Source of the DNA: a virus
DNA: 36,408 nt
Reading direction: 5' to 3' (one strand)
IMG/VR virus record: IMGVR_UViG_3300008117_000193
Coordinates: 1 to 36,408 of that record
Shown: piece by piece, positions 1 through 36,408 of the stretch
How the letters are laid out: each line of letters opens with the position of its first letter
How positions within the stretch are numbered: position 1 is the first letter of the stretch
Position numbers and translations under genes: made by a program
Notes under the pieces: generated by a model
Database searches by the model: none
What the model saw: the letters and a program-made list of their open reading frames with translations, nothing else
Told to the model about the DNA's origin: nothing

Positions 1-4
1 TGAC

Positions 5-29
5 CAACTAGGACAACCCGTCCTAGTTG
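5..29. repeat. 23-bp palindrome family, copy 1
   Basis: Perfect inverted repeat with arms CAACTAGGAC (5-14) and GTCCTAGTTG (20-29) around the spacer AACCC. It is the first of six copies found in intergenic positions of the first 5.2 kb. The fixed five-base spacer with changing sequence fits a dimeric protein-binding site or an RNA hairpin; the sequence alone does not decide. Two GC-rich hairpins follow at once. Confidence 0.85.
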
Positions 30-37
30 AGCGTGGT

Positions 38-80
38 GCCCTGCCTTTGGGCAGGGCAGCGGGCTGCGTTCGCGCAGCCC
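38..80. terminator. Two adjacent GC-rich hairpins
   Basis: Two perfect 8-bp stems lie back to back: GCCCTGCC/GGCAGGGC (38-57, loop TTTG) and GGGCTGCG/CGCAGCCC (61-80, loop TTCG). No T-run follows, so they are not classic Rho-independent terminators on the + strand. They resemble the paired hairpins at 2426-2469 and 3078-3119 and may end or stabilise transcripts from genes left of the window. Confidence 0.55.
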
Positions 81-93
81 AGTGCGCTCGAAG

Positions 94-128
94 TTCCACA
101 TCGTGGGAAATAATTTCACATTGTGAAA
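94..128. promoter_or_regulatory. Tandem operator-like palindromes
   Basis: TTCCACATCGTGGGAA (94-109) and TTTCACATTGTGAAA (114-128) are related sequences (11 of 16 aligned bases identical) whose starts lie 20 bp apart, about two helical turns. The second is a perfect palindrome with 7-bp arms. The form resembles operators of bacterial dimeric regulators, for example IclR-type sites in Betaproteobacteria, but the regulator is unknown. Confidence 0.4.
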
Positions 129-188
129 CGTGTGGTAGTTGTCCCGCACCTAGCGTGCGTTGGGTAGCACTTCGGACGCTGCAAGTCC

Positions 189-217
189 TTGATCCGTAAA
201 GCTTTCTTATTTATTAT
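189..217 (+). promoter_or_regulatory. Candidate sigma-70 promoter
   Basis: TTGATC (189-194) and TATTAT (212-217) are separated by 17 bases, matching the -35/-10 consensus at 4 and 5 of 6 positions. The promoter lies in a conspicuously AT-rich patch inside a GC-rich genome and points toward the gene at 550, leaving a leader of about 325 bases. Confidence 0.45.
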
Positions 218-549
218 TGGATGAATGATGAATGATATGTATGTATATAGAGCTGGGAATTTTCTTTTTTGAAAATGCAAGCTGCGCCCAGCCAGGAATT
301 TCCAAAATCTTTTTCCAGTCCTGTCCTAAGAGATACACTCCTACAAAAGTAGACATCTGGCCACGAATCGGATTTCTCAATGCTGACAACGCTACTTAGC
401 GTCCAATGTTGCGTCCACTTCGTCGTGTGTCTGGGACATTCCCGGGTTTTGCTGGACGCAAACCTTACACGAAACTTACACCAACCCAACTAGGACAGCC
501 CGTCCTAGTTCAACCCCGGGGCACACGCCCCATAGAAAGGAGCTTTTCC
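218..549 (+). other. AT-rich leader without a convincing gene
   Basis: This stretch is far richer in A+T than its surroundings (clearest at 200-330), with short direct repeats (ATGAATG type) near 220-236. I see no coding sequence with a ribosome site. A perfect 9-bp inverted repeat, TTGCGTCCA (409-417) and TGGACGCAA (453-461), plus an extra direct copy of GCGTCCA at 399-405, form an iteron-like cluster. It could be an early leader or a replication origin; neither is shown. Confidence 0.4.
488..510. repeat. 23-bp palindrome family, copy 2
   Basis: Perfect arms AACTAGGAC (488-496) and GTCCTAGTT (502-510), spacer AGCCC. It lies 40 bases before the GTG start at 550, in the untranslated leader of the first gene. 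Confidence 0.85.
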
Positions 550-1167
550 GTGTACTACGAACGCTTTTTAACGAAGGCAGACTGCCCGCGCTGCGGGCAG
601 GCACGCCCGCTGCACGAATTTCGGAAGTGGTGGGGACCGAAGCGCATGCTGCGCACGCTCTGCGTACGCTGCGAGCCAGAAAAATCCCTGGAACAAATGA
701 CCCCAGAGGAGCGCATCACTGCGCTCGACCAGCAGCGTGCCTACGTCACGCCTGTCCGTGTGGCTCGCCTCAATGAGGCGGACGCCATGGCGATCCAGCA
801 GCGCCGGTCAACGGGGACGAGGCGGCGCCACGCTGCCGAGCGTGTGCGTGCGTGGTCTCCCACGCTCAAGGTCTTGAGGGCTGAGCGATTGTGGGCGCAG
901 CAGCATGCTGCGGACCCGGCGTCGCCTGCCTGGGGGCGCTTCTTCGAGGCCTACGAGGCGGCCTTGACGGACGCCTTGCGGCGTGCTGTGGCTGCGCGTG
1001 GCAACGCGTCGCGGACGCCCTCACGGATACAACCCACGCCTGATCAGGCGGACCCCATGCACTGGCTGCATGACATCACTATCAACACGCTTCGTAGGCT
1101 CTACAGCGACTGTGCCCCTGTGCGTGGTCGCAAGCTGTACCGCGATCCACTGTTCTTGGCCAACTAG
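550..1167 (+). CDS. Zinc-ribbon hypothetical protein
   Basis: This predicts a 205-residue basic protein of unknown function. The GTG start at 550 is chosen because an AAAGGAG ribosome site lies just upstream; longer in-frame extensions would run through palindrome copy 2. Two CxxC pairs near the N-terminus (CPRC and CVRC, about 24 residues apart) make a likely zinc ribbon, followed by a helical, Arg/Ala-rich body. The TAG stop lies inside palindrome copy 3. A DNA- or RNA-binding early protein is a fair guess, but no family was recognised. Confidence 0.75.
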   Translation: MYYERFLTKADCPRCGQARPLHEFRKWWGPKRMLRTLCVRCEPEKSLEQMTPEERITALDQQRAYVTPVRVARLNEADAMAIQQRRSTGTRRRHAAERVRAWSPTLKVLRAERLWAQQHAADPASPAWGRFFEAYEAALTDALRRAVAARGNASRTPSRIQPTPDQADPMHWLHDITINTLRRLYSDCAPVRGRKLYRDPLFLAN

Positions 1168-1184
1168 GACGCGGTGTCCTAGTT
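1162..1184. repeat. 23-bp palindrome family, copy 3
   Basis: Perfect arms AACTAGGAC (1162-1170) and GTCCTAGTT (1176-1184), spacer GCGGT. The TAG stop of the preceding gene (1165-1167) is part of the left arm, and the ribosome site of the next gene begins about 8 bases after the right arm. Confidence 0.85.
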
Positions 1185-1205
1185 AAACACTGAAGGAGAG
1201 AAGCA

Positions 1206-1433
1206 ATGAAGATCATCGTTGGCCACGGGGCCTATCGGGGCGCGAACGCCCTGCGCGTACACCGCACCACGCACGGTGCGGTGATGGACTTGATCCGTCG
1301 CGGCGTGGACCGCATGGTCGCCCGCAAGAAGGTGACCGAAGCGGCGGGCAACCCGTATCAGCACACGATCCTGCGCACCAAGAACGGTGCCGAGGTCATC
1401 GAAGTTGTCGCAACTACTGAAGGAGAGAAGTGA
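1206..1433 (+). CDS. Small hypothetical protein
   Basis: This is a 75-residue basic protein with a strong AAGGAGAG site 7 bases before the ATG. It has a short glycine-containing N-terminus, a central helix rich in Arg and Val, and a C-terminal strand-like segment. No family was recognised. The next gene starts just past its stop and reuses the same GAAGGAGAGAAG leader, so the two are probably co-translated. Confidence 0.7.
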   Translation: MKIIVGHGAYRGANALRVHRTTHGAVMDLIRRGVDRMVARKKVTEAAGNPYQHTILRTKNGAEVIEVVATTEGEK

Positions 1434-1434
1434 A

Positions 1435-1776
1435 ATGAAGATCAAGACAGAAGACCTCACCGGCGCCGCCCTCGATTGGGCGGTGGCGAAGTGCAGCTTC
1501 ATCGAAGGCACCGCGCGATCCCTGATCGCCGCAGATGTCAAGCCTTACTCCACCTCCTGGGCACAGGGCGGGCCGATCATCGAGCGCGAGGAGATCGGCA
1601 TCCGGCGCAATGCACCCTGTTCTACCGGTAGGGAGTGGGAAGCGTCCGGCAGCATCACTGCCAAAGGCGCAGGGTATCGGTGGGGCTACGGCCCCACGCC
1701 TCTCATCGCAGCCATGCGCTGCTTCGTGGCCAGCAAGATGGGTGACACCATCGACATCCCGGAGGAACAGTCATAA
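1435..1776 (+). CDS. NinX-like protein (DUF2591 family)
   Basis: The 113-residue product matches my memory of the DUF2591/NinX phage family along its whole length: an N-terminal segment ending ALDWAVAKC, a central WAQGGPIIERE, and a C-terminal GPTPLIAAMRCFVASKMGD. NinX-type proteins sit in the nin region of lambdoid phages; their biochemical role is not established. The ATG at 1435 follows GGAGAG at 1422; a longer in-frame start at 1387 would lie inside the previous gene and lacks a good site. Confidence 0.88.
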   Translation: MKIKTEDLTGAALDWAVAKCSFIEGTARSLIAADVKPYSTSWAQGGPIIEREEIGIRRNAPCSTGREWEASGSITAKGAGYRWGYGPTPLIAAMRCFVASKMGDTIDIPEEQS

Positions 1777-1778
1777 AC

Positions 1779-1853
1779 ATGCACCGTGACGACAAGCTGC
1801 TGCTCGCAGCATGCGCCATCATCGCAGCACTGATGCTGCTGGGTATCATTTAA
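1779..1853 (+). CDS. 24-residue membrane microprotein
   Basis: A short reading frame begins 2 bases after the NinX-like stop, with GGAGGAA about 10 bases upstream of the ATG. The predicted peptide has a charged N-terminus (HRDDK) and then 18 almost uninterrupted hydrophobic residues (Leu/Ala/Ile), ending at the C-terminus. That is the shape of a single-pass inner-membrane microprotein. No homologue is known to me; translation rests on the ribosome site and the composition. Confidence 0.55.
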   Translation: MHRDDKLLLAACAIIAALMLLGII

Positions 1854-1857
1854 TTGA

Positions 1858-1874
1858 GGGGGCATCCCGCCCCC
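1858..1874. terminator. GC-rich hairpin
   Basis: GGGGGC (1858-1863) pairs with GCCCCC (1869-1874) around ATCCC, followed by TGTTTC. It directly precedes palindrome copy 4 and probably ends the transcript of the NinX-like gene and its microprotein. Confidence 0.55.
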
Positions 1875-1880
1875 TGTTTC

Positions 1881-1903
1881 AACTAGGACATAATGTCCTA
1901 CTT
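1881..1903. repeat. 23-bp palindrome family, copy 4
   Basis: Arms AACTAGGAC (1881-1889) and GTCCTACTT (1895-1903, one mismatch), spacer ATAAT. The right arm runs into AAGGAGAGAAG, the ribosome site for the ATG at 1919. Confidence 0.8.
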
Positions 1904-1918
1904 CAAGGAGAGAAGCAA

Positions 1919-2101
1919 ATGAAGGAAGACCCCTGCACCGAGGGCCACGAGGGCTACTCGTGGTGGGAGCACGACGCCCAGGGCATACCCCTGACGCGTG
2001 TCTGCGACCGCTGCGTAGACCTGCGCCTGTCCAAGTACCGGCCCGAGATCCTGACCGGCTACACGCAAGCCGACGTTGACGAACCCATCGAGGAGATCTG
2101 A
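1919..2101 (+). CDS. Small Cys/His phage protein
   Basis: This 60-residue acidic protein has Cys and His near the N-terminus (PCTEGHEG) and a CDRC pair in the middle, a likely small zinc site, followed by a C-terminal YRPEILTGYTQADVDEPIEE that I associate with short conserved phage proteins of unknown role. The ATG at 1919 follows AAGGAGAG. The next gene begins 1 base after its stop. Confidence 0.75.
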   Translation: MKEDPCTEGHEGYSWWEHDAQGIPLTRVCDRCVDLRLSKYRPEILTGYTQADVDEPIEEI

Positions 2102-2102
2102 C

Positions 2103-2408
2103 ATGACCCGCAAGACCCAACCCATCACATCTATCGACTACGCAGGGCGCACATGCGTCTTGCGCACGGCGGGCGGCAACGGCACCACCGTCCACCAGGG
2201 CTTCGTAGCGCTGTCCCACAGGGGCGAGCGCTGGGTGATCACCGGAGGCAGGGCGCCTCACAAGGAGAGCAGCAGCGGGCGTGTCTACGCCACGCCTTAC
2301 CCGGCCAGCCCGGACGTCTCCGACGTTCACGAGTCCCAGTTCTTCCCCGGGGTCTTCGACCTCGTGTGGGTGCCCACCGAGCACAAGAAGGAGCAGGCGC
2401 ACGCCTGA
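2103..2408 (+). CDS. Hypothetical protein
   Basis: A 101-residue protein starts at the ATG at 2103, preceded by GAGGAGATCTGAC, a leader also used at 3132-3142. The N-terminal half looks like a small beta-rich fold (alternating hydrophobics, GERWVITGG); the C-terminus is charged and histidine-containing. No family was recognised. It is probably translated together with the preceding gene. Confidence 0.7.
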   Translation: MTRKTQPITSIDYAGRTCVLRTAGGNGTTVHQGFVALSHRGERWVITGGRAPHKESSSGRVYATPYPASPDVSDVHESQFFPGVFDLVWVPTEHKKEQAHA

Positions 2409-2425
2409 GATACACGCCCCTTACC

Positions 2426-2469
2426 GGGGGACGCCCGTCCCCCAACCGTCGCCGCTGCGGCCCAGCGGC
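2426..2469. terminator. Paired GC-rich hairpins
   Basis: Two stems: GGGGGAC/GTCCCCC (2426-2443, loop GCCC) and GCCGCTG/CAGCGGC (2451-2469, loop CGGCC). The pair, including the linking AACCGT, is mirrored by the pair at 3078-3119, so it looks like a repeated unit. It lies just before palindrome copy 5. Confidence 0.6.
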
Positions 2470-2475
2470 AACCTG

Positions 2476-2498
2476 TACTAGGACAACGTGTCCTACTT
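2476..2498. repeat. 23-bp palindrome family, copy 5
   Basis: Arms TACTAGGAC (2476-2484) and GTCCTACTT (2490-2498), spacer AACGT. It is the most diverged copy. The spacer and right arm contain the GTG (2488-2490) that is the best available start for the next gene. Confidence 0.75.
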
Positions 2499-3015
2499 GA
2501 GAGAGCAACGAGCATCATCCGCCCTCGGGCGGCTGCCGCAGGTGCGCAAGGCCTTCTTCACATACACCCGCGTCGTGCGTGCCCTGCCCCAGGCTGGCCC
2601 TGACGCAGCCCCCTGGCTGAGCGTCGGGGAGTACGGCGCCGAGGTGACCATGGGCATGGCCGTGCGCGACCTGCCGTCCCTCAAGGACAAGGGTCTGATG
2701 CGTGTGCTGGCTGCCTTCGCGGGAGACGAGTGGACGGCCACGTCCACGGACTACACGCACGACGTGCCGAACCGCGACTATCGGTTCCGCTGCGACATCG
2801 CCGAGCCGCTGGAGCACCTGCGCCTGACAGCCGCAGAGCAGCGCTCCCTGGCGTGGCTCAACGAGCACGCCCCGTACGAGGTGCCGAGGACTGCGACGCT
2901 GACCGTGTCCGTGTATGCGTACGTCAAGGGCGACAGCGACTCCTGCCGCATCGAGGTGACGGGCGTCGAGGAGATCGTCACCAAGCGCGAGGTCAAGAAG
3001 ATCGTGTGCGCGTAG
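2488..3015 (+). CDS. Hypothetical protein, start inside palindrome
   Basis: This predicts up to 175 residues: a basic N-terminus, then an alpha/beta body and a C-terminal strand-rich part (TLTVSVYAYVKGD). No family was recognised. No in-frame ATG is available near the front: GTG 2488 lies within palindrome copy 5 with AGGA four bases upstream, TTG 2497 follows it, and GTG 2542 is the next option. By analogy with other genes here the site GAGAGAG at 2499 ought to serve a start near 2512, but none is in frame. The body is probably real; the start is uncertain. Confidence 0.6.
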   Translation: MSYLREQRASSALGRLPQVRKAFFTYTRVVRALPQAGPDAAPWLSVGEYGAEVTMGMAVRDLPSLKDKGLMRVLAAFAGDEWTATSTDYTHDVPNRDYRFRCDIAEPLEHLRLTAAEQRSLAWLNEHAPYEVPRTATLTVSVYAYVKGDSDSCRIEVTGVEEIVTKREVKKIVCA

Positions 3016-3053
3016 CGTGTAGCGCCGAAGGCGTGTGCGCGTAGCGTGTAGCG
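3003..3053. repeat. Tandem direct repeat across a stop codon
   Basis: An exact 22-bp sequence at 3003-3024 recurs at 3032-3053, a period of 29 bp. The first copy contains the last codons and the TAG stop of the preceding gene. It looks like a recent local duplication. Confidence 0.85.
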
Positions 3054-3056
3054 GAC

Positions 3057-3119
3057 TGAAATCCGCGATTTCAATCCGGGGGAGTCTTCCCCCAACCGTG
3101 GCCCCTGCGGTCCAGGGGC
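3057..3119. terminator. Palindrome plus paired hairpins
   Basis: Three elements follow each other: TGAAATC/GATTTCA (3057-3073, loop CGC), GGGGGA/TCCCCC (3078-3093), and GCCCCTG/CAGGGGC (3101-3119, loop CGGTC). The first recurs at 4255-4279 in longer form. The last two repeat the layout at 2426-2469. They separate the gene ending at 3015 from the one starting at 3143. Confidence 0.6.
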
Positions 3120-3142
3120 ATCTTGTTTCAAGGAGATCTGAC

Positions 3143-3645
3143 ATGTTCGACATCAACACCGCAATCAACACCGCCATCGCTGCCGCTGTGGCCGAGGCCA
3201 CCAAGCCCCTCGTGGAGCGCATCGCTGCGCTGGAGACGCGCTCTTCGAGCGCACCACCGAGGTCACGATCCCCGTGGACGAGGCCAAGATGGTTGAGGCC
3301 CTCAACTCGCAAGAGTGGTTCTGGGAGAAGGTGTCCCGGTACATAACCAACTACAGCGACATCACCGTCGATGAGTTGCACAACATCAAGCAGCGGCTGG
3401 TGGAGCTTGAAGCCCACGAGGACAACGTGTACCACTACGACAAGGGGGCGGTCAAGACCTTGATCGAAGAGGCCATCGACGCCCATCTGGAGAACGCGAA
3501 CCACCTCGACGAGGACGACATCGACACCAAGATCGACAACGCCATCGACAACCACGAGGAGAACCGCACGCACGGCGACGATGACGACATCGAGGAGATC
3601 GTCCAGAAGCTGCTGAACAGCGCGAGCATCAGCATCAGCGTCTAA
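3143..3645 (+). CDS. Acidic helical protein with a frame break
   Basis: ATG 3143, behind AAGGAGATCTGAC, opens a frame that reads well to about residue 31 (VERIAALE) and then degenerates into Ser/Pro/Arg-rich nonsense ending at 3346. The minus-one frame takes over near 3238 with a natural continuation (ALFERTTEVTIPVDEAKM) and runs to 3645. One missing base near 3237-3238 would restore a protein of about 167 residues: helical, strongly acidic, with repeated IDNA/IDNH and EDDID units. I see no typical slippery heptamer, so a true indel or an assembly error is more likely than programmed frameshifting. Function unknown. Confidence 0.65.
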
Positions 3646-3667
3646 GCCGCAGACGCGGCACAACCCC

Positions 3668-3683
3668 GGGGGCTACGGCCCCC
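3668..3683. terminator. Hairpin with TACG loop
   Basis: GGGGGC and GCCCCC enclose TACG, a UNCG-class tetraloop closed by C-G, expected to be very stable in RNA; ACTTTTA follows. The 23 bases 3661-3683 are identical to 4281-4303. Confidence 0.65.
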
Positions 3684-3702
3684 ACTTTTAGGAGAGAGAA
3701 GC

Positions 3703-3894
3703 ATGAAGAAACCCGACAACATCCACGACGCGCTGCGTCAACTGAACACGCTGCTTGCCGCTGCGGGCAACGATTTGGAGCGGTATCTGGAGTCGCCCTC
3801 CGACATCGGCCCGGAATACTTTGAGTCCGTCAAGGACGCGGTACTTGATGCCCGTCTGCTCGTCACATGGATTCGCGACAACTTCATTCTGTGA
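3703..3894 (+). CDS. Small helical hypothetical protein
   Basis: This 63-residue protein has a good AGGAGAG site before the ATG. It appears to be two or three helices (a leucine-rich first helix, then YFESVKDAVLDARLLVTWIRDN). No family was recognised. The next gene begins 20 bases past its stop with its own AAAGGAG. Confidence 0.7.
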   Translation: MKKPDNIHDALRQLNTLLAAAGNDLERYLESPSDIGPEYFESVKDAVLDARLLVTWIRDNFIL

Positions 3895-3913
3895 ACCCCA
3901 AAGGAGCACCAAC

Positions 3914-4261
3914 ATGATCGACTACACCAACGCCACCACCGCACGCATCGGTCCCTGGACCGTGCGCCTCGTGTTCAAGGGCGAGCGCTACGGACGAGAC
4001 GGCGTGATGCTCAACGAGCAGACCATGCCGATGGTGGAGTTCTACGACACCGAGCAGGACAAGGCCAAGTTCGGCCCCTGGGGCCAGTTCGTCACGCGGT
4101 ACTACCTCGACACCCTGCTGGAGACCCGCCAGAAGCACCCTGGCTACGCGCTGGCCCTTGACGTGAGCGTCCCCCGCTGGACCGTGAGCGCCAGACACAT
4201 GGCGCTCGTCGAGCACTGGCTGCAGGAGCAGGGCACCTACGCCGCAGCCAAAGCAGACTGA
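3914..4261 (+). CDS. Hypothetical protein
   Basis: This 115-residue protein starts at the ATG at 3914 after AAAGGAGCACCAAC. An N-terminal beta-rich part (WTVRLVFKGERYG, MPMVEFYD) is followed by helices (TRYYLDTLLETRQKH, MALVEHWLQEQ). No family was recognised. Its TGA stop (4259-4261) lies in the left arm of a perfect 25-bp palindrome. Confidence 0.7.
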   Translation: MIDYTNATTARIGPWTVRLVFKGERYGRDGVMLNEQTMPMVEFYDTEQDKAKFGPWGQFVTRYYLDTLLETRQKHPGYALALDVSVPRWTVSARHMALVEHWLQEQGTYAAAKAD

Positions 4262-4303
4262 AATCGCGGATTTCAGTCTTCAACCCCGGGGGCTACGGCC
4301 CCC
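4255..4303. terminator. Perfect 25-bp palindrome and TACG hairpin
   Basis: AGACTGAAATC (4255-4265) and GATTTCAGTCT (4269-4279) form an 11-bp stem around GCG. A GGGGGC/GCCCCC stem with loop TACG (4288-4303) follows, then TTTCTTTT. The second stem with the T-rich tail is a reasonable Rho-independent terminator. Confidence 0.7.
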
Positions 4304-4328
4304 TTTCTTTTCACAGGAGCACGCAACC

Positions 4329-4529
4329 ATGCCCTCATGGCATCAACTCAAGGCAGGGCTTCCCAAGCTCAGCCATCCCACGAAGTGGACAAGCTACAAC
4401 CCGAGGGGGCACCTGTCGGTGATGCGCCACGCATCGCACGAGGAGTGCATCGAGTACTGCAAGCGCACGGGAGACATCCCGCTCGCCCCTGACACGCACG
4501 ATACGTCTCGCAAGACCCGCACCAACTGA
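4329..4529 (+). CDS. Small basic hypothetical protein
   Basis: This 66-residue protein is rich in His, Lys, Arg and Thr, with two cysteines (EECIEYCKRTGD). The ATG follows ACAGGAGCACGCAACC, and the same AGGAGCACGCAACC leader precedes the next gene at 4545. The shared leader suggests duplication of a gene-start cassette. No function can be assigned. Confidence 0.65.
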   Translation: MPSWHQLKAGLPKLSHPTKWTSYNPRGHLSVMRHASHEECIEYCKRTGDIPLAPDTHDTSRKTRTN

Positions 4530-4544
4530 GAGGAGCACGCAACC

Positions 4545-5162
4545 ATGCAAACGATCCACATCTCCATCATGACCGGCAAGCTCGACGGCCTACGCGCCAT
4601 CAGCACCAACACGCGCACCAACGACTACTGCATCAAGCAGAACGCGTCCGCAGATCCCAACAACATCTGCACCAAGTGCTACAGCCACACCATGCTGTCC
4701 TCGTACCGCAAGAACATGCAGCCCGCGCTCCAGCGCAACAGCGACGCGCTGTCCGCCGCGCCCCTGGCGCCCGACGCCATACCACGCATCCTCGACGCAG
4801 TCTTCCGCTTCGACGCACACGGGGAGCTGATCAACGACACGCACCTCTCCAACCTGTGCGCCATCGCCACGCGCAACCCGCGCACGTCCTTCGCCCTGTG
4901 GACCAAGCGCAACGACATCGTGTCCAAGCACTTCCGCAGCAACCCCAAACCGGTCAACCTCATCCTGATCTACAGCAACCCCAAGATCAGCAACATCATG
5001 CGCAAGCCGCCGCGCTACTTCGACCGCACGTTCAACAACGTGCTGGAGCATGAGCACGTGGAGCAGCAGAATTGCACCGGACAGAAGTGCGCCGACTGCC
5101 TGCTGTGCTACACCCCCGGTAATGGGGTGACGACCATCGTCGAGAAGGTCAAGAAATACTGA
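4545..5162 (+). CDS. Cysteine-rich phage protein, GP88-like
   Basis: This 205-residue protein has two cysteine clusters: an N-terminal C...CTKCY region and a C-terminal CTGQKCADCLLCY (C-x4-C-x2-C-x2-C), which could bind an Fe-S cluster or zinc. Between them lies a conserved-looking core, FRFDAHGELIND followed by FALWTKRNDIV and VNLILIYSNP. This arrangement recalls the cysteine-rich phage family I know as gene product 88; the match is from memory and tentative, and the biochemical role is unknown. The gene has its own leader and is followed by palindrome copy 6. Confidence 0.7.
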   Translation: MQTIHISIMTGKLDGLRAISTNTRTNDYCIKQNASADPNNICTKCYSHTMLSSYRKNMQPALQRNSDALSAAPLAPDAIPRILDAVFRFDAHGELINDTHLSNLCAIATRNPRTSFALWTKRNDIVSKHFRSNPKPVNLILIYSNPKISNIMRKPPRYFDRTFNNVLEHEHVEQQNCTGQKCADCLLCYTPGNGVTTIVEKVKKY

Positions 5163-5183
5163 GGGAACAGTCATCCCCTACGG

Positions 5184-5208
5184 CAACTAGGACACGGCGT
5201 CCTAGTTG
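5184..5208. repeat. 23-bp palindrome family, copy 6
   Basis: Perfect arms CAACTAGGAC (5184-5193) and GTCCTAGTTG (5199-5208), spacer ACGGC, followed directly by TCTTTTT. Here the palindrome plus T-run could act as a terminator for the upstream gene. It is the last copy I see in the window. Confidence 0.85.
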
Positions 5209-5230
5209 TCTTTTTACTATCAACAATCCC

Positions 5231-5247
5231 GCAGTGTGTTACACTGC
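5231..5247 (+). promoter_or_regulatory. Palindrome over an extended -10
   Basis: GCAGTGT and ACACTGC flank GTT in a perfect 7-bp inverted repeat. TGTTACACT (5237-5245) within it reads as an extended -10 element; no good -35 is visible. The site lies 43 bases before the DUF932-family start and could be a repressible promoter for it. Confidence 0.35.
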
Positions 5248-5289
5248 AGCCGCGCCTCGGGTTTCAGGGGCATTTTCAGGAGAAAGCAA

Positions 5290-6273
5290 ATGGCTCACAT
5301 GATCGACACCACCTCCCGCGCTACCGCTTCCTACGCCTCCACCCAGCGTGAGTGGCACGGCCTGGGGCAGCTCATGCCCGCAGGCGCGGACATCGAGACC
5401 TGGGCGCAAGCCGCAGGCATGGACTACAAGGTCCAGCGTGCGGTCATCCGCTACGCAACCGAGCGCCTGTCCAACTACGCGCCCGTGAACAACCTCAAGA
5501 CCATCGACGACAAGGTGGTCCTCTTCCGCTCGGACACCCACGCTCCCCTGGGCGTGGTCTCGGACGGCTACAAGGTCGTGCAGCCCCGTGAGGTGCTGGA
5601 CTTCTTCCGTAGCTGGGCCGAGGCAGGCGGGCTGACCATCGAGAGCGCCGGGGTTCTCTTCGGTGGCAAGCGCTACTTCGCCACGGCCAAGCTGGCCGAG
5701 GGCGTGTGCGTGGACGGCTCCAGGGACAAGCTCGTGCCCTACGCCCTGCTCAGCACCTCCGCTGATGGCTCCCTGGCCACCGAGGGGCGCTGGACGACAG
5801 TGCGCGTGGTGTGCAACAACACCTTGGGCATGGCACGCAAGGGCGCGACTGCCTTCCGCGTGACGCACCGCTCGGAGTGGAAGCCCGAGAAGTTCCAGGC
5901 CGTCATCGAGACGGCCCAGGCCGAGTTCGGCTCCTTCATGGAGACGTCGCGCAAGCTCGCCGCCATCCGGGTCGAGTCCAGGCTGGCCGAGGAGATGACC
6001 GTGGCGCTGTTCCGCAAGGAGGCGTCCGATGACGACAAGGTGCGGGAGTCCCGTGGCTTCGCCTCTGTCATGTCCCTGTTCGCAGGGGCAGGCAAGGGCG
6101 CCATGTTGGAGACGTCGCGCGGCACAGCCTGGGGGTGGCTTAACGCAGTGACGGAGCACGTGGACCATCACGTGCGTGCCCGCAACGACGAGAACCGCAC
6201 CGCCTCGGCCCTCTGGGGCCCGGGTGACGCCCTCAAGCAGCAGGCTGTGGAGATCGCTCTCGCTGCTGCATAA
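5290..6273 (+). CDS. DUF932 / phage-plasmid-like protein
   Basis: The 327-residue product belongs, by overall pattern, to the DUF932 group (phage/plasmid-like protein TIGR03299): an N-terminal WHGLGQ, then YAPVNNLKTIDDKVVLFRSDT..LGVVSDGYKVVQP, a central VRVVCNNTLGMA, and a helical C-terminal part with a WGWLNAVTEHVDHH segment. These proteins are common on phages and plasmids; their role is unproven. The ATG at 5290 is chosen for the AGGAGAAAGC site directly upstream; an in-frame extension to 5206 would read through the promoter-like region. Confidence 0.88.
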   Translation: MAHMIDTTSRATASYASTQREWHGLGQLMPAGADIETWAQAAGMDYKVQRAVIRYATERLSNYAPVNNLKTIDDKVVLFRSDTHAPLGVVSDGYKVVQPREVLDFFRSWAEAGGLTIESAGVLFGGKRYFATAKLAEGVCVDGSRDKLVPYALLSTSADGSLATEGRWTTVRVVCNNTLGMARKGATAFRVTHRSEWKPEKFQAVIETAQAEFGSFMETSRKLAAIRVESRLAEEMTVALFRKEASDDDKVRESRGFASVMSLFAGAGKGAMLETSRGTAWGWLNAVTEHVDHHVRARNDENRTASALWGPGDALKQQAVEIALAAA

Positions 6274-6278
6274 GCGCA

Positions 6279-6329
6279 GTTGTCAACCCCTTGACAACAT
6301 GAAACGGGAGGCCCACAATCGGGCCTCCC
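6279..6329 (+). promoter_or_regulatory. Promoter with overlapping palindrome and hairpin
   Basis: A perfect consensus -35 TTGACA (6291-6296) and CACAAT (6314-6319, 4 of 6) are 17 bases apart. The -35 is the right arm of an 8-bp palindrome GTTGTCAA/TTGACAAC (6279-6298), an arrangement typical of an operator. A second perfect stem GGGAGGCCC/GGGCCTCCC (6306-6329) overlaps the -10 and the likely start site; without a T-run it is a weak terminator. The next gene begins at 6351. Confidence 0.5.
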
Positions 6330-6350
6330 TCAACTACCTTGGAGTCTTAC

Positions 6351-6623
6351 ATGACCTTCCAGATCGAGTCCGATATCCCCATGCCCAAGCGTGCCTCTGT
6401 CGGTCGGCGCGGCACTGAATTCCCCTTCGCTGACATGGAAGTCGGCGATAGCTTCCTGATGCCCTGCGACGTCAGCGAAGAGAAGAACATCGTCAACTGG
6501 CGTCGCAAGCTGGCTGCGGCCCGCAAGCGCTTCGAGGCCAAGAGCGACTACGACATCGACCTGCGCACCGCCGTCGTCGCCGACGACAAGGGCACCGGTG
6601 TCCGCGTCTGGCGCACCGCCTGA
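6351..6623 (+). CDS. Small phage protein, DUF7303-like
   Basis: This 90-residue protein contains TEFPFADMEVGDSFLMPC near residues 25-42, a basic helix (NWRRKLAAARKRFEAKSDYDIDLRTAV) and a C-terminal GTGVRVWRTA. I recognise this pattern from many small phage proteins (DUF7303 from memory): a PF-x-M-x-VGDSF strand pair followed by a helix and an RVWR strand. The fold suggests nucleic-acid binding, but no role is known. The ATG at 6351 follows TTGGAG. A good terminator lies just downstream. Confidence 0.75.
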   Translation: MTFQIESDIPMPKRASVGRRGTEFPFADMEVGDSFLMPCDVSEEKNIVNWRRKLAAARKRFEAKSDYDIDLRTAVVADDKGTGVRVWRTA

Positions 6624-6646
6624 CAACCGACCGACAACCACCACTC

Positions 6647-6673
6647 AACGCTCTGCAAATGCAGGGCGTTTTT
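6647..6673 (+). terminator. Rho-independent terminator
   Basis: CGCTCTGC (6649-6656) pairs with GCAGGGCG (6661-6668), one G-U pair, loop AAAT, followed by TTTTT. The stem can extend by two A-T pairs. It sits 26 bases after the preceding stop codon, as expected for a transcript end. Confidence 0.85.
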
Positions 6674-6737
6674 CATGGCCAAACGCTTAACACCCCGCAG
6701 GGGCAGGGCGTTTTTCATGGCCGAACGACTAATACCA
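6661..6737 (+). repeat. 42-bp tandem duplication of the terminator arm
   Basis: The 20-bp sequence at 6661-6680 recurs exactly at 6703-6722, and similarity continues to about 6695 and 6737. The duplicated part is the right arm and T-run of the terminator without the left arm, so the second copy should not terminate in the same way. Confidence 0.8.
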
Positions 6738-6749
6738 AAGGAGCTACAA

Positions 6750-7109
6750 GTGCTTATCAAAAACATGACCTTCGACAAGGCGCTCTCTCTCTTGCGCGTG
6801 CTCAACGCCAAGTTCATCGTCGTCGATGCCGACGGCAAGACGCACACGCACGGCGACCTGCGCCTCGCAGAGCCGCCCTCGGAGCGCAAGCGCAAGCAGA
6901 TCGTCCCGATGGGGACGTACCACAGCATCTACCACCCCCTGGTCAAGGACATCAAGCCTGGAGAGGGCGTCAGCATCACCCTGCCGGAAGGCATGGCCAC
7001 AGAAGGGTTCCGCTCGTCGATGGGCGCATGGTGCAGCAAAAACTGGGGGCCGGGTTCCTACCTCACCCAGATCGAAGGCCGCATCGTTGAAGTACTGCGC
7101 GTGGAGTGA
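6750..7109 (+). CDS. Hypothetical protein
   Basis: This 119-residue protein starts at the GTG at 6750, chosen because AAAGGAG (6737-6743) is ideally placed; upstream in-frame ATGs fall in the duplicated terminator sequence. A central IKPGEGVSITLPEG followed by a helix (SMGAWCSKNWGPG) and a C-terminal IEGRIVEVLRVE has the same order of elements as the VGDSF-helix-RVWR pattern of the neighbouring gene at 6351, so a distant relationship is possible. Function unknown. Confidence 0.7.
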   Translation: MLIKNMTFDKALSLLRVLNAKFIVVDADGKTHTHGDLRLAEPPSERKRKQIVPMGTYHSIYHPLVKDIKPGEGVSITLPEGMATEGFRSSMGAWCSKNWGPGSYLTQIEGRIVEVLRVE

Positions 7110-7111
7110 AG

Positions 7112-7432
7112 ATGACAACACACGACCCCGTCAACCACCCCAAGCACTACACCGCACACCCGAGCGGTGTGGAGTGCATCCAGATCACCGAGCACATGAG
7201 CTTCTGTCTCGGTAACGCGGTGAAGTACGTCTGGCGTGCGGACCTCAAGAACGACGCCATCGAGGATCTCAAGAAGGCGCGGTGGTACATCGAGCGCGAG
7301 ATCAAGCGGCGTGAGAAGCTGACCGCAGCCCAATACCAGCCCCCGAACGCGCCAGACGTCAAGCAGTACATGAGGCAGCAGCAAGAATTCTTTGACAAAG
7401 CGAGGCGCGAATTGCGCGGGGACAAGGAATGA
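7112..7432 (+). CDS. DUF3310 family phage protein
   Basis: The 106-residue product shows the DUF3310 (SaV-like) signature: VNHPKHYTAHPSGVECIQI, FCLGNAVKYVWRADLKNDAIEDLKKARWYIEREI. Members are widespread in tailed phages and sometimes annotated as nucleotide kinases without proof. A charged, glutamine-rich tail follows. It starts 2 bases after the previous stop and opens the long chain of overlapping genes. Confidence 0.92.
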   Translation: MTTHDPVNHPKHYTAHPSGVECIQITEHMSFCLGNAVKYVWRADLKNDAIEDLKKARWYIEREIKRREKLTAAQYQPPNAPDVKQYMRQQQEFFDKARRELRGDKE

Positions 7433-7584
7433 AGACCAAGATGCTCAAGAAGGCCCGCGCCCTGTGGAACACGGGCGACAGGCGCCTGGACAGGTACAAC
7501 CAACGGGCCTGGGTGCAGGCCATCCGCAGGCTGGGCGATAAGTGGCTGCTTGCCACGCATGTGCAACGGAAGGAGTTGACATGA
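7429..7584 (+). CDS. 51-residue basic protein
   Basis: This small frame overlaps the previous stop by 4 bases (ATGA) and the next start by 4 bases. The product is strongly basic (many Lys/Arg) and tryptophan-containing, apparently two amphipathic helices. GGGGACAAGGA just before the start can act as ribosome site. Its position exactly between two coupled genes supports it. No family was recognised. Confidence 0.6.
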   Translation: MKTKMLKKARALWNTGDRRLDRYNQRAWVQAIRRLGDKWLLATHVQRKELT

Positions 7585-7832
7585 ACGAAGACGTTTGCAA
7601 GCCGTCCGAGAAGGGCACGCACGATTGGCGGGCGTACATGTCTGGTGGATACAAGTGCGTCTACTGCGGGCAGGAGTGGCTCCCCGTTGAGCCCTGCGTC
7701 GATCCTGATGAGATCGAAGCGCACAAGTACATCGAACCCGAGCCCGAGCCGCTGTGGCCGAAGGTCGTTGGCGTGGTCATTGCGATCATCCTGATCGGGA
7801 TGGTGTTCGGACCTATGGGGGTGATCAAGTGA
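7581..7832 (+). CDS. Zinc-site protein with C-terminal membrane segment
   Basis: The 83-residue product starts MNEDVC and has C..H then CVYC (a Cys-His-Cys-Cys pattern within about 35 residues), an acidic proline-rich linker (EPEPEP), and a C-terminal hydrophobic segment (VVGVVIAIILIGMVFG) long enough to cross the membrane. It is therefore a probable tail-anchored inner-membrane protein with a cytoplasmic zinc ribbon. The N-terminus resembles that of the gene at 8846. The start overlaps the preceding stop by 4 bases. Confidence 0.72.
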   Translation: MNEDVCKPSEKGTHDWRAYMSGGYKCVYCGQEWLPVEPCVDPDEIEAHKYIEPEPEPLWPKVVGVVIAIILIGMVFGPMGVIK

Positions 7833-8272
7833 GCGCCATCACCGTACCCCGCGCAGTGCTGGAGCAGGCGCTGGAGGCGTTGGGGTTTAGCTGCCCTGCA
7901 CCGGATCTGATGGACAAACACAAAGCGGCTGAAGACTCCCTCCGCACCGCGCTGGCGCAGCAGGAGCAGGCAACTGGTAAGGATTCCTTACAAGTTGAGT
8001 TCAAAGGAGGGGGGCAGATTGCCACCCCCCTTCAACTGACTACCGATGATCTGGCGTGGCTTGAAACCCGCCGTCTTGTGCGGATTTGGAAGGAGCTTGG
8101 GCAGATACGGTGGACCGGCGCTGATCAAGGCTGGGACAGGGCAATTGAGGCTGTGCGTGCGCGGCTGGACAAGGAGTGCCAAGACGTCTTGGCATGGAAA
8201 GAGAAGGTGGAAGCCAGCGGACAAACCGCTGCGCAACTGTTGCAAAAACTGCAAGGGATGAAAGATGACTGA
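7829..8272 (+). CDS. Hypothetical accessory protein
   Basis: The 147-residue product starts with GTG overlapping the previous TGA. It is mostly helical and begins with a module (LEQALEALGF...LRTALAQQEQ) shared with other small phage proteins; the next gene carries a similar ALRAALAQEEQ. Function unknown. It is translationally coupled on both sides (4- and 8-base overlaps). Confidence 0.65.
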   Translation: MSAITVPRAVLEQALEALGFSCPAPDLMDKHKAAEDSLRTALAQQEQATGKDSLQVEFKGGGQIATPLQLTTDDLAWLETRRLVRIWKELGQIRWTGADQGWDRAIEAVRARLDKECQDVLAWKEKVEASGQTAAQLLQKLQGMKDD

Positions 8273-8849
8273 CCTGAGAGAAACCGCACAGCAGTTTGTG
8301 AGCGACTACGAGAACGGCGATCTGGGAGACCTGAAGCACTACGCCCGCGCCCTCCGCGCCGCGCTGGCGCAGGAGGAGCAGGAGCCGGGGGCGTGGCGAG
8401 ACCCCGCGACGGATGACATCGTGAGCGTTGCACGCAGGGCCGCGTGGGAGACCGATTACGGTCTCGGTGGCAAAGGCCGCGCGGCAACGTACACCGAGCC
8501 GCTATATGCACGCCCACCCCGCCGCGAGACGGAGCAGGAACCGGTGGCGTGGACAGACCGAGAGCTTGAACTGATCGACGGGATGATTGAGGTTCAACTG
8601 CGCCACGCCTCGCAGTGCGACGGCATTGCAAACCGCACGATGGCTGAGAAACAGAAGGGCTGGGACATGGAGCGGGTGGCCCTGCTGCAAAAGATCAAGA
8701 GCAACCCACCCCGCCGCGAGTGGCGAGGATTGAAGGAATGGGAGATCAATGACGGTCGAGATCAACTGCCTACAGAAGACCTGTGCAACTGGTCATTCAG
8801 ACAAGGCGTCTACTTCGCCGAGGCCAAGCTGAAGGAGAAGAACGCATGA
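8265..8849 (+). CDS. Modular accessory protein
   Basis: This 194-residue protein joins several short recurrent modules: an ALRAALAQEEQEPGAW segment, a second EQEPVAW, then PPRREWRGLKEWEIN and a C-terminal AEAKLKEKN. The last two recur in the adjacent gene at 8846. Such EPVAW / REWxGL modules are common in accessory proteins of phages and plasmids of Gram-negative bacteria, as I recall; no activity is known. Confidence 0.7.
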   Translation: MTDLRETAQQFVSDYENGDLGDLKHYARALRAALAQEEQEPGAWRDPATDDIVSVARRAAWETDYGLGGKGRAATYTEPLYARPPRRETEQEPVAWTDRELELIDGMIEVQLRHASQCDGIANRTMAEKQKGWDMERVALLQKIKSNPPRREWRGLKEWEINDGRDQLPTEDLCNWSFRQGVYFAEAKLKEKNA

Positions 8850-9073
8850 ACCGTGACGTCTGTGAACACTCTGTGCCGACTCATCTGTACTGCGAGAAAT
8901 GTGCGTTTTTGATGGAGTTCAGGCAACTGCAACAAACGCATCGTCGTGAGTGGCAGGGGCTGACGGAGGAGGAGATCAACGAGTTGTCGCACACGATGGT
9001 CAAAGGGCACAAGTCAGTGAACTGGCTTGCCCGCGCCATCGAGGCCAAGCTGAAGGAGCGAAACAATGGCTGA
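8846..9073 (+). CDS. Small zinc-site modular protein
   Basis: The 75-residue product begins MNRDVCEH and continues to YCEKC, a probable Cys/His zinc site, then carries the REWQGLTEEEIN module and ends IEAKLKERN, both shared with the C-terminus of the previous protein. It looks like a short fusion of a zinc knuckle with the recurrent module. The start overlaps the previous stop by 4 bases. Confidence 0.7.
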   Translation: MNRDVCEHSVPTHLYCEKCAFLMEFRQLQQTHRREWQGLTEEEINELSHTMVKGHKSVNWLARAIEAKLKERNNG

Positions 9074-9167
9074 CCAACCCGAAGCCCTGCGGCTGGCCGC
9101 GTTCTGTGACGGCAACGTGTTGTACCACCCCGCCGCCATCGCCAAAGCGGAAGGAGAGAAGACATGA
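9066..9167 (+). CDS. 33-residue peptide, possible gene remnant
   Basis: The frame overlaps its neighbours by 8 and 4 bases. It starts ADQPEALRLAAFCDG, like the front of small phage proteins I know (ADxPEALRLA...), and ends IAKAEGEKT after a few residues. It may be a shrunken relative of that family that keeps the translational relay intact; its stop region also holds the AAGGAGAG ribosome site for the next gene. Confidence 0.5.
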   Translation: MADQPEALRLAAFCDGNVLYHPAAIAKAEGEKT

Positions 9168-9433
9168 GCACGCACACACCGGGACCGTGGGCGGCAAACA
9201 AGCCAACTCAATCCAACGGGCGGGCCGAAGTTTACGCCGGACCGATGCTGGTCGCTCAGGCGTTTAACTGGATGCTTGATGCCGAGGGCGATGAGCAATG
9301 CTGGGCAGACGCCCGCTTGATCGCGTGTGCGCCGGAACTGCTGGAGTTGTTGAAACTGGTCTTACCACTTATTTGGTTTGGCAAAGAGCATGACGCTATC
9401 GTCGCCGCCATCGCCAAAGTGGAGGGAGCATGA
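9164..9433 (+). CDS. Small conserved phage-type protein
   Basis: This 89-residue product begins THTPGPWAA and contains DARLIACAPELLELLK, a pattern I recognise from many short phage proteins of unknown function (TPGPW at the front, DARLIAxAPELLExLK in the middle). It has an excellent AAGGAGAG site. The C-terminal AAIAKVEG resembles the end of the preceding short peptide. Confidence 0.75.
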   Translation: MSTHTPGPWAANKPTQSNGRAEVYAGPMLVAQAFNWMLDAEGDEQCWADARLIACAPELLELLKLVLPLIWFGKEHDAIVAAIAKVEGA

Positions 9434-9513
9434 AACTCCGCGCCTTTCTGCGAGGTTTCGCCAACGGACTAGCACTGCTGCCGCTGTGGCGGTGGATTAG
9501 GAGCAGGAAATGA
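9430..9513 (+). CDS. 27-residue cationic hydrophobic peptide
   Basis: This tiny frame has GGAGGGAG 5 bases upstream of its start and overlaps both neighbours by exactly 4 bases. The peptide alternates basic and hydrophobic residues (KLRAFLRGF, then LALLPLWRW, ending IRSRK), so it would be amphipathic and membrane-active. It could be a real microprotein or only a coupling frame; the context favours translation. Confidence 0.5.
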   Translation: MKLRAFLRGFANGLALLPLWRWIRSRK

Positions 9514-9737
9514 CCACATGGTACAAAGGCCCGCCGCCCAGCATCGGCTGGTGGCCAGCGAGCCGCCGCCGTAACCCAGACCTCCTGCGTTGGTGGAATG
9601 GTAGGAAATGGAGCCAACCGGTACACATCAGGATGACAGCCGAGGAAGCGGCAGAATCTGCATATGTCGAAACTTTTTTGGACGACATCGAATGGACCGA
9701 CCGGCCCGCATCGTGGCCGGAGAGGAGCAGGACATGA
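9510..9737 (+). CDS. Trp-rich small protein
   Basis: The 75-residue product starts TTWYKGPPPSIGWWPASRRRNPDLLRWWNGRKWS, a tryptophan-rich motif seen in small phage proteins (PPPxxGWWPAS and RWWxGxxWS). It recalls the short Trp motifs of DUF2510-like segments, without a clear assignment. An acidic helical tail follows. Coupled on both sides by 4-base overlaps; GGAGCAGGAA precedes the start. Confidence 0.68.
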   Translation: MTTWYKGPPPSIGWWPASRRRNPDLLRWWNGRKWSQPVHIRMTAEEAAESAYVETFLDDIEWTDRPASWPERSRT

Positions 9738-9910
9738 CTGAACAGGACTACCTGCACCAACAGATTGACCGTATTCGATTGGAGTACGAAAAGGCTATCA
9801 AGCCTTATGTAGATCGTCTGGTCTACCTCAAAAGAATTGAGTCGCCACCCTCCATAATTGTGACTCAAGAGCAATACGCGGCAATGATTCAGGAGAGCAG
9901 CAGGACATGA
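9734..9910 (+). CDS. Small helical protein
   Basis: This 58-residue product is one long charged helix (YLHQQIDRIRLEYEKAIKPYVDRLVYLKRI) with a short tail. It begins within GAGGAGCAGGACATGAC, and a close copy of that junction, GAGAGCAGCAGGACATGAC, precedes the next gene. Unknown function, possibly a coiled-coil oligomerisation peptide. Confidence 0.62.
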   Translation: MTEQDYLHQQIDRIRLEYEKAIKPYVDRLVYLKRIESPPSIIVTQEQYAAMIQESSRT

Positions 9911-10323
9911 CCCGAGAAGACATCCTTAAGCTGGCGCGGATGGTTGGATTGCATAGTGCAGTTTTGCTGCACATATACGACGGCAGAGAGGGGGCGCTGA
10001 CGGACCAAGAACTGGCCAATTTGCAGAGGCTTGAGCGCTTCTTCCGGCTAGCCTACGAGTCCGGTGCCGCAGCCCAACGCGAAAAGGTTGCCGCATGGAT
10101 GCGCAACTGCGGCTACGCCACCGGGCACGGCGACACGATAGAGGATCTGCTGGACCACCTTGGCACGCAGATTGCCGAGGGGCTGTTGATGGAGCGTGAG
10201 GCGTGTGCGAAGGTGTGTGATGCCGCAGCAAAGAAGATGGACGACGAAGGCGAGGGTCCAACTGGATACATCTCGTGGGTGTACGACTGCGCCACCGCCA
10301 TCCGCGCAAGGGGGAACAAATGA
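9907..10323 (+). CDS. Hypothetical accessory protein
   Basis: The 138-residue product is mainly helical. Its C-terminal third, MEREACAKVCDAAAKK ... CATAIRARGNK, matches the end of the following protein (ERAACADICDQHAS ... CAAEIRARGNK), so the two share a module of about 40 residues. That EREACAKVCD motif is common among short phage proteins; its role is unknown. Confidence 0.7.
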   Translation: MTREDILKLARMVGLHSAVLLHIYDGREGALTDQELANLQRLERFFRLAYESGAAAQREKVAAWMRNCGYATGHGDTIEDLLDHLGTQIAEGLLMEREACAKVCDAAAKKMDDEGEGPTGYISWVYDCATAIRARGNK

Positions 10324-10532
10324 CCACGGACCTCAGAAAAGAACTCCGCCAACTGGTGATGGAGAGCTACGACAAAGGCGTCGCTGATGCCATGAGAGCC
10401 GCCACCGCAGCGGCGCAGGCGGCAATAGAAGCAGAGCGCGCTGCCTGCGCCGACATCTGCGACCAGCACGCAAGCATCGAGGGCATCGCGCAGCGGTGTG
10501 CGGCGGAGATCAGGGCGAGGGGGAACAAATGA
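10320..10532 (+). CDS. Short paralogue of the previous module
   Basis: The 70-residue product is a helix plus the ERAACADICD...IRARGNK module shared with the gene before it. Both genes end in nearly the same sequence, AGGGGGAACAAATGA, which includes the next ribosome site and start. This looks like duplication of a 3' module followed by divergence. Confidence 0.68.
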   Translation: MTTDLRKELRQLVMESYDKGVADAMRAATAAAQAAIEAERAACADICDQHASIEGIAQRCAAEIRARGNK

Positions 10533-10846
10533 CTGACAGAGAAATGCTGGAACTCGCTGCGAAGGCGGCGGGGATTGAACTGAAGTGGCACCACTCGCAC
10601 AAGGACGCCTACGCTCGCCGCAATGGGGAGTATTGGGCAGTTTGGAATCCGTTGAGGGACGACGGCGATGCGCTGCGGTTGGCGGTAGTGCTGCAAATGG
10701 AGTTGAAGGTATACGAGGTATCGGCCCACGCAGCCTCCGCAATAGGTGGGTGTTCTGTCTGTACCAGCGAAAAGGGCGATCCCTACGCCGCCACACGTCG
10801 CGCCATCGTCAGGGCTGCGGCTGAGATTGGAAGGAACATGGTATGA
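10529..10846 (+). CDS. Small conserved phage-type protein
   Basis: The 105-residue product has REMLELAAKAAGIEL, then WNPLRDDGDALRLAVVLQMEL, and ends AATRRAIVRAAAEIGRNM. I recognise this WNPLxDDGDALRLA / RRAIVRAAAEIG pattern from accessory genes of phages and prophages in Proteobacteria; the function is unknown. The start lies in the GGGGGAACAAATGAC junction. Confidence 0.75.
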   Translation: MTDREMLELAAKAAGIELKWHHSHKDAYARRNGEYWAVWNPLRDDGDALRLAVVLQMELKVYEVSAHAASAIGGCSVCTSEKGDPYAATRRAIVRAAAEIGRNMV

Positions 10847-11097
10847 ACGGACCATTCGCCATCAAGATAAAGATCGACAACTGCTTCCGGCTCGCCAAGG
10901 AGTGCGGGTTCGAGCTGCGAGAGGCTGGCAACCACTTCGTCGCCGGGGAGATCTATCTGTACGCTGCACCTGACAACACGGTGTTTGCGAAGGACGTGTG
11001 CCTTGAACGCTTCCCGTCTTGGGAGATCGCAGAGGCTTTCTTCGCGGGCTACCTAAAGTCGGATTTGGCGCACCGGGTCGGAAGGAACATGCCATGA
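10843..11097 (+). CDS. Hypothetical protein
   Basis: This 84-residue protein appears alpha/beta (FAIKIKIDNCFRLAKECGFELREAGNHFV). It begins and ends in the similar junction sequences GGAAGGAACATGGTATGAAC and GGAAGGAACATGCCATGAAC. No family was recognised. Confidence 0.65.
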   Translation: MNGPFAIKIKIDNCFRLAKECGFELREAGNHFVAGEIYLYAAPDNTVFAKDVCLERFPSWEIAEAFFAGYLKSDLAHRVGRNMP

Positions 11098-11273
11098 ACT
11101 ACCTACCCAATGATGTGGCCCGCTGCGCCGGGGCACACAAGACTGAGTGCGAAGACTGTCTGAGAAACATCAAGGTCAGCCCGCTGCACCCCGACGCATT
11201 CCGCTCTGTTTGGATTGGCCCGTGGGTGATGGATACGCCTTGTATTTCCAAGTTGACCAAGGAAAAGCAGTGA
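11094..11273 (+). CDS. Small Cys-rich protein
   Basis: The 59-residue product starts NYLPNDVARCAG and has CEDCLR, then PLHPD and a late cysteine, a likely zinc-binding arrangement (Cys, CxxC, Cys). The NYLPNDVARC...C..CLRR opening is familiar from short phage proteins of unknown role. The start is in the GGAAGGAACATGCCATGAAC junction. Confidence 0.7.
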   Translation: MNYLPNDVARCAGAHKTECEDCLRNIKVSPLHPDAFRSVWIGPWVMDTPCISKLTKEKQ

Positions 11274-11503
11274 AGCTGACGCCTTGGTTTTCGATGGATG
11301 TTGCCCCCATTTACCCTGGTGTTTACATGGTCGATCAAAGCTGGCCCGATCAAGAAACAGAGGCTGTCTACGCCTACTGGGATTGCGTCAATTGGTATCC
11401 ACAAGGATCAACACCCAAGGATGCGATGTACACAATGTGTTATGGCCCAACAAAAGGCAGGCCGTTTAAGCAATGGCGCGGACTTGCGGAGGAGCCAAAA
11501 TGA
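11270..11503 (+). CDS. Small phage protein with WRGLA end
   Basis: The 77-residue product starts with GTG overlapping the previous TGA; AAGGAAAAGCA is its ribosome site. It has a compact beta-type pattern, PIYPGVYMVDQSW ... AYWDCVNWYPQGSTPKDA ... QWRGLAEEP, that I recognise from a widespread family of small phage proteins (P-x-R/Y-PGVY at the front, WRGLA at the end). Function unknown. Confidence 0.75.
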   Translation: MKLTPWFSMDVAPIYPGVYMVDQSWPDQETEAVYAYWDCVNWYPQGSTPKDAMYTMCYGPTKGRPFKQWRGLAEEPK

Positions 11504-11646
11504 ACGAACCCATGCACCCCTCGGGCCTGACGCTTGCTCGCTGGCTGTGGCCTTTCAAGACGGACGAGGAGCGCGTCCTCGTCGCCCGGTGGTTCGCCAA
11601 GCAGGCCCGCGCCGAGCGGGGCCAGGGTGAGGAGGCGCTCTTCTGA
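11500..11646 (+). CDS. 48-residue hypothetical protein
   Basis: The frame overlaps the previous stop by 4 bases and the next start by 1 base (TGATG). The product has a Trp-containing N-terminal helix and a charged C-terminal helix (EERVLVARWFAKQARAERGQGEE). GGAGGAGCC precedes the ATG. No family was recognised. Confidence 0.6.
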   Translation: MNEPMHPSGLTLARWLWPFKTDEERVLVARWFAKQARAERGQGEEALF

Positions 11647-12041
11647 TGGCCCTGAACACGCACCTCAGTAACACCACTGCCTACGCGGCGGTGGTCGAGG
11701 CCCTGGTCCGCACGGGCGGCACAACGCAAGAGTTCTCCGATGCTTCTGGGCTGGCGACCAACACCACGCGCAAGTTCATCCGCGCCCTGCGCAACAGGCA
11801 GCTGGTCCGCGTAGCGCTGTGGCGCCAGGACACCATGGGCCGCTACACAATCGCTGTCTGGGGGTGGGGCAGTCCTCTCTACGACGCCAAGCGCCCACCG
11901 AGGATGACTTCGACCCAACGATCTGCACGACGGAGGATGAAGAACCGTGAGATGTCCGCATTGCAACAAGGACGGGAAGTCCACCGTGCTGGAGAGCCGC
12001 CCACTGGACGGGCAGGTCTGGCGCAGGCGCATGTGCCCTAA
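11646..12041 (+). CDS. Winged-helix DNA-binding protein
   Basis: The N-terminal 75 residues look like a winged helix: a first helix (TAYAAVVEALVRTGGT), a helix-turn-helix (TQEFSDASGLATNTTRKFIRALRNRQLV) and a wing (VRVALWRQDTMGRYTIAVWGWG). That suggests a phage transcription regulator. The last 33 residues overlap the zinc-ribbon gene in another frame and read like shadow sequence, so the functional protein may effectively end near residue 100. The ribosome site is GTGAGGAGG inside the preceding gene. Confidence 0.68.
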   Translation: MALNTHLSNTTAYAAVVEALVRTGGTTQEFSDASGLATNTTRKFIRALRNRQLVRVALWRQDTMGRYTIAVWGWGSPLYDAKRPPRMTSTQRSARRRMKNREMSALQQGREVHRAGEPPTGRAGLAQAHVP

Positions 12042-12177
12042 ATGCCTCAAGACCTTTGTCTCCTGCGAGACAGCGGAACCCGGCATGACCATGCCGACAC
12101 TGACGCAGTCAAGACACCGATTGAAAGATCGCAAGATCAAACCGGAACAATATAACCTCAGATGGGGAAGTTTTTGA
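11947..12177 (+). CDS. NrdR-like zinc-ribbon protein
   Basis: The 76-residue product begins RCPHCNKDG, continues VLESRPLDGQVWRRRMCPKCLKTFVSCE, and stops shortly after. This is the N-terminal zinc ribbon of the NrdR type (CPxC and CPKC, with the Arg-rich RRRxC turn) without NrdR's ATP-cone domain. It may bind DNA as a small regulator. The start is a GTG with GGAGG 10 bases upstream. It overlaps the previous gene by 95 bases. Confidence 0.75.
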   Translation: MRCPHCNKDGKSTVLESRPLDGQVWRRRMCPKCLKTFVSCETAEPGMTMPTLTQSRHRLKDRKIKPEQYNLRWGSF

Positions 12178-12345
12178 TGAGCGGTGGCAGTTGCTACATG
12201 AGCGTTTTATCCTCGCAGATGTGACGCGCTTATGTACCGTTCACGCAGCCGCTCATCCTAATATGCGTGAACGGACCTCCGTAGACTAGAACCCGCGGGA
12301 GGCTAGTAATCTGCGTCTCCTCCCGCACCTAACATCAACAAACCA
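12178..12345 (+). other. Intergenic region before the replication module
   Basis: This 168-base gap holds no gene I can support. Two perfect inverted repeats occupy it: CCGTTCACGCA/TGCGTGAACGG (12237-12247 and 12264-12274) and GCGGGAGG/CCTCCCGC (12295-12302 and 12319-12326). Both enclose loops of exactly 16 bases. The region closes the long overlapping gene chain and precedes the replication genes, so it is a plausible terminator, operator or origin region. The next gene lacks a clear ribosome site. Confidence 0.6.
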
Positions 12346-12645
12346 ATGGCAAAAACACCTGAGAAAAAGGTCAAGGACATGTGCATCGAGATCCTCAAGG
12401 ACTTCCGTGCATACTACTTCTTCCCTGTCATGGGCGGTTACGGTCGCTCAGGGATTCCCGACATCATCGTCTGCTACAGGGGGCAATTCATAGCCGTCGA
12501 GTGCAAAGCAGGCTTCAACAAAACCACCCCATTGCAGGACAAGGAGCTTGCTGCAATTTCCACCGCTGGTGGCATCACCCTCGTTATTCGCGAGGATACA
12601 ATCGAACTGCTCCAACAGGAGCTAAGGAGAATCAAGCATGCATAA
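12346..12645 (+). CDS. VRR-NUC domain nuclease
   Basis: The 99-residue protein is a stand-alone VRR-NUC nuclease of the PD-(D/E)XK superfamily. Visible active-site residues are E6, D39 (in SGIPDII), E52 and K54 (VECKAG) and Q64 (TPLQ), with a GYGRSG loop before the aspartate. Stand-alone phage VRR-NUC proteins are thought to cleave branched DNA such as Holliday junctions. It leads the replication module and overlaps the next gene by 8 bases. Confidence 0.9.
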   Translation: MAKTPEKKVKDMCIEILKDFRAYYFFPVMGGYGRSGIPDIIVCYRGQFIAVECKAGFNKTTPLQDKELAAISTAGGITLVIREDTIELLQQELRRIKHA

Positions 12646-12949
12646 ACAGATCGATATCGAAGCCGCGCTTTTGAAGATGCGCGAACTACTGGAGATGGTC
12701 AACAGGGGCGACACTGAGCGGCGCGACGCCATGCTCAGCGCGTTGCAGGCCATTCTTCAGGCAATGATCAATATCGACGACGGGGCTGCCGTCGTCGTGT
12801 TGGCTACCGACTTCAAGGGCTCTATGGGGGTGTACACCCTCAACGCAGGTGAGGACACCGTCATCGGGCTCGCACGGACGCTGCTGGGGCGGTTGGACGA
12901 CACTCGCCTGGACGACATCCCTGTGGAGCACATGGGAGCCGTGCAATGA
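12638..12949 (+). CDS. Hypothetical protein in replication module
   Basis: The 103-residue product has a helical N-terminal half (IEAALLKMRELLEMV, AMLSALQAILQAMINI) and a strand-rich second half (AAVVVLATDFKGSMGVYTLN). It overlaps the VRR-NUC stop by 8 bases and the polymerase start by 4. No family was recognised; the position suggests a replication-related accessory. Confidence 0.7.
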   Translation: MHKQIDIEAALLKMRELLEMVNRGDTERRDAMLSALQAILQAMINIDDGAAVVVLATDFKGSMGVYTLNAGEDTVIGLARTLLGRLDDTRLDDIPVEHMGAVQ

Positions 12950-14931
12950 AGCAGCCATTCGACAAGATCGTCGCGCTCGACTTCGAGACCTCCTGGGGCA
13001 GGCAAGTGAAGCTCGGGTTCTCCTGCCAGACCAACGAGGAATACATCCGCGACCCGCGCTTCAAGGCGTGGGGGCTGTCGTGGAAGACCGTGGGCACCGA
13101 CGAGCGCCCCGTGTGGGTGCGGCATGACCGCATCAAGCGCTGGGCTGCGGGGATCGACTGGGCACGCACCGCCATCGTCTGCCAGAACACCCAGTTCGAC
13201 GGCACCATCCTGTCATGGCTGTACGGTGTGCAGCCGTGCTTCATGTTCGACACCCTGTCCATGGGCCGCGCCCTGTACGGCGTCGAGGTGGGCAACAGTC
13301 TCAAGGCCCTGGCGGAACGGTTCGAGCTACCGCCCAAGGGCGACGGGCTCAGCCCGTCGGAGAACATCCTCGATGAACTGCCCTTCCACGTGGAGCAGAC
13401 GCTGGCGGACTACTGTAAGCACGACACGTGGCTGTGCGAGCAGATCTTCCTGCGCATGCTGCCGCAGTTCCCCGCCAAGGAGCTACGCCTCATCGACATG
13501 ACGCTGCGCATGTACACGCGCCCCCTGCTGCGCCTGGACCGTGCGATGTTGGGGGAGGCCATCGAGGACGAGCGCGAGACCCGGGAAGGACTGCTGCACC
13601 GCCTGGGCGTGGCCGAGACGGCCCTCGCGTCGAACGACCAGTTCGCCGATGTGTTGAAGGCACTGGGCGTCGAGCCCCCGACGAAGACGAGCAAGACCAC
13701 CGGGGAGAAGACGTTCGCGTTTGCCAAGAACGACGCGCTGTTCCAGGCGCTGGTGAACTCCGACAACGAGGAGGTCGCCCTGCTGTGCGAGGCGCGGCTG
13801 AAGGTCAAGTCCACCACCGAGCGCACGCGTGCGCAGCGGTTCCTCGACATCTCCTCGCGGGGCAACCTGCCGGTGCCCCTGAGCTACTACGGCGCAGCCA
13901 CGGGGCGCTGGACGGCCAGCAAGGGCAGCGCGATCAACATGCAGAACCTCAAGCGCGGGAGCTTCCTGCGCAAGGCCATCATGGCCCCCGAGGGCCACGT
14001 GCTGGTGGTCGGAGACTTGTCGCAGATCGAGCCGCGTGTGCTGGCGTGGCTGTCGGACTACGACGACCTGCTCAACATCTTCCGCGCTGGCGGCGACCCC
14101 TACGCGCAGTTCGGGGCGCCCATGTTCGGCATCCCGGGCATGACCAAGGACAGCCATCCGACGCAGCGCCAGAGCGCCAAGTCGGCCCTGCTGGGGGCAG
14201 GCTACCAGCTAGGCTGGGCGAGCTTCGCTGCGCAGTTGCTGACGGGCTTCCTCGGCGCTCCGCCCAAGCGCTACACCCGTGACGAGGCCAAGCAGTTGGG
14301 CGTGTCCGGTGCCGACGTGCAGAAGTTCCTGGGCTGGGAGGAGAACCTCAAGACCATGGCGGGCATCCCGCACACGTGCTCCGAGCTTGAGCTTGCGATC
14401 CACTGCCTCGCGGCCAAGGCCATCATCGACAAGTACCGCGCGACGGCGGTGCCGGTGGTGGCGTTCTGGAACCTGCTCGGGGAACTGATCGAGCACGCGC
14501 TCTACAAGGGCAACGAGTACCAGCACAAGTGCCTGACCTTCCGCAAGGAAGAGATCGTGTTGCCGAGCGGCATGAGTTTGAGGTATCCTGACCTCAAGCC
14601 AGAGGACGGACCGAAGGGTCGCGTTCAGTGGACCTATGCCGACGGGCGCAACGGCAAACGCTCCAAGCTCTACCCCGGCAAGATCTGCAACAACGTGACT
14701 CAAGGCACGGCACGCTGCGTGATGACGGACGGCATGCTCCGCGTCGCGAAGCGCTACCCTGTGGTGGGCACGGTACACGACGAACAACTCGCCGTGGCAC
14801 CTGCAGCAGAGAAAGACGAGGCCAAAACGTGGGTTTTGGCCCAGATGATCACGACCCCGTCATACCTGCCAGGGATACCACTCAACGCAGACGTTGGAGC
14901 GAATGAAAGATATGGACTTGCAAAAGGATGA
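12946..14931 (+). CDS. polA-like: Phage DNA polymerase I (family A)
   Basis: This 661-residue protein combines a 3'-5' proofreading domain (D12 and E14 in DFET, D85, Y156 and D160, the DEDDy set) with a family A polymerase domain. Motif A is GDLSQIEPR (catalytic D357), motif B is R408...K412...L416...Y420 and motif C is VHDE (D612). The 5'-3' nuclease domain is absent, as in many phages. The residue equivalent to E. coli Phe762 is Leu416, a subtype known from viral polymerases, and the Tyr is followed by Gln rather than Gly. It should replicate the phage DNA with the primase-helicase at 19885. Confidence 0.95.
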   Translation: MKQPFDKIVALDFETSWGRQVKLGFSCQTNEEYIRDPRFKAWGLSWKTVGTDERPVWVRHDRIKRWAAGIDWARTAIVCQNTQFDGTILSWLYGVQPCFMFDTLSMGRALYGVEVGNSLKALAERFELPPKGDGLSPSENILDELPFHVEQTLADYCKHDTWLCEQIFLRMLPQFPAKELRLIDMTLRMYTRPLLRLDRAMLGEAIEDERETREGLLHRLGVAETALASNDQFADVLKALGVEPPTKTSKTTGEKTFAFAKNDALFQALVNSDNEEVALLCEARLKVKSTTERTRAQRFLDISSRGNLPVPLSYYGAATGRWTASKGSAINMQNLKRGSFLRKAIMAPEGHVLVVGDLSQIEPRVLAWLSDYDDLLNIFRAGGDPYAQFGAPMFGIPGMTKDSHPTQRQSAKSALLGAGYQLGWASFAAQLLTGFLGAPPKRYTRDEAKQLGVSGADVQKFLGWEENLKTMAGIPHTCSELELAIHCLAAKAIIDKYRATAVPVVAFWNLLGELIEHALYKGNEYQHKCLTFRKEEIVLPSGMSLRYPDLKPEDGPKGRVQWTYADGRNGKRSKLYPGKICNNVTQGTARCVMTDGMLRVAKRYPVVGTVHDEQLAVAPAAEKDEAKTWVLAQMITTPSYLPGIPLNADVGANERYGLAKG

Positions 14932-15160
14932 CATAATTGACTACGCTATGCCCTTGCTCAATATCGAGAGCATGGCGAGAGAGATCCACGACTTGTGCCT
15001 TGAGCACAAGTATGGAGAAGCCCAGGAGGTCGCACGCCGCCTGAACGCAGAAACGCGTGTGCTCGTGCATACGCTACACATCATGGAAGAAAAGGAGCAG
15101 CATGCATATCCCAAAATCGTTCAAGCTCAGCAACATCCCGTATCAGGTCAAGCTGACTGA
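14903..15160 (+). CDS. Small helical protein
   Basis: The 85-residue product starts inside the end of the polymerase gene (ATG 14903, GGAG shortly upstream; ATG 14912 is an alternative). It is acidic to neutral and largely helical (IESMAREIHDLCLEHKYGEAQEVARRLNAETRVLVHTL). The last 20 residues overlap the metallopeptidase gene in another frame. No family was recognised. Confidence 0.62.
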   Translation: MKDMDLQKDDIIDYAMPLLNIESMAREIHDLCLEHKYGEAQEVARRLNAETRVLVHTLHIMEEKEQHAYPKIVQAQQHPVSGQAD

Positions 15161-15404
15161 GCACATCCGAGGCCCGCGTGGCGTGATCGGTCGCGTTGAC
15201 TACGTGGCCCGCAACATCAAGATCGCTACCGTCAACTACTGGACCGGCAAGCCATTGCCGACGGAGGAGATGAGCGATACGTTCTGGCATGAGGTCACGC
15301 ACGCCATCTTGAACGACATGAACAGCCCGCTGTGCAGCGACGAGATTTTCGTCACTGCGTTCGCAAATCGACTCAACGAGGTGGTTCTAACCGCCAAGCT
15401 CTAA
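15102..15404 (+). CDS. Small HExxH metallopeptidase-like protein
   Basis: The 100-residue product has the zincin motif H63-E64-V-T-H67 (FWHEVTHAIL), with D80/E81 (SDEIFVTAFANRLNE) as candidate third ligand. Short phage proteins of this type resemble the core of ImmA/IrrE or SprT metallopeptidases; the substrate is unknown, and cleavage of a host or phage regulator is a possibility. AAAGGAG precedes the ATG. Its stop overlaps the next start (TAATG). Confidence 0.8.
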   Translation: MHIPKSFKLSNIPYQVKLTEHIRGPRGVIGRVDYVARNIKIATVNYWTGKPLPTEEMSDTFWHEVTHAILNDMNSPLCSDEIFVTAFANRLNEVVLTAKL

Positions 15405-16072
15405 TGGACATCAAGCCCATCACGTGGTCACACTCTGCGCTCAAGAAATACGAGCAGTGCCCGCGCCAGTATCACGAAGCAATCGTGCTGAAGAAGTATC
15501 CGTTCAAGGATACGGCCCAGACGATCTACGGCAAAGACCTACACAAAGCGGTGGAGCTTTACGGCAGGGACAACACCCCCATGCCGCCACAGTTCGCGTT
15601 CGTCCAGCCGGTGGTGGACGCGCTGCTCGCCAAGCCTGGGCGCAAATTGTTCGAGCACGAGATGGGCATCACGCCTGACCTGCGGCCCTGCGCCTTCGAC
15701 TCCAAGGAGCGCTGGGTGCGGGGCATCGCAGACCTGCTGATCATCGACGACGACAACCTCACGGCCCGGGTCGTGGACTGGAAGTCGGGGAGCCACAAGT
15801 ACCCTGACTACGATCAACTCCGGCTGATGTCGCTGATGGTCTTCGTGCATTTCCCGCACATCAGGCGTGTGAATTCCGCGCTCATGTTCGTCGTCAAGAA
15901 CCACATGGCCAAGCACCGCATGGACCGCGACGAAGCAGATGCAGCGTGGCAGGACTACCGCGAGCGCGTGGCCAAGCTGGAGGGCAGTTTCGCGCACAGT
16001 GTTTGGAACCCAAAGCAGTCGCCGCTGTGCGGCTGGTGTCCGGTTCGAGAGTGTTCGTTTCATCCCAACTGA
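15404..16072 (+). CDS. Cas4/RecB-like PD-(D/E)XK nuclease
   Basis: The 222-residue protein shows the RecB-nuclease fold pattern: SHSALKKYEQCPRQY at the front, G43-x3-H47, D110 (GIADLL), D125-W-K127 and Q138. Four cysteines, C19 plus C209-x2-C212-x4-C217 at the C-terminus, match the arrangement that holds a 4Fe-4S cluster in Cas4 and AddB nucleases. It should be a DNA exonuclease acting in phage recombination or end processing. Confidence 0.88.
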   Translation: MDIKPITWSHSALKKYEQCPRQYHEAIVLKKYPFKDTAQTIYGKDLHKAVELYGRDNTPMPPQFAFVQPVVDALLAKPGRKLFEHEMGITPDLRPCAFDSKERWVRGIADLLIIDDDNLTARVVDWKSGSHKYPDYDQLRLMSLMVFVHFPHIRRVNSALMFVVKNHMAKHRMDRDEADAAWQDYRERVAKLEGSFAHSVWNPKQSPLCGWCPVRECSFHPN

Positions 16073-16080
16073 GGTACATC

Positions 16081-16311
16081 ATGGCACGAGACTACAAACG
16101 CGAGTACGAACTGTTCCAAGGCAAGCCCGAGCAGATCAAGAAACGGGCCGAACGTGTCAAGGCCCGCAGACTGATGGAGAAGGTAGGCGCGGCGAAGAAA
16201 GGTGACGGCAAGGATGTGGACCACATCCGCCCCCTGAAGAGCGGCGGAACGTCTGCGCGAAGCAACCTGCGCATGCGCAGCAGGAGCGCCAATAGAAGCG
16301 ACAAGAGTTGA
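16081..16311 (+). CDS. Small HNH-type protein
   Basis: The 76-residue product ends in a minimal HNH-like motif: DVDHIRPLKSGGTSARSNLRMRSRSANRS, with the metal-binding DH, the central Asn and a final Asn in place of His. The front half is a basic helix. Small phage HNH proteins nick or cleave DNA; here there is no second domain, and activity is uncertain. It lies between the PD-(D/E)XK nuclease and the helicase. Confidence 0.8.
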   Translation: MARDYKREYELFQGKPEQIKKRAERVKARRLMEKVGAAKKGDGKDVDHIRPLKSGGTSARSNLRMRSRSANRSDKS

Positions 16312-16328
16312 ACAACAACGGAGCAAGC

Positions 16329-17918
16329 ATGGAAATAGTAGAAAACAAACTGCTGGTATTCAAAACCAGACACCCGCATCGCTACAGCCTGATCCCCAAG
16401 AGCAAGGCCATCCCGAGAACTACCGGCGGCTACGACGTCGCCGTGTACTGGGGCCTGGACGAAGTCCGGGTGCTGCGGAACCTGGGCGTCAAGGACGTCC
16501 CCTCGCCCATCTACGGGCGCTACGACTGGCCGGGGCGCTACACGCCCATGGCCCACCAGAAGGAGACCGCGTCCTTCCTCACGCTCAACAGGCGTGCCTT
16601 TGTGCTGAACGATCCCGGCACCGGCAAGACCATGGCCGCGCTGTGGGCTGCGGACTACCTGATGAAGCGCGGAGAGGTTCGGCGCTGCCTGATCCTGTGC
16701 CCGCTGTCGATCATGCACACGGCCTGGATGCAGGATATTGGCAACTCGATCATCCACAGGAGCGCGGTGGTCTGCCACCACTCGCAGGCGGCACGCCGCA
16801 TCGAGCTGGTCCAGCAAGACTTCGAGTTCGTCATCTCGAACTACGAGGGGGTCGAGATCATCGCTGACGAGATCCGCAACGACGGCAGGTTCGACCTGAT
16901 CATCGTTGACGAAGCGAACGCGTACAAGAACCCGCAGACCGCACGGTGGAAGAAGCTGGCCGCGATCATCCGGCCAGAGACGCACCTGTGGATGATGACG
17001 GGCACGCCCGCTGCGCAGTCTCCCCTGGACGCGTACGGTCTGGCCAAGCTCGTGAACCCGAAGAACGTGCCCGCGTTCTACACCGCATGGCGCGACATGG
17101 TCATGCAGAAGGTCACGATGTTCAAGTGGGCGCCCAAGCGCGACGCAGCGGACAAAGTCTTCAGCGCCCTGCAGCCCGCGATCCGCTACACCAAGGCCCA
17201 GTGCATGGACCTCCCGCCCGTTGTCACGGCCACACGCGAGGTGCCGCTGACACCGCAGCAGGCCAAGTACTACAACGCGCTCAAGACCGCGATGGTGGCG
17301 CAGGCCGCAGGCGAGACGATCACCGCAGTCAACGCCGCCGCTGCGCTCAACAAGCTGCTCCAGATCAGTTGCGGCGTGGCCTACACCGACAACCACGAGA
17401 CGGTCGAGTTCGACGCCACGCCCCGGCTGAACGTGCTGCTGGAGGCCCTGGAGCAGACGGAGCGCAAGGTCATCGTGTTCGCGCTGTTCCGCGCAGCCAT
17501 CTCTACTGTCAACAACTTCCTCAACAAGCGCGGCTACGCATGCGAGGAGATCCACGGCGGGGTCACGGCTGGCCAGCGGGCGGACATCATCAAGCGCTTC
17601 CAGACCATGCCAGAACCGCGCGTGCTGGTCATGCAGCCCCAGGCCGCAGCGCACGGGATCACGCTGACAGCGGCGGACACGGTGGTCTTCTACGGCCCCC
17701 TGATGAGCGTGGAGCAGTACACCCAGGCCATCGCCCGGGCCGACCGCAAGGGGCAGGACTCGGACAAGGTGACCGTCATCCACATCCAGGGCTCGCCCGT
17801 GGAGCGCAAGATGTTCGCAGCCCTGGCGGGCAAGGTCGATGACGCCCGCCTGCTCGTGGACCTGTTCAACGAAGAACTTAAAGAAAGGGGGTTGCCAGAC
17901 GCCAAAGGCCGTGTGTAA
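16329..17918 (+). CDS. SF2 (SNF2-like) DNA helicase
   Basis: The 529-residue protein has both RecA-like helicase domains. Walker A is DPGTGKT (D95-T101, K100), Walker B is VDEAN (D194, E195), then MMTGTPAAQ (motif III), and in domain 2 VIVFALFRAAI, HGGVTAGQRADIIKRFQ and the arginine motif QAIARADRKGQ near the C-terminus. The order resembles SNF2-related phage helicases that remodel or unwind DNA at replication forks. The ATG at 16329, with CGGAGC upstream, is preferred over the TTG at 16308. Confidence 0.93.
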   Translation: MEIVENKLLVFKTRHPHRYSLIPKSKAIPRTTGGYDVAVYWGLDEVRVLRNLGVKDVPSPIYGRYDWPGRYTPMAHQKETASFLTLNRRAFVLNDPGTGKTMAALWAADYLMKRGEVRRCLILCPLSIMHTAWMQDIGNSIIHRSAVVCHHSQAARRIELVQQDFEFVISNYEGVEIIADEIRNDGRFDLIIVDEANAYKNPQTARWKKLAAIIRPETHLWMMTGTPAAQSPLDAYGLAKLVNPKNVPAFYTAWRDMVMQKVTMFKWAPKRDAADKVFSALQPAIRYTKAQCMDLPPVVTATREVPLTPQQAKYYNALKTAMVAQAAGETITAVNAAAALNKLLQISCGVAYTDNHETVEFDATPRLNVLLEALEQTERKVIVFALFRAAISTVNNFLNKRGYACEEIHGGVTAGQRADIIKRFQTMPEPRVLVMQPQAAAHGITLTAADTVVFYGPLMSVEQYTQAIARADRKGQDSDKVTVIHIQGSPVERKMFAALAGKVDDARLLVDLFNEELKERGLPDAKGRV

Positions 17919-17966
17919 AATCTTTGACAAGCGGGCTAAGTGACCCGTGACACGAAAGGAGTAAGC

Positions 17967-18371
17967 ATGGATCAGAACGAAGAAGCGGACGCCGTGCCGC
18001 TGGACAAGCTGGTTCGCATCTACATGAAGATGCGTGCGAAGCTGTCGGAACTCGACGCAGAAGTCGAGGCCATCAAAGAGCAACAGCAGGTGATCAAGAA
18101 CGAGATCAAGGACCGCATGCGTAGCGTCGGCGCCAAGTCGATGAAGACTGCACACGGTACGGTCTCGCTCACCGAGAAGACGCGCTACTACACCCAAGAC
18201 TGGGACTCGTTCAAGCGCTTCGTCATCGAGAACGATGCTGTTGACCTGTTGGAGAAGCGCATCGCGCAGACCAACATGAAGTTGTTCTTGCAAGAGAACC
18301 CTGCAATGGTTCCCCCGGGATTGAACTCGGACACGGAACTCGACGTTTCCATCCGCAAAGCTGCGGCGTAA
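17967..18371 (+). CDS. Conserved phage coiled-coil protein
   Basis: The 134-residue product has an N-terminal coiled coil (MKMRAKLSELDAEVEAIKEQQQVIKNEIKDRM), then KTAHGTVSLTEKTRYYTQDWDSFKRFVIENDAVDLLEKRIAQTNMKLFL and a PPGLNSDTEL segment. I recognise this as a protein often found beside the DNA polymerase in phages, but its function is not known. AAAGGAG precedes the ATG. It is followed closely by the candidate ssDNA-binding protein. Confidence 0.78.
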   Translation: MDQNEEADAVPLDKLVRIYMKMRAKLSELDAEVEAIKEQQQVIKNEIKDRMRSVGAKSMKTAHGTVSLTEKTRYYTQDWDSFKRFVIENDAVDLLEKRIAQTNMKLFLQENPAMVPPGLNSDTELDVSIRKAAA

Positions 18372-18383
18372 GGAGCTATTCAC

Positions 18384-19400
18384 GTGAGCAATGTTGCACT
18401 TTTCTCCCCCTCCAACGTCCCTGCATTCGCCAAGAAGCAGGAACTGTCGGCACTGGCCAAGTCGCTTGCGGGCGGCGGCGCTGGTGGCGGCAAGCGCGTG
18501 TCCATCAAGGGCGGCGTGTTCCGTCTGCTGGTGGACGGCAAGGAGATCGCGGCCATCGAGGAGCGCTACCTCGACGTCGTGCTGGTGAACGCCGCACCCA
18601 AGATCGGGCGCACGTTCTACATGAAGCAGTACGACGGCGACACGCCGAGCGCCCCGGACTGCTGGAGCGCCGACGGCGAGAAGCCCGATGCGACCGCAGC
18701 GAACCCGCAGGCGTCGAACTGCGCAAGCTGCCCGCAGAACGCCAAGGGCTCGGGGCAAGGCGACAGCCGCGCCTGCCGGTTCAGCCAGCGTCTGGCGGTG
18801 GTGCTGGCCAACGACATCGAGGGCGATGTGCTGATGCTGCAGGCCCCTGCGGCGTCGATCTTCGGCAAGGCCGAGGGCGAGAACATGCCGCTCCAGGCAT
18901 ACGCCCGGTTCCTGGCCGCGCAGAGCGTGTCCCCCGAGACGGTGGTCACGCGGATGAAGTTCGACACCAAGGCCGAGTCGCCCAAGCTGTTCTTCAAGGC
19001 CATGCGCTGGCTCACCGAGGAGGAGTACGCCATCGCTGTGGAGAAGGGCCAGAGCCCCGAGGCCAAGCAGGCGATCACGATGACCGTGGCGCAGATGGAC
19101 AAGGTGCCCGCGCCGATGGCGCTGGAGGGCGCGCCGCCCAAGGCGGCGATGAAGCCCGCACCGACCCCTGCACCGGCACCTGAGCCCGCGCCTGCTCCCG
19201 CTGCTGTCGATGATGACGAGGCACCGCCGCCTGCTCCGCGCCGTGGCCGTCCGCCCAAGGCGGTTGCGGAAGCCCGCAAGGCCGCAGAAGCCGCCGCAGA
19301 GGAGCCGCCCGAGCCGGTCGTCCAGCGCACGCCTGTCCCGCCCCGCCCCGCGATGCCGACGCAGCTTGCCAAGCTCGCGGAAGATTGGGATGATGAGTGA
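18384..19400 (+). CDS. Candidate ssDNA-binding protein with AT-hook
   Basis: This 338-residue protein has a folded N-terminal region (about 1-245), including a C4 arrangement (C93, C113-x2-C116, C131) that could hold zinc, then a long Pro/Ala linker, an AT-hook-like PRRGRPPK (285-292, core R287-G-R-P290) and an acidic C-terminal end (EDWDDE). A flexible linker with an acidic tail is the hallmark of phage ssDNA-binding proteins such as T7 gp2.5 and gp32; the AT-hook is unusual. The GTG at 18384 follows AAGGAG. Identification is by architecture and context, not sequence identity. Confidence 0.62.
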   Translation: MSNVALFSPSNVPAFAKKQELSALAKSLAGGGAGGGKRVSIKGGVFRLLVDGKEIAAIEERYLDVVLVNAAPKIGRTFYMKQYDGDTPSAPDCWSADGEKPDATAANPQASNCASCPQNAKGSGQGDSRACRFSQRLAVVLANDIEGDVLMLQAPAASIFGKAEGENMPLQAYARFLAAQSVSPETVVTRMKFDTKAESPKLFFKAMRWLTEEEYAIAVEKGQSPEAKQAITMTVAQMDKVPAPMALEGAPPKAAMKPAPTPAPAPEPAPAPAAVDDDEAPPPAPRRGRPPKAVAEARKAAEAAAEEPPEPVVQRTPVPPRPAMPTQLAKLAEDWDDE

Positions 19401-19406
19401 GTAACT

Positions 19407-19427
19407 GGGGGCGGCAATGCCGCCCCC
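19407..19427 (+). terminator. GC-rich hairpin after the ssDNA-binding gene
   Basis: GGGGGCGGC and GCCGCCCCC form a perfect 9-bp stem with loop AAT, followed by TTCGCAAT. It lies 6 bases after the preceding stop and just before the HTH gene. It may be a weak terminator or attenuator, as only two T residues follow. Confidence 0.65.
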
Positions 19428-19435
19428 TTCGCAAT

Positions 19436-19714
19436 ATGCCGTACTCAATCGACACCATCCACCGCATCAGGAAAGGACCGCGCAACCTGGGCAACACGCT
19501 CGGGCGCATCGCGGTCGATCTTGATTTCTCCGTTCAGCGTATCGCGAAGGCCACCAACGCTACGCGTCAGACCGTCTACAACTGGATGTCTGGTGGCGAA
19601 GTGATGGGCGCCTACCGCCCGGTCGTTGAGCGCTTGATCAATATACTGCAGCAAGCACAGACTGCAGACAAAGCATGGGAAGCAGCATGTCAGGAATTCA
19701 ACCTTCGAGCTTGA
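19436..19714 (+). CDS. Helix-turn-helix protein
   Basis: The 92-residue product contains a helix-turn-helix: LDFSVQRIAKATNATRQTVYNWMSGGEVMGAYRPVVERLINIL, like a Cro/XRE-type DNA-binding core. The ATG at 19436 has no good ribosome site; the strong hairpin before it could hide or expose initiation. A GTG at 19397 in the same frame is an alternative. Located between the ssDNA-binding candidate and the primase, it could regulate the module. Confidence 0.7.
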   Translation: MPYSIDTIHRIRKGPRNLGNTLGRIAVDLDFSVQRIAKATNATRQTVYNWMSGGEVMGAYRPVVERLINILQQAQTADKAWEAACQEFNLRA

Positions 19715-19869
19715 CACCTAGCGAGTTGGTGCGTTACGCGGAATTGGCCAACGTCAACGGCCTGCCAAAGCATTGGTGCCAGGAACTCATTGCCGTGCTC
19801 GCCGCATACGTCCTCAAGTACGGCGACGCAGCGGTAGCAGAGCCCCAAGAGCAAACGCCCCTTTTCTGA
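19687..19869 (+). CDS. Small hypothetical protein
   Basis: The 60-residue product starts within the end of the HTH gene (ATG 19687; the ATG at 19675 is an alternative). It shows SSLTPSELVRYAELANVNGLPKHWCQELIAVLAAYVLKYG and ends in a polar tail EPQEQTPLF. Helical, possibly a small adaptor. No family was recognised. The primase-helicase begins 15 bases after its stop. Confidence 0.65.
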   Translation: MSGIQPSSLTPSELVRYAELANVNGLPKHWCQELIAVLAAYVLKYGDAAVAEPQEQTPLF

Positions 19870-19884
19870 GGGGAGCCGCTCTTC

Positions 19885-22764
19885 ATGGAACCGCAAGAGT
19901 TTCTTGCGGCGGTATTGCCGCCGCCAGGGCACGGCTATTACTGCGCCGTCGCGCTGCCAAGCAAAATACAGAAGTTCAGCGAAGACATCAGCTACGTCAA
20001 TGCATACGCCCAACGCTGGGCAGAGCAAGGCAAGGACGCGTACTTCGCGCTGGCTACATTCAGGGAGGAGGGCTCCCGCGAAGCGGTGAACGCCGCATTC
20101 ATCAAGTCCGTGTTCATCGACATGGACGGCTACACATCCAAGAAGGAGGCGGCATCTGCACTGAGCGCTTTCCTTGAGCGCACCGGTCTCGACGCGTTCG
20201 GCACGCCGTGGGTGGTGGCCTCGGGCGGCGGGCTGCACTGTTACTGGGCGCTGGAGGCGCCGGTCGAGATTGCGCAGTGGAAGCCCGTGGGCGAAGCGCT
20301 GAAGCGCCTGTGCAAGCAGGAGTCTCTGGCCATCGACATGACCGTGCCTGCCGACGCAGCCCGCGTGCTGCGCGTCCCGGGGACACGGAACTTCAAGCCC
20401 AAGTACCCCGAGCCCCGGCCTGTCAAGCTGCTGGTCGAGGGCTGCACAGTGCCGTTCGAGGCGTTCTCGCAGCACATCTTCTCCCTGGTTGGCGAGCCCG
20501 AGCCCGCCATGCCAACCCTGTCCCTGCCGGGAACACGCCCCACGGCCACAGCGACAGGCGTGAAGCTCGTGGAGAACAGCGCCGTCCGGTTAAAGACCGT
20601 CCTGATGCGCACCAAGGACGGCGACGGCTGCGCCCAGCTTGCGCACTACGTCAACAACGCCAAGGACGAAGGCATGGAGCCGCTGTGGCGCGGCTGGCTG
20701 TCCCAGGCCAAGTACTGTGCGGACGGTGATCGCGCCGCGAAATGGCTGAGCGACCTGCATCCCTACGATGCGCAGCGCATGCAGACCAAGCTGCGGGAGA
20801 TCAAGGGGCCGTACCCCTGTCTCAAGTTCGACAGCGAGAACCCAGGCGTGTGCCAGAAGTGCCCGCACTTCGGCAAGATCACGAACCCCCTGGCGCTTGG
20901 CAGAGAGCTTGTGGCCGACAACGCGCCCAAGGAAATCGAGATCACGCCTGCGGACCCGGACGATCCAGAAGCGCCGCCCATCACGGTCGTGCGCCCCACG
21001 CCGCCCAAGGGGTACAGCTACGGCGCCAACGGCGGCGTGTACGTGGACAAGATGGTGGAGGAGGCCGACGGCACCAAGCGCAAGAAGCAGGTGCTCGTGC
21101 TCCCCTACGACCTGTTTGTCGTGGACCTGCTGAACAAGGAGGGCGAGCACACCGTCCACATGGTGGCCAACCGCCCCAACAAGGCCATCGACATCCTCAT
21201 GCCGCAGCGCTACGCGGTCAGCAAGGACGAATGCGTCAAGGCCCTGGCGCAGCAGAACATCATCGCGGCGTTCGGCCCGGGCAACGACGTCAACCTCTAC
21301 GAGTACGTCCGGGCGTGCGTGGTGGACGCCAGCACATCCAAGCAGCCCATCCTCGTGCCGCAACAGTATGGTTGGCAGGAGGACGGCTCGTTCGTCTATA
21401 GCGGGCGCGTGTTCCGCCCCGACGGCACCTCCCGCACGGTGCCCATGCCTGACCTAGCCAACCTGACCCGCAACACGCGGTCCCAGGGCACGCTGGAGGG
21501 CTGGCGCAAGCTGCCGCAGATGCTGATCAAGCGCAAGCTGTACGACCATCTGGCCATCGCCAGCATCGCCTTCGGCGCCCCGCTGATGCGCTTCACCCAG
21601 ATGAGCGCGTTGACGTTTCATGCAGGCTCGACCGACTCGGGCACCGGCAAGTCGCTGGCCCTGTCCCTGCTGAACTCCGTGTGGGGGCATCCGATCAGGT
21701 ATCGCACCGGCAAGTCCACCTCGCCTGTGACCATGCAGCAGCGCATGGGCAACCTCAACAGCCTGCCGTTCACGAGCGACGAGATCACGCACAAGTCGCG
21801 TCAGGACATGGAGTGGTTCCCGGGGTTCATCTTCGACGCGTCCGAGGGCCAGGGCAAGGAGAAGAGCGAGGTCCACCACAACCGCGAGCGCATCAACAAC
21901 GTCTCGTGGTTCACGCTGCTGCTCCTGACCTCCAACACGCACATGCACGACTACATGTCGGGCGCGCGCAACCATACGTCGCAGGGCGAACTGCTGCGCA
22001 TGCTGGAGTGGACGCCAGAGGTCAAGCTGGAGTGGTCCCCCGAGGAGGAAGACCTCCTGAAGTCGCTGAGCAACCACTACGGGGTCGCAGGCGAGCGCTA
22101 CGTCAAGTGGCTCGTGCAGAACCAAGAGCTTGCACGGAGCATCACGCTCAAGGTCATCGCCAAGATCAAGGTGGACTGGCAGATGGGCGGGGACGAGCGC
22201 TTCTGGGCAGCCGGTTGCGGGTGCGTGATTGCCGGTGCGATCTTGGCGTCTAGCAAGTATGCAGACATCATTGACCTGCCGGTTGACGGCATCATTGACA
22301 GCCTGCACAAGATGGTGATCAAGGCCCGCAAGATCGTGAAGAGCGGCGCCCGCACCGCCGAGGATGTGCTGAACGCTTTCACCCGCGAGCACTTCGGCTC
22401 GTTCGTCGTCCTGCGCATGAGCAACGGGTCGCTGCTGGCGGCACTGGGCAACGGGCAGGAGATCGACCAGACCCTGACGCGCAGCAAGGTCATGGGGCGC
22501 GTGGAGCATGAGATAGCCAAGCGTGGCTACGTCGAGTACTGCATCGAGGAGCAGGTGCTCAAGGCGCACTGCGTGTCGATGTCGTTCGGCTACGAAGCGT
22601 TCAAGCGCAACATCCAGGGCATACGCGGCTACGTCGTGCAGTTCATCCGCAAGGACATGATGGCACGCACCCGAGGCCCGCAGATGCGCGTGCGGGCAAT
22701 CAGCATCAGCCGCCCTATCGAGGACGACCCCCATGCGGAAGTGCTTTCCGTGGGACCGGCTTGA
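19885..22764 (+). CDS. Primase-helicase (AEP-like primase + ATPase)
   Basis: This 959-residue protein joins two enzymes. The N-terminal third has archaeo-eukaryotic primase-type motifs: FIDMDG (D79, D81), SGGGLHCYW (H118) and D151 followed by DAARVLRVPGTRNFK. A zinc-knuckle-like C312...C323-x2-C326 follows. The C-terminal half is an ATPase with Walker A GSTDSGTGKS (581-590, K589), preceding an ITHKSRQDME and DASEGQGKEKSE region, similar to DUF927-type phage helicases. It should make primers and unwind DNA at the fork. GAGGGGAG precedes the ATG. Confidence 0.85.
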   Translation: MEPQEFLAAVLPPPGHGYYCAVALPSKIQKFSEDISYVNAYAQRWAEQGKDAYFALATFREEGSREAVNAAFIKSVFIDMDGYTSKKEAASALSAFLERTGLDAFGTPWVVASGGGLHCYWALEAPVEIAQWKPVGEALKRLCKQESLAIDMTVPADAARVLRVPGTRNFKPKYPEPRPVKLLVEGCTVPFEAFSQHIFSLVGEPEPAMPTLSLPGTRPTATATGVKLVENSAVRLKTVLMRTKDGDGCAQLAHYVNNAKDEGMEPLWRGWLSQAKYCADGDRAAKWLSDLHPYDAQRMQTKLREIKGPYPCLKFDSENPGVCQKCPHFGKITNPLALGRELVADNAPKEIEITPADPDDPEAPPITVVRPTPPKGYSYGANGGVYVDKMVEEADGTKRKKQVLVLPYDLFVVDLLNKEGEHTVHMVANRPNKAIDILMPQRYAVSKDECVKALAQQNIIAAFGPGNDVNLYEYVRACVVDASTSKQPILVPQQYGWQEDGSFVYSGRVFRPDGTSRTVPMPDLANLTRNTRSQGTLEGWRKLPQMLIKRKLYDHLAIASIAFGAPLMRFTQMSALTFHAGSTDSGTGKSLALSLLNSVWGHPIRYRTGKSTSPVTMQQRMGNLNSLPFTSDEITHKSRQDMEWFPGFIFDASEGQGKEKSEVHHNRERINNVSWFTLLLLTSNTHMHDYMSGARNHTSQGELLRMLEWTPEVKLEWSPEEEDLLKSLSNHYGVAGERYVKWLVQNQELARSITLKVIAKIKVDWQMGGDERFWAAGCGCVIAGAILASSKYADIIDLPVDGIIDSLHKMVIKARKIVKSGARTAEDVLNAFTREHFGSFVVLRMSNGSLLAALGNGQEIDQTLTRSKVMGRVEHEIAKRGYVEYCIEEQVLKAHCVSMSFGYEAFKRNIQGIRGYVVQFIRKDMMARTRGPQMRVRAISISRPIEDDPHAEVLSVGPA

Positions 22765-22939
22765 GCGTGGTCAGGGCTTCTTCGTCCCCGCCCTGGACCT
22801 AGAGGCTGTGCGAGAGGCGGGACTGCTGGCTGCAGTCCCGCTCCGCTTGAAAGACGCGCGTGCGATGTACGCTATCAGGCAGGGGCGGCTTGGGGTGTTC
22901 TTCTACCGGACATGGCCTGCACCGTCTTCGAGAGCGTGA
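22733..22939 (+). CDS. Small conserved phage-type protein
   Basis: The 68-residue product, RKCFPWDRLERGQGFFVPALDLEAVREAGLLAAVPLRLKDARAM then RLGVFFYRTWP, follows a pattern I know from small phage proteins (CFPWxxLxxGQGFFVP at the front and a GVxFYR end). It overlaps the end of the primase-helicase by 32 bases, and its last 22 codons overlap the end of the giant gene on the other strand. GAGGAC is a weak ribosome site. Confidence 0.7.
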   Translation: MRKCFPWDRLERGQGFFVPALDLEAVREAGLLAAVPLRLKDARAMYAIRQGRLGVFFYRTWPAPSSRA

Positions 22940-25900
22940 TCTTCGCCTGGATCGCCCGGTCAAGCTCCTCGCGCTTCCTCTCAGGTGACAGGTTGGACGC
23001 CCGCACCCTGCGCTCGTAGTCGGTGATCTCTCCCATCTGCTGCCTGAAGGCCCCGGCCACGGACGCCAGCGAAAGCTCGTCGGCCTTCTCCTTGGCGTAC
23101 TGCGCGGCCTTCTCGGACTTGCCCTCCGAGACGAAGCGCTCGTAGGTCTCCTGCGCCTGACGGACCTTGTTCATGCGCTCGTAGACGAGGTCAACGATGC
23201 CGCTGGCGTCCTTGGGTTGGAACAGGGTGCCGATCAGCGGGAGGTCCGAGTAGCGCTTGGTGGCGGGCGCAGGCCCCTCGCCAGCACCGGCAAAGGGTGC
23301 GCTGAGCGCCGCGATGGCGGCCATGCCCATCTGGCCCGTGTAGCCCCGGATCAGGAACTCCAGCTTGATGGGGGAGAAGCCCGTCATCTCGCCAACCGCC
23401 TTGGCAAGCTCCGTGGTGCTGGACTGCGTGCGATACCCCGGCTCCACGCCTTGTTCCCGGGCAGGTTCGATGTCGCGCCCGGTGTAGATCGATGAGCCGA
23501 AGGCCACCTCCAGCGCAGGCTTGACGGCCTGCGGAATGAAGTAGTTCGACAGCCCGGGGACTATCTGCTGGCCGATGTGCTTGAGCGCTTTCTGTGCCTC
23601 TTCTGCACCCTTCTCGTTCGTGGCGATGTTCACAATCGCCTCAGGCAGCGCCTTGAAGATGTAGCCAAGTTCAAACGGGATCGGCAGACGCAGCGGTTCC
23701 TTGATGCCGAACATGTCAAGCGGCACGAACCAGTTGCCGTACTTGTCTTCAGGCTTGGCGTTCTTGTACGCCTCGTCGTCCTGCATGGCCAGGGCGTATG
23801 CGAAGCTCAGGCCAAACAACATCATGCCCCGAACGATGAGCTTCCTGCGCACATTCAAGCGCTCGTTCATCGGCATCTTGCCACGGAACGACCGGTACAG
23901 GACATCGAGGCCCTGGATCTGCGTGTTGAAGAAGGGGATCAACGCGCTGGCCATGTGGATGCTGGGCGACAGCCCGCGCCTGCTGAAGTTCATCGACTCC
24001 AGCGCCATGTACGTGGCTTCCATCTCCGACAGACCTTGCTGCAGGTAGCTCTCGTACTGAGAGCGGCGGGTAAGCGCATCGGCCTGGGCGGCCTTGCTCT
24101 CCAGCCATGCCAGCCCGTTGTTGAAGCTGATCTTGCCCGCCTGCATGTCCTTGATCATCCGGGACATGTCCTCCGGCATGCCGGTGAAGACCTGACCACC
24201 CGTGATGCCGCGCTTCTCCAGAACGTCGGTCTTGCCGATCTGCTTGAGGGCGCTCAGCAGGGGGATCGTGTTTGCACCGCTGGCGATGGAGGCCCCGAGG
24301 GAGTCGCGGAACAACTGCCGAGCCATGTAGACCGGGCTGGCCACGATCAAGCGGCGCAAGAAGCGTGCGGGCATGCCCATGACGCGGATCATGGTCGGGA
24401 ACATCGTCGGGATGCCCGCCAGCCCCTTGACCAGCAGGTCGCTGCTGATGCCCAGCATCTCGGTGTCCACCACGCCGTAGTGCTCGACACCGTCCACCTT
24501 GAAGGTGACCGCGCCTTCCGGCGCTTTGCCGCCCTTGGTCTTGCCGATGGTGGCGAGGCCGACATCCCGGAACTCGAACATCAGGTTCCGCATGGCGAGG
24601 TTGTGCGTCGCCATGTCAATCAGCATCGAGGTGTTCTGGATGCTGCTGGTGATGAAGTCCATAACGGGCTCGTCACCACCAACAAGCTCCTGCAGATGCG
24701 GGCTGTCTTTCAGGTTGCCGATGCGAATGGGCGTCTCTTTGCCAATCAGCAGTTCAGCAACGCCGTCGCGCACGCGGTAGTAGGGGATGTAGTCACTCTC
24801 CTGCAGCAGCTTGTTGGCAAGCTCCCTGCTTATGGCGCCTGTCTGCACGTTGAAGTTCAGCAGGTCGCGGTTGTACTGGTTGTAGATGTCGCGCACCTCA
24901 TTGAAGGCTTCGCGCAACACCGGGTTGGCGTCGATCTCGGCCTTGGCGGCTTTGATGTCCGCTGGCGACGGCATGGAGTCCAGGCGCTTCGACAGGCGGT
25001 CCTTGCGCTTGGTCAGGTTGGTCCGCTGCTCAGCGGACAGCTTCGGCGACTTGAGTTCGCCCTCGATGCGTGCGATCTCCGCGCTGGCCCAGGCGCGACC
25101 GAAGTTCAGCGTGTCGTAGCCCACGCGCTCGCCACGGATCGCCGCCATGTAGAGCGTCACGAGCTTGTTGGCGGCATCGGCGCTGCCCGCTTCCTTGACC
25201 ACATCCTTGCGCTTGAGGATGTCGAACGCCTGCTTCAGGTTGGCGCCATCCTTGGCCTCGATCAAGAACTCCTTGGTGCCGTCACGACGCGTCTTCTCCA
25301 CACGTTCAGGCACACCCACGGTAGCCGCCTGGGAGGTTAAGTGCATGCGCTGGTCGTGCATCCGCAGGTAGTACATCGCCTGCATCGCATCCTTGTCGCT
25401 GACACCCCCGCGCTTGAGCGCCTCTTCGGTCGGGAAGAGCTTGTCGATGTACTGCGTGCGAACGCCCATGCCGAGGAAGTTGTCGCGCAGCTTGTCAACG
25501 AAGCCCTTCTGCCCACCGACGAGGTTGCTTGCTACGCGGCTTGCGGTGGGGAGGTTGCGGGAGAAGAGGATCTCGCCTGCTTCCGCCGGCTGCGGAGCCG
25601 GTGCGCCGGCCACCGCAGGCTGCATCTCCACCTTGGCGGCACCGTAGGCGGTGTTCACGAGGTCGCGCAGGCTGATGCCATTGGGATCCATGCCGAAGAA
25701 CTTGCGCACAGCGGCCTCCATGCGCTGCACGATGCGGCCCAGCCACTGGCCCAGCGGGCTCTTGGTCTGCGGCGTGATCCCAGCGTTGACGGCTTCCTCG
25801 ACGGCGTAGGCCAGCAGCTCGTCGCGCTGCTGGCTCTCGGGGGTCTCAGCGGCCTCCACACGCGCCTGGGCGGCCCGCGCAACACGGCCTTCAGCCGAGG

Positions 25901-28900
25901 TGGCCGGGGCCTTCTGCCAGCGCTCCACGGCGTTCACGAAGGCGTTGTACTGGGCGTCGCCCAGGAGGTTCTTCATCCCGATGTGGGCGCCGACCTCGTG
26001 CAGCAGGACGCTCAGCGCCTGCCCCTGGTTGATGTTCCCGGCGATCAGGAACGCCTTGTTGCCCGCACGGTCAACGAAGCCACGCGCGTCGTCAGGGATG
26101 CGCCCCTCGTACTGCGGGTTGGCCTTGACAAGCGCCTCGACCGAGTCGTAGAGCTGCACCCGACCCAGGTCGGGGAAGTGCGGCTTGAGTTCCGTGCGCA
26201 CGCTGTCGGTAGTGGACGGGTTGGCGGTAGCACCACGGGAGAGTTCGACGTCTTCAAAACCGGCACGGGCGGCAAAAGTCTCCTCAAGCTCCGTCCGCGT
26301 CTTCTCATCAACTGCTTCTTCGGTAGTACGCGCACCACGAGAGGGTTTGGTTTCTGTCGCCGCAGCTTCTTCGAGAGAAATGGCGTCAATATCTTCCGCC
26401 GTTTTAGCGCCTGCACTGACGGCCTCGTCGTACAGGAATTGCTCCAGCGCAGTGAGTTGCTCCTTGCGTTCCTTCTTCTCGAATGCAGCGCGAACAAGCG
26501 CGTTCTTTGCCGCCTCTTCTTTGATACGTGTGTTTTCTGCGATCCGTTCGTCAGCCTTTCGCTGCTGCGAAAGGAGCTTCCGCTCTCGTGCCGTCAGGGG
26601 TTGCCCATTGGCTTGCTTTCCTTCGGCAACAAGCAGATCTTCGGCGTCTTTCTTGGACAGCTCTTCAGGGCCAACACCCTTGCCGCTGTATACCGTCTTT
26701 TGAGGTTTACGGCGCTTCGCTGCTTGTGAACGCGTGAGGGCTTCGCCGGTAGTCTCCCCTGCACCGGCTTGTGCGTCGCGTTGCGATTCAAAAATTGCCG
26801 CAGCTTCGCGTTCACGTGCAGCAATTTCTTCCGGTGTTTCGGGACCGTACGTACGCTTCTCCGCCGCTTGCGGCAAGAAGAAACGCTCTTCAAGATACGC
26901 AATCTTCTGGTAAGTGTTGAGCAGCTCTGCCGTGTCCCGTGCCTGCCCTTTCCAAACCACGCGCTGATTCAACGTCTTGTTGAGCGCGTCGTTGTACTCG
27001 CGCAGTGCAATAGACAGTTCGGGCTCAAGTTGTGAACGCTCCAACGCGGTCTCGGCGTTTTCGTATTCGTACAGCAAGTTGCTGTAGCGGTTGATGAGAT
27101 CCTTTTCGCTACGGAACTCCGCGCCTCTGGAACGTGCAACCGCTTGCCTGATCTTGTTCTCAAGATCTGTGGCGCGGCTGACAAGCCCGTTGAGCACGCG
27201 CTTGGGGTCTTTGTCCAAGAGCGCGAGGTCATCGACGGAGAACTTGGTCTTGATGTTTGCCGCAGTACCCGTTTCACGCGCCAGTCGCTGCGCGTAAGAG
27301 AGCGCAGGCACAATGGTGCCCGACTCTGTACGAAGCTGCATTGCCTCCAGCATGCGCTGGTGCGTCTTCAAGTTTTCGGCGTAATCCGTTGCCTCGTCAG
27401 CTTGCGGTTCAGCCGCAGCTTCGACTTCTTTTGCTTGCCCTTTGAAGACTTCGGCACGCAGCGTACGAAGCCGCTGCTTGGCAGCGACGAGATCATCAGA
27501 GGCTCTTTTGATGGCTTCAGGAGATGCGTTGGCCTTGAGCGTTGCAATCTTGGACTCTGCAACAGCCACCGCAATCTGTGTCTCAAGCCGCCCCATCAAC
27601 GCTTTGTTCCGGGCAATCCGCCCATCAATAGCTTCGAGCTGCCTGCCGAGATCTGCAACAAGTTGACTCAACTCCGGATTCGAAGTTCTCTGTTTCTGGC
27701 TTTCGCTAGCAACAGTCTGCTGCCTCTGAATCTTTACCCGCAGTTCTTTCAGGCCGTTGAGCCACTCCGACGCTTCGCCGTAGCGTTTGTGCAAGTCGCG
27801 CATGCCTGCACGAGCCGTTTCCTTTGCTTGATCAAGCTGTGGAAACTGCCGGTTGTAGATGTCCTCTTCGGCACGTGTAATGCGCGTGAGTTCTTCTTGT
27901 ACGAACTCCAGCGCCTGTTTTGCCCGCGCCTCATCATTGGCTTGCGTGGCAAGCAGTTGGCCTATCTCGTTGAAGTCGGACGCCTTGAGTTTGGGTGCTT
28001 CAGCTTTTTCTCGTTCAACGCGCTCAAGATAAGCGTTGATCAGCGTGCGCTGCCGCGCAAACGCATCCGCAACCTGCTTCAGATTCTTTTCAGAAAGCGT
28101 GAGGGCGCCCATGCCCCCGCGCAAAGCGTCTGTACCCGCCCCCGTCATGCGCAACTCTTTGAGCAGCGCCGCGTTGTTGTTCAGTATGAACTGCGCGTTC
28201 TCAAACGCTTTCTGTTGCTGCTGGTAGACAACCAGCGTTTCTTCAAGCTGCGCAATCTCCTGCTCAAGCGGTTCTATCGCTGCTTCTTTGCGCAGCAGTT
28301 CTCTGGCGTAGCCGTCTTTGACGGCCTTCAAGCGTTCCAGGCGTCTGCGGAATGCTTCGGGCGTGGACGCAATCGTGCCCCGCTCTTTCTCAAGTTCAGG
28401 GAACAGCACCTGCTGCCCCGCGTCTTCTGCTCGCGCCCGCTCCAGCGCGTCCAGCAACGGCTCGATCTCTGAGGCCAAAGACAACGGTGCGCCCTGCGCC
28501 CGGATGGTGCCCTTGCGCGGGGGTTGCGCCAGGAAGCGCCCAGGCTGTCTTTCCGCCTCAGGCCCCGGAGCCATCTGTCGCGCTTCGCGCGGTTGCATCG
28601 GCGTAACAGGCGCTGCGAAGCGCCGGGTGACGTCCGTTTGGCTGCCTCTTTCAGGCGGCAGCACGGGCGTAGCGAAACGATCTGTCGGGACTTCCTGCGC
28701 TTCTCGGGTGGGCTTGCCGATCTGAAATGCGCGTTTGGCGGCTTCGCCAGGAGAAAAACCCTGCGACACAAGCTCGGCATAGCTCCGTTGCCGCGCAAGC
28801 TTGATGTCGTCTTGTGTGCCAAGCGTAGGCTCAACAATGTTCGCGGCGCCGGGAGCGATAGGACGGCGTTGCTGCTCAAGGGTGCGACCTGCCATAGGCA

Positions 28901-31346
28901 GGCCTTCACGGCGACGCTCAGCTCCGGCATACGCATAGGCTGCGTATGCTTCGTCTGACATTCCTTTGGGACGTTTGCGCGGTTGCGCGGTTCCGATTTC
29001 TATCTGCGTGAGCTGCTTGTCCAGCAACTCAAGCAAACCTGCGGTCTGCGCAATGTCTTGTTGCGTACCGCGTGTGGGGTCTTGCACGGTGCGCAGCGTC
29101 TCCAGGCGCATCTCGACATCTGGCAGCAGATTCTCTGCCCTGCGCAGAAGATCGTATGCAGCGTCCGACAGATCGGGGTTCAGCAACGCACGGTTGATGC
29201 GCTCCCGCAGCAGCTTGGTATCCGGCGTCTTGGCAGGAGCAGCTTCGGCTGCACTGCGGCTTTCACCAAACAGCTTGAAGCCTTCGCCAGGAACTCGGCG
29301 CAGTTGCCGTTCTTTCGGCTCTTCTGCCGTGTACGTTACGTCTTGCCCGGTAAGGAGCTGCTGCATCTGGCCAATCGCAGCAGAAGGCTGCGGCGCAGGC
29401 GCAGGCGCCGCACGGGCGGCACGCTCAATGACGGTTTGAAGGTACGGATCTTCTTGGCGCGCTTCAATACGCGCCATGGCTTCAGAAATACGTCCTTCCG
29501 CCCCAATAAGCGTCTCGCGCTGTTCTTTCGTAAGATTCGGATTTTGTAGTGCCGTTCTGATGCCCGCAAGTATTGCTTTTTCATCCGGCAGCCTACGCGC
29601 AGCCATGCGCTGCAGGGCAGTGATCTCCGGGGCCAGACGCTTGCGTTCTTCGGTCTCGGCAAGGCGTGCTTCTTCCGCGCGTGCCGTGTCTTCCAGAGCT
29701 GATGCTTCTTCGGCTTCAAGCTGCGCAATAGGCGAACCCTGCCGCTTTGCGGCCTGCGCGGCGTCGTACGCCTTGAGCTGCGCCTTCAGTTGCGCCAGGA
29801 TACTTCTGCTGACGCTTGCGGATACCCCAGGAATGGGCTCGTCTGCCGCAACAAGCTGTCGTGCGGTGGGTACAGACTCCATCAAGTACGGCACGTACGC
29901 TTTGGCTTGATCTTTCTTGTCCAGCAAATCTACTGATTCATTGCTGTTTGCCAGCGCAATTTGTTGGTTAGCGTATGCCGTGCGTGCAGAAATACTTGGC
30001 TGTGTTCTAAGAGCAGGTGCGGCGCGTTCCGCCATCGCCAGTTCGGGAGGCAGCGCAAGTTCAGGCGTAGCGTCTTGAATGCCGGTCTGTTCCAGCAGGT
30101 ACTGCTGCGGCGTAATGCCAGCGAGCCGCTGCTGCTCCTTCAGCGCAGCGATCTCTTTCTCGCGCGTGACGTACTCACGCGATACTTCTGCCATCTCCTT
30201 CTTGGCAAACGCATCCCTTTCGCGTACCGCGTCACGGTATGCGATCATGGCCGCCGGATCAGCGCCTGTTGGCGGCTTCTTTGCCGCCGCTGCGTCAAGC
30301 TCCGCTTTCTTGGCCACTGCCGCCTTGTACCGCTTGTCAAGGTCAAGCAGGTACTCCGGCGACTGCTTCTTGGCCTCCTCGGCCTCACGCTCAGCCTTGC
30401 GCTTCTCGGCCTCCTGCGCACCCAACAACTCGCGGGCTTTGCCCTGCGCATCACTGCGCTCCAAGTAGCGCCCAGGGACAGCCAGCGTGCCGCCCAAGAC
30501 GGCGCCGCCAATGAAGCTGTCGAAGTACTCGTCTCGGGCCTTGGGGTCGGTCAGGGACAGCCCTGCCTGCGCACGCTCCAGCACCTGCTGCGTAGCCTCT
30601 GTGAGGCCCTCCACGCCCATGGTCTTGCCGGTGGCAGCGGTGTAGTCGATGAGCGTCTTCTTGAGCGCCTGCTCCGCAATCTCCTTGGCCGTCTCCGGTG
30701 TGACCTTGATGCCCGCTTGGCCGAAGATACGCCCGATGCCCGGGATCAACCGCAGGGCTGCGGTATCGAGCACCGCCATGGGCACCGCCGCCAGGGCGGC
30801 ATACCCGAGGTCCGTGTCCGCGAGCTTCTTGCCCTCCTCCATCTGGCGCGAGAGGTTCGTCGCCGTGAACTGCGCCGCCGAGGTCAAGCCCGCTGCGCCC
30901 AACGTAGTGACCAGTGCAGCAGGACCCGTCAAAGGAAGCGTAGTCGCTGCCGCCCCTGCCACCAGGGGCGCCGCCATGTAGGGGATGGAGCCGCCAAGAA
31001 GTTCAAGACCCTTGGTCAGGCCCCACTCTTCGGTGGGCGCGAAGATCTCCCTGGAGCGTTTCTGCGCGGCGTCAAACTCAGCTTGTGCCGTGGCTGCGTC
31101 CTTGAGCCCCAGCCTGCCAAGAAGCGCGGAGATGCCGCCGCCAAGCTCCGTAGCGCCCGAACGCAGCGCAGGGAAGAAGCCAGACTCAGGCTTGGCCGCA
31201 GGGGCGGCGGGCGCCGGAGGTTGCGCAGCTTGACTCTCCTCAAGCGCAGCTTCCTGATACGCCCGCAGCACCGTTGCGTAGTTCGGCGTGCCGCGCTTGT
31301 TCTGGTTGTTGCGCAGCCAATTGGCGTAATCAGCAGAAGTTGCCAT
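22875..31346 (-). CDS. Giant polyvalent-type virion protein
   Basis: The 2823-residue product looks like an ejected internal virion protein of the polyvalent class. Residues 1-300: ADYANWLRNNQNKRGTPNYATV, then long hydrophobic Gly/Ala stretches (a membrane-interacting module) ending GGAVLGGTLAVPGRY. About 300-1690: very long Glu/Lys/Arg/Ala coiled coil. About 1700-1900: a zincin-like region with H1783-E-V-G-A-H1788 and DELLAYAVEEAV. About 1950-2300: helical, with SDYIPYYRVRDG. From about 2330: a C-terminal domain resembling LPD38, RLIVASPVYMARQLFRDSLG. Such proteins are injected with phage DNA and may carry enzymes. The gene covers nearly a quarter of the window. Confidence 0.88.
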   Translation of the reverse strand: MATSADYANWLRNNQNKRGTPNYATVLRAYQEAALEESQAAQPPAPAAPAAKPESGFFPALRSGATELGGGISALLGRLGLKDAATAQAEFDAAQKRSREIFAPTEEWGLTKGLELLGGSIPYMAAPLVAGAAATTLPLTGPAALVTTLGAAGLTSAAQFTATNLSRQMEEGKKLADTDLGYAALAAVPMAVLDTAALRLIPGIGRIFGQAGIKVTPETAKEIAEQALKKTLIDYTAATGKTMGVEGLTEATQQVLERAQAGLSLTDPKARDEYFDSFIGGAVLGGTLAVPGRYLERSDAQGKARELLGAQEAEKRKAEREAEEAKKQSPEYLLDLDKRYKAAVAKKAELDAAAAKKPPTGADPAAMIAYRDAVRERDAFAKKEMAEVSREYVTREKEIAALKEQQRLAGITPQQYLLEQTGIQDATPELALPPELAMAERAAPALRTQPSISARTAYANQQIALANSNESVDLLDKKDQAKAYVPYLMESVPTARQLVAADEPIPGVSASVSRSILAQLKAQLKAYDAAQAAKRQGSPIAQLEAEEASALEDTARAEEARLAETEERKRLAPEITALQRMAARRLPDEKAILAGIRTALQNPNLTKEQRETLIGAEGRISEAMARIEARQEDPYLQTVIERAARAAPAPAPQPSAAIGQMQQLLTGQDVTYTAEEPKERQLRRVPGEGFKLFGESRSAAEAAPAKTPDTKLLRERINRALLNPDLSDAAYDLLRRAENLLPDVEMRLETLRTVQDPTRGTQQDIAQTAGLLELLDKQLTQIEIGTAQPRKRPKGMSDEAYAAYAYAGAERRREGLPMAGRTLEQQRRPIAPGAANIVEPTLGTQDDIKLARQRSYAELVSQGFSPGEAAKRAFQIGKPTREAQEVPTDRFATPVLPPERGSQTDVTRRFAAPVTPMQPREARQMAPGPEAERQPGRFLAQPPRKGTIRAQGAPLSLASEIEPLLDALERARAEDAGQQVLFPELEKERGTIASTPEAFRRRLERLKAVKDGYARELLRKEAAIEPLEQEIAQLEETLVVYQQQQKAFENAQFILNNNAALLKELRMTGAGTDALRGGMGALTLSEKNLKQVADAFARQRTLINAYLERVEREKAEAPKLKASDFNEIGQLLATQANDEARAKQALEFVQEELTRITRAEEDIYNRQFPQLDQAKETARAGMRDLHKRYGEASEWLNGLKELRVKIQRQQTVASESQKQRTSNPELSQLVADLGRQLEAIDGRIARNKALMGRLETQIAVAVAESKIATLKANASPEAIKRASDDLVAAKQRLRTLRAEVFKGQAKEVEAAAEPQADEATDYAENLKTHQRMLEAMQLRTESGTIVPALSYAQRLARETGTAANIKTKFSVDDLALLDKDPKRVLNGLVSRATDLENKIRQAVARSRGAEFRSEKDLINRYSNLLYEYENAETALERSQLEPELSIALREYNDALNKTLNQRVVWKGQARDTAELLNTYQKIAYLEERFFLPQAAEKRTYGPETPEEIAAREREAAAIFESQRDAQAGAGETTGEALTRSQAAKRRKPQKTVYSGKGVGPEELSKKDAEDLLVAEGKQANGQPLTARERKLLSQQRKADERIAENTRIKEEAAKNALVRAAFEKKERKEQLTALEQFLYDEAVSAGAKTAEDIDAISLEEAAATETKPSRGARTTEEAVDEKTRTELEETFAARAGFEDVELSRGATANPSTTDSVRTELKPHFPDLGRVQLYDSVEALVKANPQYEGRIPDDARGFVDRAGNKAFLIAGNINQGQALSVLLHEVGAHIGMKNLLGDAQYNAFVNAVERWQKAPATSAEGRVARAAQARVEAAETPESQQRDELLAYAVEEAVNAGITPQTKSPLGQWLGRIVQRMEAAVRKFFGMDPNGISLRDLVNTAYGAAKVEMQPAVAGAPAPQPAEAGEILFSRNLPTASRVASNLVGGQKGFVDKLRDNFLGMGVRTQYIDKLFPTEEALKRGGVSDKDAMQAMYYLRMHDQRMHLTSQAATVGVPERVEKTRRDGTKEFLIEAKDGANLKQAFDILKRKDVVKEAGSADAANKLVTLYMAAIRGERVGYDTLNFGRAWASAEIARIEGELKSPKLSAEQRTNLTKRKDRLSKRLDSMPSPADIKAAKAEIDANPVLREAFNEVRDIYNQYNRDLLNFNVQTGAISRELANKLLQESDYIPYYRVRDGVAELLIGKETPIRIGNLKDSPHLQELVGGDEPVMDFITSSIQNTSMLIDMATHNLAMRNLMFEFRDVGLATIGKTKGGKAPEGAVTFKVDGVEHYGVVDTEMLGISSDLLVKGLAGIPTMFPTMIRVMGMPARFLRRLIVASPVYMARQLFRDSLGASIASGANTIPLLSALKQIGKTDVLEKRGITGGQVFTGMPEDMSRMIKDMQAGKISFNNGLAWLESKAAQADALTRRSQYESYLQQGLSEMEATYMALESMNFSRRGLSPSIHMASALIPFFNTQIQGLDVLYRSFRGKMPMNERLNVRRKLIVRGMMLFGLSFAYALAMQDDEAYKNAKPEDKYGNWFVPLDMFGIKEPLRLPIPFELGYIFKALPEAIVNIATNEKGAEEAQKALKHIGQQIVPGLSNYFIPQAVKPALEVAFGSSIYTGRDIEPAREQGVEPGYRTQSSTTELAKAVGEMTGFSPIKLEFLIRGYTGQMGMAAIAALSAPFAGAGEGPAPATKRYSDLPLIGTLFQPKDASGIVDLVYERMNKVRQAQETYERFVSEGKSEKAAQYAKEKADELSLASVAGAFRQQMGEITDYERRVRASNLSPERKREELDRAIQAKITLSKTVQAMSGRRTPQAAPA

Positions 31347-31348
31347 TG

Positions 31349-33013
31349 TCAGTTCCCACTAATAATTGCGTCGGCGGCTGCACGGGCGTTGGAGGCCCCC
31401 GCAGATCTTCCAGCGGTGCCAAGCGCTTCCAATTCAGGCGCGTACTGCAAACGGAGTTCTTTTTCGCGAGCCTTCATCAGCGCCAAAAGTGCCGCTTGAT
31501 CTTCAGCCGAGATGATTCCTTCAAGCCGTTTGCGATAGGCCTGCATGATCGGATCGTTGTTGAGCGCGGAAACCAGCCGTGCCGTAGCAGCTTGTGTTGC
31601 GGCATCCGAACGCGAAGGAACAGCAGACATGGCGGCATTTGCCGCCGTTTCTTTGGCGGTAGCTTCGCGCCCCTTGATCGCCAGTTCTGCCTTGTCGTTC
31701 TCGTACTTGTAGCGCAGCGCCGCGAGCTTCTCTGCAGACTCCCGTGCCGTCTTGAAATCGTTTTCTTTCGAGGCCGCGACGTACTTGGCACTTTCGATCT
31801 GCATCTGACGGTAGGTGTTGTTCAGTTGCCGCACCTTGTCAGCTTCGGTGGCACGGTACTGCGCAAGCTCCTTACGCGCCTTCTCTTCTTCGATGTCGAT
31901 GGCAGCGATGCCTTTGGCAAGCGAGCCAAAAAACTGCCCCTTCTTGGGATTGATGTAGCTTGCAAGCAGTGCCGGGCGCTCAGCGCTCTCAAAGAAAGGC
32001 TGATTCGCACGCGCTTCTCTGCGTGCAATTTCTTTGTCAGCCTCTCCCCGCATCTGCGTTGCGTCCTGTTGCACTTGCTGTGTGTACAGGTCTTGCAGAT
32101 CTGCAATTTTCTTTCGCTGCGCAAGCAGGTCAGGAGGAACCGTAGGCGGTGTGTACGCTTGCGTCATCGCCGCAAAAGCCTGCGCAATCGGATCGTTTGC
32201 CGCAGGCCGCTGTTCTTGGGTAGCAGAAGTGCCGCTGCCGCTGCCGCTGCCGCTGCCGCTGCCAGCGCCACGAGTTTCGCGCGTTGTTGGCAGACGTGGC
32301 GGTTCTGCGGGGCCGATGTCTATGTCAGGATCCCCGGTCTTTCCCACAATGGACGACCCGGGAATGCGTGGAGCGGCGGCAGCAGACGGAGCTTGCATCT
32401 CAGCCACGTATTGTCTAGATACTGGGTCTAGCATTCTTACGCCAGCGCGGGGCATGGACGCGGCGGACTGCCCCATGAGAAGCGCCTGCATCGCCGCATC
32501 AAGCGCGGCTTGCGTTTGTGCAACCTTTTCTTGCGCTTGCCGATAGGCTGCAGAATCGCTTCGTTTTGTAGCGGCTGAAAACATGCGTTCGTACTGAAGC
32601 GCCGCTTGATGGTTTTGGCGTGCTTGGTTTAGCCGCTGCTGCAGCTCAGCCACGCTAGGAGAGCCGCCCCCGCTAAGGGCCACAATGCCGCCTGTGGCCA
32701 TGCCACGAGCGGGGGCCATACCGGCGGTTTGTGCTGCACTGGCCAGTATCTGGTCATTCAACGACTGCGGTCCCTGCTGCTGGGACTGCTGCACAGCAAG
32801 CTGGCGTTGCACCGCTTGCTGTGCTTCCAGCTTTTTGCGCACTTCGTCAATGTGCGCCAGCAACGGAATCGACGGATCCCGCTGCTGCATGGCGATAAGC
32901 GTAGGCAGATCTTGGATCTGCCTAAAGTTCTGCACTTTTGCTGCGGGCGTACCTGCGGCTTGCTGCGGCGCAAACTGGAAGCCCTGCGCCTGTCCCGGCA
33001 TAGATGTCTGCAT
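31349..33013 (-). CDS. Internal virion protein with coiled coils
   Basis: The 554-residue product is helical and glutamine-rich. It contains an ATGGIVALSGGGSP segment typical of phage structural proteins, a Gly-Ser repeat linker (encoded at 32231-32263) and a long coiled-coil second half (AAIDIEEEKARKELAQYRATEADKVRQLNNTYRQMQIESAKY). It ends 2 bases before the giant gene begins and is probably its co-ejected partner or core scaffold. No enzymatic motif is visible. Confidence 0.75.
   Translation of the reverse strand: MQTSMPGQAQGFQFAPQQAAGTPAAKVQNFRQIQDLPTLIAMQQRDPSIPLLAHIDEVRKKLEAQQAVQRQLAVQQSQQQGPQSLNDQILASAAQTAGMAPARGMATGGIVALSGGGSPSVAELQQRLNQARQNHQAALQYERMFSAATKRSDSAAYRQAQEKVAQTQAALDAAMQALLMGQSAASMPRAGVRMLDPVSRQYVAEMQAPSAAAAPRIPGSSIVGKTGDPDIDIGPAEPPRLPTTRETRGAGSGSGSGSGSGTSATQEQRPAANDPIAQAFAAMTQAYTPPTVPPDLLAQRKKIADLQDLYTQQVQQDATQMRGEADKEIARREARANQPFFESAERPALLASYINPKKGQFFGSLAKGIAAIDIEEEKARKELAQYRATEADKVRQLNNTYRQMQIESAKYVAASKENDFKTARESAEKLAALRYKYENDKAELAIKGREATAKETAANAAMSAVPSRSDAATQAATARLVSALNNDPIMQAYRKRLEGIISAEDQAALLALMKAREKELRLQYAPELEALGTAGRSAGASNARAAADAIISGN
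32231..32263. repeat. Hexanucleotide microsatellite (Gly-Ser linker)
   Basis: GCCGCT is repeated five and a half times on the + strand, reading Gly-Ser repeats on the coding strand. The length is a multiple of three, so copy changes would lengthen or shorten the linker without breaking the frame. Confidence 0.9.
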
Positions 33014-33025
33014 TACAGCCTGCCT

Positions 33026-33859
33026 TTAGCCAAACAGCTTGTTGTACAGCGACAGCGTGGACAACCCGCCGACAACTCCGCTACCAAAACCAGAGTCAGG
33101 TGGAGAATACGCAGGTGCTTGGATTGGCATGCCGCCAATCATGTTGCTCATGAAGCCGAGCTGCTTGTACGGCCAGTTCATGGACTCCGTCCAATCCTTG
33201 TACCCGATGTCCAGAGGCGCCTGCTCGATCCCACGCTGGATGGTGCCAGCCTTCATCTGCTCACCGATGGTCTCAAGGTCTTGCTTGGCGCCGAACTGCC
33301 GCGAGGCTTCGCCCAGACGTTGGCCTTCGAGCCCGAGGGTCGCCTCTCCGAGGCGTTGCTTCTGCGCCTGCTCGAACGCAGCCATGAGGCCCTTGGCCTG
33401 GATGTCACCGATCTGGGTTCCCAGGTTGCGCTGGCGCTCAGCCTCCATGATGGCCTGCCTGCTGCCGCCGTAGGCCCCGGCCTGGGCAAGGCGAGCCTGC
33501 TCGGTGTTGCGGCTGATGTCAGCGGCCCTACGGGCTTCCCGGGCCTGGATGTCAACAACATTCTGCAGGTACGGGTTCATGTAGTCCTGAACGGACCCGA
33601 CCGGACCAAGGCCCGTGTTGAACTGCCCGGGCGTGTAGGCGCCGAGGCTGCCCAGGCCGGTGAAGGCCTTCTGCTCCAGCGGGGAGTAACCTGCCTTGAC
33701 CTGCCCCGTCGTGGGATCCGTGGTCTCAAAGGCGGTGCGCTGTCCGGTGTAGGGCGTGTAGCCTTCCTTCGACAGCCCCCACGACCGGTTGAGCATGTCG
33801 GTGAGGTAGCCCTCAAAGCCAGGAGCGACGGTGCCGCTCGGATCGATTTCACCCATCAT
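33026..33859 (-). CDS. Internal or tail-associated virion protein
   Basis: The 277-residue product has YMNPYLQNVVDIQAREARRAADISRNTEQARLAQAGAYGGSRQAIMEAERQRN, the NPY..VVD and (A/G)xGGSR pattern I associate with internal or tail-hub proteins of podophages. A helical middle (AFEQAQKQRLGEATLGLEGQRLGEA) and a glycine-rich end follow. AAAGGAGCGC precedes the ATG pair, and the start overlaps the stop of the previous gene by 4 bases. Confidence 0.78.
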   Translation of the reverse strand: MMGEIDPSGTVAPGFEGYLTDMLNRSWGLSKEGYTPYTGQRTAFETTDPTTGQVKAGYSPLEQKAFTGLGSLGAYTPGQFNTGLGPVGSVQDYMNPYLQNVVDIQAREARRAADISRNTEQARLAQAGAYGGSRQAIMEAERQRNLGTQIGDIQAKGLMAAFEQAQKQRLGEATLGLEGQRLGEASRQFGAKQDLETIGEQMKAGTIQRGIEQAPLDIGYKDWTESMNWPYKQLGFMSNMIGGMPIQAPAYSPPDSGFGSGVVGGLSTLSLYNKLFG

Positions 33860-34524
33860 GCGCTCCTTTCGAGTTGACGCATCAGTGCGTAAAGAGCCTG
33901 TGCGCCGCCTGCGGCATCAACCTGAGCCTTGGGGACATACATCTCTCCGTTGGACACGCGGGCAGGAGTTTTGCCAGCGATTGTCGCAGGGATGTGGTCG
34001 CTTGTACCAGTCCCCGGACCACGGATCATTTGGGCTTCCGGAAGAAGCTGGCGGATACCGTGCGGGGTTCCGTTTTCTACCGCCTTGGCGGTCAGCACGA
34101 AGCCCCCGTCCTCCATAGGAAGCGGGTTCTGCTTGGTGCCTGTAAGCACGCCACCGGTAGCGTACGCGTGCATGAGCCCGCCGTCAGCCGCATACTCCGT
34201 CATGGAGACGGGGCCGTACCTGCCTTGAACGACCTGCTTTTTGACCTTGGACGGGGACAGGTTCAAGCGCACCCCTCCCCGCCCCTGCTTGTCGCGGTCG
34301 AGGTAGCCCGCAAGCAAACCAGCAAGACCGAACAGGCCGCGCGGCGACATCAGCCCGCTGCCCATCGATGCAATGCTCTTGCTGAGCGTGTCCAAGAAGT
34401 TGTTGCTGCCGCTTCCGGACGACGGAAGAAAATACGACGATGGGGCGCCGATGTCGTAGCCCATGGCCGCCGAAGTATCCGGCTTGATAGACATCAAATC
34501 AAAATCGTCAAACCAATCTTCCAT
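33856..34524 (-). CDS. Phage structural protein
   Basis: The 222-residue product has the repeating glycine-rich motifs common in tail or virion proteins: YAADGGLMHAYATGGVLTG, DGGFVLTAKAVENG, and GPGTGTSDHIPATIAGKTPARVSNGEMYVPKAQVDAAGG. The ATG at 34524 is preferred over the TTG at 34536 because GGAG is spaced 7 bases before it. It sits 1 base after the previous stop and overlaps the next start by 4. Confidence 0.75.
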   Translation of the reverse strand: MEDWFDDFDLMSIKPDTSAAMGYDIGAPSSYFLPSSGSGSNNFLDTLSKSIASMGSGLMSPRGLFGLAGLLAGYLDRDKQGRGGVRLNLSPSKVKKQVVQGRYGPVSMTEYAADGGLMHAYATGGVLTGTKQNPLPMEDGGFVLTAKAVENGTPHGIRQLLPEAQMIRGPGTGTSDHIPATIAGKTPARVSNGEMYVPKAQVDAAGGAQALYALMRQLERSA

Positions 34525-34525
34525 A

Positions 34526-35479
34526 TCACGCTCCAAACTGGTAGTCCATCAGGGGGCCGTATCGTCCTGCAGTCATCTGTGAGGACCACTCGGGCTGCTT
34601 GGGTTCTTGCGCTGCCTGTTCTATCGCTGCCAGGACAGAGGGTTCTTGCGCTGCCTGTTCTATCGCTGCCAGGACAGAGTAGGTGTCTGCGTTGATACCT
34701 GCATCGCCGTAGGTGTTGCCTGTGGGGGCCGACGAAGTGGAGGGTACACCTGCCCCGCCAAACAGTCCACCCAGGCCACCAGACTTCGTCCCACCTACAG
34801 CTTCTGACGCTGCCCTGCCGACTGCGGGGCCAAGCGTTGAGCTTGCCAAAGCACCAGCAAATGGACTGCCCGTGAGGCCACCTACGAGAGCGCCAAGCCC
34901 TGCTTGCGCACCGGAGCCTACGGCTTTGCCAAGATCGTTAGTGAGGATGCCTTCGACGATACCTGAAGGAATCCCAGTCCTCGCACCAATCAATCCCGCA
35001 GCCAGCCCCGGCACGACGTCCTTAGCGGACAGCTGGCCAGTCATCAGGCCGTGGATGCCCGCGATGCCTTTGCCGATATTGGACACCATGCCGTAGCCAG
35101 GGACCAGACTGGCGAGCGCGGGAGCGGCATAGTTGAGGACGTTGTGGACGTTCTGTGCAGCAAGAGCTTGCTCTATGTTTTGGGTGAAGCCTGGGATGTC
35201 CATCTTCCCGAAGCCCGCATCCTGCAACCCCGCCAACGTGCCGTAGCCGACCCCTGGCGAATGAAAGCCCCTACCTGTTGCAGCGCCCTCGCCAAGAGGC
35301 GCGCCCAACATGTCCGCAATTGCTTGCGCTACGTCTTTGGAGTACGCGCCCGCAGACAGCCCAGACGCTTCGTCTGAGTAATTGGAAAAGTCAAAACTAC
35401 TGTTGTAGTCAGCAGTGCTTGGACCGCCACCGCCGCCCGCATCCGCAGGTCCGTCGCTAGTTCCGCCGCCACCTTCCAT
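34526..35479 (-). CDS. Glycine-rich virion-type protein with duplication
   Basis: The 317-residue product has an acidic, Gly/Ser-rich N-terminus, then a long hydrophobic Gly/Ala region (YAAPALASLVPGYGMVSNIGKGIAG ... GLAAGLIGARTG ... GALVGGLTGSPFAG) with the look of a membrane-interacting internal protein, and a C-terminal tandem repeat of SVLAAIEQAAQEP, encoded by an exact 39-bp DNA duplication (34601-34678). GAGG precedes the ATG. Function unknown, probably an ejected or tail protein. Confidence 0.7.
   Translation of the reverse strand: MEGGGGTSDGPADAGGGGGPSTADYNSSFDFSNYSDEASGLSAGAYSKDVAQAIADMLGAPLGEGAATGRGFHSPGVGYGTLAGLQDAGFGKMDIPGFTQNIEQALAAQNVHNVLNYAAPALASLVPGYGMVSNIGKGIAGIHGLMTGQLSAKDVVPGLAAGLIGARTGIPSGIVEGILTNDLGKAVGSGAQAGLGALVGGLTGSPFAGALASSTLGPAVGRAASEAVGGTKSGGLGGLFGGAGVPSTSSAPTGNTYGDAGINADTYSVLAAIEQAAQEPSVLAAIEQAAQEPKQPEWSSQMTAGRYGPLMDYQFGA
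34601..34678. repeat. Exact 39-bp tandem duplication
   Basis: Bases 34601-34639 are repeated exactly at 34640-34678, giving two identical 13-residue units in the encoded protein. With no substitution between the copies, the duplication is either very recent or an assembly artefact. Confidence 0.92.
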
Positions 35480-35486
35480 CTTTACC

Positions 35487-36408
35487 TCACTGAGTCAAGT
35501 CCCAGAACGACAGCGAGCCCACGCCACTGCCCTTGGTTGCGCCGTCTACAGTACGGACAGCAACGGTGTAGATGTCGCTTGTTCCCGCGAGAGAGGTGCC
35601 AAGCTGTAAGTCCCAGTTGTAGTCGGAAATAGAGCTTGTGCCTTGCGTCCCGCCGCTGCCCGTGGAGGTCACGTATTCGGTCTGGACGATAGTGCCGACA
35701 GCCGATATAGCTGTGGCTGCATCGTCGTAATCGACATTGCTGTCTGACGGGACCATCGCTGCCCATGTGGCGCCCGTCAGCGTGGGGTTCTTGAGCAGCG
35801 CTACCTCGTAGTTCTGGCTCGTCAGCGGCAGGAACTGAAGACGGTTCGGGATCACAACCGATCCGGTGCGACCAGAATTCAGACGGATGGACACAATAGG
35901 GTAGAACGTGGCAGCGGTGTCTATGTTGTTGAACACCGTCGTGCGCCTTGCCACATGCTCAATCGATGCCTGCTGATATCCACCTTCGGAAATGACCGTG
36001 GAGCAGATCTGTTTCAACGATGAGCTACTGCCCGTGCCTGCGACGTTTGTGATCTCGTACCGCACCGGCAGGATCGCCGTCGTCATGTAAACGCTGGCGA
36101 TATCGTTTGCATTGTTGAACGTGTGGCAGACGATGTACTCACCGTTGATGATGAAGCCGCACCGCACGGAACCCACGCCCAACCACTCGAAGTCCATCCA
36201 CAGGATCTGCGCCTTGGTCGGATCGAGCGTGTATCCGCTCACTCCGGTGCCGTCGAGCTTGTCTCCGTTCCAGTTCGCCTGAGTCACTGTGCGATCATCA
36301 CTGGGCGTACCGGGGGTGGGGATAGAGTTGGACCGAAGCACAAACGCTAATGCACTGTCGTTCTGCTGGAAGAACACGCCGTTTTGTGTGTTGAAATACC
36401 CTATGCGC
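35487..36408 (-). CDS. Large phage structural protein (partial)
   Basis: This frame is open to the right edge of the window, so only the last 300 or so residues are seen. The visible part begins RIGYFNTQNGVFFQQND, then VTQANWNGDKLDGTGVSGYTLDPTKAQILWMDFEWLGVGSVRCGF, LPVRYEITN and ICSTVISEGGYQQ. I recognise this NGVFF / WNxDKLDGTGxSGxTLD / WLGVGxVRxGF pattern from large structural proteins of many phages; the exact role (capsid decoration or tail) is not settled. The gene would begin right of 36408. Confidence 0.82.
   Translation of the reverse strand, partial: RIGYFNTQNGVFFQQNDSALAFVLRSNSIPTPGTPSDDRTVTQANWNGDKLDGTGVSGYTLDPTKAQILWMDFEWLGVGSVRCGFIINGEYIVCHTFNNANDIASVYMTTAILPVRYEITNVAGTGSSSSLKQICSTVISEGGYQQASIEHVARRTTVFNNIDTAATFYPIVSIRLNSGRTGSVVIPNRLQFLPLTSQNYEVALLKNPTLTGATWAAMVPSDSNVDYDDAATAISAVGTIVQTEYVTSTGSGGTQGTSSISDYNWDLQLGTSLAGTSDIYTVAVRTVDGATKGSGVGSLSFWDLTQ

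Follow-up and report, generated by a model that had tools for sequence, protein, structure and literature searches.

Palindrome arrays in the early region of a phage group: putative operators whose sequence follows the first gene of the array

The early genes of the virus analysed here are punctuated by a repeated palindrome, which raises the question of what this element does and which protein, if any, reads it. The window, i.e. the whole stretch of 36,408 nucleotides, was scanned over its full 36.4 kb and holds six copies of AACTAGGAC-N5-GTCCTAGTT (Table 1). An earlier note, made from the letters alone, had listed six copies, all at gene boundaries and none past 5.2 kb. Our scan returned the same six to the base, the location at gene boundaries was confirmed for each of them, and the rest of the window was free of further copies. 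The arms had been described as nearly invariant. Indeed, copies 1, 2, 3 and 6 are perfect, and the mismatches in the other two (one in copy 4 and two in copy 5) all lie in the three outermost bases. Further in, TAGGAC-N5-GTCCTA does not vary and is present exactly six times in the 36.4 kb and not once in the reversed control sequence; dinucleotide shuffles yielded 0 copies of the palindrome, the chance expectation being none. The spacer differs in every copy, as had been observed before (AACCC, AGCCC, GCGGT, ATAAT, AACGT and ACGGC), and in the window as well as in relatives of its class the first spacer base is always a purine and its last always a pyrimidine, mostly in the form A...T. The remark that copies 3 to 5 adjoin a ribosome site or start codon applies in the window to copies 3 and 4, while copy 5 clearly precedes an ATG in relatives only, the window's own start at this place being ambiguous.

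Table 1. Palindrome copies and neighbouring features in the window.
Feature	Position	Strand	Remarks
Palindrome copy 1	6..28	.	AACTAGGAC-AACCC-GTCCTAGTT
Sigma-70-like promoter candidate	189..217	+	TTGATC-N17-TATTAT, by consensus match alone; located between copies 1 and 2
Palindrome copy 2	488..510	.	Upstream of zinc-ribbon gene (GTG 550)
Zinc-ribbon protein, 205 aa	550..1167	+	C-x2-C...C-x2-C; between copies 2 and 3
Palindrome copy 3	1162..1184	.	Holds zinc-ribbon gene stop TAG 1165-1167; then ribosome site, ATG 1206
NinX-like early gene	1435..1776	+	Within array region; PF10765, E 5e-18
Palindrome copy 4	1881..1903	.	Right outer arm altered (CTT); then ribosome site, ATG 1920
Palindrome copy 5	2476..2498	.	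Both outer arms altered (TAC...CTT); before ORF 2488-3015
GP88-like early gene	4545..5162	+	Directly upstream of copy 6; PF17338, E 5e-6
Palindrome copy 6	5185..5207	.	Upstream of DUF932 gene; sole copy with a T run after it
DUF932 protein	5290..6273	+	Conserved marker gene; directly downstream of copy 6

The phages of this group are uncultured; in about 57 related IMG/VR loci, the corresponding early region likewise contains an array. The palindromes of these relatives include TAGGAC-N5, GAGGAC-N5, GGGGAC-N4/N5, GGGGAG-N4/N5, GGGAAG-N4, GGGTCA-N3 and TTGCGACA-N2, among others. At least three exact copies of one palindrome were present in 57 of the 78 loci, whereas mirror-repeat controls reached this number in 2 of 78. 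Across the phages, each genome has 3-12 sites, which are dyads of 16-23 bp located at the boundaries of early genes; the nearest near-complete relative (G001, 66,481 bp) has nine, all of them in the same early region. The earlier note had taken absence of the motif at the same boundaries in related phages as grounds for discarding its proposal. This proved misleading here, because the window motif is missing from most relatives on account of a different palindrome that sits in the same place. Even near-identical phages may differ in class, their sites being swapped within flanking DNA that is approximately 95% identical or more. No comparable array was found in the partial records of the named phages DSL-LC04, Rollin and KPP25, and no DUF932 relative in 84,980 bacterial and archaeal genomes. 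A scan of the genome collection returned one 3.4-kb contig in a gammaproteobacterial MAG, which is too weak for a claim about the host.

If the palindromes are binding sites, their reader should change together with the site class. Two helix-turn-helix proteins had been put forward as binders in the earlier note. The candidate at 11646 has no family match, and the one at 19436 (19397-19714) had to be abandoned, as its putative recognition helix, RQTVYNW, is identical in phages with different palindromes. The zinc-ribbon protein (550-1167) was initially attractive, being located inside the array and representing the fastest-evolving shared protein (27-55% identity). It was rejected as the specificity determinant because near-identical versions (98%) occur across site classes.

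The first gene of the array is located just upstream of the window (62719-63165 in G001, 2583-3041 in L018) and encodes a protein of approximately 130-160 aa that has no match in Pfam or PHROG. In near-identical contigs it lies about 0.9-1.3 kb upstream of window base 1; L018 and L031, which overlap positions 1-120 and 1-114 of the window at 100% identity, both carry it upstream. An iterated profile search placed the family in nearly all arrays, and in most cases site 1 abuts the ribosome site of this gene. Among phage pairs with a DUF932 identity of at least 75%, similarity of the first-gene protein separated same-class from different-class pairs with an AUC of 0.97-0.98, as compared to 0.57-0.72 for the zinc-ribbon protein, and the value observed for the first gene was reached by none of 10,000 label shuffles. 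For example, L142 and L170 have different sites and are 96% identical in the DUF932 protein and 98% in the zinc-ribbon protein, while their first-gene proteins share 21% identity over the full length and 8% over the first 90 aa. Conversely, five loci of the GGGTCA class carry two zinc-ribbon types, yet their first genes are 99-100% identical. Since these natural recombinants separate the first gene from the zinc-ribbon gene, it is the first gene that follows the site class. Sites 1 and 2 flank this gene, and physical linkage alone could account for both; it is therefore the distant sites that carry the co-segregation argument. What the sequences show is an array located among the early genes, with lineage-specific sites whose class co-segregates with the first gene. 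This gene, outside the window, probably encodes the protein that reads the palindrome.

When three first-gene proteins were compared by tblastn with 50,697 phage records, no match was credible. No known DNA-binding family was matched, and fold searches with two models returned nothing significant. One model (pLDDT 79.8) consists of three helices, a beta hairpin and a fourth helix, and the other is all-helical. For one of the models, the weak hits often belong to winged-helix proteins, but only at E-values of 1 or more.

Altogether, the palindromes are likely to be dyad DNA operators of the small early protein encoded by the first gene. The phage-specific operator set suggested in the earlier note is thus the best-supported reading, and the term 'phage-specific' applies literally, but with a different binder than the one proposed at 19436. 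We infer that the first-gene protein binds these sites as DNA, that it dimerises and that it represses. The putative regulator would probably act as a dimer whose subunits combine a specificity domain at the N-terminus with a helical, exchangeable domain at the C-terminus, and would contact half-sites spaced by about one helical turn. Its first target would be the leader of its own gene, resulting in autoregulation, and it would then bind 3 to 12 sites located in other early-gene leaders. Most likely, RNA polymerase would be blocked and transcription reduced, as repressors do at stoperators, and this would damp the early genes of the phage itself or of a co-infecting phage of the same class. 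Many sites lie 15-25 nt ahead of an ATG, a position that fits translational control too.

Alternatively, the palindromes could act as RNA hairpins in mRNA leaders, to which the first-gene protein would bind beside the ribosome site, so that translation or RNA processing is controlled with autoregulation, as by the translational repressors of T4 and RNA phages. We consider this unlikely. The location of site 1 against the ribosome site of the first gene would suit such a role, as would the 95 of 308 exact sites that end 15-24 nt before an ATG with a ribosome-site-like sequence; however, about half of the sites have no start codon nearby. The pattern of variation also argues against pairing in RNA. 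Single arm mismatches comprise 29 G-U and 23 A-C combinations, showing no G-U preference, and at the outer pairs A-C is commoner than G-U. In the TAGGAC class, every arm variant breaks pairing and none compensates. Outer bases of the GAGGAC and GGGGAC classes do pair more often than independence predicts, a pattern that may stem from an RNA hairpin or from a mixture of subclasses. The central bases vary freely. The A...T on either side of the centre, by contrast, is retained even with just two bases in between, and a hairpin would have no need of it. The hairpin alternative of the earlier note is weakened by the lack of a G-U preference, the conserved A...T and the uncompensated arm variants. 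The lambdoid boxB element acts as RNA and has a conserved loop. The present arrays resemble the N/boxB system in that the first gene of an early operon has a phage-specific palindrome just upstream, but here the centre is variable and the arms are fixed.

That the copies mark recombination boundaries, as mobile punctuation that aids the shuffling of small early genes in the way of T4-type promoter/stem-loop cassettes, appears improbable. Mosaic arrays do occur and gene content changes directly after some copies (after copies 3-5 in the window, G001 and G008), but this leaves unexplained the joint class change of distant sites with one gene between identical flanks. In T4-type phages, the PeSLs are mobile cassettes in which an early promoter accompanies each stem-loop. 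They share with our arrays the repetition of stem-loop-like elements between small variable early genes; here, arm sequence and one particular gene go together, and the copies have no accompanying early promoter, only two promoter-like sequences being present in 6 kb against 0.9 expected, none of them at a palindrome copy. It is very improbable that the sites are ParB/parS-like marks for DNA organisation or partition, or for replication or packaging, without a direct role in early expression. The dyads are clustered around the gene of the presumed binder and the weak winged-helix-like hits include the replication terminator protein, but the distribution of the sites tracks gene starts and ribosome sites and is not compact, and a ParA-type ATPase (PF13614) is absent from 14 records. 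Intrinsic terminators at gene ends can practically be dismissed: copy 6, with its T run, is listed as terminator-like, but the other five copies lack such a run and mostly lie ahead of ribosome sites, and one shared arm sequence per lineage would not be expected of terminators.

Among known systems, cluster A mycobacteriophages such as L5, Bxb1 and TipsytheTRex combine an immunity repressor with stoperators, i.e. asymmetric 13-bp sites in a single orientation that are bound by a monomer; these phages are temperate and have more than 20 stoperators genome-wide (PMC6550527, PMC9283540). As in cluster A, a short site recurs in numerous scattered copies, frequently within narrow intergenic gaps, alongside a single putative regulator that has an autoregulatory site, and motif and regulator diverge together among relatives. 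Unlike stoperators, the sites described here are dyads restricted to the early region, with 3-12 per genome, and a change of class means a discrete switch from one sequence to another. Moreover, the first-gene protein was unrelated to L5 Rep in every search, and no integrase was found. MrpR of the Bacillus prophage SPbeta is, according to the available part of its description, a master regulator with a tyrosine-recombinase fold that acts on a repeated 15-bp element, SPBRE, at several phage genes; lineage-specific switching is not described in that part (PMC10516654). To this extent, a repeated element at several phage genes with one regulator, putative in our case, is common to both systems. 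PF00589 is, however, absent from 15 of our records, and the first-gene model is small and mostly helical.

It is conceivable, albeit doubtful, that these phages, which appear to be non-lysogenic, possess an immunity-like regulator/operator system with fast turnover of specificity that is driven by competition among co-infecting relatives and not by lysogeny. The integrase and ParA families PF00589, PF00239 and PF13614 are absent from 14-15 near-complete or large records, and the question arises why a specificity system resembling immunity is retained where no integrase is visible. Within this one phage group, a single putative regulator family comes with more than 12 site classes, with swaps that occurred in nature and with intermediates of mixed class. 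The system would thus represent a large natural record of regulator/site co-change, in which small proteins and short DNA allow tests of how specificity shifts jointly in a regulator and in every one of its genomic sites. The first-gene protein is a DNA-binding candidate from no known family, and first-gene/site pairs could supply an orthogonal repressor set. In the proposed course of turnover, the regulator gene would be replaced as a cassette together with its two flanking sites, and the distant operators would then be converted singly inside unchanged DNA. Because some arrays mix classes (L118, L120, L124, L127, L139 and L179), not every site fits the resident first-gene protein, which speaks against the operator reading; under the proposed turnover, such mixed arrays would represent intermediates of the process.

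All six palindromes reported in the earlier note were recovered at exactly the positions given for them, and these six (see the table) are the only occurrences of the core TAGGAC-N5-GTCCTA in the 36,408 bases of the window; shuffled sequence and a reversed control pattern each gave 0 matches. The window, a fragment from IMG/VR, encodes a family A DNA polymerase, an SNF2-type helicase, a DUF927 primase/helicase-like protein and DUF932. In G001, a near relative of 66,481 bp with a terminal repeat, 9 copies are located in a single stretch of about 6.7 kb that spans the record ends, with 0 copies in the rest of the record. The terminase, portal and major head proteins of G001 are encoded by the opposite strand.

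When the homologous early region of relatives was searched de novo for repeated palindromes, each was found to have its own set, differing in sequence, and no comparable sets were found in the remaining parts of these genomes. Through DUF932 alignment 77 loci were recruited, and 78 were examined in all. In 57 of the 78 loci, one fixed-spacing palindrome with six-base arms occurred in three or more exact copies (2 of 78 for a mirror-repeat control). There are more than a dozen site classes, most of which fit the loose theme xxGGRSA-N2/3-TSYCCxx. No array was seen in the distant DUF932 loci L166, L168 and L172. In L188, the cultured and distantly related Rhizobium phage RHph_TM3_14A, the 22 dispersed copies of TTACC-N6-GGTAA are possibly an independent operator set.

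Palindromes and other features of the window and related records
Record	Position	Feature	Setting
Window	6-28, 488-510, 1162-1184, 1881-1903, 2476-2498, 5185-5207	palindromes with core TAGGAC-N5-GTCCTA	copies 1-6
G002		GGGGAC-N5	de novo search
G016		GAGGAC-N5	de novo search
G004		GGGGAG-N5	de novo search
G005		GGGGAC-N4	de novo search
G003		GGGGAG-N4	de novo search
G018		GGGAAG-N4	de novo search
G006		GTGTCA-N3	de novo search
L018	2583-3041	first gene	array start
L170	11232-11495	short ORF	downstream of first gene
Window	550-1167	zinc-ribbon gene	between copies 2 and 3
Window; L134	180-260; ~3860-3970	AT-rich, nearly invariant leader	upstream of zinc-ribbon gene
Window	91-128	adjacent dyads GTTCCACATCGTGGGAA and TTTCACATTGTGAAA	long leader 5' of zinc-ribbon gene
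Window	3054-3076; 4256-4278	near-identical inverted repeats GACTGAAATCCGCGATTTCAATC; GACTGAAATCGCGGATTTCAGTC	between early genes
Window	5231-5248	second dyad GCAGTGTGTTACACTGC, conserved in G002 as GCAGTGTGCTACACTGC	between copy 6 and DUF932 gene
Window	34601-34678	perfect 39-bp tandem duplication	
G002 (L071)	7846, 7886, 7926	TGTCAA-N4-TTGACA x3, exact 40-bp steps	5' of first gene
L141, L144, L146, L147, L149		further dyad TGGGTAGCTACCCA and variants, 3 per locus	GGGAAG class, 3' of first gene
L188	record 11000-60889	22 copies TTACC-N6-GGTAA	across 45 kb, intergenic and intragenic

It is the first gene of the array that follows the site class. One first-gene protein, 99-100% identical, is present in 5 of 5 loci with GGGTCA sites and is unmatched in loci with TTGCGACA sites, where a different one stands. 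Likewise, L173 has a zinc-ribbon protein resembling that of G003, yet both its first gene and its sites are of the GGGAAG class. When L170 was compared with nine relatives ORF by ORF, only the first gene, the short downstream ORF (not detected in all arrays) and a short opposite-strand ORF beside site 1 followed the class. Iterated profiles seeded with five very different first genes led to one superfamily, represented in nearly all arrays. Among close pairs from 50 loci, with minimum DUF932 identities of 75 to 88%, the identity of the first-gene proteins separated same-class from different-class pairs with an AUC of 0.97-0.98, compared to 0.57-0.72 for the zinc-ribbon protein and 0.59-0.77 for DUF932 itself. 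Label shuffling over 38 representatives reached the observed value in 0 of 10,000 trials, but ignores phylogeny; the main weight therefore lies on the close-pair comparison.

The zinc-ribbon protein, common to the main group of arrays (27-55% identity between G001 and genomes of other classes), was rejected as class determinant, because versions that are 98% identical accompany GGGTCA and TTGCGACA sites alike and two zinc-ribbon types occur within each of these classes. The helix-turn-helix protein at 19436, previously proposed as a binder, has a constant recognition helix and was not borne out. As a separate observation, the zinc-ribbon protein has a much higher evolutionary rate than its neighbours, yet is encoded in every main-group array.

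Class change affects the sites themselves rather than large blocks, since swaps are located within conserved flanks. G003 and G018 have equal site positions and conserved flanks with different palindromes, and L134 and L170 (GGGTCA-N3-TGACCC) are nearly identical to L142 (TTGCGACA-N2-TGTCGCAA) across the zinc-ribbon gene and its long leader, whereas the palindromes on either side differ. Two or three site types per array were found in L120, L124, L127, L139, L179 and L118, which are apparently intermediates of class change. Here, the sites close to the first gene are mostly of its class, with remnants of other classes farther off, although the degenerate site 1 of L179 indicates that this rule is not strict. 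This pattern suggests that the regulator cassette would be replaced first, and that distant sites would be converted later and more slowly.

The first gene lies outside the window. Contigs L018 and L031 carry it and are 100% identical to the window over its first 120 and 114 bases, respectively (window base 1 is L018 3917), so the first gene of the window phage should be located about 0.9-1.3 kb upstream. Its protein product, of 130-160 aa, gave no family in Pfam or PHROG, and searches of named phages returned nothing credible. For the TAGGAC class, the modelled protein (pLDDT 79.8) consists of three helices, a beta hairpin, a fourth helix, a flexible linker and two helices; a PDB fold search returned no significant match, and many of the weak ones are of the winged-helix type (MexR, PecS and replication terminator protein, for example). 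A second subfamily is modelled as all-helical. Proteins of one subfamily, with the motif SRxDRS...YH, are paired with GGGGAG, GGGAAG and GAGAGA sites, and those of the other, with VLD...Y.AA, with most remaining classes, in particular sites ending in GAC. Site specificity probably resides in the N-terminal part, since G001 and G007-type phages share their sites but have different C-terminal parts in this protein.

In classes with only two central bases the A...T around the centre is conserved, and the GGGGAG-N4 centre is mostly A/T, which would fit indirect readout of the DNA by a bound dimer; the centres of the half-sites are separated by 9-10 bp, roughly one helical turn. Translational control through the sites is possible, because in 95 of 308 cases the site's end lies 15-24 nt upstream of an ATG with ribosome-site-like sequence. 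Against this view, single arm mismatches are G-U in 29 cases and A-C in 23, A-C pairs at outer positions are about as frequent as expected or commoner while G-U pairs show no enrichment near the arms, and every arm variant of the TAGGAC class breaks pairing. An extended -10 element read by eye in G001 (TGGTAAAAT) lies about 75 nt 5' of site 1, which would thus fall within the first-gene leader, and the window has a single plausible promoter, between copies 1 and 2. That the sites lie within transcribed leaders and intergenically suggests that, as at stoperators (PMC9283540), elongation would be roadblocked rather than initiation blocked.

Cluster A stoperators, whose motif and repressor diverge jointly, are alike in working and in this joint divergence (PMC6550527; PMC9283540), and SPBRE/MrpR works similarly (PMC10516654). 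However, the array system is a member of neither, because site symmetry, protein family and lifestyle differ. With no tyrosine integrase, serine integrase or ParA in 14-15 records, and no DUF932 relatives among 84,980 genomes, lysogeny is a less natural explanation, although this is an argument from absence.

The AT-rich leader (window 180-260; L134 about 3860-3970) may serve as the main early promoter or as an origin of replication. At the position equivalent to the G002 set, G001 carries TTGACA twice, with a spacing of about 40 bp. Lastly, L185 (RGWK01000262.1), a 3.4-kb contig encoding a DUF927 protein with 68% identity, was binned in a Gammaproteobacteria MAG, which gives a weak hint of the host.

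Follow-up and report, generated by a model that had tools for sequence, protein, structure and literature searches.

The window analysed here is the whole 36,408-nucleotide stretch of the virus record IMGVR_UViG_3300008117_000193 (IMG/VR). It carries a small gene encoding a zinc ribbon and, next to it, a gene encoding a VRR-NUC-type endonuclease (Table 1). The product of the latter has no Pfam match, and the name VRR-NUC rests on an earlier sequence-only reading of this DNA together with annotated relatives. Further downstream are encoded DNA polymerase A, a PD-(D/E)XK exonuclease, an SNF2 helicase and a primase/helicase-like protein. Among these replication genes lies a 143-aa gene (17940-18371, + strand) that matches phrog_13900, a family labelled minor head protein, and the - strand contains a 2823-aa ORF (22875-31346) whose sole match is phrog_18222, a family of unknown function. 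The gap between the zinc-ribbon gene and the VRR-NUC gene is filled by an element that we describe as a predicted structured RNA.

Table 1. The predicted RNA element, its helix arms and the flanking genes (window coordinates)
Feature	Position	Strand	Sequence	Remarks
Small zinc-ribbon gene (NrdR-like N-terminal domain)	11947-12177	+		PF22811, E 1.3e-10; just upstream
Whole predicted structured RNA element	12176-12326	+		151 nt, intercistronic; covarying homologues, 37 distinct sequences
Helix E, 5' arm	12176-12184	+	GATGAGCGG	exact complement of 12249-12257; covaries
Helix P0, 5' arm	12195-12205	+	UACAUGAGCGU	covariation
Helix P1, 5' arm	12214-12220	+	CGCAGAU	in P0 loop; compensated versions
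Helix P0, 3' arm	12226-12236	+	GCGCUUAUGUA	abuts P2; covariation
Helix P2, 5' arm (first repeat)	12237-12247	+	CCGTTCACGCA	perfect repeat; covariation
Helix E, 3' arm	12249-12257	+	CCGCTCATC	inside P2 loop; covaries
Helix P2, 3' arm	12264-12274	+	TGCGTGAACGG	perfect repeat; covariation
Helix P3, 5' arm	12285-12289	+	ACUAG	partner versions compensated
Helix P4, 5' arm (second repeat)	12295-12302	+	GCGGGAGG	perfect repeat; covariation
Helix P3, 3' arm	12303-12307	+	CUAGU	inside P4 loop (pseudoknot); covariation
Helix P1, 3' arm	12309-12315	+	AUCUGCG	inside P4 loop (pseudoknot); covariation
Helix P4, 3' arm	12319-12326	+	CCTCCCGC	perfect repeat; 19 nt before VRR-NUC start codon; covariation
VRR-NUC gene leader	12327-12345	+	CACCTAACATCAACAAACCA	G-free, without Shine-Dalgarno (SD) sequence
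VRR-NUC-type endonuclease gene, 99 aa	12346-12645	+		phrog_93 endonuclease, E 1.2e-15

The sequence-only reading had pointed to two perfect inverted repeats in this gap, and both are present, each with 16 nt between its arms; the two loops share their length and differ in sequence. Single repeats of this kind are not exceptional compared with shuffles. Perfect repeats with arms of at least 8 and loops of 3-30 gave 68 entries in the window against a mean of 25 in 20 dinucleotide shuffles, and those with arms of at least 11 gave a mean of 0.7 entries in the same number of shuffles (nested versions of one repeat being separate entries in window and shuffles alike). Two equal-loop repeats within 60 nt were seen in none of 20 dinucleotide shuffles of the window, and RNA folding of positions 12220-12340 predicted both stems (z = -2.4 against dinucleotide shuffles). 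The signal that exceeds chance is the covariation across relatives.

A protein search with the VRR-NUC sequence gave 80 viral loci, and when the first 16 were read side by side before the start codon, the same element with changed letters was recognised in 15 (all except L014). Scans of viral contigs with exact patterns added L090, L091, L093, L094, L097, L107/L108, L110, L117, L118, L128 and L133. A sequence-free descriptor, consisting of P1, P3 and P4 complementarity at fixed spacing, detected a second large group (L017 and kin) in which P1 is CACAGAU/AUCUGUG or AACAGAU/AUCUGUU; it had no match in shuffled loci and one extra, unsupported match in the window at 29658. A covariance model built from P0 and P4 only matched 68 places in 62 sources (accepted matches of 48 bits or more), including the window at 12185-12333 with 129 bits, and contributed L025, L049, L056 and L058. 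Descriptor and model together placed the element at 41 of the 80 VRR-NUC viral loci; among the 39 remaining, L048, L051, L073 and L074 (less than 210 nt upstream) were kept out of the model search. The 68 model matches were reduced to 41 rows by setting aside 27 with a score equal to that of a kept row (mostly duplicate retrievals, judged by score), and the rows to 37 distinct elements for the P1 and loop counts; the element start in the first copy of L010 was placed by hand.

Two loci, L078 and L080, pass a relaxed descriptor and fail the model, and were not counted. The scan of bacterial genomes used a single P1 type, and the chromosomal matches (L102-L104, to a single pattern) were taken as chance because none passes the helix descriptor. 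Among cultured phages, a 27-nt match of L017 in Pseudomonas phage Y12 was also attributed to chance, and R1 compared with the complete records of KPP25, RHph_TM3_14A, Rollin and Xp15 yielded no more than weak matches (best E 0.0098, 16.5 bits). The members lie on contigs of uncultured viruses, probably mostly from freshwater.

As judged from these relatives, the two repeats are P2 and P4, two of six helices in one RNA of about 150 nt, with arms in the 5' to 3' order E5-P0a-P1a-P0b-P2a-E3-P2b-P3a-P4a-P3b-P1b-P4b. The RNA is predicted to be multiply pseudoknotted: two upstream segments (P1 and P3) pair with the P4 loop, and the 5' end (E) pairs with the P2 loop. Both loops of what had been read as two separate stems are thus base-paired with other segments of a single molecule. 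The element begins 61 nt upstream of the region that had been singled out, and the 5' arm of helix E shares bases with the stop codon of the zinc-ribbon gene (12175-12177). The equal loops had been taken to imply a structural role. The covarying arms support such a role, and the argument from equal length fails: the P4 loop measures 16 nt in 34 of the 37 distinct elements (exceptions L097, L015 and L118) because it is filled by P3b (5 nt), an A, P1b (7 nt) and 3 nt, while the P2 loop, which contains E3, ranges from about 4 to 27 nt. On this comparison, the shared 16 nt of the P2 and P4 loops is a coincidence. With the P4 loop near-fixed and the P2 loop variable, a cruciform or a pair of operators in which the equal loops carry meaning was rejected. 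Of the candidates proposed earlier, a regulatory RNA is the one supported. Structured RNAs often carry extra hairpins, and we found such additions at P0 in L025, L049 and L056 and in the P4 loop of L015 and L097. The element also keeps conserved unpaired stretches.

Comparative evidence makes the six-helix structure near certain. Across 19 distinct sequences, the true partners of all six helices (E, P0, P1, P2, P3 and P4) form better mean duplexes than any of 20,000 partner shuffles, as they do in a test with 13 sequences; the compared sequences are kin, and these outcomes are therefore not probabilities. Alignment A2, with nine sequences, has changes on both sides in 17 of 32 pairs and a covariation score of 0.383 against 0.145 when shuffled (0 of 500 shuffles reach the real score). 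Its cells pair in 88.5% of cases against 74.9% when shuffled, and sliding the partners by 1-3 columns lowers pairing to 38-54%. P1 occurs in six versions and is complementary in 37 of 37 distinct elements, a seven-pair P1 having been sought near ATG and AAT without a single failure. The 5' arm of P3 is ACUAG, CCUAG, CCCAG or CCGCG, compensated by CUAGU, CUAGG, CUGGG or CGCGG in its partner, and between the tandem copies of L006 helix E differs as AACGGU/ACCGUU and AGCGGU/ACCGCU. The sequence-only reading had proposed an alignment with relatives, and the repeat arms do covary in related phages. Eight extra pairings were also tried and none clearly covaries: J2/3-P4a, the candidate switch helix of an alternative fold, gave p 0.68, and the P1b/P4b region with the leader gave p 0.014, uncorrected for the eight tries. 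The helices contain 12 G.U cells on the + strand against 6 A.C cells, and one P0 position is U.G in six of the nine sequences of A2, which favours an RNA made from the + strand, in the direction of the genes.

No match to Rfam 15 was found in the window at the gathering cut-off, and with lax filters the best E values for three members were 6.1, 1.6 and 2.3, all to unrelated families. In searches of the literature in PubMed Central, nothing was recognised as this RNA. The RNA family is apparently undescribed. The DUF2800 RNA is an orphan structured-RNA candidate of phages of a similar kind, based on comparison only and located upstream of phage genes. Going by the passages of PMC2864571 devoted to them, the manA and wcaG motifs are orphan structured-RNA candidates of phages, and they resemble the element in being comparison-only folds from phage or metagenomic DNA that lie upstream of phage genes. 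Unlike these motifs and the DUF2800 RNA, the element has no Rfam match and shows its own gene context and helix order.

In the 41 rows, the element points toward a close ORF or, in first tandem copies, toward the second element, except in L117, where the contig stretch ends. It has the same orientation as, and lies just before, a gene, the placement by which cis-acting leaders and riboswitches are recognised. The next gene varies and encodes VRR-NUC, DUF3310 (PF11753; L017 and L133), DUF6378 (L031), a zinc ribbon (L090) or another small protein (unnamed in L118/L128). The DUF3310 protein of L133 includes an HTH-like part, and the zinc-ribbon match of L090 (E 2.7e-5) falls slightly below the Pfam threshold; in L133, DNA polymerase A is encoded further downstream. 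Since the next gene is often other than VRR-NUC, a VRR-NUC-specific substrate or operator was rejected; what stays constant is the position at the start of the replication genes. Searches across entire records gave a single copy each, a tandem pair in the record of L009, and none in 8 of 22 records. L022 lacks the element at the same site between flanks that match L093 at 237 of 259 and 160 of 179 positions, and L039 lacks it with 496 of 524 upstream positions matching the window, thus the element is optional. The idea that E5 always contains the stop codon of the gene before it fits the window, L005, L093 and L107 and was abandoned, as the zinc-ribbon stop of the L017 group is about 10 nt further up. 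In the three loci examined, neither a sigma-70-like promoter (the search covering such sites rather than phage-specific promoters) nor a terminator-like site was found at the element, which is therefore probably part of a longer message.

The VRR-NUC gene had been described as having no visible ribosome site, and the absence of a SD is confirmed by an anti-SD duplex energy of +2.1 kcal/mol for its leader. Leaders behind the element bind the anti-SD less tightly than leaders of these gene families at other places (median -1.15 against -4.05 kcal/mol, Mann-Whitney p 0.007); the leaders are not phylogenetically independent. Leaders behind the element are also richer in A/C (0.79 against 0.61) and more often G-free (7/28 against 0/30, p 0.004), and they lack an SD-like 4-mer in 16/28 cases against 15/30 elsewhere. 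The comparison of anti-SD pairing excluded L053 and L071, whose start codons are unclear, and the first of any tandem copies. Good SDs are present in L020, L097, L094 and L012, and the distance from element to start codon varies among members. A start codon lying close by is nothing unusual in compact phage genomes, a point against taking it as a sign of control in cis. In L053 (once) and L071 (twice), the leader is lengthened by a short, G/C-rich hairpin unit copying the end of the element (CCCCTCACTAAT).

The element may well be a cis-acting intercistronic control RNA of about 150 nt, a reading that we hold with middling confidence. It would be made within a polycistronic early mRNA, fold between two genes and exert its effect in cis ahead of the DNA-replication genes, where it would most likely alter translation of the next cistron(s) or mRNA processing, possibly upon binding a phage or host factor. 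Against this reading, the next gene does not need the element, which can be absent between almost identical flanks. Because the SD-less share is alike in the two sets of leaders and several members have good SDs, we commit only to control in cis. The preQ1-II and SAM-II riboswitches are compact pseudoknots near a start codon with conserved unpaired bases. The element is similar in these respects but is not consistently followed by a metabolic gene, and none of the extra pairings tried gave a covarying alternative fold. A strongly supported, defined fold that recurs in uncultured phages at the head of DNA-replication genes makes precise predictions (six helices, compensatory mutants), and the close relatives that lack it provide a natural comparison with and without the element. 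If it is true that ribosomes are recruited or the replication operon is controlled, the RNA would stand out among the control RNAs of tailed phages by its complexity.

The main rival to action in cis is a trans-acting phage ncRNA (decoy, counter-defence RNA or sRNA) that would be cut from the early polycistronic transcript and merely parked between genes; we regard it as possible but doubtful. A cis regulator of one particular gene seldom has so variable a neighbour; this variability would fit a trans-acting RNA, as would the optional presence between flanks about 90% identical, the compact, highly paired fold and the tandem duplication in L006-L011. Wherever it was seen, though, the element opens the replication block and points the same way as the genes, neither a promoter-like nor a terminator-like site belonging to it was found in the loci examined, and no processing site is known.

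Translation of a second cistron started without SD offers another, unlikely, explanation, in which the element would recruit ribosomes as the intergenic-region IRES of dicistroviruses does. The two are alike by description: both are intercistronic, of about 150-190 nt in the IRES and about 150 nt here, with several pseudoknots and a stop and a start codon nearby. Roughly half the leaders are SD-less, and the weaker anti-SD pairing and G-free leaders behind the element agree with such a role. The element belongs to a DNA phage, though, and many members keep their SD; the SD-less share judged by cut-off is the same on and off the element, the leaders are related by descent and the spacing to the start codon is not constant. 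The boldest form of this reading is quite unlikely: a natural bacteriophage intergenic IRES that would itself recruit the bacterial ribosome, and so start the second cistron without an SD, by convergence with dicistrovirus IRESs.

An antitermination RNA, with which RNA polymerase would read through the replication operon, is similarly improbable. In phage HK022, put consists of two simple stem-loops at a promoter and acts in antitermination. A phage RNA that acts in cis in front of a long operon would explain the indifference to the identity of the next gene, and loss of the element is tolerated. In contrast to the plain stem-loops of put, the element is knotted and lies mid-cluster, some 12 kb after the start of a series of + strand genes, and no promoter-like site was found close before it in the three loci examined. 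That a self-cleaving ribozyme splits the message between the genes on either side seems very improbable: the compact multi-pseudoknot fold and conserved unpaired stretches would fit, but there is no Rfam match, no invariant cleavage-like site was recognised and the element exceeds most small ribozymes in length. A DNA element (a cruciform, a pair of operators, an origin or folded single-stranded DNA that VRR-NUC or a replication protein would recognise), of which the cruciform cut by VRR-NUC had been proposed by the sequence-only reading, is hardly credible despite the perfect inverted repeats and adjoining replication genes, given that the pseudoknotted P1 and P3 cannot coexist with P4 in a duplex cruciform, that G.U pairs are found in the helices, that many of the next genes are not VRR-NUC and that some relatives with the same kind of gene cluster lack the element.

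Other perfect inverted repeats with arms of 10-11 are located in the window at 4255-4279, 5184-5208, 22817-22841 and 32791-32824, and those with loops of 3-5 could be terminators. In L006-L011, two tandem copies of the element precede the VRR-NUC gene (for example, L006:2646-2808 and L006:2822-2984) and differ by compensated changes. Finally, L118:639-786 and L128:568-715 have an element with a weakened P4 (5 pairs, loop of 19), and the 68-aa product of their next gene shows a weak match to an antitoxin family (phrog_4692, E 0.0024).
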